Origin: a virus
Virus record (IMG/VR): IMGVR_UViG_3300025009_000122
Location: 1-57,942 of that record
Length of the DNA: 57,942 nt
Reading direction: 5' to 3' (one strand)
Shown here: positions 1-57,942 of the stretch, piece after piece
Layout of the letters: the number at the start of each line of letters is the position of its first letter
Position numbering within the stretch: the stretch's first letter is position 1
Position numbers and translations under genes: made by a program
The notes under the pieces: model-generated
The model's database searches: none
Told to the model about the DNA's origin: nothing
Seen by the model: only the letters and a program-made list of their open reading frames with translations

Positions 1-128
1 CCCCCCGGCCCAATTCGCCGCGCATTTGATGATTCGGTCGTTATCCTGTCCAATCGGCTCAGAGGCGGCTTTCATTTCCTTCGGATCCGTCGCCCTAAAG
101 CTGAAGATGTTCGCCATCCAGAGGCTGC
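1..128. repeat. Terminal direct repeat, left copy (circle closure)
   Basis: Bases 3-128 are identical to bases 57817-57942, and the match extends to 1-128 against 57815-57942 with one mismatch at base 2 (c here, a in the other copy). A DUF1643 reading frame continues through the join without interruption. The length suits an assembler k-mer overlap of a circular molecule better than a biological terminal repeat. The mismatch at base 2 changes a Val codon to Gly and is probably a contig-end error. Confidence 0.95.
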
Positions 129-324
129 CGTATCCCCACATGAAGGCATACTGGATGCACCGGCGCACGGTCGGATCGTCGATTTCTTCTGTCGCCGTCG
201 ATGGATTTAACCCGAGAAACATCGCTGGCGGTTTCGACGGATCCCAGGTCCTCCAGAGGAGATACCGGTAGGTTCGGCAGGGGGAGAAAAGGGCGCCTTT
301 TCGTGGCAAAGTTTGGAGCGTCAT
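1..324 (-). CDS. DUF1643 family protein, N-terminal part (continues at 57942-57629)
   Basis: The minus frame opens at ATG 324 and runs off the left edge. Joined through the terminal overlap it continues to the stop at 57629 and gives 169 residues. The family pattern is clear: FLGLNPSTA (about 37-45), DDPTVRRC (49-56), WGYG (63-66), NIFSFRATDP (72-81), and in the other part AWGNHG and HPLYL. DUF1643 proteins are common in phages and mobile elements; their biochemical role is not established. The start overlaps the stop of the upstream 81-residue gene (TAATG), so it belongs to the leftward operon and is followed by the HTH and integrase genes. Confidence 0.85.
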   Translation of the reverse strand, partial: MTLQTLPRKGALFSPCRTYRYLLWRTWDPSKPPAMFLGLNPSTATEEIDDPTVRRCIQYAFMWGYGSLWMANIFSFRATDPKEMKAASEPIGQDNDRIIKCAANWAGG

Positions 325-569
325 TACGCCTCTTTTACGGCCTTGGCTAGAGCGGCTTCAATCTGGTCTGATACTTTTTGAGGCCTCAACCATGGAAGCC
401 TTTCGATTTCGGCATAGGCCACTAAAAGCGCATCATAAAGCTCCCGCGCCAGCCCGGCCTTGACCCACTCGCCTGATTGATCTCCAGGCTCGGAGCATGT
501 GTATAGTCCGGGGCTATCTATTACGGATTTCAGCGTGATCGTTTTTATGTTCTTTTTTTTATCGTTCAT
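324..569 (-). CDS. Hypothetical protein, 81 aa
   Basis: I do not recognise a family. The protein starts with a lysine-rich stretch (NDKKKNIKTI), has a single CSEPGD segment and a C-terminal amphipathic half (ELYDALLVAYAEIERLPWL) that looks helical. It overlaps the DUF1643 start by one base, which supports co-translation in the leftward operon. The upstream SD is weak (AAAGAA). No membrane segment or signal peptide. Confidence 0.7.
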   Translation of the reverse strand: MNDKKKNIKTITLKSVIDSPGLYTCSEPGDQSGEWVKAGLARELYDALLVAYAEIERLPWLRPQKVSDQIEAALAKAVKEA

Positions 570-572
570 GAC

Positions 573-695
573 TCATTCTTTCTGGTGTTGGGCGAGTGGG
601 CCGGGTGGAGTCCCGCAGCCAATCTGCTCCCCGCCGTGTCCCTGCCCAAAAGCTACGGAGGGGAAGCCCACTCGTAAGTCAATCCTCTGGGTCAT
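573..695 (-). CDS. Possible 40-aa peptide in the leftward operon
   Basis: An ATG at 695 opens 40 codons rich in glycine, proline and glutamine, ending at TGA 573-575, four bases ahead of the next start. It overlaps the 3' end of the upstream 97-aa gene by 17 bases. It fills an otherwise empty ~110-base gap in a tightly packed operon, the only argument for it. Composition is not distinctive and no family is recognised, so it may be spacer. Confidence 0.25.
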   Translation of the reverse strand: MTQRIDLRVGFPSVAFGQGHGGEQIGCGTPPGPLAQHQKE

Positions 696-972
696 CTTTT
701 ACGGAGTTTCGAAGGCACTGACAAAGCGATTCAAACGCGGCGTTATACTCGATTTCATGCAAGCCGCCGCCTTCGGGTCCGTAAGCATGAGCCAAAGCAT
801 CAGGGCCAAAAACCCGCTTGAGCGCTGCCATGTCTTCCGGGTTATCCCTTCTGGCCGTGAAGATTGGTTCCATTGCCATTTTTTCCGCCTTCTTGCGCTG
901 CCCATCGCACGCAAGGCAACCAGAACCGCCGCAGAATCTGCAACCTCGAAAAGCGCCTTTGTATATCGCCAT
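679..972 (-). CDS. Small zinc-binding protein, 97 aa
   Basis: The N terminus holds a compact cysteine cluster, CRFCGG-SGCLACDGQ (residues ~11-24), resembling a DnaJ-type or knuckle zinc site. The rest is acidic and helical with no known domain (ARRDNPEDMAALKRVFGPDALAHAYG). ATG 972 follows a good SD (AGGGGG). One of several small cysteine-rich proteins in this operon; role unknown, probably nucleic-acid or protein binding by analogy. Confidence 0.75.
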   Translation of the reverse strand: MAIYKGAFRGCRFCGGSGCLACDGQRKKAEKMAMEPIFTARRDNPEDMAALKRVFGPDALAHAYGPEGGGLHEIEYNAAFESLCQCLRNSVKDDPED

Positions 973-987
973 AAAACCCCCTCTGTT

Positions 988-1389
988 TCACTTCAGACAA
1001 AATAACCGACTATCAGGATAATCGACTTCGAAAAACCCAAGCTTCCCCTTGCACGAAAAGAACGGAAGCGGTTCCGGCCGAGCGATCAGGAAACCGTAAG
1101 GACCGAAGAACCAAGGCGACCCGCGAAGAAAATCGACGCACCCGACTATCTCGGCCTTTCCGATAATTCCACCCATCTCAAAATGCGTCGGCCCAGGCAT
1201 GATGATGGGAGACTTAAAGAGCTTGGGGGAATTTTCGAGAATCCACAAATACCCTTCTTTGTCGAATGTCTTCGACACATGGATCAAAACTGGCCCCCTG
1301 TACTTTGTGGGCCACGTCCGGTTTTCGACCATTTTCCCCCCGTGCAGAATCGCCCACGCCCACGGCTGTTTTATCGATAACGTTTTCAT
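988..1389 (-). CDS. ASCH domain protein
   Basis: The 133-aa protein begins with the ASCH signature: SIKQPWAWAIL (about 5-15), the GK-VENRTW segment with conserved lysine and arginine, then YRGP--IH-SK. ASCH proteins adopt a PUA-like beta-barrel; bacterial and phage members are proposed RNA binders or small nucleases, and one characterised E. coli member (YqfB) is an amidohydrolase on modified cytidine. Length is normal for a stand-alone ASCH protein. The start overlaps the preceding stop as ATGA. It sits with Gp37/Gp68 and DUF1643 genes, a recurring accessory set on phages. The exact substrate cannot be read from sequence. Confidence 0.85.
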   Translation of the reverse strand: MKTLSIKQPWAWAILHGGKMVENRTWPTKYRGPVLIHVSKTFDKEGYLWILENSPKLFKSPIIMPGPTHFEMGGIIGKAEIVGCVDFLRGSPWFFGPYGFLIARPEPLPFFSCKGKLGFFEVDYPDSRLFCLK

Positions 1390-1595
1390 CTCTGGTCCTC
1401 TCCATCCGGCTTGACCCGGAATTGAAACCTGTGGCTTTTGGACAGGTCTTTGACGGCCCGCCCGGCTCTATCTTTTGTGGCGTACCGATTCCAAAAACCC
1501 CAAGTATCCGTTCCGAAATACGGATTTATCCATTCCACGACAAACGGCTTTTTCTTCGCTCGCTTCTTGTGCTTCGGAATCTCGGGTTCGATCAC
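1386..1595 (-). CDS. Hypothetical basic protein, 69 aa
   Basis: A lysine-rich N terminus (HKKRAKKK, residues ~9-16) precedes a compact aromatic region (WINPYFGTDTWGFWNRYATKDRA) ending in RFQFRVKPDG. The start ATG at 1595 overlaps the upstream TGA, and its own stop overlaps the ASCH start, so the three genes are translationally coupled. No family recognised; composition suggests a small nucleic-acid-binding protein, which is inference. Confidence 0.7.
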   Translation of the reverse strand: MIEPEIPKHKKRAKKKPFVVEWINPYFGTDTWGFWNRYATKDRAGRAVKDLSKSHRFQFRVKPDGEDQR

Positions 1596-1810
1596 GACTC
1601 CTCTCCTTCCGCGATCTCATCGAGCTTTTTCAATATTTCATCGATTTCTTTTTGAGCCTGCCTCATCCCCTCATGCCAATCGCATGTCCATGATCCCGCT
1701 CTCGCCGTATCCATGTTGGCGCAAGCGGTAATCCACTCTTTGTCGGCTATTGCGCTTCTGAGCTTCAGGAGTAGCTTGGTTTCTCTTTGATTTTTCGGCT
1801 GTTCGCTCAT
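1592..1810 (-). CDS. Hypothetical protein, 72 aa
   Basis: The start chosen is ATG 1810, overlapping the upstream TGA (ATGA). The open frame continues upstream, but that part is out of character and overlaps another gene. The protein is largely alpha-helical and charged (LLKLRSAIADKEWITACANM, then QAQKEIDEILKKLDEIAEG). The segment GSWTCDWHEGMRQAQKEIDE is the most distinctive. Unknown family; coupled at both ends to its neighbours. Confidence 0.65.
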   Translation of the reverse strand: MSEQPKNQRETKLLLKLRSAIADKEWITACANMDTARAGSWTCDWHEGMRQAQKEIDEILKKLDEIAEGEES

Positions 1811-2077
1811 TCGGCCTCCTTTTTTTCTTTGGCGGGTAAAAGAGAATCCGCAATGCGCCGAATCTCTACCGCCAAGTCTTTTGAGACGGAGTGCGCCTTC
1901 TCCATCATTTTCGCTACCCGGCTGGCCGAATACGTTTTCTGAGGATAATCGTCCAATAGGTCGGATGGGAGGGCCGGGCTTATAAAGCGCGCAGTGGCTA
2001 TAATGCTGAATCGGAAGCGCAAGGGGTGCTCCGCAGCATGGCATCCGGCCGTAAATATCGCCTGATTGGTGGCTCAT
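1807..2077 (-). CDS. Small protein, probably frameshifted
   Basis: The coupled start (ATG 2077, overlapping the stop of the Gp37/Gp68 gene) opens a frame with a short Cys/His segment (MPCCGAPL, HYSHCALYKPGPP). That frame soon loses protein character, while the +1 frame becomes convincing from about 1970 to the stop at 1807 (SDLLDDYPQKTYSASR then VAKMMEKAHSVSKDLAVEIR). A +1 shift near the C-rich run at 1965-1975 would give one protein of about 89 residues. Either a real (or programmed) frameshift, a sequencing error, or two overlapping small genes with the second starting at 2022. Function unknown. Confidence 0.5.
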
Positions 2078-2808
2078 CCGAGATTCTCCTTTCTCGGAAA
2101 CTCCCTGATAATCGGCACGCCTTCCGGAGCCTTCTTAATAAAGACCGGTACTCCAGCCGCTTGGCATTGCTCAATGATAGAGAGGAACCATTCGGCCTTC
2201 GCGGGGCGAGCTCCGGGGCCAGTCTCTTGCCCGACAATCACCCAATCGAGCCACCGGAGCATCGGCGGGAGAAAGTCGAAGGGGCCGATAAGCGGCTCCA
2301 TGCTTATGAACCGAACGGCGGGAATGTCCTTGAGGGTAAGAATGCGGTGGTCTTCGCATTGGCTTTCGACCGTTGCGCCTGCCCACCAATTTTCAGGAAG
2401 AGGAGTGTTGGCACCAGATTTGAACCGAAGGCCTGCGTAATCATTCATAAGCTTGGCCATATTCTCCGGCCGCTTGGTAAGGAAAATGAAAGTGTGATGA
2501 TCGCAATACTCGGCGGTGCGGAAAACTTTCGGGGTTAAATCTTTGGGAACATCATCATGAAAAAGATCCCCCATCGAACAGACGAAGATCCGGCGCGGCT
2601 TTTTCCATATCTCTGGCAATTTCAGTTGATCAGGATGAAACACTCCTGGCTTGAAGGGTTCGTCTTCTGGGTATCCGTACCGCCCGCGAAGCCGGTGAGC
2701 CATGCGCTTGGCGTAGCATCTTGCGCACCCAGGCGAGATCGGAGAGCATCCAGTCACAGGGTTAATCGAGGCATCCGTCCATTCGATCTTGCTATTTTGC
2801 GCCATCAT
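2074..2808 (-). CDS. Phage Gp37/Gp68 family protein (DUF5131)
   Basis: The 244-aa protein has the family's N terminus, KIEWTDASINPVTGCSPISP-GC-RCYA, with three close cysteines (CxxxxxxxCxxC) like the cluster-binding loop of radical SAM enzymes. It then shows RIFVCSMGDLFHDDVP and FIFLTKRPENM, typical of this family. Members occur in phages and mobile islands. They look like radical-SAM-fold enzymes, but no reaction is established. ATG 2808 follows a strong SD (GGAGGTGA); ATG 2805 is a possible alternative. Tight overlaps on both sides place it in the leftward operon beside other accessory nucleic-acid genes. Confidence 0.85.
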   Translation of the reverse strand: MMAQNSKIEWTDASINPVTGCSPISPGCARCYAKRMAHRLRGRYGYPEDEPFKPGVFHPDQLKLPEIWKKPRRIFVCSMGDLFHDDVPKDLTPKVFRTAEYCDHHTFIFLTKRPENMAKLMNDYAGLRFKSGANTPLPENWWAGATVESQCEDHRILTLKDIPAVRFISMEPLIGPFDFLPPMLRWLDWVIVGQETGPGARPAKAEWFLSIIEQCQAAGVPVFIKKAPEGVPIIREFPRKENLG

Positions 2809-2983
2809 TCACCTCCATTCTCTCCCATTCCGGGCAATCGTCGGGATCTTCATTGTTCGGACCTCTCCCATCTACCGTGCAATGGGTGCAGGCCATGACA
2901 TCCTCTTCGATGTTCATAAGGCAATCGTCTATATCGCCACCGCAATAGCAAAGTTCTCCACAATCAGGGCATTCGTGAGCCAT
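2792..2983 (-). CDS. Small cysteine-rich acidic protein, 63 aa
   Basis: Two cysteine pairs near the N terminus (CPDCGELCYCGG, residues ~5-16) and a second set (CTHCTVDG) suggest a zinc ribbon. The rest is very acidic (DIDDCLMNIEEDV, NNEDPDDCPEWERME). It overlaps the upstream DUF6011 gene by 20 bases and the downstream Gp37/Gp68 gene by 17. Family not recognised; probably a small protein-binding zinc protein. Confidence 0.7.
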   Translation of the reverse strand: MAHECPDCGELCYCGGDIDDCLMNIEEDVMACTHCTVDGRGPNNEDPDDCPEWERMEVNDGAK

Positions 2984-3233
2984 CGTTCCCTCCTATAGTT
3001 GCGACCATCCCCCTAATCCCCCTCAATTCCCCCCGCAAAAGGCCACCCATCGGATACCCCATAGCCTTGTCGATCCGCTCAAGAATATCCCCGAGCTTCA
3101 CCGGCTTTTCCTTCTCCCGCTTCTCCCAACACTCGGGGCCATACCCTCTCGCGATGCTCACCGGGTCCGTTAGAATGCGGCCGCAGCGGAGACAGCGAAC
3201 GAAACCGGAGGGGAATAGCTCGGGCTGGTTCAT
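2964..3233 (-). CDS. DUF6011-type zinc-finger protein, 89 aa
   Basis: The pattern CLRCGRILTDPVSIARGYGPECW (Cys pair, then GxGP-C) at about residues 14-36 is the DUF6011 signature of small phage and actinobacterial proteins, presumably a four-cysteine-type zinc site. The C-terminal half is a basic helix followed by glycine-rich sequence. Start ATG 3233 overlaps the upstream TGA (ATGA). Function unknown; likely nucleic-acid related from the operon context. Confidence 0.7.
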   Translation of the reverse strand: MNQPELFPSGFVRCLRCGRILTDPVSIARGYGPECWEKREKEKPVKLGDILERIDKAMGYPMGGLLRGELRGIRGMVATIGGNDGSRMP

Positions 3234-3622
3234 AGTTTAAAGACGATCCCCCGGCAGTATTTCTGACCGTCTTCCATAATGTCAAAAGTGGCATGCGGGA
3301 TATCGGTCTCATAAACCCATGCGTATCCGTCCCGGTCGAATATCCCTGTAACTTTTCTGGCATTCTTCTTTTGCGCCTCAAAATAGGGGCATTCGTCATT
3401 GTCGCAGTCATTCTGCAGAAGGCCGGCTGGTGTGAAAAATGCCTCCCCTTCGTCGTAGCAAGTCAATTCGTCGCTGACCGCTCCCCTGATTTCTATGAGA
3501 TCATCGGAGGCCCCAAAGATCACGACAAGCCCGCTTCTCTTTGCCGCCATTATTTCGCTGATCGAAATCTCTTTCAGGTATTCCCTTCCGTTCAGAAGGG
3601 CCGCGAATTCTTCTTTGGTCAT
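3230..3622 (-). CDS. Hypothetical protein, 130 aa
   Basis: I do not recognise this family. The protein is acidic with a central stretch rich in Asp and Glu (ELTCYDEGEAFF, NDCDNDECPYFEAQ) and a beta-rich C terminus (GYAWVYETDIPHATFDIM). Cysteines at CDNDEC might bind metal, but spacing is not diagnostic. Start ATG 3622 has an AAGGAGG SD (from TTAAGGAGGCACC). It is coupled by ATGA to the downstream DUF6011 gene. Confidence 0.7.
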   Translation of the reverse strand: MTKEEFAALLNGREYLKEISISEIMAAKRSGLVVIFGASDDLIEIRGAVSDELTCYDEGEAFFTPAGLLQNDCDNDECPYFEAQKKNARKVTGIFDRDGYAWVYETDIPHATFDIMEDGQKYCRGIVFKL

Positions 3623-3633
3623 TTGGTGCCTCC

Positions 3634-3945
3634 TTAAAGTTTATTCCCGAGTGAAAGGTATTTATTCAGATGCTTCAAACAGATCGCAGCCGGGTTGAAC
3701 CCTTCCCAAAACTTCGCGAACCCTTCCCGCTCCCGCCTGTCGTGGCACCCCTCTTCTCCGGGGCGGGAAGCACAAAGGGAGATCCCCTGTAGATCCGAAA
3801 CCTTGGTGCTCATCCCCCTCTCCCCGAATGCTTCATGATGGAAATGGTTCGGCCCGGGTCGGCTGCAAACATCGCAGGGCTCAAGCCTTACGAATGCGCG
3901 GTACTTTTCGGAGCGGAACGGGGTGATTTTCGGGCAAGCGATCAT
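3634..3945 (-). CDS. Ref/DUF968-like HNH nuclease
   Basis: The 103-aa protein has the arrangement of DUF968/Ref-type small nucleases: RAFVRLEPCDVCSRPGPNHFHH (CxxC followed by NHxHH), then an S-D---SLC motif and CHDRRERE-GFAKF. P1 Ref and similar proteins are RecA-associated HNH nucleases; related small proteins sit beside NinB in lambdoid recombination modules. Here it directly follows NinB with an ATGA overlap, which supports a role in phage recombination. The metal-binding His and Cys residues are visible; activity is inferred. Confidence 0.7.
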   Translation of the reverse strand: MIACPKITPFRSEKYRAFVRLEPCDVCSRPGPNHFHHEAFGERGMSTKVSDLQGISLCASRPGEEGCHDRREREGFAKFWEGFNPAAICLKHLNKYLSLGNKL

Positions 3946-4421
3946 CGCCTTATCCCCATTGCGAGGTGATACCGATCTTCCGGCCTCGGAAGGACGATCC
4001 CGATCCCGGCGGCGTCGTGCTCGATATCTTTAAGGTATTCCGTAAATTGGGCCGTGGTCGCTGTCGTGGTGCTCGTGAGCTTAACGATTGCGTCATATAA
4101 AGCCCTTGCCTCGACCTTCCCACCCATCCGGTAAACCTTCCGAACCGTCTCAATCGTTTCGGCATAATCCGGATCGTCTCTTTCGTAGATCGGAACGAGA
4201 AATTTTCCCTTGTACCGAAGATGAACCGCGTCCTTGGTTTCCCCGAGAGATGCCCCTATAATCGTGTGCCACATCCACATGAGAGAATTCTGAGCTACCG
4301 TTCTATCCTGGTGGTGCGGCCTGATTACGAGCTCGTGGAGCGGGGCGAACGGTATCAGGTTGATAATCTCGCTCGCCCGCTCCTTGAGGGAGGTGTCCCG
4401 TATGATGATCGTTTGCTTCAT
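3942..4421 (-). CDS. ninB: NinB family recombination protein
   Basis: The 159-aa protein matches the NinB (lambda Orf) family in length and pattern: PHHQDRTVAQNSLMW-W (about 35-51), then a conserved block with RYKGKFLVPIYERDDP, and a C-terminal region TQFTEYLKDIEHDAAGIGI-LP-PEDRY. Lambda Orf binds SSB-coated single strands and helps load recombinases, replacing RecFOR functions. It lies between a UvrD-like helicase and a Ref-like nuclease, with ATGA overlaps on both sides, in the same operon as a RecT-like annealing protein. Confidence 0.85.
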   Translation of the reverse strand: MKQTIIIRDTSLKERASEIINLIPFAPLHELVIRPHHQDRTVAQNSLMWMWHTIIGASLGETKDAVHLRYKGKFLVPIYERDDPDYAETIETVRKVYRMGGKVEARALYDAIVKLTSTTTATTAQFTEYLKDIEHDAAGIGIVLPRPEDRYHLAMGIRR

Positions 4422-6166
4422 GCCTCCCCAACGAACCGACTCACAGGGTTTTCGTAGACTTTTCCGTTCTCCCCCTCGGTGATCGTCGGCCGGATCGTCA
4501 AAATGAGCTGATTTCGGGCCCTAGTCATGGCAACGTAAAAGAGTCTCCGCTCCTCCTCGATCTCGCCCGCCGCGATCGCCTGCTTCGAAGGCATGATCCC
4601 GTCATTGCATCCGGCGATGATCACCGTAGGAAATTCAAGCCCCTTAGCTGCATGGACGGTCATGAGGTGCAGCGTGTCTGTTTCCTCTTCAACCTCGTCC
4701 TGGATGTCCCAGACGGCGAGCCATGCGAGGTAATCGGCAAGCGCTGGTTCCGCGCCGAGTGAACGCTCGTCGGCGTTGAAGGCGAAGTCTCTCGCAGGTA
4801 CAAACTTTTCGTCTTTCAAGAATTCATCGAGTTCCCACAAAGCGCCCACGAACGGCGACTCCTGATTGACCTTGAGAAAAAAATTCCCTTCCGGAATACC
4901 GTGCTTGTACCATTCCTCGAAGTGGCTCGCTCCGTCTTGCGCCGCTCTCAGCCTGATTTCGGCGTAATCGGTCGGCGTAAGCCCGATCAGCTCCCGGATC
5001 AACATGAACGAAAAGTTATCGTATGGATTGACGATGAGCTTCAGGAAGGCATGGAAACGGCGGAATTCCTCCGAGCCCGTCAGCTTCGTCTTCCGGCCGA
5101 CGTAGTTGTGCTGAATCCCGGCCTCGGTGAGGAGGGAGGAGAGCTTGAGCAGGAGGGCATGGTTGCGGGAAAGGACCGCCATGGACTCTTCCGGGAGAAG
5201 CCATGCGCGGATGATCTCGACAAGTTTTTCGGAATCTGCCTCTCGATGCACCTGGGGGCATGGCGGGGCGAGCACGGGCGCTTTCCTCACCGGCACCATC
5301 GTCTTTTCGATTCTCCCCCGGTTGTGCGCGATCAACCTATTCGAGGCCTCGACGATTTCCGCGACGCTCCGGTAATTCGTTTCGAGCCGGTAGATATCGA
5401 ATTCATGTTGCTGCTCGATGAGGTATTCGGGAACGGCGCCGCGAAAGGCATATATGCTCTGGTCTGCATCCCCAACGGCGAAAAGAGAGGCGCCGGTCAT
5501 ATCGCAAAGATGATTAATGATGCTCCATTGCATCGGGTCTATGTCCTGGCATTCATCCACCATGATGTGCCGGATGTGGAGATGCTTCGCCATGATCGGT
5601 ATCAGGCGCCACATGGCATGGAGAAGCTCCCCGTAGGTCGTGGAGTTGTTTTCCCGGCATCGGTTTATAAAGGCGGCAAAGAGAGCCTTTCCTGGATCGT
5701 TCTCGCGTGGAAGTTCGCCCCGCTCGTAATACGCGGCAAACATGGCATCGATCTCTTTTTTCGGGACCTTCCAAGATTTTTTGAAGACCCCGAGCTCGGC
5801 CGCCACTTCCTTGAGTAAGAATGACTCTTCCCATTCGGAATAAATGGTTACGTTCGACGGACGCAGGCCGATGGTTTCACCGAATTTCCGGACCATCTGC
5901 AGGGAGATACCGTGCATGGTCCCGAGGTAGCAACGGTGGGCTTTCGATCCGATCCGGGTTTCGAGGCGGGTCCGGATCTCGCCGGCCGCCTTCCGGGTGA
6001 AGGAGAACGCCATTATTTCAAAGGGGCTCACCTTTTTATTTTCGATCAGGTGGGCGATCCGTTCGGTTAATACGCGGGTTTTCCCGGATCCGGCCCCGGC
6101 GATCACAAGGGCGCGCCTCGATTCGGTTTCAACGGCCGCCTGCTGTTGAGGGTCAAGCTGCATCAT
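4418..6166 (-). CDS. UvrD/Rep-type superfamily 1 helicase
   Basis: The 582-aa protein carries the SF1A motifs in order: Q motif LDPQQQAAV, Walker A GAGSGKT, Ia AFSFTRKAA, Walker B MVDECQDID, III GDADQSIYAFRGA, IV LETNYRS, V TVHAAKGLEF and VI RRLFYVAMTRAR. These are DNA-dependent ATPases unwinding 3' to 5'. It is slightly shorter than Rep/UvrD (~670-720 aa). The start is taken at ATG 6166, which overlaps the upstream TGA and follows GGAGGTG; the frame extends further upstream without support. Being next to a Rad50-like ATPase and a RecT-like gene, it probably processes ends or recombination intermediates. Confidence 0.92.
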   Translation of the reverse strand: MMQLDPQQQAAVETESRRALVIAGAGSGKTRVLTERIAHLIENKKVSPFEIMAFSFTRKAAGEIRTRLETRIGSKAHRCYLGTMHGISLQMVRKFGETIGLRPSNVTIYSEWEESFLLKEVAAELGVFKKSWKVPKKEIDAMFAAYYERGELPRENDPGKALFAAFINRCRENNSTTYGELLHAMWRLIPIMAKHLHIRHIMVDECQDIDPMQWSIINHLCDMTGASLFAVGDADQSIYAFRGAVPEYLIEQQHEFDIYRLETNYRSVAEIVEASNRLIAHNRGRIEKTMVPVRKAPVLAPPCPQVHREADSEKLVEIIRAWLLPEESMAVLSRNHALLLKLSSLLTEAGIQHNYVGRKTKLTGSEEFRRFHAFLKLIVNPYDNFSFMLIRELIGLTPTDYAEIRLRAAQDGASHFEEWYKHGIPEGNFFLKVNQESPFVGALWELDEFLKDEKFVPARDFAFNADERSLGAEPALADYLAWLAVWDIQDEVEEETDTLHLMTVHAAKGLEFPTVIIAGCNDGIMPSKQAIAAGEIEEERRLFYVAMTRARNQLILTIRPTITEGENGKVYENPVSRFVGEA

Positions 6167-6729
6167 TTCACCTCCACAACGGACCATTCTGTCGGGGTGA
6201 GTGGCGGAACGTGGCAGGTCGAAAGTACGACCTGAACATCTTCGGGGAGCCTCGAAAGGTGCTCAAGGGCGACAAGGAGACGCGCATCGTCAAGCTCGGC
6301 CGCCTCGACGATGAGGATCTTCTCCCCTTCCCCGAGCATGGCGAAGGAAAGAGCCTGATTGAAAAGCACCCGCTGGCCCCCGGAAAGACCTTTATGCGGA
6401 CGGCGCACCCCGTTCAGCTCCCATCCGATCCAGACGCTTCCGTCTTCGCCGATCTCGAGAAGCGCTTTCCCCTCGGGAAGCACAAGGCTCATCTTCTCGG
6501 AAAGCGCCTCCGCGGTCGAAGCGAGCGCCGCCGCTTTCTGTCCCCTCAGCTCGGCAAGTTCTTCCTTTACCGTCTGATTGTCGAGCTCGATCTTTGTAAC
6601 GTCCTTCCGGGCCTTTTCGATTTCCTCGTCGAGCCCCTTCGCTTTATGGAAGAGGTTCTCGCCGGTTCGGAGTTCCGTCAGCTTCGCCTGCAAGCCGGTC
6701 ACCTGTTGAGTGAGCATTTCGATGTCCAT
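6163..6729 (-). CDS. Rad50/SMC-like ATPase, C-terminal half (separate gene)
   Basis: The 188-aa protein starts with a coiled coil (~residues 1-65), then an ATPase C lobe with ABC signature LSGGQRVLFNQ (~115-125) and a Walker B-like strand ILIVEAAELDD (~138-148). No Walker A is present; that motif is in the gene just upstream. In the Walker B strand the usual Asp is Val while the Glu (E142) is kept, an unusual feature. ATPase function therefore needs pairing with the upstream half. Gap to the upstream gene is 18 bases; it couples to the helicase by ATGA. Confidence 0.75.
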   Translation of the reverse strand: MDIEMLTQQVTGLQAKLTELRTGENLFHKAKGLDEEIEKARKDVTKIELDNQTVKEELAELRGQKAAALASTAEALSEKMSLVLPEGKALLEIGEDGSVWIGWELNGVRRPHKGLSGGQRVLFNQALSFAMLGEGEKILIVEAAELDDARLLVALEHLSRLPEDVQVVLSTCHVPPLTPTEWSVVEVK

Positions 6730-6747
6730 CGATCAGATCCCCCCTTT

Positions 6748-7803
6748 CTATGCCGCCTGTTCCTTCCGGTATTTTTTCAGCTCTCGGAGACACACGAGCT
6801 GCGCCGCGCATGCGGAACAGCCGGTGCGCTTCATGGTGTCGATGATGGCGTGAATACTCTCCTCCGGATTTGGCGCCGGAGGATGATTCGGCATCCTTGC
6901 CATAAGTCGCGCCTCTGCCGCCTTGATGTCTCGCTCGCGCTGGCTGAGAGCGGCGGGAGTGCATACTGAAGGCATGGAAGCCGCTGCATCTGCCTGCGCC
7001 TCTTCCCGCCCCTCCTGCTTCGCCACTTCGAGCTTGACATGGAGATCGCTTTCGGCTTTTGCCTTCGCCTCTGCTTCCAGCCTTACGCGGTCTTTCTCGG
7101 CCTTCTCTGCGGCCTCCCGGTCAGCCTTCTCCTTCGCTTCAGCCCGAGCTTTTTCGATCTTCGCCGCTTCGATATTTTTGCGCGCCTGCGCGATCTGCGC
7201 TTCGGTCTCCGAGATTTTCCCGGTCGTTTCGGCGAGTGTCCCGGATGGGAGGTTGATCTCGGCGCGGCCGGTCGTGAGCCGCGCAATCGTCTTCCCGAGA
7301 TCCCGGATATCCGCCTGATACTTGTTCGCCGCCGCTTTCTTCGCCTCGATCTTCGCGTCCAGGTCGCCGATGTCCCCCGCCGGCGGGAAGAGGGAAAAAA
7401 TCGCATCGATCTTCTTTTGATCGGAGAGATCCAGAAAAGCGCCAAGGTCGAAAACTCGGATCGCTCCGAGTGCCCGCGCAAAATCTTCCTTGCTTGCCTT
7501 TTTGCGGTTGAGGAGAAGGTCCTGGGACACAGAGTCGCCTTCTCCTTTTGCAAACCTGCGGAGGAAGTGCTTCCGATCGCTCGTTTCGATGCCTACGAAA
7601 AGCTTATCGCCGGATCCGTAGGCGGACATGATGTCGGCGTTTTTCTTAGCGACTCCGGGCACGAAACCATGCACCGTCAGCATCAACGCCTCGGTGCGGG
7701 CGGTCTTGCCAACTCCGTTTTTGCCGCAGAGAAGTGTGAGGCGGGGGAGGGGTTGCTCGAATTCGAGTCCCTTGAAACCCTTTGCGCTTACCTTTGTGAT
7801 CAT
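6748..7803 (-). CDS. Rad50/SMC-like ATPase, N-terminal half (separate gene)
   Basis: The 351-aa protein opens like Rad50/RecF: KVSAKGFKGLEFEQPLP then Walker A GKNGVGKT (27-34). It has an ATPase N lobe to about residue 150 and a long Ala/Glu/Lys coiled coil (~170-270). Near its C terminus is a cysteine cluster CSAC...C (C329, C332, C338) followed by a short basic helix. CxxC at the end of a coiled coil is how the Rad50 zinc hook looks. The next gene supplies the other coiled coil and the signature/Walker B lobe. Start ATG 7803 follows AAGGAGG. Probably an end-processing partner for the RecT-like protein. Confidence 0.8.
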   Translation of the reverse strand: MITKVSAKGFKGLEFEQPLPRLTLLCGKNGVGKTARTEALMLTVHGFVPGVAKKNADIMSAYGSGDKLFVGIETSDRKHFLRRFAKGEGDSVSQDLLLNRKKASKEDFARALGAIRVFDLGAFLDLSDQKKIDAIFSLFPPAGDIGDLDAKIEAKKAAANKYQADIRDLGKTIARLTTGRAEINLPSGTLAETTGKISETEAQIAQARKNIEAAKIEKARAEAKEKADREAAEKAEKDRVRLEAEAKAKAESDLHVKLEVAKQEGREEAQADAAASMPSVCTPAALSQRERDIKAAEARLMARMPNHPPAPNPEESIHAIIDTMKRTGCSACAAQLVCLRELKKYRKEQAA

Positions 7804-7813
7804 GCCGCCCTCC

Positions 7814-9085
7814 TTAAAATTGATCGAGAATTTCGCTGATCTTCTTTACGATCGCGGTCATCTGCTCGATGTTATGGGTTCCCTTCGGGTTCAGCCTGAG
7901 AGACTTGCAGGCCTCGGCGTATTCGGCCTTAAACTGCTCCTGCGCCTCTTTGTAGTTGATAGCGGTCCGCTTCTCTTCCTCGGTCATGTTTGGGACTTCC
8001 TTTGAAGGAGTGGTGGCGGTGGTTTCGGGCGAACGAGGCTGTTCTGCCTTCTTCGCCTCTTCCTGCTTTTCGACGCTCACCGGTTCAATATCAATGATGT
8101 CGGTCTGGTCTTCGGGATCGGTCTGCTTTTCAAGCTCGTCGACCCCCGCCTCGTCGCTTACCCGCTCGGCGCCTTCTTTCGCCTCGATCTTGCGTGTTTC
8201 GAAACCGTCCCCGCCTGAGGCGATCAACTTTCCGGCTGCTTCCCGGAGATTCGCATACGTGGTCGCATCCCACTTCACGATGTTGCCGTTCGTCGGCCGC
8301 CAGCAAAGGACCGCGATTTTCCATTCGGCCCCCGGAGCCTTCTGAAGGCCGGAAAGATGCTTCAGGGCATTTCGTTTGGCGAACGTCTGCGCGAAGTCGA
8401 TCGCCTTCTTTTCCCGGTTCAGGATCTGCGCGAACCAGGAAAGCGCCTCCTCGTGGGCGGTGTTCACCCAAAGGGCCGTTGATTCGTCGAAGGGGTAGCT
8501 GGCCCATGTCGATTTATCCTTTTCCCCTTCTTTCGGTGGTTCTCCCATGGAGGTTGGGAACAGCCGGAAGGCCTGGGGGAACTTCTTCGCTTTTCCGAGG
8601 AGATCGATCATCCGATAGGATGGCGTATCGAAGATCGTCGTCCAGTCCGATACCTGGGGAATCCCCTTGGAACTGAACTTGAACGCCACAGCACGGGCAT
8701 AGATGCAGAGGATTCTCCGGTTGTGCGGATCGCGGATCACGGCCGGGTTTTGCTGCCATTGACCATCGACCAGGACCTCCTTTGGAAAAATAACGGAAGC
8801 GCCGACAGCCTCCTGCCATACCTCGTATCCCTGGGCGGAAACAACGTATGGACCGCCGGGAACCGGCTGAATCAGGGTGCCGGCCGCCACCGAAAGAGTG
8901 AGCCCCTGTTTAAACGCACGAATCTGGCCTTCGCCTTCTGCGTCGCGAAGCGCGAACGCCTCATCCGTACCGAGCGCGATGATATCTTTCCGGATCGCCG
9001 CCTCGATGACCGCGGCTTCCCCCGGATGAGAGGCTTTGATATTTTCGACCGCCTGCTTTAAACTCACCATTGGTAAATTGCTCAA
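7814..9085 (-). CDS. RecT-like single-strand annealing protein
   Basis: The 423-aa protein resembles phage RecT-type annealing proteins in the core: LRDAEGEGQIRAFKQGLTLSV..., then repeated beta strands (DPHNRRILCIYARAVAFK), MIDLLGKAKKFPQAFR, and EEALSWFAQILNREKKAIDF-TFAKRNALKHLSG. A charged, low-complexity tail follows (~300-370). Such proteins anneal complementary single strands during phage recombination. The assignment rests on pattern and on neighbours (Rad50-like ATPase, helicase, NinB), not on a decisive motif. Start is TTG 9085, preceded by AGAAGGAG and overlapping the upstream TGA (TTGA). Confidence 0.55.
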   Translation of the reverse strand: MSNLPMVSLKQAVENIKASHPGEAAVIEAAIRKDIIALGTDEAFALRDAEGEGQIRAFKQGLTLSVAAGTLIQPVPGGPYVVSAQGYEVWQEAVGASVIFPKEVLVDGQWQQNPAVIRDPHNRRILCIYARAVAFKFSSKGIPQVSDWTTIFDTPSYRMIDLLGKAKKFPQAFRLFPTSMGEPPKEGEKDKSTWASYPFDESTALWVNTAHEEALSWFAQILNREKKAIDFAQTFAKRNALKHLSGLQKAPGAEWKIAVLCWRPTNGNIVKWDATTYANLREAAGKLIASGGDGFETRKIEAKEGAERVSDEAGVDELEKQTDPEDQTDIIDIEPVSVEKQEEAKKAEQPRSPETTATTPSKEVPNMTEEEKRTAINYKEAQEQFKAEYAEACKSLRLNPKGTHNIEQMTAIVKKISEILDQF

Positions 9086-9393
9086 TTCGATTCTCCTTCT
9101 GTCGGTTGGATTTCATCCATTAGTGCGGCCGCTTCCGGTTCGATCTCCATCTTTTCGAGCGAAGCAATCTCTTTTTCGATGTATCTGATATCTTCGCGCA
9201 TTTGCCGGATAAGGGTGCGCCGCCCATATTCCGTGAATGGAAAAACCATTTCTCTGTCAACCACGCATGGAATATTGCTAGCTCTGGTTTCAACATCGTA
9301 TTGGTCGAAATCGAGAATCTTGGTTACGGTGGCCTCTAAAACTTCCACCGCGCTCGGCCTGATGAAGACTTTCTCGCCAACTTGTGCGTTCAT
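9082..9393 (-). CDS. Hypothetical protein, 103 aa
   Basis: Start chosen at ATG 9393, which overlaps the upstream stop (ATGA) and follows GGGGGGAAGC; an ATG 12 bases upstream is less likely. The protein has a beta-rich first half (GEKVFIRPSAVEVLEATVTK, SH3- or KOW-like in style) and a helical, acidic second half (RQMREDIRYIEKEIASLEKM). No family recognised. It is coupled to the RecT-like gene by overlap. Confidence 0.7.
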   Translation of the reverse strand: MNAQVGEKVFIRPSAVEVLEATVTKILDFDQYDVETRASNIPCVVDREMVFPFTEYGRRTLIRQMREDIRYIEKEIASLEKMEIEPEAAALMDEIQPTEGESN

Positions 9394-9659
9394 GCTTCCC
9401 CCCATGCTTCTTCGGCTCTGATCGCCGACTCAAGCGCAACCTCTTCCCTGATCCGAGATCCATAGACCTCTTTTCCGTAGGTATCGACCGCCGCCTTGAG
9501 GTCCGAAATGATCCGATCGAGCCGGTCAAGCTGGGTCCTGAATTTCTCGGCGACTTCTCGGGCTTCCGGGGTTGGGCGAGGAGCGAACTCCAAGCTTCGC
9601 CGGGCGGATTCTGCGATGGATTCCATTTCTTCGATGCTCTGCGTGATGGTCTCTTTCAT
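9390..9659 (-). CDS. Coiled-coil protein, 89 aa
   Basis: An almost fully helical protein: ESIAESARRSLEF, EVAEKFRTQLDRLDRIISDL and REEVALESAIRAEEAW give heptad-like spacing of Leu/Ile. No catalytic motif or membrane segment. ATG 9659 starts four bases after the upstream stop, and its own stop overlaps the next ATG. Function unknown; possibly an accessory to the recombination proteins downstream. Confidence 0.7.
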   Translation of the reverse strand: MKETITQSIEEMESIAESARRSLEFAPRPTPEAREVAEKFRTQLDRLDRIISDLKAAVDTYGKEVYGSRIREEVALESAIRAEEAWGEA

Positions 9660-9662
9660 GGC

Positions 9663-9809
9663 CTACCTATTCGCCAGAATGATTTCCGGCTGTCCGTCAC
9701 AAACGAAATGCGGATACCGGGTCCGATGCTCATCGACGATCCCGAGCATGAGGCTTGCGGCGAAAAGAAGCGCAGCGGTAAATATGAGAAGGCGGTCCAT
9801 GATGCTCAT
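9663..9809 (-). CDS. Single-span membrane peptide, 48 aa
   Basis: ATG 9809 overlaps the upstream TGA (ATGA) and opens 48 codons. A short N terminus is followed by a hydrophobic helix (LLIFTAALLFAASLMLGIV, ~residues 7-25) and a hydrophilic tail with one cysteine (RYPHFVCDGQPE). Topology is probably N-in, single span. Small inner-membrane proteins of this kind occur in phage early operons, sometimes acting on host physiology; here the role is unknown. Confidence 0.55.
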   Translation of the reverse strand: MSIMDRLLIFTAALLFAASLMLGIVDEHRTRYPHFVCDGQPEIILANR

Positions 9810-10072
9810 GCCTGGGGCCTTTCGTCGGTAAATTCTTCAAAAACGAGTTCTTTGTGGCAAAGCGAAAGGCGAGATCCAGAAGAAATTATGAGAGTCCCGG
9901 CGATCACCTGGCTTGTATCTACCTTTTCAGGTTCCCCGAACATGGCGCATCGATCGCCACAAACCACCTCAGAGTCCGAGAAATTAGGGTTATGGATCGG
10001 GCATGTTACAGCCCGCATTTTACCGGCGCGTTCGATGAAAAGCACTCCATCCTTGTCGATCTTGCCTTTCAT
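9806..10072 (-). CDS. Small Cys/His protein, 88 aa
   Basis: The pattern CPIHNP...VVCGDRCAMFGEP (CxxH then CxxxC) around residues 24-47 suggests a metal site. The N terminus resembles a small beta unit (KIDKDGVLFIERAGKMRAV). No family recognised. ATG 10072 follows a plausible SD (AAAGGA, from the revcomp of tcctttct). Coupled to the downstream membrane peptide. Confidence 0.65.
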   Translation of the reverse strand: MKGKIDKDGVLFIERAGKMRAVTCPIHNPNFSDSEVVCGDRCAMFGEPEKVDTSQVIAGTLIISSGSRLSLCHKELVFEEFTDERPQA

Positions 10073-10128
10073 GCCAGGGTCCTTTCTGGCCCCGGATCGC
10101 CCGGGGCCGGTTTAGGGTTGATTGATCT

Positions 10129-10863
10129 TCAGCAGATAATCGGAATTGCGGTCGGAAGCGCGCGTGAAAGCCATGCCTTGATCCGCTGCATGGCTTCGAT
10201 CTTCCACCGGCCGCCATCTGCCTCGTAAAGCGCGACAGAAGGCAAAGTGCCGTCTTTTCCGGATTTCATCCTGAGAAGAAATTCACTAGCCGGCTGCTCG
10301 ATTTCGAGGAATGTCCGGTAGGGCCGAAGGATACAGGGGTTTTTTACGACCATTTCGGCGACTCGAGCGATTCCCGATTTCGTTGACACAACCTGGGAAA
10401 TGCCGTCATCGGCGAACGTTTTCACGGCTTCATCCTTGATATTGCCGATGAGCTGAAGGATTCCCGCCGTTTCTTCGTCCTGCACAAACTGCGTCCGAAG
10501 CTGAATCATGAAGGTTTCGTGATCCAGGTATTGCCCGAAGGGAAAGCGCGGGGGCTCGGATGTGGCAACCAGAATATCGAACCGCTGCCGGTGCGCCCCA
10601 AAGATCTGAGTGCAAAGCGTGACCTTTGCGAACGAATCCACATGCACAAGCATGTCGTCAAGCGCGTGGGCTATGCTGAGCTCATGGCTCGGGCCGTCCA
10701 GGTAGTCCGAGAGCCCGGTCAGCGTTTTTACCTGAATTGGGTCCGGAAAGGATTCAAGCAGCGGCTTGATGCTTCCCGAAGACCTGATGTAGGGTTTATC
10801 GCCGTGCTCGATAATCTCGGCAGGCCCATGGTCTTTGATCCACTGCATCGCCTCAGCAATCAT
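10129..10863 (-). CDS. Conserved phage protein of unknown function, 244 aa
   Basis: The protein has recurring features of a family I recall in phages of many hosts near annealing-protein genes: LTGLSDYLDG, MLVHVDSFAKV, FPFGQYLDHETFMIQLRTQF, IGNIKDEAVKTFADDGISQ, RPYRTFLEIEQPASEFLLRM and ALYEADGGRWK. The family has no established activity that I can name. It is an alpha/beta protein without membrane segments. The start overlaps the stop of the upstream gene. Context suggests an early DNA-metabolism role. A ~56-base gap follows downstream. Confidence 0.65.
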   Translation of the reverse strand: MIAEAMQWIKDHGPAEIIEHGDKPYIRSSGSIKPLLESFPDPIQVKTLTGLSDYLDGPSHELSIAHALDDMLVHVDSFAKVTLCTQIFGAHRQRFDILVATSEPPRFPFGQYLDHETFMIQLRTQFVQDEETAGILQLIGNIKDEAVKTFADDGISQVVSTKSGIARVAEMVVKNPCILRPYRTFLEIEQPASEFLLRMKSGKDGTLPSVALYEADGGRWKIEAMQRIKAWLSRALPTAIPIIC

Positions 10864-11105
10864 GCCTCACCCCCCTTCACCGCCTGGAATTCGACAACTC
10901 CTTTGCTGGCCGGCGGGAAAATATCGAGCTGTTTCGGTTGCGCCTGTTCGACCGCGATGGGCTTCCCGTCCTTTCGGCCGAGATAGATCATCGTCGGGAA
11001 GGGAAGATCCGGGGCGAGCTTTGCCGTGCAATCGAGCGTGACGAGCGCCTTATCCCGGTTTTCGTCGGGTTTGATCGTGACGGTGAGCGTCACTTTCCGC
11101 GTCAT
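10860..11105 (-). CDS. Hypothetical protein, 81 aa
   Basis: A beta-rich N terminus (KVTLTVTIKPDE, ALVTLDCTAKL) leads to a proline- and lysine-rich C-terminal half (KPIAVEQAQPKQLDIFPP). The LDIFPP-type tail looks like a short peptide motif for binding a partner. No family recognised. The stop overlaps the next start (ATGA), so it is probably co-expressed with the 244-aa conserved phage protein. Confidence 0.65.
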   Translation of the reverse strand: MTRKVTLTVTIKPDENRDKALVTLDCTAKLAPDLPFPTMIYLGRKDGKPIAVEQAQPKQLDIFPPASKGVVEFQAVKGGEA

Positions 11106-11126
11106 CTTGGCGCTCGTGTTCGGATC

Positions 11127-11225
11127 CTAGATGTTCTCTAAAACCCGCTGGAGCTCAAAACCGAACTTCTCGATCGCGGCTCCGGCCCCGAGGTTTTCGA
11201 GGCTGACGTTTTCAAAGTCTTTCAC
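11127..11225 (-). CDS. Possible 32-aa peptide with GTG start
   Basis: GTG 11225 lies after a good SD (GGAG, about 7 bases upstream) and opens KDFENVSLENLGAGAAIEKF followed by GFELQRVLENI and TAG. The predicted peptide is a plausible amphipathic helix with protein-like composition, and it fills the space between two operon genes. Short phage peptides of this style (for example DUF-type ENxxxGAAIE proteins) are seen beside annealing-protein modules. Too short to be certain. Confidence 0.45.
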   Translation of the reverse strand: MKDFENVSLENLGAGAAIEKFGFELQRVLENI

Positions 11226-11248
11226 CGTGTTTCTCCTGTTTGGGTGTT

Positions 11249-11272
11249 CCGGGCGGCCCGGCTGCCGCCCGG
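11249..11272. repeat. Perfect 9-bp stem-loop
   Basis: CCGGGCGGC and GCCGCCCGG face each other across a six-base loop. There is no T run on either side, so a classical terminator is unlikely. On the minus strand it falls in the leader of the 32-aa GTG gene, where it could slow transcription, protect the mRNA or act as an antitermination/processing site. The choice between these is inference. Confidence 0.6.
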
Positions 11273-11464
11273 CTTAAAGGTTCTTGCGGCTTTTTTGACC
11301 AAAAAACCCTGCGCCGCCTTCCTAATCTATATGTCCATTCGCTTTCCCGCTCCGACGGCGGGTGCCGGGTGAACTCCATGCTTCTCTTGGCTCAAAGCGG
11401 CGATCACGATGTATGCGCCGACATAGCCGGTGAGGAGAAGCGCTCCCGATAAAAAGGTTTGAAA

Positions 11465-11812
11465 TCATTCGATGTGGCCTTTCAGCGCATGGACCACGGC
11501 GCGAAATATGAAATCCTTCGCCTTCTGGTCGGTCGGGAGCTGGCTGAACGGCACCATGCAGGGATGAGTCTTTATTTCTGCGTTCTTCAGCGGCCCATAC
11601 CGCCATCCCTCAGATTCCTTCTGTGCCATCCAGCATTCATGACTCTTTTCCGGACCGTGCTCGCCGTTGATGTGAAGAGCGACCCCCAGCCTTGCGCTGT
11701 GTTTCTGCCACTCCGGGGCTTCCTCCCAAGGTGCTTGCGACATATCGCCCAATGCTTCGCAATATGCCTTGTTTACCGCGTGTGCTACCTGTGCGATGTT
11801 CTCTCTGTCCAA
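11465..11812 (-). CDS. RyR-domain protein, 115 aa
   Basis: The C-terminal half has the RyR repeat pattern: ESEGWRYGP-K, THPCMVPFSQLP-DQKAKD and FRAVVHAL. The N-terminal part (ENIAQVAHAVNKAYCEALGD) is also typical of the phage version. RyR domains were first described in ryanodine receptors; in bacteria and phages their ligand is unproven. The start is taken at TTG 11812 because AAGGAGG lies 8 bases upstream; the frame stays open to 11950, but that extension is low in protein character. Located early in the leftward operon. Confidence 0.75.
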   Translation of the reverse strand: MDRENIAQVAHAVNKAYCEALGDMSQAPWEEAPEWQKHSARLGVALHINGEHGPEKSHECWMAQKESEGWRYGPLKNAEIKTHPCMVPFSQLPTDQKAKDFIFRAVVHALKGHIE

Positions 11813-12002
11813 TTCCGCTTCCTCCTTCTGTTGGGGTTCACTCCGCTCCGTTCTTTCTGCCTCAATCCGCCGTCCACCGATGGCCATCCCCGGAACGCGG
11901 TTCCGGTTCAAGCTGGATCGTTCTGTCCTGTCCCACCGATGCGCGGGCAATGCCGTTGCTGTCGAATGGGCGAGATGGTTCCGGCGGTGATTCTTGATTG
12001 GT
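11813..12002. other. Operon spacer without a convincing gene
   Basis: Between the HTH gene and the RyR gene. On the minus strand an ATG at 12006 overlaps the HTH stop and opens only 32 codons (to 11908) of poor composition. The HTH frame itself stays open beyond its TGA for 45 codons with more protein-like sequence (PFDSNGIARASVGQDRTIQ) but no start codon. I can support neither as a gene. Confidence 0.4.
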
Positions 12003-12263
12003 TCATCGGGCTTCCTTGCGGCAGAATTCCGACTCGACCGCTTGCGCCAGCTCCCACAGCTTCGCGTCGATCTTTTTCGATATCCTGTGCTCCCCGCGAA
12101 GCATCGACTGAACGTAGGTGGAGCAGAGTCCGAGGTATCTCGCGACGGCTACCGCCGGGTATCCGCAACGGGTGAAAATCTCTTTCGTCGGGTGCGGCTT
12201 CGGAAGGTACGCTTTCGGGTCGATCTTGGTTTTCGCCTGGGCGAGCTTGAGTGATTTGTTCAT
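12003..12263 (-). CDS. HTH DNA-binding protein, first gene of the leftward operon
   Basis: The 86-aa version starts at ATG 12263, after GGAG with 5-base spacing. An earlier in-frame ATG at 12305 lies just 8 bases after the -10 box and would give a leaderless start adding 14 residues. The central part (AVAVARYLGLCSTYVQSMLRG, then EHRISKKID) is a helix-turn-helix of the phage Cro/repressor type. As the first gene after the repressor-controlled promoter, it is placed to feed back on early transcription. Other possibilities are an anti-repressor or a plasmid-type regulator. Confidence 0.7.
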   Translation of the reverse strand: MNKSLKLAQAKTKIDPKAYLPKPHPTKEIFTRCGYPAVAVARYLGLCSTYVQSMLRGEHRISKKIDAKLWELAQAVESEFCRKEAR

Positions 12264-12313
12264 ACGTACTCCAGATTTGAGGTCGTACATGAAATCCCGT
12301 ACCATTGAGACAG

Positions 12314-12343
12314 ATCATACACATTAATTATTGTGTATGTCAA
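12314..12343 (-). promoter_or_regulatory. Leftward early promoter (PL-like) with embedded operator
   Basis: Read on the minus strand: perfect -35 TTGACA (12343-12338), 18-base spacer, -10 TATGAT (12319-12314). The spacer and -10 edge contain the operator at 12318-12337, whose arms TACAC and GTGTA flank ten bases. The same arrangement occurs at the cro-like promoter at 14474-14503. A bound repressor would cover the RNA polymerase contacts. The first ATG (12305) is 8 bases past the -10. Confidence 0.85.
12318..12337. promoter_or_regulatory. Repressor operator, left copy
   Basis: TACACATTAATTATTGTGTA: dyad with TACAC/GTGTA arms and an A/T-rich centre. It differs at two bases (AT versus GC at positions 6-7) from the copy at 14480-14499. 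Shared sequence and identical placement inside two early promoters indicate one regulator, most likely the CI/LexA-type repressor at 13767-14480, possibly also the cro-like protein. Confidence 0.8.
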
Positions 12344-12345
12344 GC

Positions 12346-12379
12346 GCTAAAAACAAAAATTATTTGTTCTCAACAAATA
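12346..12379 (-). terminator. Intrinsic terminator of the membrane-protein gene
   Basis: On the minus strand TATTTGTT, a GAG loop and AACAAATA form an 8-bp hairpin (12379-12361) followed at once by ATTTTTGTTTTT. It would stop transcripts coming from the 12566-13021 gene just before the leftward promoter, separating lysogenic from early transcription. Confidence 0.75.
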
Positions 12380-12391
12380 TGTGCTATTATT

Positions 12392-12485
12392 CCCTCCTCG
12401 CGCCAAACGGAGCTGGGCAGGAGGGCTGCTTGAAAATACGAAACGTAACCCTTCGTAAGATTCGTACATAGGGGTTACGCTTCGT
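12392..12485. repeat. Two consecutive inverted repeats in a gene-free stretch
   Basis: First hairpin: CCCTCCT (12392-12398) with AGGAGGG (12419-12425), loop 20. Second: ACGAAACGTAACCC (12438-12451) against GGGTTACGCTTCGT (12472-12485), 13 of 14 pairs, loop 20. They lie between the terminator at 12346-12379 and the stop of the membrane gene at 12566. No ORF is convincing here. On the plus strand a TATTAT box (12385-12390) lies just upstream, so a short structured RNA is possible; they could equally be part of a 3' untranslated region. Confidence 0.55.
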
Positions 12486-12565
12486 GAACCTGGGGGAGAT
12501 ATTTATGCGTTCTTAATCGCGGAGTTTCAGAAGGGGCTTTGAACGGCGGAAACGATTGGACCTAC

Positions 12566-13021
12566 TCAGGCACTCTTAATCGCGGAAATGATGGAGGCGA
12601 TATGCTGGCGCAGAATGCATTTCATGTTTTCTTCAACGTCCGGAGGGAAGGCGGCGAAGAGCGAATGAACCGAATCCTTCGCGTGGGCATCGTAAAATTG
12701 CTTGTAATCGTTCCATGCTTTCTCTATTTTGGCCTTTCGACTCTTGCGGGCCATTGCCTTGGTGCGGACGACGGATTCGAGATGATCGACATGGAACGTT
12801 CGCATGATCCGGATGTGATTCAGACTTCCAAGCTCGATGCTGGCGAGGGCATCATGGAAGGGGGAAAGGAGGATAGAGATGGTTTCGGACCTAAGCTTGC
12901 GTCTTTCGATGAGCGCGGCGTTCGATCTGCGGACGACAGAAACAATAAGAATACCGGCGAGTGTTCCGGCAATTCCGAGAAGGTCGGAGGAGCCAAGGGA
13001 AATGCCGAAGATTTCCATCAT
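12566..13021 (-). CDS. Small membrane-anchored protein, 151 aa
   Basis: The N terminus has a membrane segment (DLLGIAGTLAGILIVSVVRR, ~residues 13-32) followed by a charged cytoplasmic-type domain rich in Arg/Lys and His (SFHDALASIELGSLNHIRIM; KIEKAWNDYKQFYDAHAKD). The arrangement is of a single-span protein with a helical soluble domain. No family recognised. It lies in the immunity region, transcribed like the repressor but behind its own short intergenic region, and has its own terminator. It may be a lysogen-expressed exclusion or host-modifying gene; this is inference from position. Confidence 0.7.
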   Translation of the reverse strand: MMEIFGISLGSSDLLGIAGTLAGILIVSVVRRSNAALIERRKLRSETISILLSPFHDALASIELGSLNHIRIMRTFHVDHLESVVRTKAMARKSRKAKIEKAWNDYKQFYDAHAKDSVHSLFAAFPPDVEENMKCILRQHIASIISAIKSA

Positions 13022-13093
13022 GCTGCCATCATCTTAATAAAATCGCTGTGTACTGGAATGATTCTTGGCATGATAATATTTCGCGGGTGAGGC

Positions 13094-13128
13094 AAAAAAA
13101 ACTAACGTTCATCGCTTCGGTCGAAGCG
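13094..13128 (-). terminator. Possible terminator after the lipoprotein gene
   Basis: CGCTTC and GAAGCG (13113-13118, 13123-13128) make a 6-bp hairpin with a GGTC loop. On the minus strand a run of eight T follows, but after about 11 bases, which is longer than ideal. It sits downstream of the lipoprotein gene, the likely end of the repressor operon. Confidence 0.45.
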
Positions 13129-13167
13129 TTCCGAATCTTTTGCGAGGCAAAAACTGAAATCTTAAAA

Positions 13168-13755
13168 TTACTTTCTCATGTTCATCAATGTATTATTTAT
13201 GTTACGCAAGTTATTGTTCATTTCGTTCAGACTTTGCTGTGACTGGTACGAGCGATACCAATTCTGCCACCTGACTCGATCCGCCGCATTCGCGATTCTA
13301 TTGGCCTGCATTTGCTGTTGAATAACCGATGTAGCGGCTTGTATGGATTTCCTTTCTGACCACAACGCGTCCCGGCGCTGAACCAAACCAATAGCTCGCT
13401 CTTTGAGTATCTCGAGATTATCGTCCAAATTAAGTAGGGCGCCCATCAGATCAACATCGGCAATCGAGTCAACGAGCTCGTCGCCGTAAAGCTTACAACT
13501 CGCTTTAGTTTTACAGCCTTCAAATCTGACATATATTTCCAGTTGGTGATGGTTCAACTTTTCTATGAATTCACTCTTAGCCAATTCATATGCATCGTAT
13601 TCTGTTTTGAATATGGCGATTTCATGGTCAATAGCATTAAACTCTTTCTGATTTTTTAAATGGCGCTGGTATAAATTTTCAAGCGCAGTTGGCTGGTGAG
13701 GCTGGATCGCGCATCCCGACAAAAAAGCGAACAACAACAAATACACCTTCTTCAT
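13168..13755 (-). CDS. Lipoprotein in the repressor operon
   Basis: Start chosen at ATG 13755 (GGAGG 6 bases upstream). The 195-aa product begins with a textbook lipoprotein signal: KK, hydrophobic VYLLLFAFL, then lipobox LSGC. The mature part is helical and Gln/Asn-rich (LENLYQRHLKNQKEF; MQANRIANAADRVRW; ending with NNNLRNINNTLMNMRK), with a Cys pair (FEGCKTKASCK). Only 11 bases separate it from the repressor stop, so it should be made in the lysogen. Its A+T content is clearly above that of neighbours. Lysogen lipoproteins often block superinfecting phages at the envelope; that function is inferred. Confidence 0.8.
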   Translation of the reverse strand: MKKVYLLLFAFLSGCAIQPHQPTALENLYQRHLKNQKEFNAIDHEIAIFKTEYDAYELAKSEFIEKLNHHQLEIYVRFEGCKTKASCKLYGDELVDSIADVDLMGALLNLDDNLEILKERAIGLVQRRDALWSERKSIQAATSVIQQQMQANRIANAADRVRWQNWYRSYQSQQSLNEMNNNLRNINNTLMNMRK

Positions 13756-13766
13756 TATCGCCTCCA

Positions 13767-14480
13767 TCATTTCCGCTTCGCCCACCACCATGCCACTTTG
13801 CCAACGATCCCGTTATCGGCTTCTTCGTCTCGAAGAACCACAACGGAATCAAACTCATCCTTGTTGTTCGGAACACCTACAATCATTTTTTTATCTGACA
13901 AAACCTTCAGCCATTTGATTGTCACCCCTTCTCCGTCCCTGAACGCGACCATTTTCTTATCGAGTTGGACCGGATCTTTTTGTGAGTGATCGATAGCCAC
14001 GATATCCCCGGCCTCTAAGACCGGAGACATGCTGCTTCCGTTGACCCGGCAGCAGGTGTAATCCTCTGGGTTTCCAGGCATCCATGCCTTGTCCGCGTAA
14101 ATGATACAGTAACCCTCGACATCCTCATCGCGGACGATCGCCGGAGAACCGGCAGCAACCGGATCACGAAGGAGCTTCACGGGAATGAAATTGTCGTAGG
14201 CGAAATCTTTGTGGAAGGCTTGGAGCCTTGGGGTCGTCTGGATGCTCAGCTCGGGCGACTCTGCTTCCTTTCCGAAAAGAAGCCAGTCGGCTGACCTTCC
14301 GGTTATTTTACAAATTATAGCAAGTTTATCAATGCCTGGCATTTGACCTTTTTCGGTCCATGTCCTTATTGTCTGGTCTGAAAAACCTGTCTTTTTTCTA
14401 AATGTTGCGAGCTTACCAATAGCCGTTTTAAGCCGCTCAGGAAAACCATCTAAAATATTATTTTGTTTATCGATTGACAT
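13767..14480 (-). CDS. CI/LexA-type phage repressor with S24 autocleavage domain
   Basis: The 237-aa protein has an N-terminal helix-turn-helix (FRKKTGFSDQTIRTWTEKGQ, ~28-47, continuing to LFGKE) and a C-terminal LexA/CI peptidase: Ala110-Gly111 cleavage site (VAAGSPAI), Ser150 in VNGSSMSP, and Lys189 in GVTIKWL. Such repressors hold the prophage silent and self-cleave with RecA after DNA damage. ATG 14480 overlaps the -35 box of the divergent cro-like promoter and has no SD; the TAATTA box 6 bases upstream fits a leaderless maintenance transcript. Divergent to the cro-like gene, followed by the lipoprotein. Confidence 0.93.
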   Translation of the reverse strand: MSIDKQNNILDGFPERLKTAIGKLATFRKKTGFSDQTIRTWTEKGQMPGIDKLAIICKITGRSADWLLFGKEAESPELSIQTTPRLQAFHKDFAYDNFIPVKLLRDPVAAGSPAIVRDEDVEGYCIIYADKAWMPGNPEDYTCCRVNGSSMSPVLEAGDIVAIDHSQKDPVQLDKKMVAFRDGEGVTIKWLKVLSDKKMIVGVPNNKDEFDSVVVLRDEEADNGIVGKVAWWWAKRK

Positions 14481-14503
14481 ACACGCTAATTATTGTGTAG
14501 AAT
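14474..14503 (+). promoter_or_regulatory. Rightward early promoter (PR-like) with embedded operator
   Basis: -35 TTGACA (14474-14479), 18-base spacer, -10 TAGAAT (14498-14503). The operator 14480-14499 fills the spacer. Only TTGCCCT separates the -10 box from the ATG at 14511, so transcription should begin at or next to the start codon, giving a leaderless mRNA. The repressor start codon overlaps the -35 on the opposite strand. Confidence 0.87.
14480..14499. promoter_or_regulatory. Repressor operator, right copy
   Basis: TACACGCTAATTATTGTGTA, the partner of 12318-12337: arms TACAC/GTGTA, 18 of 20 bases shared. Occupation would block the cro-like promoter and sits directly at the start of the repressor gene, where it could also autoregulate. 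Confidence 0.82.
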
Positions 14504-14510
14504 TTGCCCT

Positions 14511-14765
14511 ATGAAAACCAGAGACCCTGCAACAATCGAAATAATGTCCAGGTACGTCAAAGACCTTCGTGGATCAATGGGCCTTTCCCAGCAGGCTTTC
14601 GGCTCGCTTATCGGGAAAAGCAGAGACGCCGTTACGAACTACGAGAACGGCCGGGCGATTCCCCCCGGAGACGTTTTGCTCAAAATGCAGAAGCTCAAGA
14701 AGCGGCCCCCGAGATTCAACGCACCGCGCCGCAAGCCAACAACCCTCGAAGGGGGCCCTTCATGA
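14511..14765 (+). CDS. Cro-like HTH regulator, leaderless
   Basis: The 84-aa protein is an XRE-family helix-turn-helix: YVKDLRGSMGLSQQAFGSLI then GKSRDAVTNYENGRAIP, with a basic tail (KKRPPRFNAPRRK). This is the Cro position, divergent from the repressor. ATG 14511 is used because the predicted transcription start falls on it and no SD exists; an upstream ATG at 14493 would lie inside the promoter. It probably competes with the repressor for the TACAC/GTGTA operators. It ends 9 bases from the convergent end of the protease gene. Confidence 0.85.
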   Translation: MKTRDPATIEIMSRYVKDLRGSMGLSQQAFGSLIGKSRDAVTNYENGRAIPPGDVLLKMQKLKKRPPRFNAPRRKPTTLEGGPS

Positions 14766-14773
14766 AACACATA

Positions 14774-15490
14774 TCACTGAACGAGGCCCTGAGACTCTTG
14801 GCCCATCTGGCCCTGATGTTTTTCAAATTCTGCCTTTTTGCGGTTCGCCTCATCGAGAGATCGGATGTTCTTAATGACGTCGTGAAAATTGGAAACATCC
14901 TGAGCAATGGACAATCCAGGCAAGGTCTCTCCTGTGGCCCGGTTGGGGCTATAGGCGGTAATTACTCCGACGATCTGAACCCCTTCGGTCTCGGTCAGGT
15001 GGAGCACCGGGCTGCCGCTGACTCCATTGATGGTCACTCCGTCGATGAGGTAAGCGTTTCGGAAATCCTGTCTTGCGCTGACATTCCCGGAAAAGAAACA
15101 GAGGGTATAAGGCGCAATGGCGGGGTACCCGAGCCATCCAACTTCAGAACCGATATCGATGAACGAGCCCATTGGGAAAAGTGTTATGGGGATCTGTGGA
15201 AGCTCAAGCTTGCTTTTGAGGAAAAGAATTACCGATGAATCCGTTTTCCAGTCCTTATAAATCACCCGTTCTTCAGTCTTTAAAAGGGTCGAGGTTTTGG
15301 TGTGGTCATGAACGATCTTAATAGGCTCTTGCCATTCGTCGGCATGGGAAACAACGTGCTCAGCGGTAGCGACCCCGCACCAGGTTCCTGTCTCGTTGTA
15401 AAGAAGAAGAAAACCCGTACCGCTTCCGGAGGGAGTTTCGATTTTCACAACGTGCTCGGAAACCTTTTTAACGACCTGATCCCAGTTCAT
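14774..15490 (-). CDS. Trypsin-like serine protease in the immunity region
   Basis: The 238-aa protein shows a chymotrypsin-fold protease: GTGFLL at the first barrel, His45 in ATAEHVVS, Asp84 in KTDSSVIL, and Ser158 in NGVSGSPVL, with the following strand VGVITAY. All three catalytic residues are present. There is no signal peptide or membrane segment, so it should act in the cytoplasm. A basic/Gln-rich tail (~205-238) may bind a partner. SD AGAGGAG precedes ATG 15490, with its own promoter upstream. It lies antisense between cro and the next rightward gene, so lytic transcripts run against it. Lysogenic role such as exclusion or abortive infection is inferred. Confidence 0.85.
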   Translation of the reverse strand: MNWDQVVKKVSEHVVKIETPSGSGTGFLLLYNETGTWCGVATAEHVVSHADEWQEPIKIVHDHTKTSTLLKTEERVIYKDWKTDSSVILFLKSKLELPQIPITLFPMGSFIDIGSEVGWLGYPAIAPYTLCFFSGNVSARQDFRNAYLIDGVTINGVSGSPVLHLTETEGVQIVGVITAYSPNRATGETLPGLSIAQDVSNFHDVIKNIRSLDEANRKKAEFEKHQGQMGQESQGLVQ

Positions 15491-15511
15491 AAATTTCTCC
15501 TCTGATGAAGC

Positions 15512-15539
15512 TTTATCGGAGCCTATATCACCGTGTCAA
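15512..15539 (-). promoter_or_regulatory. Probable promoter of the protease gene
   Basis: On the minus strand a perfect TTGACA (15539-15534), 16 bases, then GATAAA (15517-15512), followed by SD AGAGGAG and ATG 15490. No TACAC/GTGTA operator lies here, so it should stay active in the lysogen. Confidence 0.5.
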
Positions 15540-15549
15540 GCCTTTGACA

Positions 15550-15795
15550 ATGGAAATGAATAACCGATCTACGTACCTATCCTTAATCCGCCGAGGCGGA
15601 ACACACGCCAAAGCGATAGCCTACCTTCTCGACGAATCCGGCTACACCAGAAGCCGGATCGCCCGCGAAGCCGGAGTTGATCTTTCTACCGTGAGCAAAA
15701 CCCTTTCAGGGGTTCGAAATTCTATTCCTGTTCAGAAAGCTGTTTGCAGAGTCCTCCAATTCGATCCGTGGGAGAAAAAGGATGCATCCGGTTAG
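15550..15795 (+). CDS. HTH regulator, 81 aa
   Basis: Start at ATG 15550 (or ATG 15556); the frame is open further upstream into the protease promoter. The core TRSRIAREAGVDLSTVSKTL followed by SGVRNSIPVQKAVCRVL is a helix-turn-helix like those of Ner/Nlp-type and XRE-type phage regulators. The last residues (FDPWEKKDASG) are free. It is the second regulator of the rightward transcript, ahead of a terminator-like hairpin, and could control delayed early genes. Confidence 0.75.
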   Translation: MEMNNRSTYLSLIRRGGTHAKAIAYLLDESGYTRSRIAREAGVDLSTVSKTLSGVRNSIPVQKAVCRVLQFDPWEKKDASG

Positions 15796-15804
15796 TTTAA
15801 TTCA

Positions 15805-15884
15805 CGCGAAAATTTAAAGCCAAGTTTTTCCGAGGGAGCCTAAAAAACTCCCTTTTTCTGCGCTCTTGTAGGTAGGGTTTCGCG
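15805..15884. terminator. Terminator/attenuator hairpin inside a larger inverted repeat
   Basis: AGGGAG (15833-15838) pairs with CTCCCT (15848-15853) and a T run follows on the plus strand: a compact intrinsic terminator. It is enclosed by CGCGAAA (15805-15811) and TTTCGCG (15878-15884), 7-bp arms that could form an alternative outer stem. In the rightward early leader, this looks like a regulated stop, relieved by antitermination or read through at some level, before the zinc/HTH regulator. Confidence 0.6.
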
Positions 15885-15961
15885 CAAAAAGTAAATAGTT
15901 ACACCATGTTTCACCCCATGCCCCGATAAAGGCTTCACCTTACAGCTCGGAAAGGCTCAAA

Positions 15962-16690
15962 ATGCCGACCTATCATTTCAAATGCGAAATCTGCGACAGG
16001 GAAAAAACCGCATGGCGCGGAGAGAGTCAGGCCCCTCCCCGTTTCTGTTCTCGCGCGTGTCACAAAGAGGCCAACATCGGAGTTGCCTTAAAGCCCGTCA
16101 AATACACCGTTTCCCCTCTTCAGTCCGAACAGATCCGCAAAACCTATCAAGCCTCGACCGGCTCCGGTGAAATCGCAGAGCTCGCCAAGCGCCTTCGCCT
16201 CCCCCGCTGGAAAATAACCCGGCACGCTCAGAAGATGGGCTGGATCGCAAAGGGCAAGAAGGAACCCTACTGGACGGAAGAGGAAGAAAAAACCCTTCAG
16301 CATTTCGCCCGGTATTGCCCCGAAAAAATACAGCTCAAGATGGTTGCGGCTGGATACGCAAGGCGAACGGTTGCGGCGATTTGCCTCAAGATGAAACGCC
16401 TCAGGTGTCGCCAGAACATAGAAGGTTATTCGGCCAGGTTTGTATCGGAATGCCTCGGCGTCGATGTTCATTTTGTCACCCGCGCAATCAATACCGGAAA
16501 GCTCAGGGCGAAGAAACGAGGGACCGCGCGGACCGAGGAACAGGGCGGGGATATGTGGTTCATCCGGGAATGGGACATCCGCGCCTACATCATCGAGAAC
16601 GTGAACGAGATCGATATCAGGAAGGTCGACAAGACGTGGTTCGTCGATTTGCTGGCGAACGGCGAAATCAGAAAAGAAGAAGCAGCATAA
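15962..16690 (+). CDS. Zinc-finger/HTH regulator, 242 aa
   Basis: N-terminal zinc-binding segment CEICDREKTAW...RFCSRACHKEA (about 8-38), then basic helices with two putative DNA-binding units: IAELAKRLRLPRWKITRHAQ (~63-82), and a MYB/SANT-like WTEEEEKTLQHFARY (~99-113) leading to RRTVAAICLKMKRL. A C-terminal part (FVSECLGVDVHFVTRAINTG) resembles a helix-turn-helix or excisionase-like fold. Phage regulators of delayed early or late genes have such mixtures; I cannot name the family. SD AAGG precedes ATG 15962, just after the leader hairpins. Confidence 0.7.
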   Translation: MPTYHFKCEICDREKTAWRGESQAPPRFCSRACHKEANIGVALKPVKYTVSPLQSEQIRKTYQASTGSGEIAELAKRLRLPRWKITRHAQKMGWIAKGKKEPYWTEEEEKTLQHFARYCPEKIQLKMVAAGYARRTVAAICLKMKRLRCRQNIEGYSARFVSECLGVDVHFVTRAINTGKLRAKKRGTARTEEQGGDMWFIREWDIRAYIIENVNEIDIRKVDKTWFVDLLANGEIRKEEAA

Positions 16691-16744
16691 CCCAAGCTCG
16701 GCAACAAGTTAACGCTCTCAAACGCTCTACCGGAGGTTGCCACC

Positions 16745-16921
16745 ATGCCCGAAACACCCCAATCCGAAGCCCTGATTCAGAAAGCCGAGCACCTCATTTC
16801 TCTCGCCCGTCACATCCACCAGCACGAGCCGACAAAGACGCATTTCATATCGACATACCTTTCATGCGCCGCCGAGAATTTGATTGATGCTGCGGACGCT
16901 TACGACAGGGAGGCGAGATGA
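16745..16921 (+). CDS. Hypothetical protein, 58 aa
   Basis: ATG 16745 follows GGAGG (in CCGGAGGTTGCCACC). The product is helical: SEALIQKAEHLISLARHIHQ, then STYLSCAAENLIDAADAYDR, like a small four-helix or two-helix hairpin. No family recognised. Its TGA overlaps the next start (ATGA), making a translationally coupled chain of very small genes. Confidence 0.6.
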   Translation: MPETPQSEALIQKAEHLISLARHIHQHEPTKTHFISTYLSCAAENLIDAADAYDREAR

Positions 16922-16995
16922 TCCCCTTCACCCTCTACGCGTTAGCCCTTGGCTTTTTACTCATCGTTTTTAAGAGGCTCGAAAAACTCACCTGA
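16918..16995 (+). CDS. Tiny membrane peptide, 25 aa
   Basis: ATG 16918 overlaps the upstream TGA. The peptide is a single hydrophobic helix (FTLYALALGFLLIVF) with a basic tail (KRLEKLT), giving positive-inside topology. Coupling, composition and position argue for a real gene despite its size. Function unknown. Confidence 0.45.
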   Translation: MIPFTLYALALGFLLIVFKRLEKLT

Positions 16996-17009
16996 AAGGG
17001 AGGCTCAAA

Positions 17010-17144
17010 ATGTTCACAGCTCTCCTGTTCGTCGGTCTTTTCTTGCTCCTTTGCCTCACCGTTGTTTTTTACATTCTGGTTTTGTCACGTAACGGAAGCT
17101 TGATGCCGGATCTCGAAGACGTTCAAGAGGAGGAATCGCGATGA
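17010..17144 (+). CDS. Small membrane protein, 44 aa
   Basis: ATG 17010 follows AAGGGAGG. A strong membrane helix (ALLFVGLFLLLCLTVVFYIL, ~4-23) is followed by a short acidic tail (DLEDVQEEES). With the 25-aa peptide just upstream it forms a pair of single-span proteins in the early operon, far from the lysis genes. The stop overlaps the next start. Role unknown. Confidence 0.55.
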   Translation: MFTALLFVGLFLLLCLTVVFYILVLSRNGSLMPDLEDVQEEESR

Positions 17145-17371
17145 ACCCACATCAGGAGGCGAGTCGTATGGATCGAATCAAGCGAATGGGGATAGGCGTT
17201 TGCTGGCATTGTGGGCGGCGCCTCGCCCCAACGAAACACGCCACCGTCTATGTCGATAATCTTCCGAGGAAGGTGCATGTCTCGTGTAAGCCCAAGGTCA
17301 TCGAGGAACACAAGGCTTTTGTCGGGGAAGATCCAATTTCGCAGAAGCTTAAAGAAGCCATTTTTGAGTAG
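17141..17371 (+). CDS. Zinc-knuckle protein, 76 aa
   Basis: The segment CWHCGRRLAPTKHATVYV...VHVSCK (CxxC, then His and Cys) is a plausible four-ligand zinc site at about residues 21-50. A charged helix follows (KVIEEHKAFVG, QKLKEAIFE). An internal start at Met10 has the better SD (GGAGG, in CAGGAGGCGAGTCGT), so the true protein may be 67 aa. No named family; one of four Cys-rich proteins in this cluster. Confidence 0.65.
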   Translation: MNPHQEASRMDRIKRMGIGVCWHCGRRLAPTKHATVYVDNLPRKVHVSCKPKVIEEHKAFVGEDPISQKLKEAIFE

Positions 17372-17383
17372 AGGGAGGCGGCA

Positions 17384-17572
17384 ATGACGGAATCTCAAAC
17401 AGAATACGGCTGGCGCGAGAAGCGAGAGGAAGCCGAGCGGAGAGCGTGGAGAGAGAAGGCTAAGGATTGTGAGGCGCTTCGTCTCAGGATCGATCCTAAC
17501 GTTTTTGTGTGTGCGATATCTGGGGATTATTGCAAGTTCGAGCGATGCCATGAAAGGAAGTGGGGGAAATGA
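17384..17572 (+). CDS. Hypothetical Cys-containing protein, 62 aa
   Basis: A strongly charged helix (REKREEAERRAWREKAKDCE) leads to a small cysteine motif (CAISGDYCKFERC, ~43-55) that could coordinate metal. ATG 17384 follows AGGGAGG. The stop overlaps the next start (ATGA). No family recognised. Confidence 0.6.
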   Translation: MTESQTEYGWREKREEAERRAWREKAKDCEALRLRIDPNVFVCAISGDYCKFERCHERKWGK

Positions 17573-17985
17573 GCGCACTCTACACCTTCCAATGCGGCAC
17601 CCAAGTAGTTTCCGAAGATTGCATCATTCTCGGGGCAGGCCAGCGCCGTTGCCCGCATCATGCCCTCTATCGGTGCCGCCTCGTCAGGGTAACTCTGAAA
17701 TGCCGGTCATGCCCGAACATCTTCGACAAGGATCCGCGTTCAAAGCAGGTCGATTGCCCGGAATGCCAAGATCGCGTGAGGAAAGAGAAAGCGCGAGAGC
17801 GGAACGCTTCGAGAAAATACCACGTAAAACCCAAGCCGAAGGCGAAACCTGGGTTCTGCACCTTCCCCGGGTGCCCGACTCGCCTATCGGAATACAACCA
17901 CGACGATTTGTGTTTCGTTCATTTGGCCGCTGAGATTGAAGCGGATTTTGAGGATATCGAAGCCGAAGAGGAAGTGGAGTCGTGA
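17569..17985 (+). CDS. Multi-zinc-finger protein, 138 aa
   Basis: Start ATG 17569 overlaps the upstream TGA. Three cysteine/histidine clusters are visible: CPHHALYRC (~28-36), CRSCPN...DCPECQ (CxxC...CxxC, ~45-66), and FCTFPGCPTRLSEYNHDDLCFVH (CxxxxC...H...CxxH, ~93-115). The C terminus is very acidic (EADFEDIEAEEEVES). Such proteins often bind RNA or RNA polymerase; the target here is unknown. Four bases of overlap couple it to the methyltransferase gene. Confidence 0.7.
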   Translation: MSALYTFQCGTQVVSEDCIILGAGQRRCPHHALYRCRLVRVTLKCRSCPNIFDKDPRSKQVDCPECQDRVRKEKARERNASRKYHVKPKPKAKPGFCTFPGCPTRLSEYNHDDLCFVHLAAEIEADFEDIEAEEEVES

Positions 17986-19439
17986 ACCGGGAGTACGGGG
18001 AGATGAACTTCGGCTCGCTTTTCACAGGAATAGGCGGTTTTGATCTCGGTTTCGAACGAGCCGGAATGAAGTGCCTTTTTCAATGTGAAATTGACAAAAG
18101 CTGCAACACGGTACTCAACCGGCATTGGCCGGATGTTCCGAGGATACACGATGTCAAAAAAATCAACGAATCAACTTTCTTTGTTCGGCCCAACCTCATT
18201 TGCGGAGGATTCCCATGCCAAGATTTATCCGTCGCCGGAAAACGTGCAGGGCTGGCTGGAGGAAGAAGCGGCCTTTGGTAAGAATACCGTCGAATTATCT
18301 CTGAGCTTAAACCGGAGTGGGTCGTCGTGGAAAATGTACCCGGACTTCTTTCAAGCCAAGAGGGAAGAGATTTTGCCGTCCTTATTCGAGGGCTGGATGA
18401 ACTCGGGTATGTGGGGATTTGGAAAACTCTTAACAGTCAATACTTTGGAATTCCCCAAAGACGGAGAAGAATCTTCCTTATCGGCCATCTTGGAAGAAAA
18501 TGTCCATCCGAAATACTTCTTATCACCGAAGGCTTGCGCGGGAATTCTCCGAAGGGCCGAGCGGCGGGGGAAAGCGCTTCCGCCGATGTTGCTCCAAGCC
18601 TTACGGGGAGTGGCCGGGGAGTCGAGCGAACTGGAGAGTCAAGAGGACAAGACCCGGTTGTGTGTGTGCCCGACAGAATGCGATTGCCAATCTCCGGACA
18701 CAGAGCCGGCGCTTTGCAGCATGCATTGCCCGGATCACAACTTGAACCCGAAACCCTATCCGGATTGTCCGATTCACGGGTAGTTGCTTCCGTCTCCTCA
18801 AAGTGGTCGAAGGGAACGGAAGGGCCGAGCGGGGATGAGTGCCAGAATCTAATCGTCGGGGCTCTTGCCACTAATTCGGGACCACGTAGCCATGATGCCG
18901 GGAACTTCCATTGCAACCAGGCCGTTGATGCCGGGCATATCATCGCTCACACCCTCAGAGGCCGGAGCTTTGATGGTTCAGAGGACGGGACGGGACGGGG
19001 AACGCCGCTTGTTACGATTGGGTTCTCCTGTAAAGACCACGGCGCGGATGCTTCTGAGATCGCGCCAACTCTCCGATCAATGGAACACGATAAGAGTCAT
19101 TTGAACGGCGGGGGGCAAGTGGCAATTTGCTTCGAATCCCGTTTTGTCCGAAATGGAAGAGGTTCCCCTGAAGAAATCTGCCAGCCCTTAAAAGCCGAAA
19201 GCGGGAAAACAAATAAGGGCGATTCGTCGCCGTTGCTGGCCGGCACTTTCGGGGTGCGCCGTTTAACCCCAACGGAATGCGAGCGTCTTCAGGGTTTTCC
19301 TGACGGGCATACCGCATGGGGCATCGACAACGGAAAGAGAGTCGAAATGTCCGATTCTCAGCGATATCGCCAACTTGGAAATGCCGTTTCAGTCCCGGTA
19401 GCCGAATGGATCGGAAAGCAAATCATGGAGACATTATGA
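17982..19439 (+). pseudogene. Cytosine-C5 DNA methyltransferase, interrupted by one in-frame TAA
   Basis: Read through, the frame encodes ~485 residues with all landmark C5 motifs: I (FTGIGGFDLGFERAG, 14-28), IV with catalytic Cys79 in GGFPCQDLS, VI ENVPG (116-120), VIII QRRRRIFLIG, and IX/X (RRLTPTECERLQGFP; RYRQLGNAVSVPVA). It would methylate cytosine in DNA, protecting the phage from restriction. After Trp99 the codon is TAA (18279-18281) where relatives have an acidic or aromatic residue; the frame then stays open for 385 codons. A restart at GTG 18327 would make a split enzyme. The stop lies inside an overlapping gene, described separately. A sequencing error is the main alternative. Confidence 0.88.
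18151..18783 (+). CDS. Overprinted gene within the methyltransferase, 210 aa
   Basis: In the +1 frame relative to the methyltransferase, ATG 18151 has SD GAGG 7 bases upstream and opens 210 codons, ending at TAG 18783. The product looks like a genuine protein: QLSLFGPTSFAEDSHAKI, SPENVQGWLEEEAAFGKNT, GSSWKMYPDF, WMNSGMWGF, then LSPKACAGILRRAERRGK and a Cys-rich tail (CVCPTECDC...CSMHCPDH). I recall this LFG-TS--DSHAK...GKNT...SGM pattern from uncharacterised phage proteins encoded in or beside C5-methyltransferase genes; unverified here. No function is known. It lies wholly within the methyltransferase frame. Confidence 0.7.
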   Translation: MSKKSTNQLSLFGPTSFAEDSHAKIYPSPENVQGWLEEEAAFGKNTVELSLSLNRSGSSWKMYPDFFQAKREEILPSLFEGWMNSGMWGFGKLLTVNTLEFPKDGEESSLSAILEENVHPKYFLSPKACAGILRRAERRGKALPPMLLQALRGVAGESSELESQEDKTRLCVCPTECDCQSPDTEPALCSMHCPDHNLNPKPYPDCPIHG

Positions 19440-19711
19440 CCACTTCAGCCGCAGCAGTCTTGGCCTCGATGTTCCCATGCCCTCGCCATGCCGACACGAA
19501 GATCACCCCGAATACGTGTTTCCACAGACAGCGGAGAGTCGTCGATATGGTCAGGTCGATTGATAGCCCACTCGATCCGGAGTGTATCGGATGCCCTGAA
19601 GGGCTAAGGATCCGGGAGGGAGTGGAGTCGGGAGAGATCACGCTTCCGGGGAAGATGAAACGCAGGGGGCGCGGGTGGGCGAACACGAGGATAAGAAGGG
19701 AGGCGGCATAA
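19436..19711 (+). CDS. Small Cys/His protein, 91 aa
   Basis: Start ATG 19436 overlaps the methyltransferase stop. An N-terminal helix (SAAAVLASMFPCPRHADTK) is followed by CFHRQRRVVDM and ECIGCPEGLRIREG (CxxC, ~51-54), then a basic tail. Four Cys/His residues may form one metal site. The family is not recognised. TAATG overlap couples it to the next gene. Confidence 0.6.
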   Translation: MTTSAAAVLASMFPCPRHADTKITPNTCFHRQRRVVDMVRSIDSPLDPECIGCPEGLRIREGVESGEITLPGKMKRRGRGWANTRIRREAA

Positions 19712-20070
19712 TGTTTCCGAATTTCGAGCCGATCGACTGGCCCGCAAAGCTCAAAGCATACAACGCCGAACGCGGTCGAAATAACCAGACCCATGCGGCC
19801 GACATAACCGAGATGTTGCGAGTAATGCAAGAGGAATATCACACGGTTGACAATGTGGCCTACGTGCTCGGAATCCATGTAAATACTTTGCATGAGTACA
19901 GGCTGAAATTAGGTCTCCGGAAGAGGAGACAAAAGAGCAATCGGGCGCACTACATGAAGGTCCGAAAGATACTCAGGATGCACCGGGAGGGGTACTCGAC
20001 TCGGGCGATATCTCGGGAAGTCGGCCTTTGCCGGAAAACGGTCTGGAAGTACATCGCGGAGGGAGCATGA
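19711..20070 (+). CDS. HTH regulator, 119 aa
   Basis: Two helix-turn-helix units are visible: YHTVDNVAYVLGIHVNTLHEYRLKL (~43-67) and HREGYSTRAISREVGLCRKTVWKYI (~93-116), a bipartite arrangement like transposase-type or Trp-repressor-like phage regulators. ATG 19711 overlaps the previous TAA. The product may regulate middle or late genes; no family assigned. Confidence 0.7.
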   Translation: MFPNFEPIDWPAKLKAYNAERGRNNQTHAADITEMLRVMQEEYHTVDNVAYVLGIHVNTLHEYRLKLGLRKRRQKSNRAHYMKVRKILRMHREGYSTRAISREVGLCRKTVWKYIAEGA

Positions 20071-20225
20071 TCCCCGAAGAGAAAGCCGCCAGACTCGAAC
20101 GGCTGAGGATCGCGCTCGAACAGGTGAAGCGCCACCGGGAACCGGAGTATGCGGAAGCGAGGCGGCAACTTTTGAAAGAGCTCCGGAAGAGGGTGAAGGC
20201 GGTTATCATGGAAGGCAGGGGATAA
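20067..20225 (+). CDS. Small helical protein, 52 aa
   Basis: ATG 20067 overlaps the upstream TGA. The whole product is a charged helix with heptad-like leucines (EEKAARLERLRIALEQVKRH, then ARRQLLKELRKRVKAVIMEG). No motif beyond a coiled coil. Located just before the replication genes. Confidence 0.6.
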   Translation: MIPEEKAARLERLRIALEQVKRHREPEYAEARRQLLKELRKRVKAVIMEGRG

Positions 20226-20229
20226 CGCG

Positions 20230-20973
20230 ATGCACAGAGGCTACATCAAACTTTGGAGGGCCTTGCAAGATTTGGATCTGTGGGAGCGAGAGAAGTTCAC
20301 GCGCGGCCAAGCATGGGTCGATCTTCTTCTTTCAGCAAACCACAAAGACGGCCATGTGCGAATTTCCGGGCAGCGGATTGAGGTCAAGCGCGGCGAATCG
20401 GCTTTATCAGAAGTCACCCTTGCAAAGAGATGGAAATGGTCACGCGGAAAAGTTCGGAGATTTTTGGCCGAACTTGAATCAGAAATGGAACAGAAGATAG
20501 TACAGCGGAAATATAATGTAACATCCTTAATTGAAATACTTAATTACGAAAAATATCAAGGCAACGGTACAGCGGACGATACACCAGACGGACACCCGAT
20601 AGAACACCAGACGGACACCCGATGGAACACAAACAAGAATGTTAAGAATATCTTCTTGTCCGATTCCATCGAAATCGGACTCAGCGAACTTCTGTTTTCT
20701 TTGATTCGCCTCCGAAACAAAAACGCAAAACCTCCCAACTTCCAATCGTGGGCAAAGTCCTTCGATTTGATGATTCGCCTCGACGGGAGAAAGCCCGAAG
20801 AAATCGAAGCCCTGATTCGATGGGCGCAATCCGATCCCTTCGAATGCACCAACGTCCTTTCGCCGGATAAGCTCCGCAAAAGATACGACCAGCTTTTTTT
20901 GAAATCTCAGAAGAACCGGCCCGTGGTGGTTCAAAGAGAATACATCAACCTTCCAGGTGACTCAGATGAATAA
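20230..20973 (+). CDS. Phage replisome organiser / DnaD-like replication protein
   Basis: The 247-aa protein begins like lambda O/DnaD-type phage initiators: YIKLWRALQDLDLWEREKFT (winged-helix entry), LLLSANHKDG, RGESALSEVTLAKRWKWSRGKVRRFLAEL. A low-complexity linker with variable sequence lies at ~115-135, then a C-terminal helical part (PNFQSWAKSFDLMIRLDGR, EIEALIRWAQSDPFE). These proteins bind the origin and recruit helicase or its loader. Upstream of a primase zinc domain and a DnaB-like ATPase, it forms the replication module. The local A+T-rich linker codons may include the origin, as in lambdoid O genes. Confidence 0.75.
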   Translation: MHRGYIKLWRALQDLDLWEREKFTRGQAWVDLLLSANHKDGHVRISGQRIEVKRGESALSEVTLAKRWKWSRGKVRRFLAELESEMEQKIVQRKYNVTSLIEILNYEKYQGNGTADDTPDGHPIEHQTDTRWNTNKNVKNIFLSDSIEIGLSELLFSLIRLRNKNAKPPNFQSWAKSFDLMIRLDGRKPEEIEALIRWAQSDPFECTNVLSPDKLRKRYDQLFLKSQKNRPVVVQREYINLPGDSDE

Positions 20974-21490
20974 ATTTGAAATCGATATTGCTCAAATCAT
21001 AGAGGCTTCCGGGGTTGAGCTTCGACGATGCGGCAACCACCTCGCCGGGGTGTGCCCCTTTCATGCCGACAAGGACCCATCGATGCACGTATATCCGGAC
21101 GGGCATTTTCATTGCTTCGGATGCGGCGCCCGCGGTGACGTGATCGATTACGTGAAAATGAAATACGGACTTTCCTTTCCGGATGCAAAGCGCCAACTCG
21201 GACTTTCGGACGAAAAGCCCGATCCGGCCGTTACGAGGCAGATGGAGCGGCAACAGGCGCTTTTGAGGGAATTCGAGAAATGGCAGGTCACGTATTCGAA
21301 CAAAGTCGGCGCTTTTCTCAGGATGTGCCGAAAGGTCATGGCAGGCTTAACCCCGGAGGACTTCGACCTTCGTGGGGATTTTCTCCAATGGGTCGAGCTT
21401 TATAAATATCACCTTGAAATTCTCGCTTGCGGTTCTCAGGAGGAGCGATTCCAGCTTTACCGAGAGGTGAAACATGGCAGAAGTCTTTGA
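20966..21490 (+). CDS. CHC2 zinc-finger primase domain protein
   Basis: Start ATG 20966, with AGGTGA just upstream, overlaps the preceding gene by 8 bases. The 174-aa protein has the DnaG-type zinc ribbon: VCPFHADKDPSMHVYPDG (CxxH) and HFHCFGCGARGDVIDYV (CxxC), followed by LSFPDAKRQL. There is no TOPRIM catalytic domain, so it is a primase fragment or adaptor, the catalytic part being absent or supplied by the host. The C-terminal half is helical. Together with the ATPase immediately downstream it resembles a split primase-helicase. Confidence 0.88.
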   Translation: MNKFEIDIAQIIEASGVELRRCGNHLAGVCPFHADKDPSMHVYPDGHFHCFGCGARGDVIDYVKMKYGLSFPDAKRQLGLSDEKPDPAVTRQMERQQALLREFEKWQVTYSNKVGAFLRMCRKVMAGLTPEDFDLRGDFLQWVELYKYHLEILACGSQEERFQLYREVKHGRSL

Positions 21491-22388
21491 ACTCAGAAAG
21501 CAGCTTGAAATCGAAGACCTTACCGGGCAGGTCGAGGGGTGGGTTCTCGCGGCACCAGGAGAATTCAGCGTGTCAGATCTCGATCTGGATATGGATTTCA
21601 AAGACAGAATCCAGCGGCATAATCGGACGATCGCTCTCGAAAGGCTCGTATCTCTCGGGGTGATCGAGAGAGTCGGGAACAGGAGGGGATGGTATCGGCC
21701 CCACCGGAGCCAGCTCGATGTAATGGATTTCAAAAACGCAAAATCCGACAAGGTTTGGATGTGGCTCCCGTTCGGGCTTCCTCAGCTCGTAGAGATTATG
21801 CCGGGAAACATCATCACCATCGCCGGGGAAAAAAATTCAGGAAAGACCGCGATTCTCCTGAACATCGTGAAAGAGAACCGGCACGACTGGAAAATCCATT
21901 ACTTCAACTCGGAAATGGACGCTGGTGAGCTTAAAAAGCGGCTCGAGAAGTTCGATATTCTGATCGACAAATGGAACTTCGACGCCTACCGCAGGGATTC
22001 AGACTTTGCGGACGTAATTTTTCCGGGGCCTGGAAACCTGAACGTCATCGATTTTTTGGAGTGTCACGATGAGTTTTATAAAATGGGCCAATACATCAAG
22101 GACATACACAACAAACTCAACGGCGCGGTGTGTATCATTGCGCTTCAAAAGAACCCCGGCCAGGATGACGGGCTCGGCGGCCGGCGGTCAACTGAGAAAT
22201 CCCGGCTTGCTCTCGCGGTATCACCGGGAAAGCTCAAGATCGTAGCGGGAAAGAATTGGGCGAGCGATGTAAACCCGAACGGGTTGCAGGTGAATTTTAA
22301 GCTCGTTCAGGGATGCCAACTGATTAAAGACAAGCGCGGATGGTACAAGGAGCGCAAGGGCGAAATAACCGAAATAGGAGGGGAATGA
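21474..22388 (+). CDS. DnaB/RecA-like replicative ATPase
   Basis: The 304-aa protein has an N-terminal winged-helix-like part ([20 protein letters not shown]), then a RecA fold: Walker A GEKNSGKT (~119-126), [16 protein letters not shown] as the H1a-type motif, Walker B region [13 protein letters not shown], and an arginine-rich [13 protein letters not shown]. It is shorter than DnaB (~450 aa) and lacks the DnaB N-terminal domain, like KaiC/DnaB-type phage helicases. It overlaps the CHC2 gene by 17 bases, and SSB follows. Probably the replicative helicase, or its loader; I lean to helicase. Confidence 0.78.
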
Positions 22389-22392
22389 AATC

Positions 22393-22812
22393 ATGAGCGG
22401 GATTAACAAGGCAATCATCATTGGTCGATTGGGAAAGGATCCTGAAGTCCGTTACATGCCGAACGGCGATGCTGTCGCCAATTTTACGGTCGCCACTTCG
22501 GAGGATTGGAAAGACAAGACGACAGGCGAAAAGAAAAGCAGGGTGGAATGGCACCGTATCGTCGCATTCGGAAAGCTCGCGGAGAATTGCGGAAAATATT
22601 TGGTCAAGGGCTCTCAGATTTTTCTCGAAGGGCGCCTGCAGACTCGAGAATGGACGGACAAAGACGGGAACAAGAAATACACCACGGAGATTATCGCGGG
22701 AGAAGTTCAATTTTTGACGCCGAAGGGAGAGAGAACAGACGGCCAGCGCCAGGAGCCGCCGCCTCAGAGAGATCCTTCGAACATGATGCCGGACGACGAT
22801 ATTCCGTTCTGA
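22393..22812 (+). CDS. ssb: Single-stranded DNA-binding protein
   Basis: The 139-aa protein is a standard [24 protein letters not shown] at the N terminus, [42 protein letters not shown], then a low-complexity linker and the acidic tip DDDIPF that binds partner proteins. It coats single strands in replication and recombination. GAATGAAATC-type context gives weak SD (GGAGGGGAATGAAATC upstream of ATG 22393). It follows the ATPase by four bases. Confidence 0.97.
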
Positions 22813-22834
22813 TAGGCAAATACAGGGGGGGACC

Positions 22835-23113
22835 ATGACGGAAGAAATTCAAGAAGAGGCGATTAGGATCAAACAACCGACATTTAGGAGAGTGCCCATG
22901 AAAACAGAAGTACCGAATCAGCGTCTTTTTTCCCGGATGCTCGCCAGCATATTTTCGAGCGGGGCGGCGACCCAACACAATCGCGGGAAAGGATGGGAAA
23001 CGAAAGCGGGGCGGAGAACGGCGAAGTTTCTCGAAAGGCTCGTCATCAAGAAGAAGATCCGGAGAAAGATGGCGGCTGAGTCACGGCGGATTAACTGGAA
23101 ACGGGCGGCCTGA
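22835..23113 (+). CDS. Hypothetical basic protein, 92 aa
   Basis: Two starts are possible: ATG 22835 (GGGGGG upstream) and ATG 22898 (AGGAG, 7 bases upstream; 71 aa). The C-terminal part is strongly basic and helical (RTAKFLERLVIKKKIRRKM, RRINWKRAA), suggesting nucleic-acid binding. No family recognised. It sits between SSB and a nuclease-like gene. Confidence 0.6.
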   Translation: MTEEIQEEAIRIKQPTFRRVPMKTEVPNQRLFSRMLASIFSSGAATQHNRGKGWETKAGRRTAKFLERLVIKKKIRRKMAAESRRINWKRAA

Positions 23114-23124
23114 GGGGGGGGAGC

Positions 23125-23523
23125 ATGGCGGGATTATCACCGACACAAAGAACGCTGAAGGAGCTCCGGAATCTCGGCCGGGTGGTCGCAATCACCGAGA
23201 AGTGGCAGGTTATCCCGAATCACCCAGGGGGCGGAATCAGGAAAGACCTTTTCGGGTTCATCGACCTGATTGCGCTGGATGCAGAGCGGGGGATCGTAGC
23301 GATTCAATCTTGCGGGTCCTCCTTCTCGGAGCATTTCCGCAAGATCACCGACTCGGATTGCACGGAAAACGTTCTCGAATGGCTCCGGTGCGGGGGGAAA
23401 CTCGAGTTGTGGGGCTGGCGTCGGATCAAAGCCAAAAAAGGGGGAAAGGCGATGGTCTGGCGGCCGAGGATTCAGGAAATCACCGAAGAAACGATCAAGG
23501 AGAAGGCTGAGGGGGAATCATGA
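23125..23523 (+). CDS. PD-(D/E)XK-like phage nuclease
   Basis: The 132-aa protein follows the pattern of a phage endonuclease-like family: LKELRNLGRVVAITEKW, IRKDLFGFIDLIALD (putative acidic D), then GIVAIQSCGSSFSEHFRKI (the usual QVTS strand, here QSCG) and ELWGWRRI. The D...xxQ core fits a PD-(D/E)XK or Holliday-junction-resolvase fold with a glutamine in the last position. Activity is inferred; the family is often annotated as hypothetical. SD GGGGGG precedes ATG 23125. Coupled by ATGA to the endolysin. Confidence 0.6.
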   Translation: MAGLSPTQRTLKELRNLGRVVAITEKWQVIPNHPGGGIRKDLFGFIDLIALDAERGIVAIQSCGSSFSEHFRKITDSDCTENVLEWLRCGGKLELWGWRRIKAKKGGKAMVWRPRIQEITEETIKEKAEGES

Positions 23524-23957
23524 CTCCAAAACACATCATCATGCACCACAGCGCAACAAAAGACAGCGGAACGGTATCATGGCAGGCGATCCGGCAGTAT
23601 CACGTAGAAACGAACGGATGGAAAAACGTGGGCTACCATTGCGGGGTGGAGCTGATCACACATCCGTGCGGGATCTCGCGAAATGAGATTCTTCTCGGCC
23701 GGCCTCTGACCCAGGGAGGCGCGCATTGCCTCGGGATGAACGACAAAAGCCTCGGCATCTGCCTGATCGGAAACTTTGACGAGGAACACCCCTCCCCCGA
23801 TAAGCTCAAGCTCGCCGCCGAGCTGGTACGGAGCCTTATGGAAATATTCCGGATACCGAAAGATCAAGTCCTCGGGCATCGTGAGGCGGCAAAAGGGCGC
23901 ACCTGCCCGGGAAAGAATTTCGACATGGACCTCTTCCGTGGGATGTTGGGGAAATAG
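23520..23957 (+). CDS. N-acetylmuramoyl-L-alanine amidase (endolysin)
   Basis: The 145-aa protein is an Amidase_2/PGRP-type zinc amidase: HIIMHHSATKDSG (zinc His), WKNVGYHCGVELI, and GHREAAKGRTCPGKNFD (third region with His and Cys). It cuts the amide bond between MurNAc and the peptide in peptidoglycan. Single catalytic domain, no cell-wall-binding module and no signal peptide, as in endolysins of Gram-negative hosts. ATG overlaps the upstream TGA. Membrane and lipoprotein-like lysis functions follow at 24394. Confidence 0.92.
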   Translation: MTPKHIIMHHSATKDSGTVSWQAIRQYHVETNGWKNVGYHCGVELITHPCGISRNEILLGRPLTQGGAHCLGMNDKSLGICLIGNFDEEHPSPDKLKLAAELVRSLMEIFRIPKDQVLGHREAAKGRTCPGKNFDMDLFRGMLGK

Positions 23958-23960
23958 CCG

Positions 23961-24224
23961 ATGGAAGAACAAATCATCAGGGGAGATAAGAGCGCCGCGA
24001 AGTTCCTGGACATCTCTCTTTCGACACTCAAGCGGTGGGATTCCGAAGTAAAGATCCCATGTCGCGTGACGTATGGGTGCCGGAGATCATACCTCAAGAC
24101 CGAGCTCCTTCGGTGGTATGAGCTGATGACTGAGAAAATGCGCTCAAAAGTCGAACGACAGCGGGAAATTAAGGCAGAATGGGCGGCATATGCCAGGTCA
24201 CATAAAAAAACCGCTTGTTCGTGA
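23961..24224 (+). CDS. HTH (MerR/excisionase-like) protein, 87 aa
   Basis: The N terminus is an HTH_17-like unit: GDKSAAKFLDISLSTLKRWD then IPCRVTYGCRRSYLKTELLRWYE, the pattern of MerR-related and excisionase-like binders with a target-recognition wing. A basic helical tail follows (RSKVERQREIKAEW). Position at the end of the early/lysis group, just before the palindrome at 24228 and the late region, suggests a late regulator or terminase-like partner. Small terminases also have this fold, so that is an alternative. Confidence 0.6.
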   Translation: MEEQIIRGDKSAAKFLDISLSTLKRWDSEVKIPCRVTYGCRRSYLKTELLRWYELMTEKMRSKVERQREIKAEWAAYARSHKKTACS

Positions 24225-24393
24225 GTTGATCATGACATGATCAAGAGTTGATCTGGGTTGTTAATGAACACCCCCCCCTTGATTTGACAGGTGCCGAAAT
24301 GTCTGAAACACTCCGCCAGAACAGTTCTCCCGCGTTTTCCTCCTCAAAGGTCCGGGGTTAAAATCCCGGGCCTCCCCAAAGAAAGGGGCCGAC
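24225..24393. promoter_or_regulatory. Intergenic control region upstream of late genes
   Basis: Holds a perfect palindrome GATCATG-A-CATGATC (24228-24242), with a further GTTGATC at 24246-24252, a seven-base C run (24271-24277), a TTGACA box (24283-24288) with only a poor -10 partner, and two hairpins: CCGGG/CCCGG (~24353-24370) and CCCC/GGGG overlapping the GGGG SD of the 24394 gene. The palindrome may be the operator or activator site for the late region. No ORF here is convincing. Confidence 0.5.
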
Positions 24394-24921
24394 ATGACAA
24401 AGATCGAGCGGCTGAAACGATTGTGGGCGCAACCATCGACAAAGCGGGGCCTGATAGGGCTCTTGAGTCTTTGCGGGATCGCGGTGAGCCCGGAGCATTG
24501 GGACGTTATTTCGATCGTGGCGGGGCTTGCGTTCTCGGTTTACGAGATCATGCGGGACGAGGACGCCGCAAGGAAGGTGGTCATAGCCCTTTGTCTTCTG
24601 CCGTTTCTCGCGGGCTGTGCCGGTCTTCAGGGGATAAAGCCGGTCGCGGAAATGACACCCCAAGAAAAGGCAACCTGGTTCCTCGAATCCTACAACAGCC
24701 AGTACGACCTGTACCAGCAGCAAGCCGCGCAGCCCAATCTCACCGAATCCCAAATTAAGATCCTCAAAGCGAAACGCGAAGTCCTCCTTGAGCTCCACCC
24801 GGCCGCCCTGATGTACGGTCGATACGTTCAATCCGGGGCGATACCGGCGGCGGATCTCGAGGCGAAAGTCATAGGCTACATCGAGAAGCTACTTTCGGCG
24901 GCGGAAGGGGGTTCGAAATGA
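24394..24921 (+). CDS. Holin-like protein fused to a lipoprotein-type segment
   Basis: The 175-aa product has a first hydrophobic region (GLIGLLSLCGIAVSP, then ISIVAGLAFSVYEIM, ~19-52) like a small class II holin. It continues without a stop into KVVIALCLLPFLAGC (~61-75), a perfect lipobox-like signal, followed by a soluble helical domain (EKATWFLESYNSQYDLYQQQ...). One open frame thus joins a holin-type and an outer-membrane lipoprotein (spanin-like) unit. An internal ATG (MRDED) could make the lipoprotein alone. GGGG lies before ATG 24394. Placed after the endolysin, so lysis is a good inference. Confidence 0.65.
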   Translation: MTKIERLKRLWAQPSTKRGLIGLLSLCGIAVSPEHWDVISIVAGLAFSVYEIMRDEDAARKVVIALCLLPFLAGCAGLQGIKPVAEMTPQEKATWFLESYNSQYDLYQQQAAQPNLTESQIKILKAKREVLLELHPAALMYGRYVQSGAIPAADLEAKVIGYIEKLLSAAEGGSK

Positions 24922-25100
24922 CACAGGAGGCGATCATTCTGGCTCGGCTGGCTCTTGAAGCCATCGCGCTCGCAACGCAGCAATATGCCATCCTTCAGCG
25001 CCTCGCCGGGAAATCAGAGGCCGAAATTCAGTCGATGCTCGCAGACGCGATTGCCGGGGCGATGCTCAGGGACCCGGCAAACCTCAAGGTGGTCGGCTGA
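24918..25100 (+). CDS. Small helical protein, 60 aa
   Basis: ATG 24918 overlaps the upstream TGA (ATGA). The product is helical and Ala-rich (IILARLALEAIALATQQYAI, SEAEIQSMLADAIAGAMLRD), amphipathic rather than fully hydrophobic. Small proteins of this style accompany holin/spanin genes; function uncertain. An AGGAGG follows the ATG of the previous gene end (in ACACAGGAGG), downstream of this start. Confidence 0.6.
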   Translation: MTQEAIILARLALEAIALATQQYAILQRLAGKSEAEIQSMLADAIAGAMLRDPANLKVVG

Positions 25101-25189
25101 TATGGTCCGGGGCCGTGCGGCATACCGGGAGCCCCAATGGGGCCAGACTCGTAGAGAGCCGCCGGTTCCGGGCCGCCAAGGGTGAAGGG

Positions 25190-25477
25190 ATGGACATGGC
25201 GCAATTTTCTCACCCGTCCGTGCTCTACGAAGATAGGGCAGCTCTCAAGCGTATGTTCTCCGAAGCCTCCCAGGAGCGGAAGCTTGAATTCCTTTTTGAC
25301 CTCATGCTTGACATGAAAACGACCTGCGCCACTCGGGTTCATCGGTGCGAGGAGTGGAAGGACAAACTTGAGGAAGACGTTACCGGGAAAAAGAAATCAG
25401 ACATTGCCGCGAGCGCGGGCGGTGGGTTCCTGGGCGGGGCAGCGATGATGCTTGGAAAATGGTTGGGTGGATGGTGA
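25190..25477 (+). CDS. Small protein with C-terminal glycine-rich hydrophobic tail, 95 aa
   Basis: Start at ATG 25190 (SD AAGGG in GTGAAGGG). Sequence upstream to 25101 shows no credible gene. The N-terminal part is charged and helical (YEDRAALKRMFSEASQERKL); the C terminus is a glycine-zipper-like hydrophobic segment (AASAGGGFLGGAAMMLGKWLGGW) that could insert in a membrane. No family recognised. Gene order suggests a lysis or late accessory protein. Confidence 0.6.
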   Translation: MDMAQFSHPSVLYEDRAALKRMFSEASQERKLEFLFDLMLDMKTTCATRVHRCEEWKDKLEEDVTGKKKSDIAASAGGGFLGGAAMMLGKWLGGW

Positions 25478-25478
25478 A

Positions 25479-25922
25479 ATGGCAACCGATACCAGCGTAG
25501 CCGAACAATGTATCGCGGAAACCCGCGCGAAGCTCGACGCCTGCGGTTACACGCTGGATCGGCTCCTTGAAGAGATGCGGGGGCCGCTCGAAGCGAAAAA
25601 GAGCGTATTCCAGAAGATCGCGGGGCCTGTGACGATCTACAGCAAGAAGCTCAACTCTTCCAGGCAGGCGAAGGCAGGCGATAGGGTCGGCGTCGCCCGG
25701 GTCATTTCGTGCGACGAAGACGGGTCTCTTCTCGAAATCGTAGTCACCGACATGGCGCAAAAGCAGAGCGCGGTGGAGCTTCTTCTGAAACTCAGGGGGG
25801 ATTTTCCGGGGCAGAAGATCGATATCACCGATACGCGCATGGTTCAGTCGATTCTCGCGGCGCTTCCTCTTGAGGCCCAGGCACAGGTAAAAGAAGCGAT
25901 CAAGGAAAAGGCGAAGAAGTGA
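25479..25922 (+). CDS. Putative small terminase subunit
   Basis: The 147-aa protein lies directly upstream of the large terminase, overlapping it by four bases (GTGA), as expected for TerS. It has an N-terminal helical segment (CIAETRAKLDACGYTLDRLLEEM, HTH-like), a central beta region (GDRVGVARVISCDEDG), and an oligomerisation-type helical C terminus (LAALPLEAQAQVKEAIKEKAKK). TerS proteins recognise phage DNA and stimulate the packaging motor. Homology to a named TerS is not obvious, so position carries most of the weight. Confidence 0.65.
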   Translation: MATDTSVAEQCIAETRAKLDACGYTLDRLLEEMRGPLEAKKSVFQKIAGPVTIYSKKLNSSRQAKAGDRVGVARVISCDEDGSLLEIVVTDMAQKQSAVELLLKLRGDFPGQKIDITDTRMVQSILAALPLEAQAQVKEAIKEKAKK

Positions 25923-27583
25923 TATCTCAAGCCGCCGCGAGCAACATCGCAGACGAAATCATCAAGGCCGTGGGTCTTGAGGCGGCGCTTGCTCTTGTTT
26001 CGGGGGGGTACGAGCAGTACCAAGAAGATCCGGTTGGGTTTGGGGCCGATGTTCTTGGGGAACTCTACACCGAGGACGTTAAGCGCCTCATGGAGTCGGT
26101 GAGAGACAACCCGGTCACGATCGCGAAATCAGGAAACGCTTTAGGGAAAACTCATGCGGCCGCTCGCGTAGCAATTTGGTTTTACAAGTCGTTCCAAAAT
26201 TCTCAGGTTTTTACCGCCGCAGCTCCGCCCGAATCGAACCTCAAAAAACTCCTTTGGGGTCAGATCGGCGGAATCATTGAGAGCCAGAAAAAGCTTTTCG
26301 ATTCAGACAAGACTCTTTCTCTCCATATCGAGAGGAGCCCCCAATCGTTTTTGACGGGAGTGACAATCCCGATGAGCGGGACGGAGACGCAGCGGGAAGC
26401 AAAATTTTCGGGCAAACATGCTCCGTATCTCCTTTTTATCATCGACGAAGGGGATGCCGTACCGGACGAGGTGTACCGGGGAATTGAGTCCTGTATGTCT
26501 GGGGGGCATGCAAGGCTCCTTGTTATGTTCAACCCCCGCTCCGAAGTCGGAGAGGCTTACCGGATGGAGAGGGACGGCCGGGCGAGCGTTATCCACCTTT
26601 CCGCGTTCAATCATCCCAATGTTGTTACCGGGGAAGACCAGATCCCAGGTGCGGTAACGAGAGAAACGACCATCCGCAGGATAAATCAATGGTGCCGGCC
26701 GATGCTCGAAGGCGAAAAAACCGATGCGGAAATGTTCGAGCTTCCTTCATTTTTGGTCGGGATGACCGCGAAAAGCCAGAGCGGGCAAGAGTATCCGCCG
26801 TTAAAGCCGGGCCGGTACAAGGTGATGGAGCCTGCTTTCAGTTATATGGTTCTCGGGCAATATCCTGCACAGGGGACAAACCAGCTCATCTCAAGAGAGT
26901 GGATAGCCGCCGCCCGTTCGCGGTGGGATCTTTACGTTTCAAGGTACGGGGAAAAGCTCCCGCAGGGAGTTGACGGGGTGGCCGGCCTTGATCCTGGTGA
27001 ATTCGGACACGACCCGACCGCAATGGTCGAGAAGTACGGCGGGTGGGTCCCGATGCCGATTCAATGGCATGGCGTTGATATCATCGTCACATCCGAAAGG
27101 GCGCGGCAGAACGTGGCCGGAAAGCCTATCGTCTGTACCAACGTTGATGCGAACGGGGTCGGGGCGGGAGTGGCTCCGGACATGATGCGTCACGGGTTCA
27201 CCGCAAAGGCGGTCAAAACCCAGGAAAGCCCGGAAGAACTTGCGCCCGACGAAAAGGAACTCGGTGAATTCAAGATCAATCGTGATTACCTCGCGTGGCG
27301 AGTCAGGGAGTGGTTGAGAGCCGATGCGGGGGCGATGCTTCCACCGGATGAGGAGCTTTTAGAGGAGCTTCGAATCCCGACATATCGGATCGAAGGGAAA
27401 TATATCCGGGTGATGCAAAAGGACACGATGAAAGACCTCTTGAAGCGATCGCCGAATAAATTCGATGCCCTGTGCCTTTGCTTCTCGAAACCCATTACAT
27501 CGACCGCGAATGCGCATATCACAAAGAGCCAGCATGCCGAGCTTAAGGCGAAATACAGCCGGTTCGGAAGGGGAATGATGTAA
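25919..27583 (+). CDS. Terminase large subunit
   Basis: The 554-aa protein has the packaging ATPase: Walker A-type AKSGNALGKTHAAA (~63-76), the acidic LLFIIDEGDAVPDE (Walker B plus catalytic Glu, ~170-184), and the coupling VMFNPRS. The nuclease half starts at GVAGLDPGEFGHDPTAMVEKYG (~352-373), with acidic metal-ligand Asp, and goes on with CTNVDANGVGAG. It packages DNA into the prohead and cuts concatemers. GTG 25919 overlaps the TerS stop; the portal start follows immediately (TAATG). Length is typical for a terminase of a P22-like or related podovirus. Confidence 0.93.
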   Translation: MISQAAASNIADEIIKAVGLEAALALVSGGYEQYQEDPVGFGADVLGELYTEDVKRLMESVRDNPVTIAKSGNALGKTHAAARVAIWFYKSFQNSQVFTAAAPPESNLKKLLWGQIGGIIESQKKLFDSDKTLSLHIERSPQSFLTGVTIPMSGTETQREAKFSGKHAPYLLFIIDEGDAVPDEVYRGIESCMSGGHARLLVMFNPRSEVGEAYRMERDGRASVIHLSAFNHPNVVTGEDQIPGAVTRETTIRRINQWCRPMLEGEKTDAEMFELPSFLVGMTAKSQSGQEYPPLKPGRYKVMEPAFSYMVLGQYPAQGTNQLISREWIAAARSRWDLYVSRYGEKLPQGVDGVAGLDPGEFGHDPTAMVEKYGGWVPMPIQWHGVDIIVTSERARQNVAGKPIVCTNVDANGVGAGVAPDMMRHGFTAKAVKTQESPEELAPDEKELGEFKINRDYLAWRVREWLRADAGAMLPPDEELLEELRIPTYRIEGKYIRVMQKDTMKDLLKRSPNKFDALCLCFSKPITSTANAHITKSQHAELKAKYSRFGRGMM

Positions 27584-29547
27584 TGGCGACGGACCGCGAT
27601 ATCAAGAAAGACTCCGAAGAGGCTTACAACGCCGGCCAATCCCACTGGCAAACGTATTGGGAAGAGGCCAAAAAGGATATCCAGTTCCGCGAGGGGAATC
27701 AGTGGACGAATCGCGACAAGTTGTATCTCACATCTCAAGACCGCGAGGCGCTCGTCTGGAATAAGACGCACCGGATCGTCAATCTGGTCGCCGGCTACGA
27801 GCAAAAAAACCTTCTCGCTTTGAAGGTGGATCCGGTCGAAGGGGCGGATGAAAGAACCGCCTCTCAGTTTTCCGGCCTTCTCATGTATATCATGATGAGC
27901 GGAGGGGGGCATCTCGCCTCTTCCTCCGCGTTCGAGTTCGGGCCGGTCATCACCGGGATGAATTTAATTGAGCCGTGGGTGGACCGGACGGACGATCTCC
28001 TTAACGGAGACATCAAGTTTCGGCGCCTCCCCTACAACAGATATGTTTTGGACCCATCGTTTCAGGATCGGAACCTCGATACGGATTGCGGGTTCGTCTT
28101 TACGAGGGACTATTTCACCCGCGATCAGATTTACGGAATGCTTCCCGAGCGAAAGAGCGACATCGAAAAGCTCAAGGGGTGCGGGGCGGATGCGAAGTTC
28201 CAGCAATTCTACCCGCTCAAGGGGAAAAACAACGAGTACAACCTGAAATACGACCGCTTCTATGTTCAGACGCACCGCCCTTACCGGATCCTCGCCGACA
28301 CGCAAACCGGGAGAATCGTTCCGATGCCGGATAAAGGAGACCGGAGAGTAGACGAGCTGATCCGGCTTTTCGCGGGGAGATACCCTCAGCTTAAAGTCAT
28401 CAAGGGCATGCGGAAGGGCGTGGACCTGCATCTTTTTGTGGAGGGTGAGCTCATGTATTCGGGGCTCGATCCTTCCGGCCTCGACGAATATCCGTTCGTT
28501 TTAGAGGCGGGTTACTGGACCCCCGAGGACGAAGACCCGAAATACCGGATGCAGGGAGTCGTAAGGTGCTGCCGGGATCCTGGGACAGAGAGCAACCGGC
28601 GCCGCTCGATGGTGCTCGACATGCTCGACGGGGTGATCAGACAAGGGTGGAAGGCGAAGACCGGGAGCGTCGTGAACGAGGAAGAGCTTTATTCCTCAGG
28701 TTCGGCGGTAGTATGGATGGACAAGAACGCAGAAATGGAAGACGCGCAGCGACTGGCTTCCCCCGAGATCCCGCAAGGGCTCTTCCAGGCGATGCAGATC
28801 ATGGATCAGGACCACGACGAGGTGGCCGGGGTCAACTCCGAAATGCTTGGGAGCGCGGAGAACGACGATATCGAAGTCGCCGCCCTTCTCGCCAAGATGC
28901 GTAGCGCCAACGGCCTCACGACGCTTCAAAGCCTTTTCTCTCACCATCGGAACGCAAAAGCGCTTCTCGGGAGAAAGCAGATTCGGCTGATCCAGAAGAA
29001 TTTCACCCCCGCAAAGGTGCAAAGGATTTTGGGGGAGCCGCCGACGCGGGAGTTCTACGAAAGGGATTTCGGGAAATACGATTGCGTTCCGGTCGAAGGG
29101 TTGCTCACGGATACACAGCGCCAGCAGCATTACGCTCAGATTCTCGCCTGGAAGAAGGCGGGGGCTCCGATACCCTGGACGCACGTCATAGACTTTGCCC
29201 CGATCGAGCGAAAGGACAAGCTCAAGGAGGCGGTCGCGGCCGAGGAAAAGGGGCAGGCGCAGGCGGCGAAACAGCAACAGCAGATGGAGCAGCTCGCGGC
29301 TTCGTTGATGAATGCGGATCGTGCTCAAAAGCTTGCGTCTGCCAGAGAGCGCCTCGAGGAAGCGAAAGGGGAGCGTGCCAAAGCCGACCTTGACAGAGCG
29401 AAGATGGTTCGAGAGATGCAAGGGATAGACCTTGAGAATTTTTCAAAGACGCTTGGACTTCTTCAAAATCTTTTGAACATGATCAGGGTCCCACAAGAAT
29501 CACAGCCACAACAGATAGAGAATATGCAACCGATGGGGCAAGCATGA
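27583..29547 (+). CDS. Portal protein
   Basis: The 654-aa protein matches P22-type portal patterns: YWEEAKKDIQFREGNQWT, ALVWNKTHRIVNLVAGYEQKN (~56-76), FEFGPVITGMNLIEPWVD, then the ring-forming region and MLDGVIRQGWKAKTG, and a C-terminal Ala/Gln-rich helical barrel (EEKGQAQAAKQQQQMEQLAA, ~545-580). The portal is the dodecameric DNA channel of the capsid vertex. ATG 27583 overlaps the terminase stop. Length fits short-tailed phages. The long C-terminal coiled region suggests a P22-like barrel. Confidence 0.88.
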   Translation: MATDRDIKKDSEEAYNAGQSHWQTYWEEAKKDIQFREGNQWTNRDKLYLTSQDREALVWNKTHRIVNLVAGYEQKNLLALKVDPVEGADERTASQFSGLLMYIMMSGGGHLASSSAFEFGPVITGMNLIEPWVDRTDDLLNGDIKFRRLPYNRYVLDPSFQDRNLDTDCGFVFTRDYFTRDQIYGMLPERKSDIEKLKGCGADAKFQQFYPLKGKNNEYNLKYDRFYVQTHRPYRILADTQTGRIVPMPDKGDRRVDELIRLFAGRYPQLKVIKGMRKGVDLHLFVEGELMYSGLDPSGLDEYPFVLEAGYWTPEDEDPKYRMQGVVRCCRDPGTESNRRRSMVLDMLDGVIRQGWKAKTGSVVNEEELYSSGSAVVWMDKNAEMEDAQRLASPEIPQGLFQAMQIMDQDHDEVAGVNSEMLGSAENDDIEVAALLAKMRSANGLTTLQSLFSHHRNAKALLGRKQIRLIQKNFTPAKVQRILGEPPTREFYERDFGKYDCVPVEGLLTDTQRQQHYAQILAWKKAGAPIPWTHVIDFAPIERKDKLKEAVAAEEKGQAQAAKQQQQMEQLAASLMNADRAQKLASARERLEEAKGERAKADLDRAKMVREMQGIDLENFSKTLGLLQNLLNMIRVPQESQPQQIENMQPMGQA

Positions 29548-30398
29548 ACTCGCGGGATAGGGTAGCTCCCGAAAAGACGGAAATTCCCGCCGTCTTCCCG
29601 CGCATTGAAGAACGGGAAACTGAAAGGGGAAGTCAGAAGATGTCGCAGGTCATCGATTTAATGGGGCAAAAATTCGGAAAGTGGGAAGTCGTGGGATTTG
29701 ATGGGGTCAGAAACCGCAACGCTTTTTGGTTATGCAAATGTTCTTGCGGAAAAATGAAGGTGGTCAGGGCATCGTTGCTGAGGTTCGGTGGGACAAAATC
29801 ATGCGGATGCTATAGTGGAGAAGATTTAAGCGGGAAAATTTTTGGAGATCTGACTGTCATTGGCCGCGAAGGGAGTCGGTGGCTCTGCCGGTGCACATGC
29901 GGCAAGCAGGCGCTGGTTTATGCTGGCAATCTGCGGAAGGGCAACACGAAATCTTGCGGGTGCAAATGGCACTTTAAGCATGGCTACGCGCACACAAAGA
30001 TTTATGCTGTTTGGAGAAGCATGATAGGGAGATGCACAAACGCAAGCCTGGAAGTATATCCGCACTATGGGGGGCGAGGAATTCAAGTCTGCGAAGAATG
30101 GATGAAGTTCGAAGCATTTTTGAGAGATATGGGCGACCGGCCTTTCTCGGGTGCTCAGATTGACCGAATCGACAACAACGGCCACTACAGCAAAGATAAT
30201 TGCAGATGGGCTTCGAGGCATCAACAAATGCGGAACACCCGGAAGGTGCGCAACATCACGATAAATGGTGTTACGAAATGTCTCAGCGACTGGGCGCAGG
30301 CTTACGGGGTAAATTACAATACGATTCGGAAAAGAATCATGACCGGTATGTCCCCGGTTGAAGCTATTACGAAACCAAGGGTGGCCAGATGCAGATAA
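29544..30398 (+). CDS. HNH homing endonuclease with tandem zinc motifs
   Basis: The 284-aa protein has two copies of a Cys-rich unit (WLCKCSCGKMKVVRASLLR...TKSCGC and WLCRCTCGKQALVYAGNLR...TKSCGC, ~57-132), then an HNH-type core (YPHYGGRGIQVCEEW; QIDRIDNNGHYSKDNCRWAS) and a C-terminal HTH (KCLSDWAQAYGVNYNTIRKRI). Such free-standing homing endonucleases cut neighbours and spread by gene conversion. The overlap with the portal stop (ATGA) makes ATG 29544 the coupled start, but ATG 29640 has a good SD and a better N terminus (SQVIDLMGQKFGKW); the first ~32 residues may be the remnant of an interrupted gene. Lower G+C than neighbours. Confidence 0.85.
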   Translation: MNSRDRVAPEKTEIPAVFPRIEERETERGSQKMSQVIDLMGQKFGKWEVVGFDGVRNRNAFWLCKCSCGKMKVVRASLLRFGGTKSCGCYSGEDLSGKIFGDLTVIGREGSRWLCRCTCGKQALVYAGNLRKGNTKSCGCKWHFKHGYAHTKIYAVWRSMIGRCTNASLEVYPHYGGRGIQVCEEWMKFEAFLRDMGDRPFSGAQIDRIDNNGHYSKDNCRWASRHQQMRNTRKVRNITINGVTKCLSDWAQAYGVNYNTIRKRIMTGMSPVEAITKPRVARCR

Positions 30399-30823
30399 TC
30401 ATAAAAAAGCTGCATAAGGCTTTGGATGTTCTTCCCAGCACCCTGACGTTCGGAGATTGCAGAACACAGATGAAAGCCGACCTTCTAAAGAGCCTTGAGG
30501 AGATTCTCAACCGCAAGGCGAATTACGGACAGGTCTATTTTATTCTGGTTTATGCGCACGTCGATCCGGCGATTCCTGGTGGCAGGGCAATTAAGGAGAG
30601 AATCCTGATACTGCCCGAAAAACCACAAAGACTCTTGGGAACGATATGCTTCCGCATTGATCCTGTTGGTGGAGACGCTACGATTGAGTGGGTTTTGCCC
30701 CTCGATATCCCGACCCCGGCCATTTTGCACACGGAGGCCGGGAACCATCGCAGGGTACAGGGAGCGGCGACGATCATGGAAAGCGTTAAGGGGATGCCGA
30801 TTATCAATAGGGGGATGAATTGA
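30389..30823 (+). CDS. Hypothetical protein, 144 aa
   Basis: An alpha/beta protein (LHKALDVLPSTLTFGDCRTQM; YFILVYAHVDPAIPGG; ILILPEKPQRLLGTICFRID) without a motif I can name. The style resembles small late-region proteins beside portals. ATG 30389 overlaps the homing endonuclease end. It continues the packaging module interrupted by that endonuclease. Confidence 0.6.
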   Translation: MQIIIKKLHKALDVLPSTLTFGDCRTQMKADLLKSLEEILNRKANYGQVYFILVYAHVDPAIPGGRAIKERILILPEKPQRLLGTICFRIDPVGGDATIEWVLPLDIPTPAILHTEAGNHRRVQGAATIMESVKGMPIINRGMN

Positions 30824-30981
30824 CTGAACCCCAACTTTCAGCCCTGATCGCACGTATCGAGAAGGCATGCGAGGAAACCGGGGCGCATTGCAAGATCACG
30901 ATCGAGAAGAAGCCGAGGCTTGAGCACGTTCATATCGAGATCAACGCCAAGGTGGACGCGGGTTCAGCAGGGAAACGCTGA
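30820..30981 (+). CDS. Small protein with TTG start, 53 aa
   Basis: TTG 30820 overlaps the upstream TGA (TTGA) and opens a protein-like frame: PQLSALIARIEKACEETGAH then KITIEKKPRLEHVHIEINAK. Coupled translation and composition support it. Similar small proteins follow portal genes in other phages; role unknown. Confidence 0.5.
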   Translation: MTEPQLSALIARIEKACEETGAHCKITIEKKPRLEHVHIEINAKVDAGSAGKR

Positions 30982-31016
30982 TAAAAATCTGAGCAGTAAG
31001 ACGAGCACTTGAAAGC

Positions 31017-31087
31017 CGCCTCATAGGGAGGCGAGCATTATCGAGGCCGATTGACCGGGTGACACCGGACAGTCGGCCTTTTTTGTT
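31017..31087 (+). terminator. Two hairpins ending in an intrinsic terminator before the capsid module
   Basis: Hairpin 1: CGCCTC (31017-31022) with GAGGCG (31028-31033). Hairpin 2: AGGCCGA (31044-31050) with TCGGCCT (31073-31079), enclosing CCGG repeats, then TTTTTTGTTTT: a strong terminator. The gene-free stretch 30982-31208 also includes GGCGCGGCCGGCC (~31093) and a purine-rich SD region before 31209. It separates packaging genes from scaffold/capsid genes, so it may set their relative expression; a promoter for the capsid genes is not obvious. Confidence 0.7.
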
Positions 31088-31208
31088 TTAAAGGCGCGGC
31101 CGGCCAGTACCCCCACTTCGAACGGGCTCTAGTCTCAAAGCCGAAAGCTTAAGAGACACAACCTGCGGCCGAGGTGAGGAGGGGGGAATCGGGCTTTAAA
31201 GGTGGAAC

Positions 31209-31904
31209 ATGGAAGACACCACAACGGGCGTAACGGCTCCCGCCGCCGGGGGGCAGAGTGAGGCACCAAGCGAAGCACCTGCAACGAACGTGACAGTTCC
31301 GCTGCATGTGGTTCAGACGGTCCGTCAGGAACTCGCGAGCGAGAAAGCGGCGAGAGCGGATGTCGAACAGAGACTTCAGCTCTTCATGATGCAGGGGCAG
31401 CAGCAACCGCCTCAGCAGCAGGCGCCGCCTCCGGAAGATCCCTTGGCCGGGATGCAAGACGACGAGCTGATCAACGTGAAAGACCTGAGAAAGCTCGTTT
31501 CTAACATGCGGCCGGGAATCACCCCCGAGATCCAGACGACCATAGCGAAGTTGGAGGCGAAGGTACAGGACCCGAACTACGAGGCAACCATCAGAACCTA
31601 TTTACCCGACATGATTACCGCTCAACCGACCTTGCGCGACATGATCGCTCGGGCTCCGAATCCGCTTCACGCGGCGCTCACGGTGGCCAAGATGTCTCCG
31701 AAGTACCAGGAGGCGCAAAAGCAGCCGAACGCGCCGAGGGCCGACATTTTAAACGATCTGCAAAGAATCATCGAGAACGCGACGAAACCCATGTCGCCCG
31801 GGTCAATGGGCGGCGGGGGGGCGGTCGCGGGGCATGATCGGTTCCGAACGATGTCGGATCAGGACTTCGAGGCCGAGGTTCAGCGCGTTTTGTCGGGGCG
31901 GTAA
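31209..31904 (+). CDS. Putative scaffolding protein
   Basis: The 231-aa protein sits just upstream of the major capsid gene, is hydrophilic and helical (VQTVRQELASEKAARADVEQRL, ~37-58), has a Gln/Pro-rich linker (QQQPPQQQAPPPED) and ends in a charged C terminus (DFEAEVQRVLSG), all typical for scaffolds that template capsid assembly and then leave or are degraded. Composition and position are the evidence; no conserved motif. SD AAAGGTGG before ATG 31209. Confidence 0.7.
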   Translation: MEDTTTGVTAPAAGGQSEAPSEAPATNVTVPLHVVQTVRQELASEKAARADVEQRLQLFMMQGQQQPPQQQAPPPEDPLAGMQDDELINVKDLRKLVSNMRPGITPEIQTTIAKLEAKVQDPNYEATIRTYLPDMITAQPTLRDMIARAPNPLHAALTVAKMSPKYQEAQKQPNAPRADILNDLQRIIENATKPMSPGSMGGGGAVAGHDRFRTMSDQDFEAEVQRVLSGR

Positions 31905-31919
31905 GAAAGGATACGACAA

Positions 31920-32861
31920 ATGCCCGATGTGGTAACCACCTCGACCCAGGTTCCGCCTGGACTCGACACGTTTTACGACCGAGTGATTTTGCGGTCGGCC
32001 ATGCCGCGCCTCGTCCATCTCAAATGGGCGCAGGAGGCGATGCTCGACCAGAAGAGCGGGACCATCTACAAATGGCACCGCTACGATGACCTCACCGACG
32101 CCACGACTCCCCTTCCGGAGGGAACCGACCCGGACGCGCAGGCGCTTTCGAACATCAGTTTGACGGCGCAGATCGCCTGGTACGGAACCTACGTCAAGAT
32201 CACGGATGTCGTGGACCTCACCAATCAGGACCCGGTTTTGACCCGGATCGCTTCGGAGAAACTCGGGCGAAACGAGGGGAGAACCTTCGACACCCTGATG
32301 CGGGACATTCTCGCCGCCACCGCCTCCCAGATCAATGCCTCCGGAGGAGTGAACGGCAACACCCCGACCGAGATCACCCGCGCCGACATCGATGTCGTGG
32401 TCGAAACGCTCCTCGGGAACGATGCCGATTTTGTTGCCCCCGCGATCAAGGCCGGAACCGGCCAGGGGACGATGCCGATCCGCGCCGCCTTCTGGGGGAT
32501 CATCAAGAGCACCATCGTCATGGACCTCGAAGCCTGCGTAGGTTTCACGGGGGTTCAGGGCTACTCCGCACAGATGGGAGTGGACGACGCCGAGTGGGGA
32601 GCGGTCGGAAACGTCCGGTTCCTTCACTCCTCGAACGCGAAACAGTCGGCAGACGCAACGCCGATCTACCCCGTTCCGATCATCGGGAAGGACGCCTACG
32701 GGACGGTGAATCTCGGCAAAACCAAGAACGTCGTGAAGGGGTTCGATACGGCAGGCAGCCCGCTCAACCGGTACGCCACCTCAGGGTGGATTGCGCCGTG
32801 GGCCGGCCGGATCCTGAACGACCTTTTCATGCTTCAGCTCCGCGTAACGGCGGCGGTTTAA
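31920..32861 (+). CDS. Major capsid protein, N4-gp56 family
   Basis: The 313-aa protein has the N4-gp56-type pattern: TFYDRVILRSAMPRLVH (~17-33), GTIYKWHRYDDL, ATTPLPEGTDPDAQALS, AWYGTYVKITDVVDL and the C-terminal block GKDAYGTVNLGKTKNVV then SPLNRYATSGWIAPWAGRILND. These proteins form the HK97-fold icosahedral shell. Length is a little shorter than phage N4 gp56 (~400 aa). It is preceded by the scaffold and followed by a probable decoration protein. SD AAAGGA precedes ATG 31920. Confidence 0.88.
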   Translation: MPDVVTTSTQVPPGLDTFYDRVILRSAMPRLVHLKWAQEAMLDQKSGTIYKWHRYDDLTDATTPLPEGTDPDAQALSNISLTAQIAWYGTYVKITDVVDLTNQDPVLTRIASEKLGRNEGRTFDTLMRDILAATASQINASGGVNGNTPTEITRADIDVVVETLLGNDADFVAPAIKAGTGQGTMPIRAAFWGIIKSTIVMDLEACVGFTGVQGYSAQMGVDDAEWGAVGNVRFLHSSNAKQSADATPIYPVPIIGKDAYGTVNLGKTKNVVKGFDTAGSPLNRYATSGWIAPWAGRILNDLFMLQLRVTAAV

Positions 32862-32875
32862 GGAGGGGGTGAGAA

Positions 32876-33565
32876 ATGGGACAGATTAAAACCGGAAAAT
32901 TCATCTCCACCGGCGGAATCGTCAACGTAAACCTGGGATTCATCCCGGCCTACGCGCGGTTTCTCAACGCGATGGCGGCAGCCGACGAAGTCGCCGTTCT
33001 CGAGTATTTCAACAAGGCGGGGGACGCTTCGGAGTTCTGGCACTACGCCGCGAACGCGGCCGGTGCGGTCGCCGCCGTCATCACCAAAAAAAGCGCCGAC
33101 GGGTACGTGTCGGAATACGACACGGTAGCCATCGGGAATCAGCGATCGGTTACGATGGACGCCACCGGTGGAGCCGCGGAAAACCTCCTGACCTGCACGA
33201 ACGCAGCGCACGTTCCGAAGAACGGGGACGTTCTGAAGTTCGTCGAAGGGAACAGCGACATCGCGGCCGGTGTGAGCAAGTTGCTCAACTATTACGTCAT
33301 CGATTCCGAGGTTTACGGCGCAGGGACGTTCCGTATTTCGAGAGTTGCTCCCGACACCGGTGCCGCCCAGACCGTCCATGCCCTCACCGACGATGGAACG
33401 GCCCCGAATTATTTCATCAACGTGAGCAACCCGGGAGTCGCCGATGTCGTCGGCGGGAAGGGCGTTTCCCTTTCTGCCTCCTTCTCGGACGACAGCGACG
33501 TGATCTATTACGTCGCCATCGAAGCCGACAGGGATCAGGACCTTGGAGATTCCGCCAACTGGTAA
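32876..33565 (+). CDS. Probable capsid decoration/head protein, 229 aa
   Basis: A beta-rich, Ala/Gly-rich protein (FISTGGIVNVNLGFIPAYAR; NAMAAADEVAVLEYF; GAVAAVITKKSADGYVSEYD; SLSASFSDDSDVIYYVAIEA) directly after the capsid gene, where decoration or head-stabilising proteins usually lie. SD AGGAGGGGG before ATG 32876. No specific family recognised; location and composition only. Confidence 0.55.
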   Translation: MGQIKTGKFISTGGIVNVNLGFIPAYARFLNAMAAADEVAVLEYFNKAGDASEFWHYAANAAGAVAAVITKKSADGYVSEYDTVAIGNQRSVTMDATGGAAENLLTCTNAAHVPKNGDVLKFVEGNSDIAAGVSKLLNYYVIDSEVYGAGTFRISRVAPDTGAAQTVHALTDDGTAPNYFINVSNPGVADVVGGKGVSLSASFSDDSDVIYYVAIEADRDQDLGDSANW

Positions 33566-33616
33566 ACCAAACGCCGGGGGGAGAGATCCCCCCGGCCCTC
33601 CGAAAGAGGCGATTAA

Positions 33617-34075
33617 ATGAATGAGAGAGAAAAAGACCAGCTTTCGAGTGAGCGAAAAAGAATCATAAAGCATCGAGTCGAAAGCTCGAAGCTTGTCGAT
33701 CCGATGGTAGAGGTCAGGTTCCAGAACATCGAGGACCCGGGCTCTGCCGGAAAACCCTCTCCCCCGCTCAACTTCGTATACGAGAACTACGTATTCAAGG
33801 AGAGCCGGAGAGAAGGAGAGCCCGATACCGCATTGCGGCACGGCCACACGTATAAACTCCCCCTTTCCGTGGTGGAGCATCTCAATTCCCTCAAGGTCCC
33901 CGTGTACGCGCACACCATCGACCCGAAGACTAAAGCCCTCATGAGCGTAGAGGCGGGACATAACAACCGCTTCTCGTGCGTTCCCGTGAACATGGGAGAT
34001 TTCAAGGCGGTCGAGGGGGCGGGGGATGTTCAGATGAGACGCCCCGGGAAAAAACAGGCGGCCGCGGCCGCGTAA
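33617..34075 (+). CDS. Hypothetical virion-region protein, 152 aa
   Basis: A charged N terminus (NEREKDQLSSERKRIIKHRV) leads to a compact alpha/beta middle (MVEVRFQNIEDPGSAGKPSPP; FVYENYVFKESRREGEPD; YKLPLSVVEHLNSLKVPVYA) and a lysine/alanine tail (PGKKQAAAAA). The pattern resembles head-tail joining or small virion proteins, but I cannot name it. SD GAGG before ATG 33617. Confidence 0.55.
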   Translation: MNEREKDQLSSERKRIIKHRVESSKLVDPMVEVRFQNIEDPGSAGKPSPPLNFVYENYVFKESRREGEPDTALRHGHTYKLPLSVVEHLNSLKVPVYAHTIDPKTKALMSVEAGHNNRFSCVPVNMGDFKAVEGAGDVQMRRPGKKQAAAAA

Positions 34076-34087
34076 GGAGAAAGATAG

Positions 34088-34969
34088 ATGGGAACCGGCA
34101 AACGAATTACCTTCGAAGCCATCAACGACCCGATGCAGCTCGTAAGACTGCTCAACGCCTTCGATACCGAAATGGATGCGGTCCGGACTCTGGCGAACGA
34201 GCTTCGGACCGATCACGCGACCTTTAAGACCCAGGCCGATGCGGTCGAAACCCTGATCGAAGAATTGCACGACGATCACGCGACTCAAAAGACTTCCCAT
34301 GACGCGGTGGAGGTTTTGATCGAGGAGATACACGACGACCACGCGACGTTCAAAACGGTGGTCGATGACCTCAAAACCCTCGGGAACGCTCTGCGGACGT
34401 ATATGAACGATGGCCTTCTCGTTCACGGGGCGCTTGCCATTTCCGGGGTCGCTGCCGAGAAGTTCAAGACCACGGCGACGGCGGTCTATACCATCAACGG
34501 TGTGACCTACACGAAGGCGGCGACCGACAACCTCACCTTTACGGCGGCGCACGAGATCACGGCGAGTAAGTTCGGGATCATTCTCATCCAGATCGATGCG
34601 GCCGGAACGATTTCAACAAAGGTTCCCGGCGCGCTCCAGGCATACGACAGCGCGGCGCTCGCTCTTGCGGCACTCCCCGCCGTCGACGCTTCGAATGTCG
34701 CGCTCGGCTACATTGCCATCGCGAACATCGCATCCACCTGGACGGCGAACACGGACGACCTGACCGATGCCTCCGATGTCACGACCGCCGCTTTCAGCAA
34801 CACGGCGATCAAGGCGATTCCTTCGGCGGTTGCGACCTCTTCACCTGCAACCCTTACCGCTCCGAAACCTGCCTCCGGCCCTGCGACCCTGACGGCGGCA
34901 AAACCGGCCTCGGCGCCTGCGACCTTGGCGGCGGCTGCGATAACCGAGCAAGTCCTGAAGACGAGGTAG
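34088..34969 (+). CDS. Virion protein with two internal repeat tracts, 293 aa
   Basis: Residues ~34-100 hold three copies of a helical repeat of about 22 residues centred on DHATFKT/DHATQKT and (V/L)ETLIEELHD, a likely rod-like coiled coil. A beta-rich middle (GVTYTKAATDNLTFTAAHEI) follows, with ALAALPAVDASNVALGYIAI typical of trimeric fibre-like proteins. The C terminus (~253-286) repeats PATLTA(P/A)KPAS three times, an extended linker. Fibre or neck-spike attachment is a reasonable inference. SD AAGGAG before ATG 34088. Confidence 0.6.
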   Translation: MGTGKRITFEAINDPMQLVRLLNAFDTEMDAVRTLANELRTDHATFKTQADAVETLIEELHDDHATQKTSHDAVEVLIEEIHDDHATFKTVVDDLKTLGNALRTYMNDGLLVHGALAISGVAAEKFKTTATAVYTINGVTYTKAATDNLTFTAAHEITASKFGIILIQIDAAGTISTKVPGALQAYDSAALALAALPAVDASNVALGYIAIANIASTWTANTDDLTDASDVTTAAFSNTAIKAIPSAVATSSPATLTAPKPASGPATLTAAKPASAPATLAAAAITEQVLKTR

Positions 34970-34979
34970 CGGAGGCCCT

Positions 34980-35603
34980 ATGGCCTGGACAGTCGCGCAA
35001 ATCATATCGAAATTCCGGGATCTGACGGGGCGTAAAAGCGTCAATCAGATCTCGGATGCCGATATCCTGATTGAGATCAACCATTTCTATCAGGAAGTCT
35101 TTCCGATAGAAGCGGGAATCCCCGAGTTTAAAGGGTGGTACACGTTCAATACGGTGGCGAGCACGGGTTCCCAGGCGCTCCCAGATACCGTCCTGAGCGT
35201 CACCTTTCCTGCTTACGTTGACGATGAAGAGGTAACCATCTGGACGGATACACAGAGGTTTTACGAGGAATACCCGCACGACTACGCCACCGAGAATCTC
35301 CCGACCGATATTCTCCTTTTAGACCGGACGCTTATCTTGAGGCCGATTCCGGATGACGTTTACGAAGCGAGGCTTCGAAAGACGAGCAGCATTCCGGACG
35401 CGCTCGTTACCGGGGAGATCGATAATCCTTTGTGGGGGCGAGCGATCGCCTACGGGTCTGCGATCACGTTTCTATCCGATAAGGGGGAAAAGGAGATCGC
35501 CGGAGAACACGAGCCGATTTATCTCTATCATCTCGGGTTGATCCGGAAAGGAATCATTTTGCAGGCTCCGACCGGGAAGCGGCCGAGAAGCGGGAGGTTT
35601 TAA
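34980..35603 (+). CDS. Head-tail adaptor (connector) protein
   Basis: The 207-aa protein resembles phage adaptor proteins that sit under the portal: TVAQIISKFRDLTGRKSVNQIS then DADILIEINHFYQEVFP, a beta region (YVDDEEVTIWTDTQRFYEEYP), RTLILRPIPDD, and ALVTGEIDNPLWGRAIAYGSA followed by FLSDKGEKEIAGEHEPIYLYH. These form a dodecameric ring linking portal and tail nozzle in P22-like and related podoviruses. It lies 10 bases after the repeat protein; the next gene follows directly. Confidence 0.65.
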   Translation: MAWTVAQIISKFRDLTGRKSVNQISDADILIEINHFYQEVFPIEAGIPEFKGWYTFNTVASTGSQALPDTVLSVTFPAYVDDEEVTIWTDTQRFYEEYPHDYATENLPTDILLLDRTLILRPIPDDVYEARLRKTSSIPDALVTGEIDNPLWGRAIAYGSAITFLSDKGEKEIAGEHEPIYLYHLGLIRKGIILQAPTGKRPRSGRF

Positions 35604-36380
35604 ATGGCGTGGGATAAGGATAAGCCTGCGGGAAGCCAGAAGGTAAGACTCTCCGACGATGATATCAGAGAGAATAACGATTGCCTCGAAGACGCGCTTT
35701 CGAGGGATCACGAGTTCCCTGGAACAAAAAGCTCGACGGCCGGGATGCACAACACCATCCAGTTGCGCGATCCAGGAAGCGACCCGGCGGCGCACGCTAC
35801 GGCTGTAAAAATAGTGAATCGGGCCGGGGTTGTCAAAACCATTGCCCCCGGAGGCGCCCTTAAAACCATCGCCCACCTTACGGACGTTCAGGGGGTTTTG
35901 AACGCTCCTGCCGGGACCGTGATGATCTTCGGGCAGAACTTCGCTCCGACCGGCTGGACCCGTAAGGCCGACTGGACGGATAACGCCATGCTTTGCTATG
36001 CCGCGAGCGGGAATGTCGCGACCGGCGGAGCGGTGAACCCCCAGGGCGCTCATACTCACACCGGTCCATCGCACGAGCATACCGGCCCTTCGCACGAACA
36101 TAGCGGCCCGAGCCATGATCATGATCAAGCGTATGGCGCGGGTGTCGCTGGAAGCGGCGCGTACGCGGTTGGAATGGAAAACTCTCCAACCGGCGGGCTT
36201 GTCGCTTACGGACCAGGAAGCGCGAACACCTATTATCCGGCGACCGGGAAAACGCTTGCCGCCGGAACCGGAAATACCGGAGCTTCCGGAACCGGCAACA
36301 CTGGATCTGCCGGCACCGGTGCGACCGGAGCAAACTCCGCGCCCTTTTTCCAGGAAGTGATTGCATGTTCGAAGGACTAG
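35604..36380 (+). CDS. Tail fibre/collar protein with His metal-site repeats
   Basis: The 258-aa protein ends in a phage collar/receptor-binding pattern: APAGTVMIFGQNFAPTGWTR (~116-135), then GAHTHTGPSHEHTGPSHEHS and GPSHDHD (~148-174), and a Gly/Thr-rich repeat (GTGNTGASGTGNTGSAGTG) before APFFQEVIACSKD. HxH motifs bind metal along the fibre axis of trimers, as in T4-type short fibre tips. ATG 35604 directly follows the adaptor stop. The homing endonuclease gene begins within its last codons. Confidence 0.75.
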   Translation: MAWDKDKPAGSQKVRLSDDDIRENNDCLEDALSRDHEFPGTKSSTAGMHNTIQLRDPGSDPAAHATAVKIVNRAGVVKTIAPGGALKTIAHLTDVQGVLNAPAGTVMIFGQNFAPTGWTRKADWTDNAMLCYAASGNVATGGAVNPQGAHTHTGPSHEHTGPSHEHSGPSHDHDQAYGAGVAGSGAYAVGMENSPTGGLVAYGPGSANTYYPATGKTLAAGTGNTGASGTGNTGSAGTGATGANSAPFFQEVIACSKD

Positions 36381-37105
36381 CCCAATCCAATGATTTGTCC
36401 ACAGATAGCACAAAAGTCTTTTGTGCTTGCGGGTGCGGTGGCATCAGGGACAGATTTGATAAGAACGGTAACGAGCGCAGGTATATTCAAGGCCATGCCA
36501 GAAGGGGCATGAAAAATACTCCTGAAGCAATTCGTAAGATCGTGCTGGCAAGAACTGGAATGAACTTTACCGAGGAACACCGCAGGCATATTTCAGAGTC
36601 CCACAAAGGGCAGAGGCCCTGGAATGCAGGCACAAAAGGCGTTTGTAAGGCTTGGAATAAAGGTTTAAAACTTCCACACCTAAGTGGAGAAAATAGCTCA
36701 AGGTACAGGCACGGCCTCTCCAACGCGCAAGAATACAATAACGAGTTACGCAGAAGGGCGCAAAAGAACAACGACCCAAGGGCTGTCTATTCCAGGCTAA
36801 AATCACACTTGAAGCGCAAGAGCGCCGTCCTTGATTGGCCCCGTGAAGACTTTATTGAGTGGTATAAAAGCGCCCCTTTAATCTGCGTGTATTGCGGAAT
36901 AGAGGTTAAGAAATACGCAGGATCGAGTGGGCCAAAAAGGGACGCTATTTCGATTGACAGGAAAGACCCAAAGGGTCCGTATTCACGGGACAACTGCGCC
37001 ATATCGTGCATGAAATGCAACATCGTAAAAAACGATGTTCTTACATATGAGCAGATGAAGAACATAGTCGGTCCTCTTTTAAAAATTAACAGGGAGTCTT
37101 CCTAA
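36365..37105 (+). CDS. HNH homing endonuclease with NUMOD3-type motif
   Basis: The 246-aa protein starts CACGCGGIRDRFDKNGNERRY (zinc-like), has NUMOD3-like DNA-binding repeats (FTEEHRRHISESHKGQRPWN, GVCKAWNKGLKLPHLSGENS), then the HNH core: LICVYCGIEVKKYAGSSG (CxxC), ISIDRKDPKGPYSRDNCAIS (H-N-H region with SIDR-D---GY-DN pattern) and CMKCNIVKNDVL. It is a mobile free-standing homing endonuclease. SD AGGAAGTG before ATG 36365; overlap with the collar gene of 16 bases. Lower G+C than its neighbours, supporting recent arrival. Confidence 0.88.
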   Translation: MFEGLAQSNDLSTDSTKVFCACGCGGIRDRFDKNGNERRYIQGHARRGMKNTPEAIRKIVLARTGMNFTEEHRRHISESHKGQRPWNAGTKGVCKAWNKGLKLPHLSGENSSRYRHGLSNAQEYNNELRRRAQKNNDPRAVYSRLKSHLKRKSAVLDWPREDFIEWYKSAPLICVYCGIEVKKYAGSSGPKRDAISIDRKDPKGPYSRDNCAISCMKCNIVKNDVLTYEQMKNIVGPLLKINRESS

Positions 37106-37458
37106 TGAAAAAACCTCCATGCATAAGAGGACTGAAAGCGTTCAAAGGTGGGTGTCCCCAAAGACCATGGGACGGCGAATCTGGGTGCCCCGCGTGGGTC
37201 GAGCTCCTTGTCACTCCGAAAGGAGAGCCGAATAAGCCGAAGGATAAGGTCGGAAAGTGCATCGACCATTGGAATCTTGAGCTGACGTTGACTTCTCTCG
37301 GGCTGCTCGAAGGAAATCAAAGGGCTATCGAGACTTTCCGGAATAACATGACGGTCGAAGGATCTCCGAAGCCAGACCCGGCCATCGTTCAAATGATCGG
37401 GATGATGGAGCAAAGACAACAGTTTATCGCGTGGAAGAAGGCTGAAAATGGCGTATGA
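37105..37458 (+). CDS. Hypothetical protein, 117 aa
   Basis: A Cys-containing N terminus (PCIRGLKAFKGGCPQRPWD, GCPAWVELL) and a helical C-terminal half (GLLEGNQRAIETFRNNMTVE; QMIGMMEQRQQFIAWKKAE). Four cysteines at ~6, 17, 28 and 52 might form a metal site. No family recognised. ATG 37105 follows the homing endonuclease stop (overlap TAATG); the next gene overlaps its end by 11 bases. Confidence 0.6.
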   Translation: MKKPPCIRGLKAFKGGCPQRPWDGESGCPAWVELLVTPKGEPNKPKDKVGKCIDHWNLELTLTSLGLLEGNQRAIETFRNNMTVEGSPKPDPAIVQMIGMMEQRQQFIAWKKAENGV

Positions 37459-39241
37459 ACCATTCCTAATCGCCAATCTTCGGCACGGGCTTGAGGAAAA
37501 CCTTCAGCCGTGGCTGATCCCTCAAGATGCCTGGGCATCGATGACGAATTGTTTCCTTCGAAGGGGTGTCCTTTGCAAGCGAAACGGGAGGGTTCTTTTT
37601 GGAAAATTCGTCCATGCCGTAGCGAGCGAGGCGATAGGGCTCGCCGGAACCGATAATTACACCGGGACGCTGGCAAACTTTCCGCTCAGGATCGGGGATC
37701 TTTCGTTCACGGACGGGACGCTTCTTATCGAGGATGATGGCGACGGGACTTTATCGGGGGACGGGACCGGGACCATCGATTACGAGACCGGCGATTACGA
37801 TGTCACCTTTTCAGGGAACACCACCGGGGCCGTTACCGCCGACTATGATTATTATCCTGGGCTTTCGATCGTCGGGATTGAAAGTTACTGGAACACCTCG
37901 ACCGGCGAAACGGACCTTATGGTTTTCGATAAGCTCCGGGCCTGCAAGTACGATCCTGCGAACGAAAAATTGGAAGACGTGCTCGGGGCTGACGAGTGGA
38001 CCGGAGGCGACTTTGATTACATCTGGGGGTGTAACGCGAGAAACCGGCTTTATGTGACGAACAACGTAGACCCGGTAAAATATTGGGACGGGACGAATTT
38101 CGCGGACCTTCTCATGGATATCGATGGAGACGCGGCGAGTGATGTCGATGCCTGCCGCCTGATGTTTTCCCTGAAGGAAAGAATAATCGCGCTGAGAACG
38201 ACCGAAAATGGAACGCTTTACCCGCAGCGCGCCAGGTGGCCGAAAGCCGAGGATCACGACGACTGGACAAATGACGGGTATGTTGACGCGCCTACGCAAG
38301 ACTGGATCATGGCGGCCGACTTTATCGGGGATGATCTGGTTGTCTTCTTTACGAATTCGACATGGAGATTGAGGTACACCGGGGATGCCGCGCTTCCCTT
38401 CAGGTGGGAGCAAATCGATTCTTCGTTAGGGTGTTACGCCACTTTTTCAGGCTTTAATTATTCCGATGTAATGGCGTGCATCGGCGGGACGAACATACTC
38501 GAAACCGATAATCTTAAAGTTTACGAGATCGATCAAAAAATTCCGGATGCGGTTGCGAAAATAGACCCGCAGCAGTTCGATAAAATCTATTCGATTCCGA
38601 TCACTGAACTTCAACAGGTGATCGTTTCTTACCCTGAGTCTTCTGGCACGAAGAACGAAAAGTCTCTTTGCTACAACACGGATGATAAATCGTGGGCAAG
38701 GTTCGATTTCGGATTCAATACCTACGGGTTTTATAAAGAAGGGGAAACAGGTCTGACGCTGGATGAAATCGATTCGACGTGGGATGAGCTTGAAATCGCG
38801 TGGGATGACAATACAAGGCAAGCCGGGTATCCGGTTACGCTCGCCGGGGATACTGAAGGAAACGTCTGGAAGATCAACTTCGGCGCCGACGATGCTGGGG
38901 GCGGCATTAATTTCGAGGCGGTTTCAGGAAGGTGGAACCCTTATTTGAAGGAAAGCAAGAAGGCAAGGTTCGGGTGGATCAAGTTCCTTGTCGATCGCGA
39001 TCCTTACATAACCATGCTTGTCGATTTTTACGCGCATATCGACGGAAAGGAAACGCTCATTGCGACCGAAACCGTAGTTTTCGGGGAGGGAGAAGAGAGC
39101 GCCGAAAAGGTTTGGGTGCGGGCGGATAATGGTGCAGTCGGGGATTTTCATAGAATTCGCCTTCGGAATAACGAGGCGAACCAGACCATTCGCATCCACG
39201 CCATGATGATTTACATGAAGCGGGCCGGGAGCATGAAATGA
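37448..39241 (+). CDS. Tail nozzle / stabilisation protein
   Basis: The 597-aa protein begins FLIANLRHGLEENLQPWLIP then AWASMTNCFLRRGVLCKRNGR, the opening common to podovirus nozzle proteins (P22 gp10-like and T7 gp12-like). It is beta-rich with repeated YWDGTNFADL, RIIALRTTENG and WRLRYTGDAALPFRWEQID strands, typical of beta-propeller nozzles, and many aspartates/glycines in turns. It would form the short tail tube under the adaptor. The closing part (GWIKFLVDRDPYITMLVDFY) is also usual. Named family assignment is by pattern. Confidence 0.75.
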   Translation: MAYEPFLIANLRHGLEENLQPWLIPQDAWASMTNCFLRRGVLCKRNGRVLFGKFVHAVASEAIGLAGTDNYTGTLANFPLRIGDLSFTDGTLLIEDDGDGTLSGDGTGTIDYETGDYDVTFSGNTTGAVTADYDYYPGLSIVGIESYWNTSTGETDLMVFDKLRACKYDPANEKLEDVLGADEWTGGDFDYIWGCNARNRLYVTNNVDPVKYWDGTNFADLLMDIDGDAASDVDACRLMFSLKERIIALRTTENGTLYPQRARWPKAEDHDDWTNDGYVDAPTQDWIMAADFIGDDLVVFFTNSTWRLRYTGDAALPFRWEQIDSSLGCYATFSGFNYSDVMACIGGTNILETDNLKVYEIDQKIPDAVAKIDPQQFDKIYSIPITELQQVIVSYPESSGTKNEKSLCYNTDDKSWARFDFGFNTYGFYKEGETGLTLDEIDSTWDELEIAWDDNTRQAGYPVTLAGDTEGNVWKINFGADDAGGGINFEAVSGRWNPYLKESKKARFGWIKFLVDRDPYITMLVDFYAHIDGKETLIATETVVFGEGEESAEKVWVRADNGAVGDFHRIRLRNNEANQTIRIHAMMIYMKRAGSMK

Positions 39242-39846
39242 GCCTTCCCCCGTCCTTTTCTCTGCCCTGGAAGCCGGAGGATCTCGCGATTCTCGCGAAG
39301 GCCGGCCACCAGATGAACCCGGCGCAGGTCGAGTATTTCAAGCAGCTCATCAAGGCGCTCGGCGCGATGTATTCCGATATCTCGAATGCCGTGAACCTCA
39401 TCATAAAAGAGATCGCTGCGCTCGATCATGGGGCGAGTCTGGCGGGGCTCGGGGATGATGATCACGCGCACTATTTTAATGAGACGCGGGGGGACGCGAG
39501 ATATCAGAAGATTGCTCAGGGTGCCTGGATCGAGCCGACGCTTCTTAATTCGTGGGTGAACTATGACGCCTCGTGGAGTCCTGCGGGGTATTACAAGGAT
39601 ACCGCGGGAACGGTCCACGTTAAAGGCGTAATCAAAGACGGAACATACACTCAGGCAGCATTTTTATTGCCGGCAGGGTATCGACCTGCCGTAAACGACA
39701 TATACCCGTGTGCGAGCTGGAACGGGGTTACAAGTGTCGCCGGGTTTGCCCTTGTCTATGCGGACGGGAATGTCGTTCCGTGGCATGGAGTTACGGGCGC
39801 CGGCACATGGTTCTCCTTCGGACGAATTTCTTTCGAGGCGGCATGA
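39238..39846 (+). CDS. Virion protein with fibre-type attachment motif, 202 aa
   Basis: ATG 39238 overlaps the nozzle stop (ATGA). Residues 1-60 are helical (KPEDLAILAKAGHQMNPAQV; EYFKQLIKALGAMYSDISNA). Then GLGDDDHAHYFNETRGDARY appears, the D-H-H-YF-E-RGDARY motif used by tail-fibre attachment segments, followed by a beta C-terminal domain (AGYYKDTAGTVHVKGVIKDG; LLPAGYRP). A receptor-facing or linker fibre protein is likely. Confidence 0.6.
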   Translation: MSLPPSFSLPWKPEDLAILAKAGHQMNPAQVEYFKQLIKALGAMYSDISNAVNLIIKEIAALDHGASLAGLGDDDHAHYFNETRGDARYQKIAQGAWIEPTLLNSWVNYDASWSPAGYYKDTAGTVHVKGVIKDGTYTQAAFLLPAGYRPAVNDIYPCASWNGVTSVAGFALVYADGNVVPWHGVTGAGTWFSFGRISFEAA

Positions 39847-40259
39847 AACCAAAAGGAACGTGTCTCCGGTTCGTAAAGGTAAAGGACATTCACCTGATCC
39901 CGCGGTATCTTTTCGAACAGGTGAAACCGAGGGACTTCAATATCGATAAGCTTTACGAGTGGGCGCCGATCCTCTTGGCGAACCCGATGAACCTTTTGGG
40001 CGCCTTCATAGACCGGTCCGAAACCATACGGGGGGTTATGTGGAGCGACTTTAACCCGATCACCGAAAAAATCACAGTTCACATTCTTTCGGTAGACAAG
40101 GAATATTTCGGGTCGGGGATTTTAAAGGAAGCCGACGGGATCGTGTGTAAATTCAAAAAGAAGCTTAATGCGAAAGGGATTTTGGTTACAACAACCAGGT
40201 CGAAGGCCCTTGAAAAAATAGGGTATACAAAAACGCAAACCCTTATGGAAAAAGTTTGA
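39843..40259 (+). CDS. GNAT-like small virion-region protein, 138 aa
   Basis: Start ATG 39843 (ATGA overlap). The pattern HILSVDKEYFGSGILKEADG then GILVTTTRSKALEKIGYTKT resembles the acetyl-CoA-binding and C-terminal helices of phage GNAT-fold proteins that lie beside ejection genes, such as those in phages near internal-virion genes. The CoA loop is not canonical, so activity is doubtful. The function in phages is unknown. Confidence 0.5.
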   Translation: MKPKGTCLRFVKVKDIHLIPRYLFEQVKPRDFNIDKLYEWAPILLANPMNLLGAFIDRSETIRGVMWSDFNPITEKITVHILSVDKEYFGSGILKEADGIVCKFKKKLNAKGILVTTTRSKALEKIGYTKTQTLMEKV

Positions 40260-40540
40260 TGTGGAGCAGCCGAACGGTAATGCAAAAATGGCTTTGGATT
40301 TGGTGCGCCCGACTCGATACCCCGTGGCTCCCCTATTCGGCCATAAAGAGCATTTTGAAAGAGTTCAGGGATATTGAGCTTCAAATTTCACAATCCGAAA
40401 CAATAGTCGGGTGGGTTGGGGCAAGCAAAATAACAGATCCGAAAGCGTTGGTGTGGTGGGCGAAATGCGGCGGGATACCGTTTGAGCTGAACATAAGGGA
40501 AAAGAAACTCTGGTTCAGAAAGGAAATAAGGCATGTGTGA
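40259..40540 (+). CDS. Hypothetical Trp-rich protein, 93 aa
   Basis: ATG 40259 (or TTG 40256) overlaps the previous stop. The sequence is rich in Trp (VMQKWLWIWCARLDTPWLPY; KALVWWAKCGG) and has a possible peripheral membrane character, with IKSILKEFRDIELQISQSE in the middle. It precedes the ejection proteins. No family recognised. Confidence 0.55.
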   Translation: MWSSRTVMQKWLWIWCARLDTPWLPYSAIKSILKEFRDIELQISQSETIVGWVGASKITDPKALVWWAKCGGIPFELNIREKKLWFRKEIRHV

Positions 40541-41936
40541 CGGCGAAGGCGATGGGCCTGGAAGCGGAGTTACTGGACCCGGCGGGATGGGGACAATGGG
40601 AGGCATATCCCCTGATGTCGCTGTAGACACATCAAGCATAGGGATGTCCACGGCAGATTCCACCGGCATGGGGATAATTGGCGAACTCGCTACGGCCGTT
40701 GTTAGCGCGTTAGCGGCGGCGGCAGCTACAGGGTTGACCGGCTCCCCGATTGCCGGGGGGCTTGCCGGGAAAGGCGTCAGCGCAGCGATAAATGCACTCT
40801 CGCAAACCTCTGTCGGGCAATCTGTCGTAGACGGCATTATGAGCGGGAACCTGGCACAGGATGATGCTGCGGCTGCGGTGGCTTCCGCGATGCAGTCAGG
40901 CGATATCGATGTCGGCGCTGCAACCAATTTTGTTGGAGGGACAACAGCGATGGGAAAAGATTCCGGTAATTGGCTGACGGGAAAGACGACGGCGCCGAGC
41001 GCAACCTCTTTATCCACCATGACCCCGGAGCAGAGCGCTCTCTTAAAGCAGCTTAACGAGCTTTTGGGTGGCAAGACCGGCGAAGGGGGCGAGTTTATAC
41101 CCGGCCAGCTCGGGCAGGGCGTTCCGGCCTACGAAGGAAAATTGACTGCCGGGCCGACCGGGATGGAAGAAAAGGGGTGGGGCGCAATCAGCAGTCTGTT
41201 GTCCGGGCCTCAGCAAAGCGCCACTTCTAAAACGGCGATCGACAAAATACTTCAGGGAACCGCTCAAGGGGTTCAAAAGTATGATGTCGGGGAGTTCGAC
41301 CCGGCAGCGATTCAATCATGGTATCAGGACGCCCTCGTAAAACCCGCGATGGATACGTGGGAAAAGTCGGTCGTCCCGCAGATACAGGAAAAATTCATCG
41401 GGCAGAACGCGGGCTCATCTGGTGCCGCGAACCGGGCGATCTCGGGCTCCGCAGAAGATATGATGAGCAACCTCAACGCGCAGCTTGCAACAGCCCTTTA
41501 CGGCGAGAAGGGGGCGTTCGATACAAGGAAATTCACCTCCGAAACCGACTACATCAAGAACCTCTTTTCGGCCGGCCAGAATGACGCAACCCGGGCCGCG
41601 CAGGTTCCGGTGATGGAAAATGCCTCGATGGAAAATTTCATGAAGGCTATTGGCCTCGGGACTTCTGCGGGGGCGACGGAAAGAGGAATTGAGCAGCAGG
41701 GATTGAACGAGGAATACATGAAATGGCTTTCCTCACAGGGGTATAGTAACCCATATCTGTCATTGTTAAGTTCAGCTCTCGGGCAAAGGGCGTCTGAAAA
41801 CGTAGTCAATCCGGGAAGCCAGCAGTCGGGTATTTTACAGGACGTGCTTGCGCCTGCGTTCGGAAGCTACATGGGGAGTGAATCTGGCTCTGAGGCGATC
41901 ACGAATCTTTTCTCAAAGCTTTTCTCGGAGGGGTAA
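40533..41936 (+). CDS. Putative internal virion / ejection protein, 467 aa
   Basis: A glycine-rich N terminus (GEGDGPGSGVTGPGGMG) is followed by an Ala/Gly-rich hydrophobic part (GELATAVVSALAAAAATGLT, GSPIAGGLAGKGVSAAI, ~55-95). The rest is helical with low-complexity Gln/Ser/Ala (SLLSGPQQSATSKTAIDKIL; QEKFIGQNAGSSGAANRAIS; TSAGATERGIEQQGLNEEYM). These features match podovirus ejection proteins, located upstream of the giant protein. The hydrophobic segment could contact the host membrane during ejection. SD AAGG in GGAAATAAGG before ATG. Confidence 0.6.
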   Translation: MCDGEGDGPGSGVTGPGGMGTMGGISPDVAVDTSSIGMSTADSTGMGIIGELATAVVSALAAAAATGLTGSPIAGGLAGKGVSAAINALSQTSVGQSVVDGIMSGNLAQDDAAAAVASAMQSGDIDVGAATNFVGGTTAMGKDSGNWLTGKTTAPSATSLSTMTPEQSALLKQLNELLGGKTGEGGEFIPGQLGQGVPAYEGKLTAGPTGMEEKGWGAISSLLSGPQQSATSKTAIDKILQGTAQGVQKYDVGEFDPAAIQSWYQDALVKPAMDTWEKSVVPQIQEKFIGQNAGSSGAANRAISGSAEDMMSNLNAQLATALYGEKGAFDTRKFTSETDYIKNLFSAGQNDATRAAQVPVMENASMENFMKAIGLGTSAGATERGIEQQGLNEEYMKWLSSQGYSNPYLSLLSSALGQRASENVVNPGSQQSGILQDVLAPAFGSYMGSESGSEAITNLFSKLFSEG

Positions 41937-41939
41937 AAA

Positions 41940-42872
41940 ATGGCGATCATGCTACCGTTTATCCAAAAAGATTCTTTTGGAGGCCCCGCTGGTTCGACGC
42001 AGAACGCCGTCCAGATGATCCTTCAGGGAGTCATGCAGGGGATGGAGAAAAGGAAGCAGGCCGAACAGGAAAGGCTTCTTTCCCAAAAGTTCGCAGCTCC
42101 CGAAGCGCAAAGGAACATGCAGGCGCTCTACCCTGATCTTGCGATCGATACGTCTCGGGGTGAGGTAAACGGCGCCGCCCCCGCGCCTTCCGATCCATCG
42201 CAGTTCATGGACTGGATCCTTTCCGACCCGAAGCTTACCCAAAGATCAAAGGAGCAAGCGCTCGGGATCATGGGGGTAAAGAGCAAGCTCGATCTTGAGA
42301 AGGCTCAGGCCGAAAGATACCGGACGAAGGATGTAAAGGAAGAGAAGAATTACGAGGTCGAGCTTTACAAGGACGGGAAACCCGCCGGTAAAAAACTCGT
42401 TCCAGCGTCAAAATATAACGCCTTTGTCGAGTCGGCGCAGGCGGCGGGCTATGACGTTCAGAAGCCCGAGAAAGAAGAAAAGCCAGCCTATGACACGGTG
42501 TGGGCATACAAGCCCGGAGATCCCGATTCGTGGACGCCCGTTGAATACAAAAAGGGCGAACAGGACGGCGTGATTAAAAAACTTCAAAAAGAGGGCTTCA
42601 GGTTCAGGAGCTCAGCGCCGTCAGAGAAAGAGTCGGGTGATTATCTCACCGATAAAGCAAAGCTTGTCGATGACACAAGGGGCTTTTACCAAGCCAAAAT
42701 GAATCAATTCATGGACCCCTTTGCAAAAATAGTCATGGACAAGGATGGGTACGACGCTGCGTATAAAGAGATGCAGGGCGATATGGTCAGGATCGCCAAG
42801 GGCGAAACGCCGAAATGGTTGCAACAACAGAGCAACCTTCCCCCCTTACCTTCTGGCTTCAGGATGGATTGA
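41940..42872 (+). CDS. Putative ejection/assembly protein, 310 aa
   Basis: A helical N terminus (TQNAVQMILQGVMQGMEKRK, QAEQERLLSQKFAAPEAQRN) leads to charged repeats around lysine/proline-rich segments (EEKNYEVELYKDGKPAGKKL, PEKEEKPAYDTVWAYKPGD), and a C-terminal part (YDAAYKEMQGDMVRIAKGE). No family recognised. It lies between two probable ejection proteins with tight spacing (3-base gaps) and is likely an internal virion protein. SD GGAGG before ATG. Confidence 0.55.
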   Translation: MAIMLPFIQKDSFGGPAGSTQNAVQMILQGVMQGMEKRKQAEQERLLSQKFAAPEAQRNMQALYPDLAIDTSRGEVNGAAPAPSDPSQFMDWILSDPKLTQRSKEQALGIMGVKSKLDLEKAQAERYRTKDVKEEKNYEVELYKDGKPAGKKLVPASKYNAFVESAQAAGYDVQKPEKEEKPAYDTVWAYKPGDPDSWTPVEYKKGEQDGVIKKLQKEGFRFRSSAPSEKESGDYLTDKAKLVDDTRGFYQAKMNQFMDPFAKIVMDKDGYDAAYKEMQGDMVRIAKGETPKWLQQQSNLPPLPSGFRMD

Positions 42873-42875
42873 TAT

Positions 42876-45800
42876 ATGCCGACGGCGACGAATCCGATAA
42901 CCGGTCAAAGGCTGGTGCTCTCGGGCGGGAAGTGGCTCGCCTATAACGAGGACGAGTTCAAGAATTGGTATGCCGGGACTTCTCAAAGGATGGGGCTTTC
43001 CCACGACCCGGACGACCCGGAGCACCATTACGACTACCGGGCCGCGTTCGTTTCGGGCGCGATGCCGGGGGAAGACAACCACTGGCCGAGCGAGTTCAAG
43101 GGGCCGAAGCACCCGAACCGGTACGTTGACGGAATCGATACGATCACCGGGCAGCCGGCGAAGACCGCAACGAACCCGGAGACCGGGGAAAAGCTCGTTC
43201 TCCATGAGGGGTTGAATCAGTGGATGCCGATCAATAAAGCGGCGCCGAAGCCCGAAGAAGCTCCGGAGCCTGGAGTATTCGGGTCGGCGGGGCGAGGGTT
43301 TGCGGCGGGGGTCTTGGGGATACCGGAAAGCGTTGGGACCGGGATCCAGTATCTTGGGGAGCGATTGAAGGGGCAGGCTATTCCTCCTGAAACGGATCCA
43401 AAAAAATCCTATGCTTCGATGAGCGATAATCTTCGCGGCAAAGTCCTCATGCGGATGGACGAGCTCAGAAAGCAGAACGTCGACAAGACCGAAGCCTTTA
43501 ATCAGGCTGTTTCAGAAACCATTTCCGCAGATTCCGCTTCCCGTCAAAAAATTGGCGGCACGGTGAGCGAATTCGGAAAGACGGCATCCGATTATTACGC
43601 CAAAAAAGGGGAGCGGTTCGAGCCGCCTGCCAGCATCAAGGGGAAAAACGTATGGGATAACCCGGGCCTTCTCAAGAGTCCTACGTGGTGGGCCTATAAC
43701 ACCTCTCAGATGCTTCCCTCCCTGATGGCGACTTACATTCCGGGGCTCGGGACGGCTTCCGTTCTTACCAAACTGAATGTGACGGCGAATGCGGCGAAGA
43801 TCGGGGCGGCGCTTGTCGGCGGTATGGCGGGGGGCGCCCTCGAAGGATCGAGCACGTACAAAGACGTTTTAAAGAACGGCGGAACAGAAGAAGAAGCGGC
43901 GAGGGCCGCCGAACTCATGGCGCTCGCATCGGCCGGTCTCAACGCCCTTTCGACCCGAAAGCTGCTTGATAAAGCCGGGCAAGGTTTTCTCGGGAAGCTC
44001 AAAAAGGCCGGAATCAACTTTGTGACGGAAGGAAGCACTGAAGGCGCCGAAGAGCCCGCCGATGTCGCGTCAAGGCTTGCGGCGAAACTCATTACCGGGC
44101 AATCCCTTCCGGAGAATATCGGGGGTCTTTTCGTCGAATCGCTGAAAGAAGCGGCGACGGTGTTTCCGATCGCAGGCGTCACCGGTGCCGGAGCCTCCGT
44201 AATGGGGAGAAGCGAGAAGGCCCAAAAAGCGCCGGAGGCAGCCGACAAGACGCAATGGATAGACACCAGGGATCAGCGCTATCTTGACCAGATGAGGGCG
44301 GACCTTCGGAGCGGAAAGCTTTCTCTCGAAGAAGCAATCGCGAGAAGATCCAGAGAGCCAGCGCATCTTGGTGTCGATATCGATAAGATCCTCACCGAAG
44401 AAGCGAATGTTTCAGAGGAGAACCTTTTTCCCGGCCAGACCCCGGAAGAACAAAAGGAGATCGAAGCCGACATCAAGCGGCAGAGAGAGAAAAAGGCCGC
44501 TCCCGACAAGGCAATGGAAGCGGCGAAGAAAAGACAGTCCGAGATCGACCGGATCTCCCGTGAAGAAATAGAGTCCGAAGAAGTCGAGAGACAAGACGCG
44601 CTGAAGGGATATGGTCTTTCAAGAAGCGGCGACGTCCCGGGGCAAGGCGTCGATATAGGCCAGCAAAACAGAGAGCTTTTAAGGCGCGGCATTATGCCGG
44701 AACAGGAGAAAGGCGCGGTCAAAGGGCTTGAGCCAGTTCCATCAAAGGCGATCCGGCTTCCAATGGAGGGGAGGCTTATCGGGGTAGTTGAAAGACCGTC
44801 TCCCCCTAAGGCCCTCCCGCCCGGCGAGAGCCGACCGGTTGCAGCTCTGCCGTGGCAAGACTTTGAGGTCGTTGGAGACCGCCCTCGCGGTATGGAGCTT
44901 GTTCCGTCAAAGGCGATCAGAATGCCTGCCCCGCTGCCAGAAATCACCATCGACGGGAAAGAATACAGGAAGACCGGAGAGGCCAAGGTAAGCGGCGAAA
45001 CGGTGGGCCGGTGGGAGACGAAAGGGAAAGAGGGGTGGACTGCGATCAAGAACGTCGAGAGGCTGAAGAAGCTCGACGAAGAGAAGGCGGTGCAATGGGA
45101 AGCCGAGGGGGAGGTAAAGCCGAAAGTTCACGATTACAGCAGCACGCAAATCAATCTCCCCGAGCTGGAAGCCGAGAGCATCCGCAGATTCGCGGCGAAG
45201 ATCCCCGAAAAGGAAATCTATACGGCGCCAGATGACAACTACGGCCGGGAGGCAGAGCCGCATGTCACCGTCAGATACGGCATGGAAACGCTCGACCCGG
45301 GCGAGATCGCTCCCGCCTTCGAGGGTATGGGTCCGATCAAGGCGAAGATGGGGAAAGTCTCGATTTTCGAATCCGACAAGTACGATGTGGTAAAAGTCGA
45401 TATCGAAAGTGACGATCTTCGGTCTGCAAATAAAAGAGTGGGTGAAACCGTCGATCTTCCCGGAGAGACGTTCAAGGACTACAAGCCTCACGCGACCATC
45501 GCCTATGTAAAGAAGGGCGAAGGAAAGAAATATGTCGGGAATGCTGCTTTCGAGGGGAAAGAAATAACCATAGATGAGATCGTGCTATCGGCCAAAGACG
45601 GCAAGATGCACAAGATCAAGCTCTCCCCCAAGCCCGAAGCCGAACCGGAAGCCAAGTCCGAAATCATCAAGGTCCGGGACGTTTACGGCCAATCCCGCTA
45701 CGTGAACAAGGCCGATCTCGACAGCGGAAAAGACAGGCTCAGTGTCTATAACCCCGACGGGTCAAAGAAGGACGGAAGGATGCTTCTTCGGGATAACATC

Positions 45801-48800
45801 GATATCGACGGGAGCAAACAGAAAGCCCGCAACGCCGAAGCCGGAACCCCGGATCTCGTTTTCCGGGAAGATGAAAAAGGAAACTATTCCTTTGGCTCAA
45901 GGGCGGCGGCACAAAGAGAACTGAACCGGCGCGGTCTTGAAGAAACTCACGAAGTCGTCAACGCCAAGGATGAAGGTTTCCAGGCCGGTTTCATCGGGAA
46001 GCGAAAGGGAGAGAAGCCCGAAGCCAAGAAGGAGGCTCCGAAGGAAGAAGCCAAGGCCCCCGCAGAAGTCGAAGAAACCGGCGAGATCATCGCGATCGAA
46101 ACCATGCGGGATGGAAATAAATATGAATACCGCGTGGGAAGGATTCCCCCTGAAGAACGAAGGGCGTCTCCACAACTGACACACCGGATCGAAATGCGAA
46201 CGGTCGGCGGTTCGGGCAAATGGGAAACCGCCGGGCATGGCTCTCAGCTGAACGAAGCAAGGGCGATTGAAAGGTTTGCCGAAAGAATCGCGGAAGCAGA
46301 GGCAACCAGGGACTTTGAATTCAAAAACCAGACGCTCAAAGAAAAGGCCGAAGCCGAAAGAGCGCGGATCGAAGAAAAAGAAAAGGCTGAAGAAAAAATA
46401 GCATCGGATCTCGCTGAAAAGAGGGAGAAGGAACAGGCAGAGCTTTACGCCAACGAAGAACAGATCAAAGCAACAATGGAAGGCATTTCCTTCAAGCGGA
46501 AAATGATTTCTATCGCCCAAAAGAACGCGGAAGGCAACAAAAAGCGGGAAGACGTTTCAGCTTTTGTAATCGGCGACTACGGATACCGCAAAGAGGAAAA
46601 GACCTATACCATAACCCACATCCCGAGCGGGATGGCCGCAGTATCGGACCTTGAGTTAAAAGAAGCAAGGGAATTGACATACCGGCTGTCGTTGTCTTCT
46701 GGAAAATGGGACGGCAAGGGCAAGCTTTCGGAAGAATTTAAAGAGGCAGGCGCAAGGGTTCTCCGACAGTTTCGGGAAAGAAAGCCGATTCAAGAGGCTC
46801 CCCCCAAAAAAGAGGAGAAGGCTCCGGAGAAAGCTGAAAGCCCGGATGGAGCCGAAACCCTCATTCCCTTCTCGCCTTCAGACCTTTCGCTCCAAGCTGC
46901 GCAAGCCGCGCACAGAGGCACAAGCTGGACGCCTGACGAAAGAGGCAAGCAAGAGCAGCAGGGGTATTTCGACGCGATCAAGAGCGTCCATGACGACATC
47001 GCAAAAGACATAACCCCTGAGCAGAGAGAACGAGCCGCCGAAGAGTTGACCCGGTTCAAAGAATCGTATCTTCGAAAATACATGGAGGTGCTTTCTTCTC
47101 GTTCCAGAGTAATGAGCACCATGATAGCGGGGGGCTCTAACTTTCCGTCGCGGAGCAACCAAAAGAAGGGCGATACCGCCGATAAAAAAATGAAGGAGTT
47201 TTTCGAGTGGCGGGACCGGGCCGTAAAAGCCATACGTAAGAATCTCGGGCTTGACGGGGGGAGTGCCATTTCGAGCGATGATGCCGATGCCGTAGAAAAA
47301 ATCGATGATAAGATTCAAAAACTTGAGGAGCGGCAGGAGTTGATGAAGAAGGTCAACGCCGCCTATCGGAACTTTCTCAAAAAACCCGAATCGCTCGAAA
47401 CGGCAGATATCCCCGATCAATACAAGAACGTCATCCGCAAGTTTGAACCAGATCCGCTTGTCGAAAAGCCTTTTCCATCTTTCGAGCTTACGAACAATGC
47501 GGCGAACATCCGAAGACTGAAAGAACGCTCGGGGCAGATCGAGAAAGCAAGGGGAGACGAAACCGCCGAGTTCGAAGCGAACGGAATCACCGTCACCGAC
47601 AGCGTAGAGGATAACCGGGTTCAGATTACATTCCCTGGAAAGCCGGATGCCGAAACGATAAAGAGGCTCAAGGGTGGCGCGTTCAAGTGGGCTCCCTCTC
47701 TTGGGGTGTGGCAACGGATGAGATCGCCAGCCGCTTTGCAGATTGCAAAGGACATTGCCGGAGTCGAGTCCTCCCCCCTTTACAGCACCCTATCCCCCGA
47801 TGTAAGAAGAGGAGTGGACTCTAAAACGGGGCAGGGCATACCCACTCCGAAAACCCCCGAGAGCCCGAGGAGTGGGGCAGCAATTCCGAAGTCATTCTTG
47901 GAGCATGGCGATATCAACAAGGATGGCGATTTAACCATTTACCATGCTTCCCGAGAGGCTTGGGAAGGCCCCTTTGATTTCGGGAAAGTGGGGCAACGTG
48001 GCGCTACCCAAGGATGGGGGGCGTATTTAGCCACAAACGTAAAAGATGCTAAAAAGTTCGGCAAGAACATCAAAAAGATCACGCTTTCCCCTGAAGACCA
48101 AGGGAAGTTTCTGGACGGGTCTGCCAGCCTCGAAAACCAAACCCCCTATGTTCGCGAAGCGCTTAAAGACATAACAGCCTCAATCAAAAGCCCTAAAGAT
48201 GACGACGTAATTCAAAATGCAGCCGGGTGGGTAAAAAAGAATGAGCAGATGTATCTGGGCGATCCGGTCTTTAAGCAGATCGCAGACCTGCGATGGAAGC
48301 CGAAAGCGCTTGTTGAATATCTTCAAACAGTAGAGCCGCCATCAAGAAGGGAAAGCATTACTAGGGAGATTGTCGGTCAAGTAAACATGACGGGCGATCA
48401 GCTTTATTCGTTCCTTGTAAACGAGAAATGGGGGAACGAAAGAAAGGCATCCCAGGCGTTGCGCGACAGGGGTATTCCCGGCATTATCACCGGCAGATCC
48501 GACCTCCACACGGTAACCGGATCTCCAACGGTTGTGCTTTGGGATGAGGATTACCTGAGTTTTAATCCATCCCCCCCGGCGAAGAGTGCCGGGCAGTATT
48601 CCACCGCCCCCCGCTCCTTCTCCACCCTCTCCCCCATAGACATCCGGGAGATTTTCGCAAAGCTCGGACAAGATTCGACCTTAAACGAAGATGGTTCAAT
48701 CACCGTCCAAACCAAAGGCGGGTGGAGCTTCAGCGTAAATCAGGTCGAAGAGATCGAGCCGGATCAAATCGCCTTCCAGCTTGCCTACGGTCGCCAGTAC

Positions 48801-51800
48801 GACAAGGAGAAAGACGGCCCTATCGCCGGCCGGTATCTCGACGGGAATATCACGCTCTCGCGATACGGCGATAAATTCACGCTCAAAGCTCATGAGCCGG
48901 AACATATGTTCGAGGACATGGGTATCATCCGCCCCCTCGAAATCCGAGCGATGAACGCCACCCTTCGAGGCCAAGGGCTCACCCCATCAAAGGAGTCTCG
49001 GGCCAAGTGGGTGGAAGATAACCTCTACCGGCGAGACAAGGTGCGGAATTCCATCCTCCGCGGGATGCTCCAGAGGATCGCGGACTTCGTTGATTCTCTC
49101 GCGAATCTTTTCAAGGCGACTTCCCGCTCTGTCTTGAGGGGAATGGAGTCGGGCAAAATCTTTAACCGGGCTCCGGGGGCCAGTCAATTCGCCAAAGAAG
49201 AAAGCCTCTCTTTCAAGGACGCGCCAGTCTCAGGCCGGGTAGCCCTTACTAAAGAGAGCCGCCCCTTTAAGAAAGCCCTCACATGGGACGAGCCTCTTGC
49301 ATCCGAGGCATACGACCGGCTTATTGCCCAGGCACGGAAAGAATTCAAGCCCGAGGCCGACCTTAAAGGGATCGCCTCAGCTCAAAGCATCGATCGATTC
49401 GAGCGGATCTTAAACGTCCTCAAGAAATCCGACGGAGACGGAGAAGGTGTCTACGATTTTTTAGTGGAATTCATGGCGCCCGGGTGGAACGGCCATGACG
49501 CGGCCGGCGCTTCCCGTTTTCTGATGAGAGCTGGCTTCGACGGGGTGAAGTTCGGAAAAGGGATCGAGGCGAAGTACGAAGCGTTTGACGCGAAAAGAGA
49601 GCAGTATTCCCTTGCCTCAGACAGATTGACCCGTGGCACGCTTGATGAAGACGAGCAGCTTTACGACGATTATTTCGGGGAGGTAGCGGAAAGGGGTGAA
49701 ACCCCAGGCGGTTCTTTCAGCGAAGAAAACCGGAAAATAAAGGAAGAGGATAAAACGCTCTGGGACCGGGCCGGGAAAATGCTAAGGAGGCAGTTTCGGC
49801 CGGGTGGCCTCCTCCCGCGTTCTGTCTTTGAAGAAAAGGTCACCCGGGATGAAGAGTTCAACGTGGTCGAATTCGACACGAGACACCTTATCGGGAGCCT
49901 CGAAAGTCACATCAAAAAGGAATATAAGGCCCCCTTCGAAAAACTCCCCAAGGCCACACAGAAGAAGCTCGCCGAAGCCTTAACCGGCGCCATAGCTGTC
50001 GATATCAAACCGGCGACGAAAGCGACCATCGTTTCGATGAGGCGGTATGTCGATGGCATGTCCCAAGAATACGCCGGCATTCTCTTTAACCAGGCAAGAG
50101 ACCTTCTTTCTCAAGGAAGGACCGAGGCGGCGGTCGCGAAGGTCGATCTTTTAAACACCATCATCGAGAACATGGGGGAATACGTCCACAGGTCATACAG
50201 AGCCTTCGATGATAAGAATTGGTTTAAAAAAGTCCCGAACGAAGTCTTGAGCCGGGCGCGGCGATACCTTGAGAGCCGGTATATCGAAAGCGGCGAAACC
50301 CCGGAAGAGGCGCAAAGGAAATCCGCTCTCACCGCCGAAAAGATTCTAAAGACCGGGACCGCCTACGACAGTCTCGAAGGTTTCATCAAGGAATCGAAGC
50401 TCGGCGCAAAAGACCTCAGCGTTTTAAAGCGAAGGAAAAAGATCGCCCCCGAGATCAGGGAGCTCTTGGGAGAATACGAGGACCCGAGGATCAACTTTGC
50501 GAAGACCGCAACCAAGATGGGGCGACTCATCTGGAACCAGAGGTTTTTAGACACGGTGCGCGGTAAGGGAATGGGGGTGTTTCTCTTTGAAGGCGAAAAT
50601 AGACCCCTCGGGGCGACAAAGCAGATCGCCGCCGAAGGCTCCGAAGTCTACGCCCCCTTAAACGGACTCTGGACTTTCCCCGAGATCGAGCAGTCTTTTA
50701 AGGATGCCCTTGGGAAAGAGCAGATGGCGAATTGGTATCGCTCGATCGTCCAGTTAAACGGAGCGGTGAAATTCGGGAAAACGATTCTCGCCCCGACGAC
50801 CGCGGCGCGCAACTGGCAATCGGCTTTCTTCTTTGCCCTCGCGAACGGTCACTTCGATCTTTCGCAGATGAAAAAATCTCTTTCGGGATTAAGGGAATAT
50901 TTCACCCAAAAGGGAGACCAGGCGCAGCTCGATTATTTAAGAAAGCTCTTAAAGCTCGGGGTCGTCTACGATTCTCCGTATGCGGGCGAAATGATGCGGC
51001 TCTTAAACGATGCAGCGAACGAGGACGTTCTTTTATCCCCCGATAAGTTAAAGCTCAAAAACGCCCTCAAATACGCGCAGAAATTCTATCAGTTCGGGGA
51101 TGACTTCTGGAAGATCATCGGCTTTGAGAACGAGAAAAATTCCTTTGTCAAAAGCGGCATGACCCTACCCGAAGCAGAAAAGGAAGCCGCCGAAAGAATC
51201 CGGAACACCTACCCCACTTACAGCATGGTCGGAAGATTCGTCCAAAGCTTGAGACGCTTCCCGCTCGCCGGAACCTTCGTATCGTTCCCATCTGAGATCA
51301 TAAGAACCTCTGCGAACATGATGCACTACGCCGCGAAGGATTTTAAGGAGGGGAGAAAGGGGCTCGCTTTAAAACGCGCGGCCGGCATGGTGATCGCGGC
51401 GGGTTGGACGGCGGGGCTTCAGGCGCTTTCAATGGCGGCCTTCGGTGTGGACGAAGAGGACGAGGCCGTTCGAAAGCTCTCGGCCCCCTGGAACCAGAAC
51501 TCGAACCTTCTTTACACCGGTAGAGACGAAAAGGGTCAGCTCCAATATATCGATCTATCTTATCTTGACCCCTATAACTACTGGAAGCGGCCGATCACGG
51601 CGATTTTAAGAGATCAGCCGTGGGAAAGAAAATTAACCGATTCTCTCTATGAAACGCTCGAGCCCTTCCTCGGGACCGACATCACGGCCGGGGCCGTCTT
51701 TGAAATCGTCGCGAATAAAAAAAGAGAAACGGGCTCTCCGATCTGGAGCATAAACGATACCCCGCAAAAACAATTAAAGGACATCGCGGATCACTTGAGA

Positions 51801-52352
51801 AAGGCCCTTCAGCCTGGAATCGCCTCGAACGTCGAGAGGACCTTAAAGGCGATCCGGGGGGAATACTCTCCATCAGGGAAAAAGTACGACATCGAGGATG
51901 AGGCTCTTGCGTGGGTCGGCTACCGGGTGACGACGCTCGACCCCAAGGTATCGGTTTATTTTAAGAGCTTTGAATTTAACGACAATAAGAGCGACGCCTT
52001 AAAGAACGTGAAGAGTGCCCTGAGAGACCCGAACCCGGTCGGCGATAAGGAATTAAAGGCGGCCTACCAATCTTCGACAAGAAAGCTCAACAGCGCCTAC
52101 CGCGAAATGTCCCAGGTCGTACAGGCTGCGAAAAAAAGCGGCCTCAACAACGCCGAGATTTATAGGGTTTTACAGGCAAGCGGGATATCGGTCCAGGACT
52201 CGGCCATGCTGATAAACAACACGAAGCCGACCTGGGCGCCATCGAAAGAGCAGATCATGGACGATATCAAGAAGGCTTCGATTTTAAGAGACGAGGGGAG
52301 CCGCGTTCGAGAAAGATACCTGAAGCTCGTTAAGATAATCACCGAAAAATAG
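42876..52352 (+). CDS. Giant polyvalent virion protein, 3158 aa
   Basis: The largest gene. Two tandem N-terminal units (ATNP-TG--LVL, ~3-25 and ~97-120) precede a hydrophobic region (~272-335). A 2H-phosphoesterase-like domain carries HVT (796-798) and HAT (872-874), spaced 76 residues. Charged coiled regions with KPEAKKEAPKEEAKAPAE linkers follow; a KFAWSP/FKWAPSLGVWQRM-type domain is at ~1537-1628; an ADP-ribosyltransferase-like domain at ~1686-1895 (YHASREAWEGPFDFG, GWGAYLATNVKDAKKFG); a zinc-protease-type HEPEH at 2006-2010; a second ADPRT-like fragment at ~2135-2229 (FLMRAGFDGVKFG); the rest is helical. Matches phage large polyvalent proteins, probably ejected with the DNA. Enzymatic roles inferred. 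Confidence 0.8.
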   Translation: MPTATNPITGQRLVLSGGKWLAYNEDEFKNWYAGTSQRMGLSHDPDDPEHHYDYRAAFVSGAMPGEDNHWPSEFKGPKHPNRYVDGIDTITGQPAKTATNPETGEKLVLHEGLNQWMPINKAAPKPEEAPEPGVFGSAGRGFAAGVLGIPESVGTGIQYLGERLKGQAIPPETDPKKSYASMSDNLRGKVLMRMDELRKQNVDKTEAFNQAVSETISADSASRQKIGGTVSEFGKTASDYYAKKGERFEPPASIKGKNVWDNPGLLKSPTWWAYNTSQMLPSLMATYIPGLGTASVLTKLNVTANAAKIGAALVGGMAGGALEGSSTYKDVLKNGGTEEEAARAAELMALASAGLNALSTRKLLDKAGQGFLGKLKKAGINFVTEGSTEGAEEPADVASRLAAKLITGQSLPENIGGLFVESLKEAATVFPIAGVTGAGASVMGRSEKAQKAPEAADKTQWIDTRDQRYLDQMRADLRSGKLSLEEAIARRSREPAHLGVDIDKILTEEANVSEENLFPGQTPEEQKEIEADIKRQREKKAAPDKAMEAAKKRQSEIDRISREEIESEEVERQDALKGYGLSRSGDVPGQGVDIGQQNRELLRRGIMPEQEKGAVKGLEPVPSKAIRLPMEGRLIGVVERPSPPKALPPGESRPVAALPWQDFEVVGDRPRGMELVPSKAIRMPAPLPEITIDGKEYRKTGEAKVSGETVGRWETKGKEGWTAIKNVERLKKLDEEKAVQWEAEGEVKPKVHDYSSTQINLPELEAESIRRFAAKIPEKEIYTAPDDNYGREAEPHVTVRYGMETLDPGEIAPAFEGMGPIKAKMGKVSIFESDKYDVVKVDIESDDLRSANKRVGETVDLPGETFKDYKPHATIAYVKKGEGKKYVGNAAFEGKEITIDEIVLSAKDGKMHKIKLSPKPEAEPEAKSEIIKVRDVYGQSRYVNKADLDSGKDRLSVYNPDGSKKDGRMLLRDNIDIDGSKQKARNAEAGTPDLVFREDEKGNYSFGSRAAAQRELNRRGLEETHEVVNAKDEGFQAGFIGKRKGEKPEAKKEAPKEEAKAPAEVEETGEIIAIETMRDGNKYEYRVGRIPPEERRASPQLTHRIEMRTVGGSGKWETAGHGSQLNEARAIERFAERIAEAEATRDFEFKNQTLKEKAEAERARIEEKEKAEEKIASDLAEKREKEQAELYANEEQIKATMEGISFKRKMISIAQKNAEGNKKREDVSAFVIGDYGYRKEEKTYTITHIPSGMAAVSDLELKEARELTYRLSLSSGKWDGKGKLSEEFKEAGARVLRQFRERKPIQEAPPKKEEKAPEKAESPDGAETLIPFSPSDLSLQAAQAAHRGTSWTPDERGKQEQQGYFDAIKSVHDDIAKDITPEQRERAAEELTRFKESYLRKYMEVLSSRSRVMSTMIAGGSNFPSRSNQKKGDTADKKMKEFFEWRDRAVKAIRKNLGLDGGSAISSDDADAVEKIDDKIQKLEERQELMKKVNAAYRNFLKKPESLETADIPDQYKNVIRKFEPDPLVEKPFPSFELTNNAANIRRLKERSGQIEKARGDETAEFEANGITVTDSVEDNRVQITFPGKPDAETIKRLKGGAFKWAPSLGVWQRMRSPAALQIAKDIAGVESSPLYSTLSPDVRRGVDSKTGQGIPTPKTPESPRSGAAIPKSFLEHGDINKDGDLTIYHASREAWEGPFDFGKVGQRGATQGWGAYLATNVKDAKKFGKNIKKITLSPEDQGKFLDGSASLENQTPYVREALKDITASIKSPKDDDVIQNAAGWVKKNEQMYLGDPVFKQIADLRWKPKALVEYLQTVEPPSRRESITREIVGQVNMTGDQLYSFLVNEKWGNERKASQALRDRGIPGIITGRSDLHTVTGSPTVVLWDEDYLSFNPSPPAKSAGQYSTAPRSFSTLSPIDIREIFAKLGQDSTLNEDGSITVQTKGGWSFSVNQVEEIEPDQIAFQLAYGRQYDKEKDGPIAGRYLDGNITLSRYGDKFTLKAHEPEHMFEDMGIIRPLEIRAMNATLRGQGLTPSKESRAKWVEDNLYRRDKVRNSILRGMLQRIADFVDSLANLFKATSRSVLRGMESGKIFNRAPGASQFAKEESLSFKDAPVSGRVALTKESRPFKKALTWDEPLASEAYDRLIAQARKEFKPEADLKGIASAQSIDRFERILNVLKKSDGDGEGVYDFLVEFMAPGWNGHDAAGASRFLMRAGFDGVKFGKGIEAKYEAFDAKREQYSLASDRLTRGTLDEDEQLYDDYFGEVAERGETPGGSFSEENRKIKEEDKTLWDRAGKMLRRQFRPGGLLPRSVFEEKVTRDEEFNVVEFDTRHLIGSLESHIKKEYKAPFEKLPKATQKKLAEALTGAIAVDIKPATKATIVSMRRYVDGMSQEYAGILFNQARDLLSQGRTEAAVAKVDLLNTIIENMGEYVHRSYRAFDDKNWFKKVPNEVLSRARRYLESRYIESGETPEEAQRKSALTAEKILKTGTAYDSLEGFIKESKLGAKDLSVLKRRKKIAPEIRELLGEYEDPRINFAKTATKMGRLIWNQRFLDTVRGKGMGVFLFEGENRPLGATKQIAAEGSEVYAPLNGLWTFPEIEQSFKDALGKEQMANWYRSIVQLNGAVKFGKTILAPTTAARNWQSAFFFALANGHFDLSQMKKSLSGLREYFTQKGDQAQLDYLRKLLKLGVVYDSPYAGEMMRLLNDAANEDVLLSPDKLKLKNALKYAQKFYQFGDDFWKIIGFENEKNSFVKSGMTLPEAEKEAAERIRNTYPTYSMVGRFVQSLRRFPLAGTFVSFPSEIIRTSANMMHYAAKDFKEGRKGLALKRAAGMVIAAGWTAGLQALSMAAFGVDEEDEAVRKLSAPWNQNSNLLYTGRDEKGQLQYIDLSYLDPYNYWKRPITAILRDQPWERKLTDSLYETLEPFLGTDITAGAVFEIVANKKRETGSPIWSINDTPQKQLKDIADHLRKALQPGIASNVERTLKAIRGEYSPSGKKYDIEDEALAWVGYRVTTLDPKVSVYFKSFEFNDNKSDALKNVKSALRDPNPVGDKELKAAYQSSTRKLNSAYREMSQVVQAAKKSGLNNAEIYRVLQASGISVQDSAMLINNTKPTWAPSKEQIMDDIKKASILRDEGSRVRERYLKLVKIITEK

Positions 52353-52362
52353 GAGACGGAAA

Positions 52363-52800
52363 ATGGCCGGAAGCAGCGTAACCCAGACGAGAGAAACGAA
52401 CCACCGCAAGGTCAAAACCCCACCAACAGAAGTGATTGTTACCCTTGTGTGCCTTTCGGACGACGCAAACGGGCTTGTGCCGGCCAAAGTTGTCGACGGC
52501 CTCGAAGACTTCGTGATCACCGAAGTGTGGCCGGTCCCCCACGCGACGACGCCCTTTACGAGCGCTTTCGAAGTGAGGATCGAGGAGACCGCAACCTCAG
52601 GAAGGATTTTCTTGAGCGGGTCGATCGCGGTCACCAGCAAGGAAGCTCTCGCCGGGAATGTCGGGAGTAACTCCGGCGGATACCCGAGGATGCCCGCGAG
52701 CGCCACCATGAAGATCGTAAACCCGGCCGATCACTCGACGCTGCTCAATGTCGGAAACGCGAAGACGCACACCATTAAAATCCGGTGCGAGCGAAAGTAA
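52363..52800 (+). CDS. Virion-region protein, 145 aa
   Basis: A small beta-rich protein (EVIVTLVCLSDDANGLVPAK; FVITEVWPVPHATTPFTSAF; GRIFLSGSIAVTSKEALAGN; TLLNVGNAKTHTIKIRCER). It resembles a fibre base or decoration subunit by composition and position between the giant protein and the tail fibre; no family recognised. SD GGAG precedes ATG 52363; ten bases after the giant gene. Confidence 0.6.
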   Translation: MAGSSVTQTRETNHRKVKTPPTEVIVTLVCLSDDANGLVPAKVVDGLEDFVITEVWPVPHATTPFTSAFEVRIEETATSGRIFLSGSIAVTSKEALAGNVGSNSGGYPRMPASATMKIVNPADHSTLLNVGNAKTHTIKIRCERK

Positions 52801-52811
52801 AGGAGGGGGTC

Positions 52812-55703
52812 ATGGGAAACAAATTACCGGTTCCTCCGGGGTTGTGGAAATACTTATTGGGAAAACTCACCCCCGTAAAATCGGACGCTCCGGTTGAGAT
52901 CCCGGGGGGAATCGATAACACGGCCATCGGGACCAACACCCCGGCGGCGATTAAAGGCACTACCGGGGACTTTTCGGGGGCCGTAGTCATCGGGGATACG
53001 GAAATCGATCCCGCCACCGGTATTGCGCTTACGACCGGGGAAAACCTTGAAGACAGGCTCACGCGAGAGGCCGGAAAATATAATCTTTTGCATGAGACAG
53101 AATTTCCCGGCTCTTCTCTGCCGATAGGATGGGCTGAGGCGGGCGGGTGGACAGTAAACGAAAGCCTTATTCCTCCCGGTGCCGGAGGTTGGAACAAGCT
53201 CGCCTACTGGAACAGGCAGACCACTCCTGACAAGGCAACGGTGCGTGCCCGGTTTGCCTTGACTGACCTTGATGCAAAATTTTCGCTTGTCCGAAAGCCC
53301 TCCGGAGTTATCGGAGGTACGGTCGGTGAGATTGATTTTTCGACTGCAACAATCTCTTTGTACGGCGATTGGGACGGCACCACAACGCCTCCGGCGGTGG
53401 CTGAAAGCGCGGCATTCGGGTTTACTCCAAGCGCATCGCATCTGTATGAAGTGGCACTTAAAAACGACGCTCGCAGCATCACACTCACCTTGACGGATCT
53501 CACGACCGGGGACACGATTTCTACCACGGACTCTGACGCGGGGGCAGCGTGGGATAATCCCGGCATAATGTATCACGCGGGAGGCGTAGCGTTTTCTCAA
53601 TTTTCTTTTTATGCCGACATGCCAAAAGCGCCGCAGGTGCTGGTTCTGGGGGATAGTCTGGCAGAGGGTTCCACCCTTTTATCGAATGGCGCGTCTCCCT
53701 CTGATAGATGGGCGGATAAAGTGCGCGTGAAATTGGTCGGGGATGTCGCTATTCTTGGCCGGGGCGGGGAGTCAGCCGCTTCGATCCGGAGCAGGCTATC
53801 CACCGATTTAGATAGCTACGAGCCGAGATATGTTGTCATTGCCCTCGGGACAAATGATTCGGTGTATGCGGATTGGCTTGTCGATATATCAAACATCATT
53901 GGGATGGTGGAGGCGAAGGGTGCGATACCGGTGCTTACGACCTTCCCTCCGAGGGCCGACCGGCAAGCGTTTTTAAATTCAGTAAACGCCTATATTCGCG
54001 GAAGTGGTTATCTTTACGTTGATTTTGCCAAGGCTCTCACCGCGAATAATGACGGCACGACCTGGGCAAGTGGTGTTGTTTATAGCGACAATATTCACCC
54101 GAACGTAGCCGGTCATCTTGCCATGTTCGAGCGTTTCGTGCAGGATTTGCCACAAGTGTTTTATAAATCCGGTGTATCTGGGTATTCGAAGCGAGAGATA
54201 GACGCTCTTCAGTCCGTAGCAAATATTTCAAGAAATAAAGTCCAAGCCATTAAGATGACCGGCGCGAGTTCCGGAACAGGTATCGCGGTCGCAGATAACG
54301 CCCTTATAAATCCAGGCACGGGGGCTTTTTCTCTCTATTTTGAGGGTAGTCTCGATGACTGGGCGTTTGTAGGGTTATACGGGGATCTTATTCGGAAATG
54401 GGGCAGCAATCTCGGGTATCTGCTGAGGCTCACCGACAATGATACTGTTCAGCTTTACCTCAATGCGGCTACCTATAACGCGACAGCCAAGTCGGGCTTT
54501 GCGGCGGGGCAGCGCGGAGCTATCGGTGTATCTATAACGCCTCCATCTCTTTCGGTGCCGGGCTCAGTGGCGTTTTTCAGGAACGGAAAAAGGCTTGGTG
54601 TGCCGATTGCCATTCCAGCAGCGGCTCCAGCGAATATTACATCCGCGCTGGATTTATATATTCTCGGGCAAAGCAGCCTCATAATCGCAGGAGAGGCTAT
54701 CCAGGCCGCGTATTTCAACTATGCTTTAACTGCCGATCAACACCTTGATTTATATGAAAACGGCATCGATAATTTCGAGGGTGGACCATATCTGTTTTTG
54801 TATGAAATGGATTGCTCTGTCGATGAAAACGGCTGGCTCGCTACGGCTGGAGTGGTAGCCGGTAATGTCGATGCGATTGGGGGTGTGGATAATTGGCTAA
54901 GACACACCATTAACGACTCGAATACGTTCCATGGGGTGAGGCGCACCACGCCTGTGATTACGGTGGGAGTGGATTACGATGTTGAGTTCGATTATTTTAT
55001 ACCCTCTTCAAACTCGGCTCTGGACGGTATTGGTTTATCGCCGGGGGATGGATGGGCGCCGTTTGATGGAGCGGTGGCGGGTACGCTCGATGCGGTGACA
55101 CATTTTTCTGCCACGGTAACAGCGACGGCTACAACCGGATTCCGACTTACTGCGATGGACGGTGCGGCAATCAGTTTTGCTGATGCCGGTGGGGATGACG
55201 TTTTTTATATCAAAAATTTCAAGGTGAAACAAAGCGGGGTAATGGCCGGAGCGGTGCTGGCTCTACTGCCGAAAAATATACAGCCTGCTCCGGGGCAATG
55301 GCTGGATGCCTCAAAAAATAAGCTCCATGCCATGCAGCCTGCGAGCGGGTCAAGCCTTGTCGAACCTAAGCGCGATTTCGAATTCCGGTGGACAAATACA
55401 TGGACGGCATCAAGCGCCGCCCAATACATCGGCGGGGTGAATCAGGCGGTTATTACGGCCAGGCACTTTATAGAATCGTGGGTAACAAAAGCGTCCGGAG
55501 AGGACATTGAAGACCTTGAAGGGGGCGATGGCGCAGATGCTGATCGTTTCGTGGCGACCTTTACTCCCACAACCATTCCGACGCCCCAAGCGCTCGCCAA
55601 CCGGGTGTCAGACGGGGTAAATCACGAACTCGTCTACACGCCAGCGGCAGAGGCGACGATGAAGGTAGAGACGATTATCAGGGGCTACCTGTTGGAGCCG
55701 TAG
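52812..55703 (+). CDS. Tail fibre/spike with SGNH esterase domain
   Basis: The 963-aa protein starts at ATG 52812 (AGGAGGGGG upstream). Its N terminus (KLPVPPGLWKYLLGKLTPVKS) and IKGTTGDFSGAVVIGDTEI look like virion attachment. A lectin-like beta part follows, then an SGNH/GDSL hydrolase domain: GDSLAEG with Ser282, GTND (346-349) and DNIHPN with Asp426/His429. After that comes a LamG-like region (SLYFEGSLDDWAFVGLYGD) and a large beta C terminus. It probably binds and de-acetylates a host surface polysaccharide. Last structural gene; a small hairpin follows. Confidence 0.82.
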   Translation: MGNKLPVPPGLWKYLLGKLTPVKSDAPVEIPGGIDNTAIGTNTPAAIKGTTGDFSGAVVIGDTEIDPATGIALTTGENLEDRLTREAGKYNLLHETEFPGSSLPIGWAEAGGWTVNESLIPPGAGGWNKLAYWNRQTTPDKATVRARFALTDLDAKFSLVRKPSGVIGGTVGEIDFSTATISLYGDWDGTTTPPAVAESAAFGFTPSASHLYEVALKNDARSITLTLTDLTTGDTISTTDSDAGAAWDNPGIMYHAGGVAFSQFSFYADMPKAPQVLVLGDSLAEGSTLLSNGASPSDRWADKVRVKLVGDVAILGRGGESAASIRSRLSTDLDSYEPRYVVIALGTNDSVYADWLVDISNIIGMVEAKGAIPVLTTFPPRADRQAFLNSVNAYIRGSGYLYVDFAKALTANNDGTTWASGVVYSDNIHPNVAGHLAMFERFVQDLPQVFYKSGVSGYSKREIDALQSVANISRNKVQAIKMTGASSGTGIAVADNALINPGTGAFSLYFEGSLDDWAFVGLYGDLIRKWGSNLGYLLRLTDNDTVQLYLNAATYNATAKSGFAAGQRGAIGVSITPPSLSVPGSVAFFRNGKRLGVPIAIPAAAPANITSALDLYILGQSSLIIAGEAIQAAYFNYALTADQHLDLYENGIDNFEGGPYLFLYEMDCSVDENGWLATAGVVAGNVDAIGGVDNWLRHTINDSNTFHGVRRTTPVITVGVDYDVEFDYFIPSSNSALDGIGLSPGDGWAPFDGAVAGTLDAVTHFSATVTATATTGFRLTAMDGAAISFADAGGDDVFYIKNFKVKQSGVMAGAVLALLPKNIQPAPGQWLDASKNKLHAMQPASGSSLVEPKRDFEFRWTNTWTASSAAQYIGGVNQAVITARHFIESWVTKASGEDIEDLEGGDGADADRFVATFTPTTIPTPQALANRVSDGVNHELVYTPAAEATMKVETIIRGYLLEP

Positions 55704-55716
55704 GGCGCGTAGTGAT

Positions 55717-55732
55717 GGGATCTACAAATCCC
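55717..55732 (+). terminator. Weak hairpin after the tail fibre gene
   Basis: GGGAT (55717-55721) and ATCCC (55728-55732) with a CTACAA loop, no T run. It is the only terminator-like structure at the end of the late region; a Rho-dependent or readthrough end is equally possible. Confidence 0.35.
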
Positions 55733-55748
55733 GGGTAGCGTAATCCTC

Positions 55749-55925
55749 ATGTTACTCGACCCTATCGACAAACCCCCTGACCCATGCCCAACCTGCGAAC
55801 GCGAGAACGCACGGGTGGAGTGGGTCAAGGAGGTGGTTCGGAAAATGCGGGAGGACTGGCGGCTGCCGCGTGTTCTTTACCGGGATGCGCGGCCCGCTGA
55901 TTGCGTTGCCTCGTTTTTTGCCTGA
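55749..55925 (+). CDS. Small CxxC protein, 58 aa
   Basis: ATG 55749 opens 58 codons: DPIDKPPDPCPTCERENARV (CxxC at ~13-16) then VEWVKEVVRKMREDWRLP, like the small zinc or rubredoxin-style peptides common in phages. The SD is poor. It overlaps the 3' end of the convergent gene (55877) by 49 bases. Composition is plausible, evidence moderate. Confidence 0.4.
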   Translation: MLLDPIDKPPDPCPTCERENARVEWVKEVVRKMREDWRLPRVLYRDARPADCVASFFA

Positions 55926-56158
55926 TGCACGCCGGCGCCAAAGGCTTTGCGCAGTTGCGCGAGCGTGTATTTCTTTTCGTCATCGTCCTTGGCGCGTGCT
56001 TTTTCTTTTAATTCTTCCGCGCATCCTATGTACCCCTTTAACGTCTCGATCAGCCATTCGTATTCTGACTCATCGCAATCTTCTTCCATCGCCTCCAGGC
56101 AACAATTTAACCCTTCAAAAGCTCCGCCCCAAACTGACGCGAACTTTTCCACGCTCAT
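55877..56158 (-). CDS. Acidic protein, 93 aa
   Basis: ATG 56158 follows GGAGG (AAAGGAGGCCGCCAT). The product is helical and acidic (FEGLNCCLEAMEEDCDESEY; WLIETLKGYIGCAEELKEKA) with four cysteines in its first half. It lies between the attachment region and the end of the structural genes, on the leftward strand. No family recognised; possibly a lysogen-expressed gene next to attP. Confidence 0.6.
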   Translation of the reverse strand: MSVEKFASVWGGAFEGLNCCLEAMEEDCDESEYEWLIETLKGYIGCAEELKEKARAKDDDEKKYTLAQLRKAFGAGVHQAKNEATQSAGRASR

Positions 56159-56237
56159 ATGGCGGCCTCCTTTCTGGCCTGAATTTCGGGGATACGTAAC
56201 AAGGCGGGACGGTTAAAATATACACGATTTTTGACGA

Positions 56238-56262
56238 AACCGCAAGCACGCAACCGCAAGCA
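56238..56262 (+). repeat. Arm-type integrase sites, left side (two copies)
   Basis: AACCGCAAGCA occurs at 56238-56248 and 56252-56262, direct repeats 14 bases apart, next to the tRNA-derived core. The same motif recurs on the other side of the core (56368-56377 inverted, 56401-56411, 56416-56424), the arrangement of integrase arm sites. Confidence 0.65.
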
Positions 56263-56266
56263 GGCA

Positions 56267-56315
<49 letters not shown>

Positions 56316-56335
56316 ACGCCCCACGATTAGTCAAT

Positions 56336-57439
56336 TTATTCAATATTTTCCATATTTCCAATTGCGCCGCTTGCGGTCTTTTGCACCTCGTTTGAGCCAG
56401 AACCGCAAGCATTATCCGCAAGCATAAATTTTCCCTCTAACCGGGACATGGCATCTTTCATGCTGTCGCCGATGGAATGCAAATAAATCTCGGTCGTTCT
56501 CACTTCCAGATGGCCCAAAATGCCGGAAATTGTTTTGGTCGAAACCTTCTCTTTGTCGGAGAGAAGGCTCGCTACAAAATGACGCAAGGCATGGAACCCG
56601 AACGGAGGATCTATTCCGGCTTTTTTGCAGAGCGAAGGCATGAGCTTGGGGCGATTTTTGAACCTGCGTTTCGTTACCGGATTGTAAAATACGATGGCGT
56701 CCTGTTCGCGGTTGTCCCATAGGCGCTTTAGAATGTCATAAAGATCGGCGTTCATGTACGTGCCGATCGGTGCGTATGCTCCCCCTTTTCGTTTTCTTGT
56801 CCACCTGGTAACTTGGCGCTTCTCGAAATTCACATCCAGCCATCTGAGCCTCAATATTTCATCGATTCTGGCAACGGTGTGAAGGAGGGTCAAGATAAGC
56901 GGCCTGTCGTTTGGGCCTGCGGCGAGTATGAGCTTTAAAACTTCTTCCTCGGAAGGAATGCGCTTTTCGGCCGGCGTGTGCGGCATTTTGTCGATATCCT
57001 CACACGGGTTGATATGGATGAGCTTCAGCCGTTTTTTTGCATACGCGAATAGGGCGGACAGGTCTTTTCTGTGCACATTCAAGTTATGATTGGAATGTCG
57101 GGTGTTCAAATAAGCGCCGACGATCTGAGGCGTGATTTCATCGATCGGGATGTTTCCAGCGTATTCGAGGAAGGACTTGTAAACGTAGGCTTTATATTTG
57201 TAAGTTTTGGTCGCGAATCGTCTTTCGGCTTCATCAAGGTACAGGGACGCGCATTCCCTAAAGGCCATGCCGTGTTGGGTCTGTTGTTGCTTTGATGCCC
57301 CCTGCACTTCCTTTCGGCGCGTTTCTCTTCCTGCCCGGGCAGCTCCCTTTGTCGCGAACCCTCCCCCGGCATAGGTCTTCAGAAGGTATTGAAACGAGTA
57401 CCGCCAGTCTCCCCGCTCCTTGTCCTTCCATAACCCCAT
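56336..57439 (-). CDS. int: Tyrosine integrase
   Basis: The 367-aa protein is a tyrosine recombinase: N-terminal basic arm-binding segment (~1-50), SAM-like core-binding domain (RECASLYLDEAERRFATKTY, ~61-150), catalytic domain with Arg191 (VARIDEIL), Lys in RKRKGG (~216-218), His283-x-x-Arg286 (HALRH), His310 (GHLEVRTT) and nucleophile Tyr319. Complete. It performs integration and excision between attP and the host tRNA-Pro. ATG 57439 follows GGGAGG located inside the upstream HTH gene. Arm-type repeats lie within its last codons. Confidence 0.96.
   Translation of the reverse strand: MGLWKDKERGDWRYSFQYLLKTYAGGGFATKGAARAGRETRRKEVQGASKQQQTQHGMAFRECASLYLDEAERRFATKTYKYKAYVYKSFLEYAGNIPIDEITPQIVGAYLNTRHSNHNLNVHRKDLSALFAYAKKRLKLIHINPCEDIDKMPHTPAEKRIPSEEEVLKLILAAGPNDRPLILTLLHTVARIDEILRLRWLDVNFEKRQVTRWTRKRKGGAYAPIGTYMNADLYDILKRLWDNREQDAIVFYNPVTKRRFKNRPKLMPSLCKKAGIDPPFGFHALRHFVASLLSDKEKVSTKTISGILGHLEVRTTEIYLHSIGDSMKDAMSRLEGKFMLADNACGSGSNEVQKTASGAIGNMENIE
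56368..56424. repeat. Arm-type integrase sites, right side (three copies)
   Basis: ACCGCAAGCG on the minus strand at 56377-56368, AACCGCAAGCA at 56401-56411 and CCGCAAGCA at 56416-56424. They overlap the 3' end of the integrase gene and, with the pair at 56238-56262, bracket the tRNA-derived core. Five copies in under 200 bases fit arm binding by integrase and excisionase. Confidence 0.65.
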
Positions 57440-57620
57440 TAATTGCCTCCCGGCGAAACCGCAACGCTCGGATACCTGCGGGGAAAAACCCGCCCAAGCG
57501 TCGCTGATTGTCGTATACGGCCCGCTCCGAAATGTTTAAAAGCTCCGCAACCTCTTTCACCGTGAGCAGCGGAGAAAGCTTTTCGGGTTCTTCATTATAT
57601 TTTCTTGCCGGGAGTGTCAA
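57258..57620 (-). CDS. HTH (excisionase-like) protein overlapping the integrase
   Basis: A clear HTH_17 unit: LLTVKEVAELLNISERAVYD followed by NQRRLGGFFPAGIRALRFRR, the fold of excisionases and MerR-type binders. The start is uncertain: TTG 57620 lies 9 bases after the DUF1643 stop. The frame has no stop until 57258, so its C terminus overlaps the integrase start by 182 bases. That tail (RDKGSCPGRKRNAPKGSAGG) looks less like protein, and the functional part may end soon after the wing. Position just before int suggests excisionase or an accessory for recombination. Confidence 0.7.
   Translation of the reverse strand: MTLPARKYNEEPEKLSPLLTVKEVAELLNISERAVYDNQRRLGGFFPAGIRALRFRREAINGVMEGQGAGRLAVLVSIPSEDLCRGRVRDKGSCPGRKRNAPKGSAGGIKATTDPTRHGL
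57594..57620 (-). promoter_or_regulatory. Possible promoter upstream of integrase
   Basis: Perfect TTGACA (57620-57615) and TATAAT (57599-57594) on the minus strand, but with only 15 bases between, below the usual 16-18. It could give integrase expression independent of the leftward early operon. The boxes lie within the N-terminal codons of the HTH frame. Confidence 0.35.
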
Positions 57621-57628
57621 GGATTTGC

Positions 57629-57942
57629 CTATTTCATAACAGCGGTCATAACCGGATGGTATTCCACCGGCTTGAGGTCTTTCTTCAAATACAGCGGATG
57701 CCCCGGATGCCCGCCTCCGGTCACCGTGAGGCACGACAGCCGACCGGCGAGCATTTGCTCAACCTGCTCGGCGCGGTTCAGGTGCTCTCCGTGATTTCCC
57801 CATGCAGCCACAATCACCCCGGCCCAATTCGCCGCGCATTTGATGATTCGGTCGTTATCCTGTCCAATCGGCTCAGAGGCGGCTTTCATTTCCTTCGGAT
57901 CCGTCGCCCTAAAGCTGAAGATGTTCGCCATCCAGAGGCTGC
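57629..57942 (-). CDS. DUF1643 family protein, C-terminal part (continues from 1-324)
   Basis: Continuation of the gene starting at 324. This part covers the end of the NxFSFRATDP region, IGQDNDRIIK, VIVAAWGNHG and GHPLYLKKDLKP, ending at TAG 57629. It lies directly before the HTH and integrase genes, so the leftward early operon reaches integrase through the circle, as in lambda-like arrangements. Confidence 0.88.
   Translation of the reverse strand, partial: SLWMANIFSFRATDPKEMKAASEPIGQDNDRIIKCAANWAGVIVAAWGNHGEHLNRAEQVEQMLAGRLSCLTVTGGGHPGHPLYLKKDLKPVEYHPVMTAVMK
57815..57942. repeat. Terminal direct repeat, right copy
   Basis: Same sequence as 1-128 with one mismatch (a at 57816 against c at 2). 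The right copy keeps the Val codon of the DUF1643 protein and is the more credible version. Confidence 0.95.

Follow-up and report, generated by a model that had tools for sequence, protein, structure and literature searches.

Long same-strand overlapping genes are thought to be rare in dsDNA phages, and annotation pipelines suppress such genes. Overprinted viral genes that are nested in another gene on the same strand have been reviewed (PMC8227390). The gene that we describe here resembles them in encoding a complete second protein in another frame, apparently with its own start and under purifying selection. Unlike the reviewed genes, it lies in the catalytic domain of a methyltransferase, occurs across phages of many bacterial phyla and belongs to no named family. 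Another comparison is with the ShiLan domain and Pacc40, hidden HNH endonucleases in phage methylases whose ORFs lie in inserted mobile elements (PMC11855218). There, too, a second protein comes from another frame inside a phage methylase gene, but the ORF described here lies over conserved motifs IV-VIII, without an insertion. A hidden HNH endonuclease of the ShiLan type was rejected, as there was no HNH match in Pfam or the PDB and no inserted element. We found no prior description of the gene in the open-licence literature, and an earlier report elsewhere is possible.

The window is the whole IMG/VR virus record IMGVR_UViG_3300025009_000122 (57,942 bases). Its genes are those of a tailed phage: a DnaG-type zinc ribbon is encoded at 20957 and a DnaB-like helicase at 21474, and the minus strand carries an integrase at 56336. 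The C5-cytosine DNA methyltransferase gene falls into two parts, both of which match PF00145 (E=6.3e-25 and 7.7e-35). Motifs I and IV (PCQ) precede the in-frame TAA, and motifs VI (ENV), VIII (QRRRR), IX and X follow it, all in the same frame, which is therefore not uninterrupted in the window. A first-pass annotation had drawn attention to a 210-codon ORF in the +1 frame of this gene, and to a GAGG 7 nt upstream of its ATG. The positions of this ORF and of the TAA that stops the methyltransferase proved correct (Table 1). We infer that the ORF is a genuine overprinted phage gene that is translated from its own ATG, with a probability of roughly 0.93.

Table 1. Coordinates of the overlapping genes and their parts in the window.
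Feature	Position	Strand	Evidence or remark
C5-cytosine DNA methyltransferase gene (host frame)	17982..19439	+	PF00145 on both sides of the TAA; one TAA inside
GAGG, Shine-Dalgarno-like, 7 nt upstream of ATG 18151	18140..18143	+	Sequence; SD enrichment in relatives
Overprinted +1-frame gene (very probable), 210 codons plus stop	18151..18783	+	ORF; homologues in the same +1 frame at 167/167 loci; overlap-aware selection test
N-terminal part of the hidden protein, predicted disordered, over methyltransferase motifs IV-VIII	18151..18471	+	pLDDT ~55; open frame; dN/dS 0.71
In-frame TAA interrupting the methyltransferase	18279..18281	+	Sole stop in the frame
Conserved C-terminal helical core (residues 108-161, around SLSAILEENVHPKYFLSPKACAGILRRAERRGKALPPMLLQALRGVAG)	18472..18633	+	AlphaFold; codon-position entropy; dN/dS 0.30
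Cys-rich C-terminal extension, window-specific, start approximate	18661..18780	+	Length compared with relatives

In the AlphaFold model, built from an alignment of 81 sequences, the N-terminal part was predicted to be disordered and residues 110-160 formed a helical core of high confidence, with block-mean pLDDT values of 85-98 across residues 121-160. In relatives, the hidden ORF mostly ends 36-50 codons after the start of the core, compared with 89 in the window. The Cys-rich tail, which had been counted as part of the protein, is thus an extension specific to the window that runs past the usual end of the family. Within the window alone, the open +1 frame over the N half had p ~0.11 under synonymous shuffles. 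This is modest, and because one sequence is unconvincing by itself, the case is a comparative one.

When phage records were searched in all six frames with the hidden protein, 239 of them matched. These included P1 dmt, Mycobacterium omegaviruses, Streptococcus 5093, Caulobacter DMCA, Pseudomonas TC7 and Ruminococcus phages. A further 532 plasmid records matched, mostly from Escherichia/Salmonella and mostly labelled Dam-family methyltransferase there. Wherever an inspected record had an intact methyltransferase gene, the match was in the +1 frame of that gene and had been left unannotated. Alignments were required to find relatives in the contig collections, since the window protein, used as the sole query against viral contigs, gave no matches; searching viral and genome contigs with alignments added 160 loci. 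The family shares the core YFLSxKACxGILRRAExRGKxLP, and at all 167 loci examined it is encoded in +1 relative to a C5-methyltransferase, so the ORF is conserved in related methyltransferases. No stand-alone copy outside a methyltransferase was found in the searched collections, which comprised viral and genome contigs and the motif-selected sets. Starting from the methyltransferase gave a similar picture. Among 80 loci picked by methyltransferase motifs, 58 carried the hidden family with this core (type 1), all in +1. P1-like loci picked by their Dam domain comprised 50 haplotypes, of which 48 had a full-length hidden ORF.

The methyltransferase was intact in 162 relatives, flagged in its N half in 13 (some of these spuriously) and had motifs IX-X in a separate ORF in 31. 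That the hidden gene is preserved while the methyltransferase is broken, as the first-pass annotation had it, therefore describes the window but is not a rule. Because most relatives keep both frames intact, the argument for selection rests on the family and not on the stop in the window. The split enzymes, with motifs I-VIII and IX-X in separate ORFs, included L041, L038, L037, L027, L042, L051 and L059. In these, the hidden ORF lay over the end of the first part, which in L041 and L059 ended four codons into the hidden core. P1-like dmt genes (L258-L330) varied in length (672, 754, 862, 1013 and 1095 codons), and in three P1-like haplotypes (L281, L318 and L322) the Dmt frame was interrupted and the hidden ORF intact.

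Comparisons with Pfam, NCBIfam, PADLOC and the PDB gave no functional lead and no family or PDB relative for the hidden protein. Structural follow-up had also been proposed, and this yielded the confident helical core described above, while Foldseek with the predicted structure gave no PDB match. Only two BFVD matches came near significance, gp104 of phage Thibault (E=0.004) and a methyltransferase entry (E=0.026). Thibault gp104 (G1FGG9) and WMM35488.1 of phage vB_EcoM-813R1 are both annotated as hypothetical proteins and correspond to the +1 frame. Each was recorded singly, with its nature as an overlapping gene unrecognized. Thibault gp104 covers only that part of the hidden frame which follows an HNH-bearing interruption. 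HNH-bearing interruptions inside the overlap, breaking both frames, were present in Thibault (L256, 875-1707) and the related phage Schatzie (L257); the Schatzie record labels its interruption an intron, with undetermined boundaries. In vB_EcoM-813R1 (L250, 1432-1923), the hidden ORF is itself annotated and the methyltransferase frame is broken. In Streptococcus phage Javan255 (L006, 2686-3255), the N-terminal part of the methyltransferase and the hidden-frame core form one annotated ORF, which suggests an indel near motifs IV-VI.

A further comparison concerned phrog_16143 (139 positions), which is labelled 'DNA methyltransferase'. It matches the hidden protein in 70 of 86 members, and the stretch concerned is the +1-frame product, which has no methyltransferase motif. 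The label was probably borrowed from chimeric gene calls, and this suggests that function labels of this kind need correction.

Selection on the shifted frame was assessed by comparing observed +1 stops with those expected from synonymous-codon shuffles of the methyltransferase frame. Across 92 non-redundant loci, the N half had 6 stops where the shuffles predicted 147.6, and the core had none where they predicted 67. Control frames of the same loci were not depleted, with 305 vs 314 stops in the +2 frame and 153 vs 126 in the stretch of the +1 frame that precedes the hidden start. Three sets were picked without reference to the hidden frame, namely loci with the methyltransferase motifs, P1-like loci with the Dam domain and loci of a second branch. 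The motif-selected set had 6 +1 stops vs 110.7 expected, counted in the 40 of its loci that could be anchored. As a negative control, six bacterial C5-methyltransferase genes without the family had 35 +1 stops vs 37.3 expected, whereas six bacterial genes with the family had none vs 17.4.

Codon-position variability gave a further view of the same region. Per-site entropy over 93 loci followed the ordinary methyltransferase periodicity upstream, where the third position was variable. Around the core (YFLSxKACxGILRRAExRGK) the pattern was reversed, with entropy near 0 at the methyltransferase third position and ~1.7 bits at the first. This reversal extended to codons outside the search patterns. 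Pooled overlap-aware dN/dS (NN/NS; 238 pairs from 148 sequences) in the +1 frame fell from 0.99 [0.76-1.28] in the upstream control to 0.71 [0.59-0.84] over the N part and 0.30 [0.22-0.40] over the core, where the value for the methyltransferase frame relaxed to 0.71. The P1-like set, selected by the Dam domain, had a +1-frame core dN/dS of 0.41 [0.24-0.62]; its N half taken alone gave 0.26 [0.03-1.79], which was non-significant. The shifted frame is under purifying selection. The suggestion that selection acts on the overlapping protein is thus borne out across the family by stop depletion, entropy and overlap-aware dN/dS alike. Of the checks proposed with that suggestion, those open to computation were carried out, and the hidden gene passed them. 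The N-terminal half of the hidden protein is only weakly constrained, and part of its similarity reflects the conserved motifs of the methyltransferase that it overlaps.

Of the motif-selected loci that lacked the type 1 core, nearly all had an open +1 frame with a related N half (QLTLFAxDSPAKTS...SGMMRNG) and another C-terminus. This type 2 C-terminus reads WPTPT...LNPTWVEWLMGFPxGWTDL, with LNPxWVEWLMGFPxGWTD as a looser form of its end (for example at L195, 243-830, and at L198, L203, L205 and L227). It overlaps WWATEPDVGRVAHGIPNRVDRLK, a segment of the host frame that immediately precedes motif X. Type 2 was present in the +1 frame at all 80 loci picked by the methyltransferase motifs of that branch, 18 of which had already been seen. 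These loci had 10 +1 stops vs 178 expected. Their +1 frame is likewise under purifying selection, with a dN/dS of 0.65 for the N part and 0.52 for the C part, compared with 0.93 in the control. Judged by eye, the type 2 C-terminus resembles C5-methyltransferase motif IX and may represent a displaced copy of it; Pfam and PDB searches gave no match to back this resemblance. Since this second branch carries a +1 ORF as well, a large share of phage C5-methyltransferases is overprinted in this way.

An open +1 frame could in principle arise passively, as a shadow cast by the conserved sequence and the composition of the methyltransferase. The N-terminal similarity does follow in part from motif IV (DSHAKTS vs GFPCQDxS), and the window on its own, with its p of ~0.11, would agree with such a shadow. 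However, the codon-position pattern is reversed in the core, the stop depletion and dN/dS signal are specific to +1, and bacterial C5-methyltransferases without the ORF show no +1 opening. We rejected the shadow on the strength of the entropy reversal, the overlap-aware dN/dS and this bacterial negative control, and regard it as having next to no chance of being correct. Another explanation accepts the +1 frame as coding but has it read only through programmed ribosomal frameshifting near motif VIII, which would fuse the N-terminal part of the methyltransferase to the +1 core. It would account for the far stronger +1 constraint past motif VIII than before it, for the single ORF of Javan255 and for the methyltransferase label of phrog_16143 with its 70 matched members. 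Frameshifting has no need of an upstream +1 frame, yet that frame is open and mildly constrained before motif VIII, and its ATGs are marked. Near the hidden N-terminus in relatives, SD-like motifs preceded 51% of ATGs in the +1 frame, compared with 15% in the methyltransferase frame, 23% in the third frame and 18% at random positions. Nor was a slippery heptamer conserved at the frame switch: 19/93 loci had one there, compared with 9/93 in a stretch used as control. The hidden gene thus appears, from these sequence signals, to have its own translation start. Independent initiation seems favoured because of the SD enrichment, the upstream half that is kept open and the absence of a conserved slippery site, and we consider frameshifting as the sole route very unlikely.

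The first-pass annotation had claimed that the substitution creating the stop was silent in the hidden frame. Base 18279 does occupy the third position of the GGT codon for Gly43 in the +1 ORF. In 187 relatives, no stop occurs at this column, so that the TAA is unique to the window; the residues are L/Y/W/I/F/M and a few P/H/C/R, never the Glu that the first-pass annotation had supposed. Relatives that share Gly43 have Ser or Thr as the next +1-frame residue, where the window has Lys. Judging by the codons of relatives and the adjoining hidden-frame residues, the change that stopped the methyltransferase was probably not silent; most likely it replaced one residue of the hidden protein. The chances are even that the TAA is uninformative about the hidden gene, being either an artefact of sequencing or assembly or a dead-end nonsense mutation. 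Its absence from relatives would fit this, as would the remaining methyltransferase frame, intact up to motif X, and the origin of the window sequence as a single consensus contig; against it, split or broken methyltransferases at other loci make a genuine break plausible. Such loci bear on function as well. The gene may be real and its protein work apart from the methyltransferase, for instance in early takeover or anti-restriction, the shared location being an accident of origin. We see this as a possibility with somewhat less than even odds. It agrees with the basic helical domain, with the very different methyltransferase architectures of the carrier phages (among them split enzymes and P1 Dmt with its Dam domain) and with retention of the ORF where the methyltransferase is split or broken, as in the window, L281, L318 and L322. 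If linkage were irrelevant, though, a freed copy should arise easily, and the searched collections held no stand-alone copy.

The proposed mechanism for the overprinted gene is as follows. Ribosomes would start at the hidden ATG, marked by the GAGG, on the methyltransferase mRNA and would follow the +1 frame across motifs IV-VIII of the methyltransferase and for another ~40-50 codons. The product, ~155-210 aa long, would be disordered in its N-terminal part and would end in a compact helical domain that is basic. It may act as an accessory of the methyltransferase, binding the enzyme or its DNA substrate and tuning activity or specificity. We propose such a role at the methyltransferase or its DNA tentatively, from gene linkage and charge, because the family is found only inside C5-methyltransferase genes, would share their mRNA and has a basic helix. 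A broader and rather doubtful extension is that phage-type C5-methyltransferase genes encode two proteins as a rule. The +1 product would then be an obligate partner (a specificity, activity or self-restraint subunit) with at least two C-terminal types, one of them with a segment resembling motif IX that covers the C-terminal end of the host frame itself.

The overlapping gene is ancient and widespread, being retained across phages of Proteobacteria, Firmicutes, Actinobacteria and others. It sits inside one of the best-studied enzyme classes, including the dmt gene of the classic phage P1, and may explain odd features of phage methyltransferase biology. The system is directly testable, as the hidden frame can be stopped by mutations that are synonymous in the methyltransferase. 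These results suggest that other phage enzyme families are worth searching for hidden frames.

Two further observations concern other parts of the window. A tRNA-like match (56267-56323, minus strand) directly adjoins the tyrosine integrase gene (56336-57439, minus strand), and the two mark a probable attachment site. An Rfam match to int-alpA RNA (29550-29615, plus strand), with a score barely above the gathering score, lies within the start of the ORF at 29544-30398.
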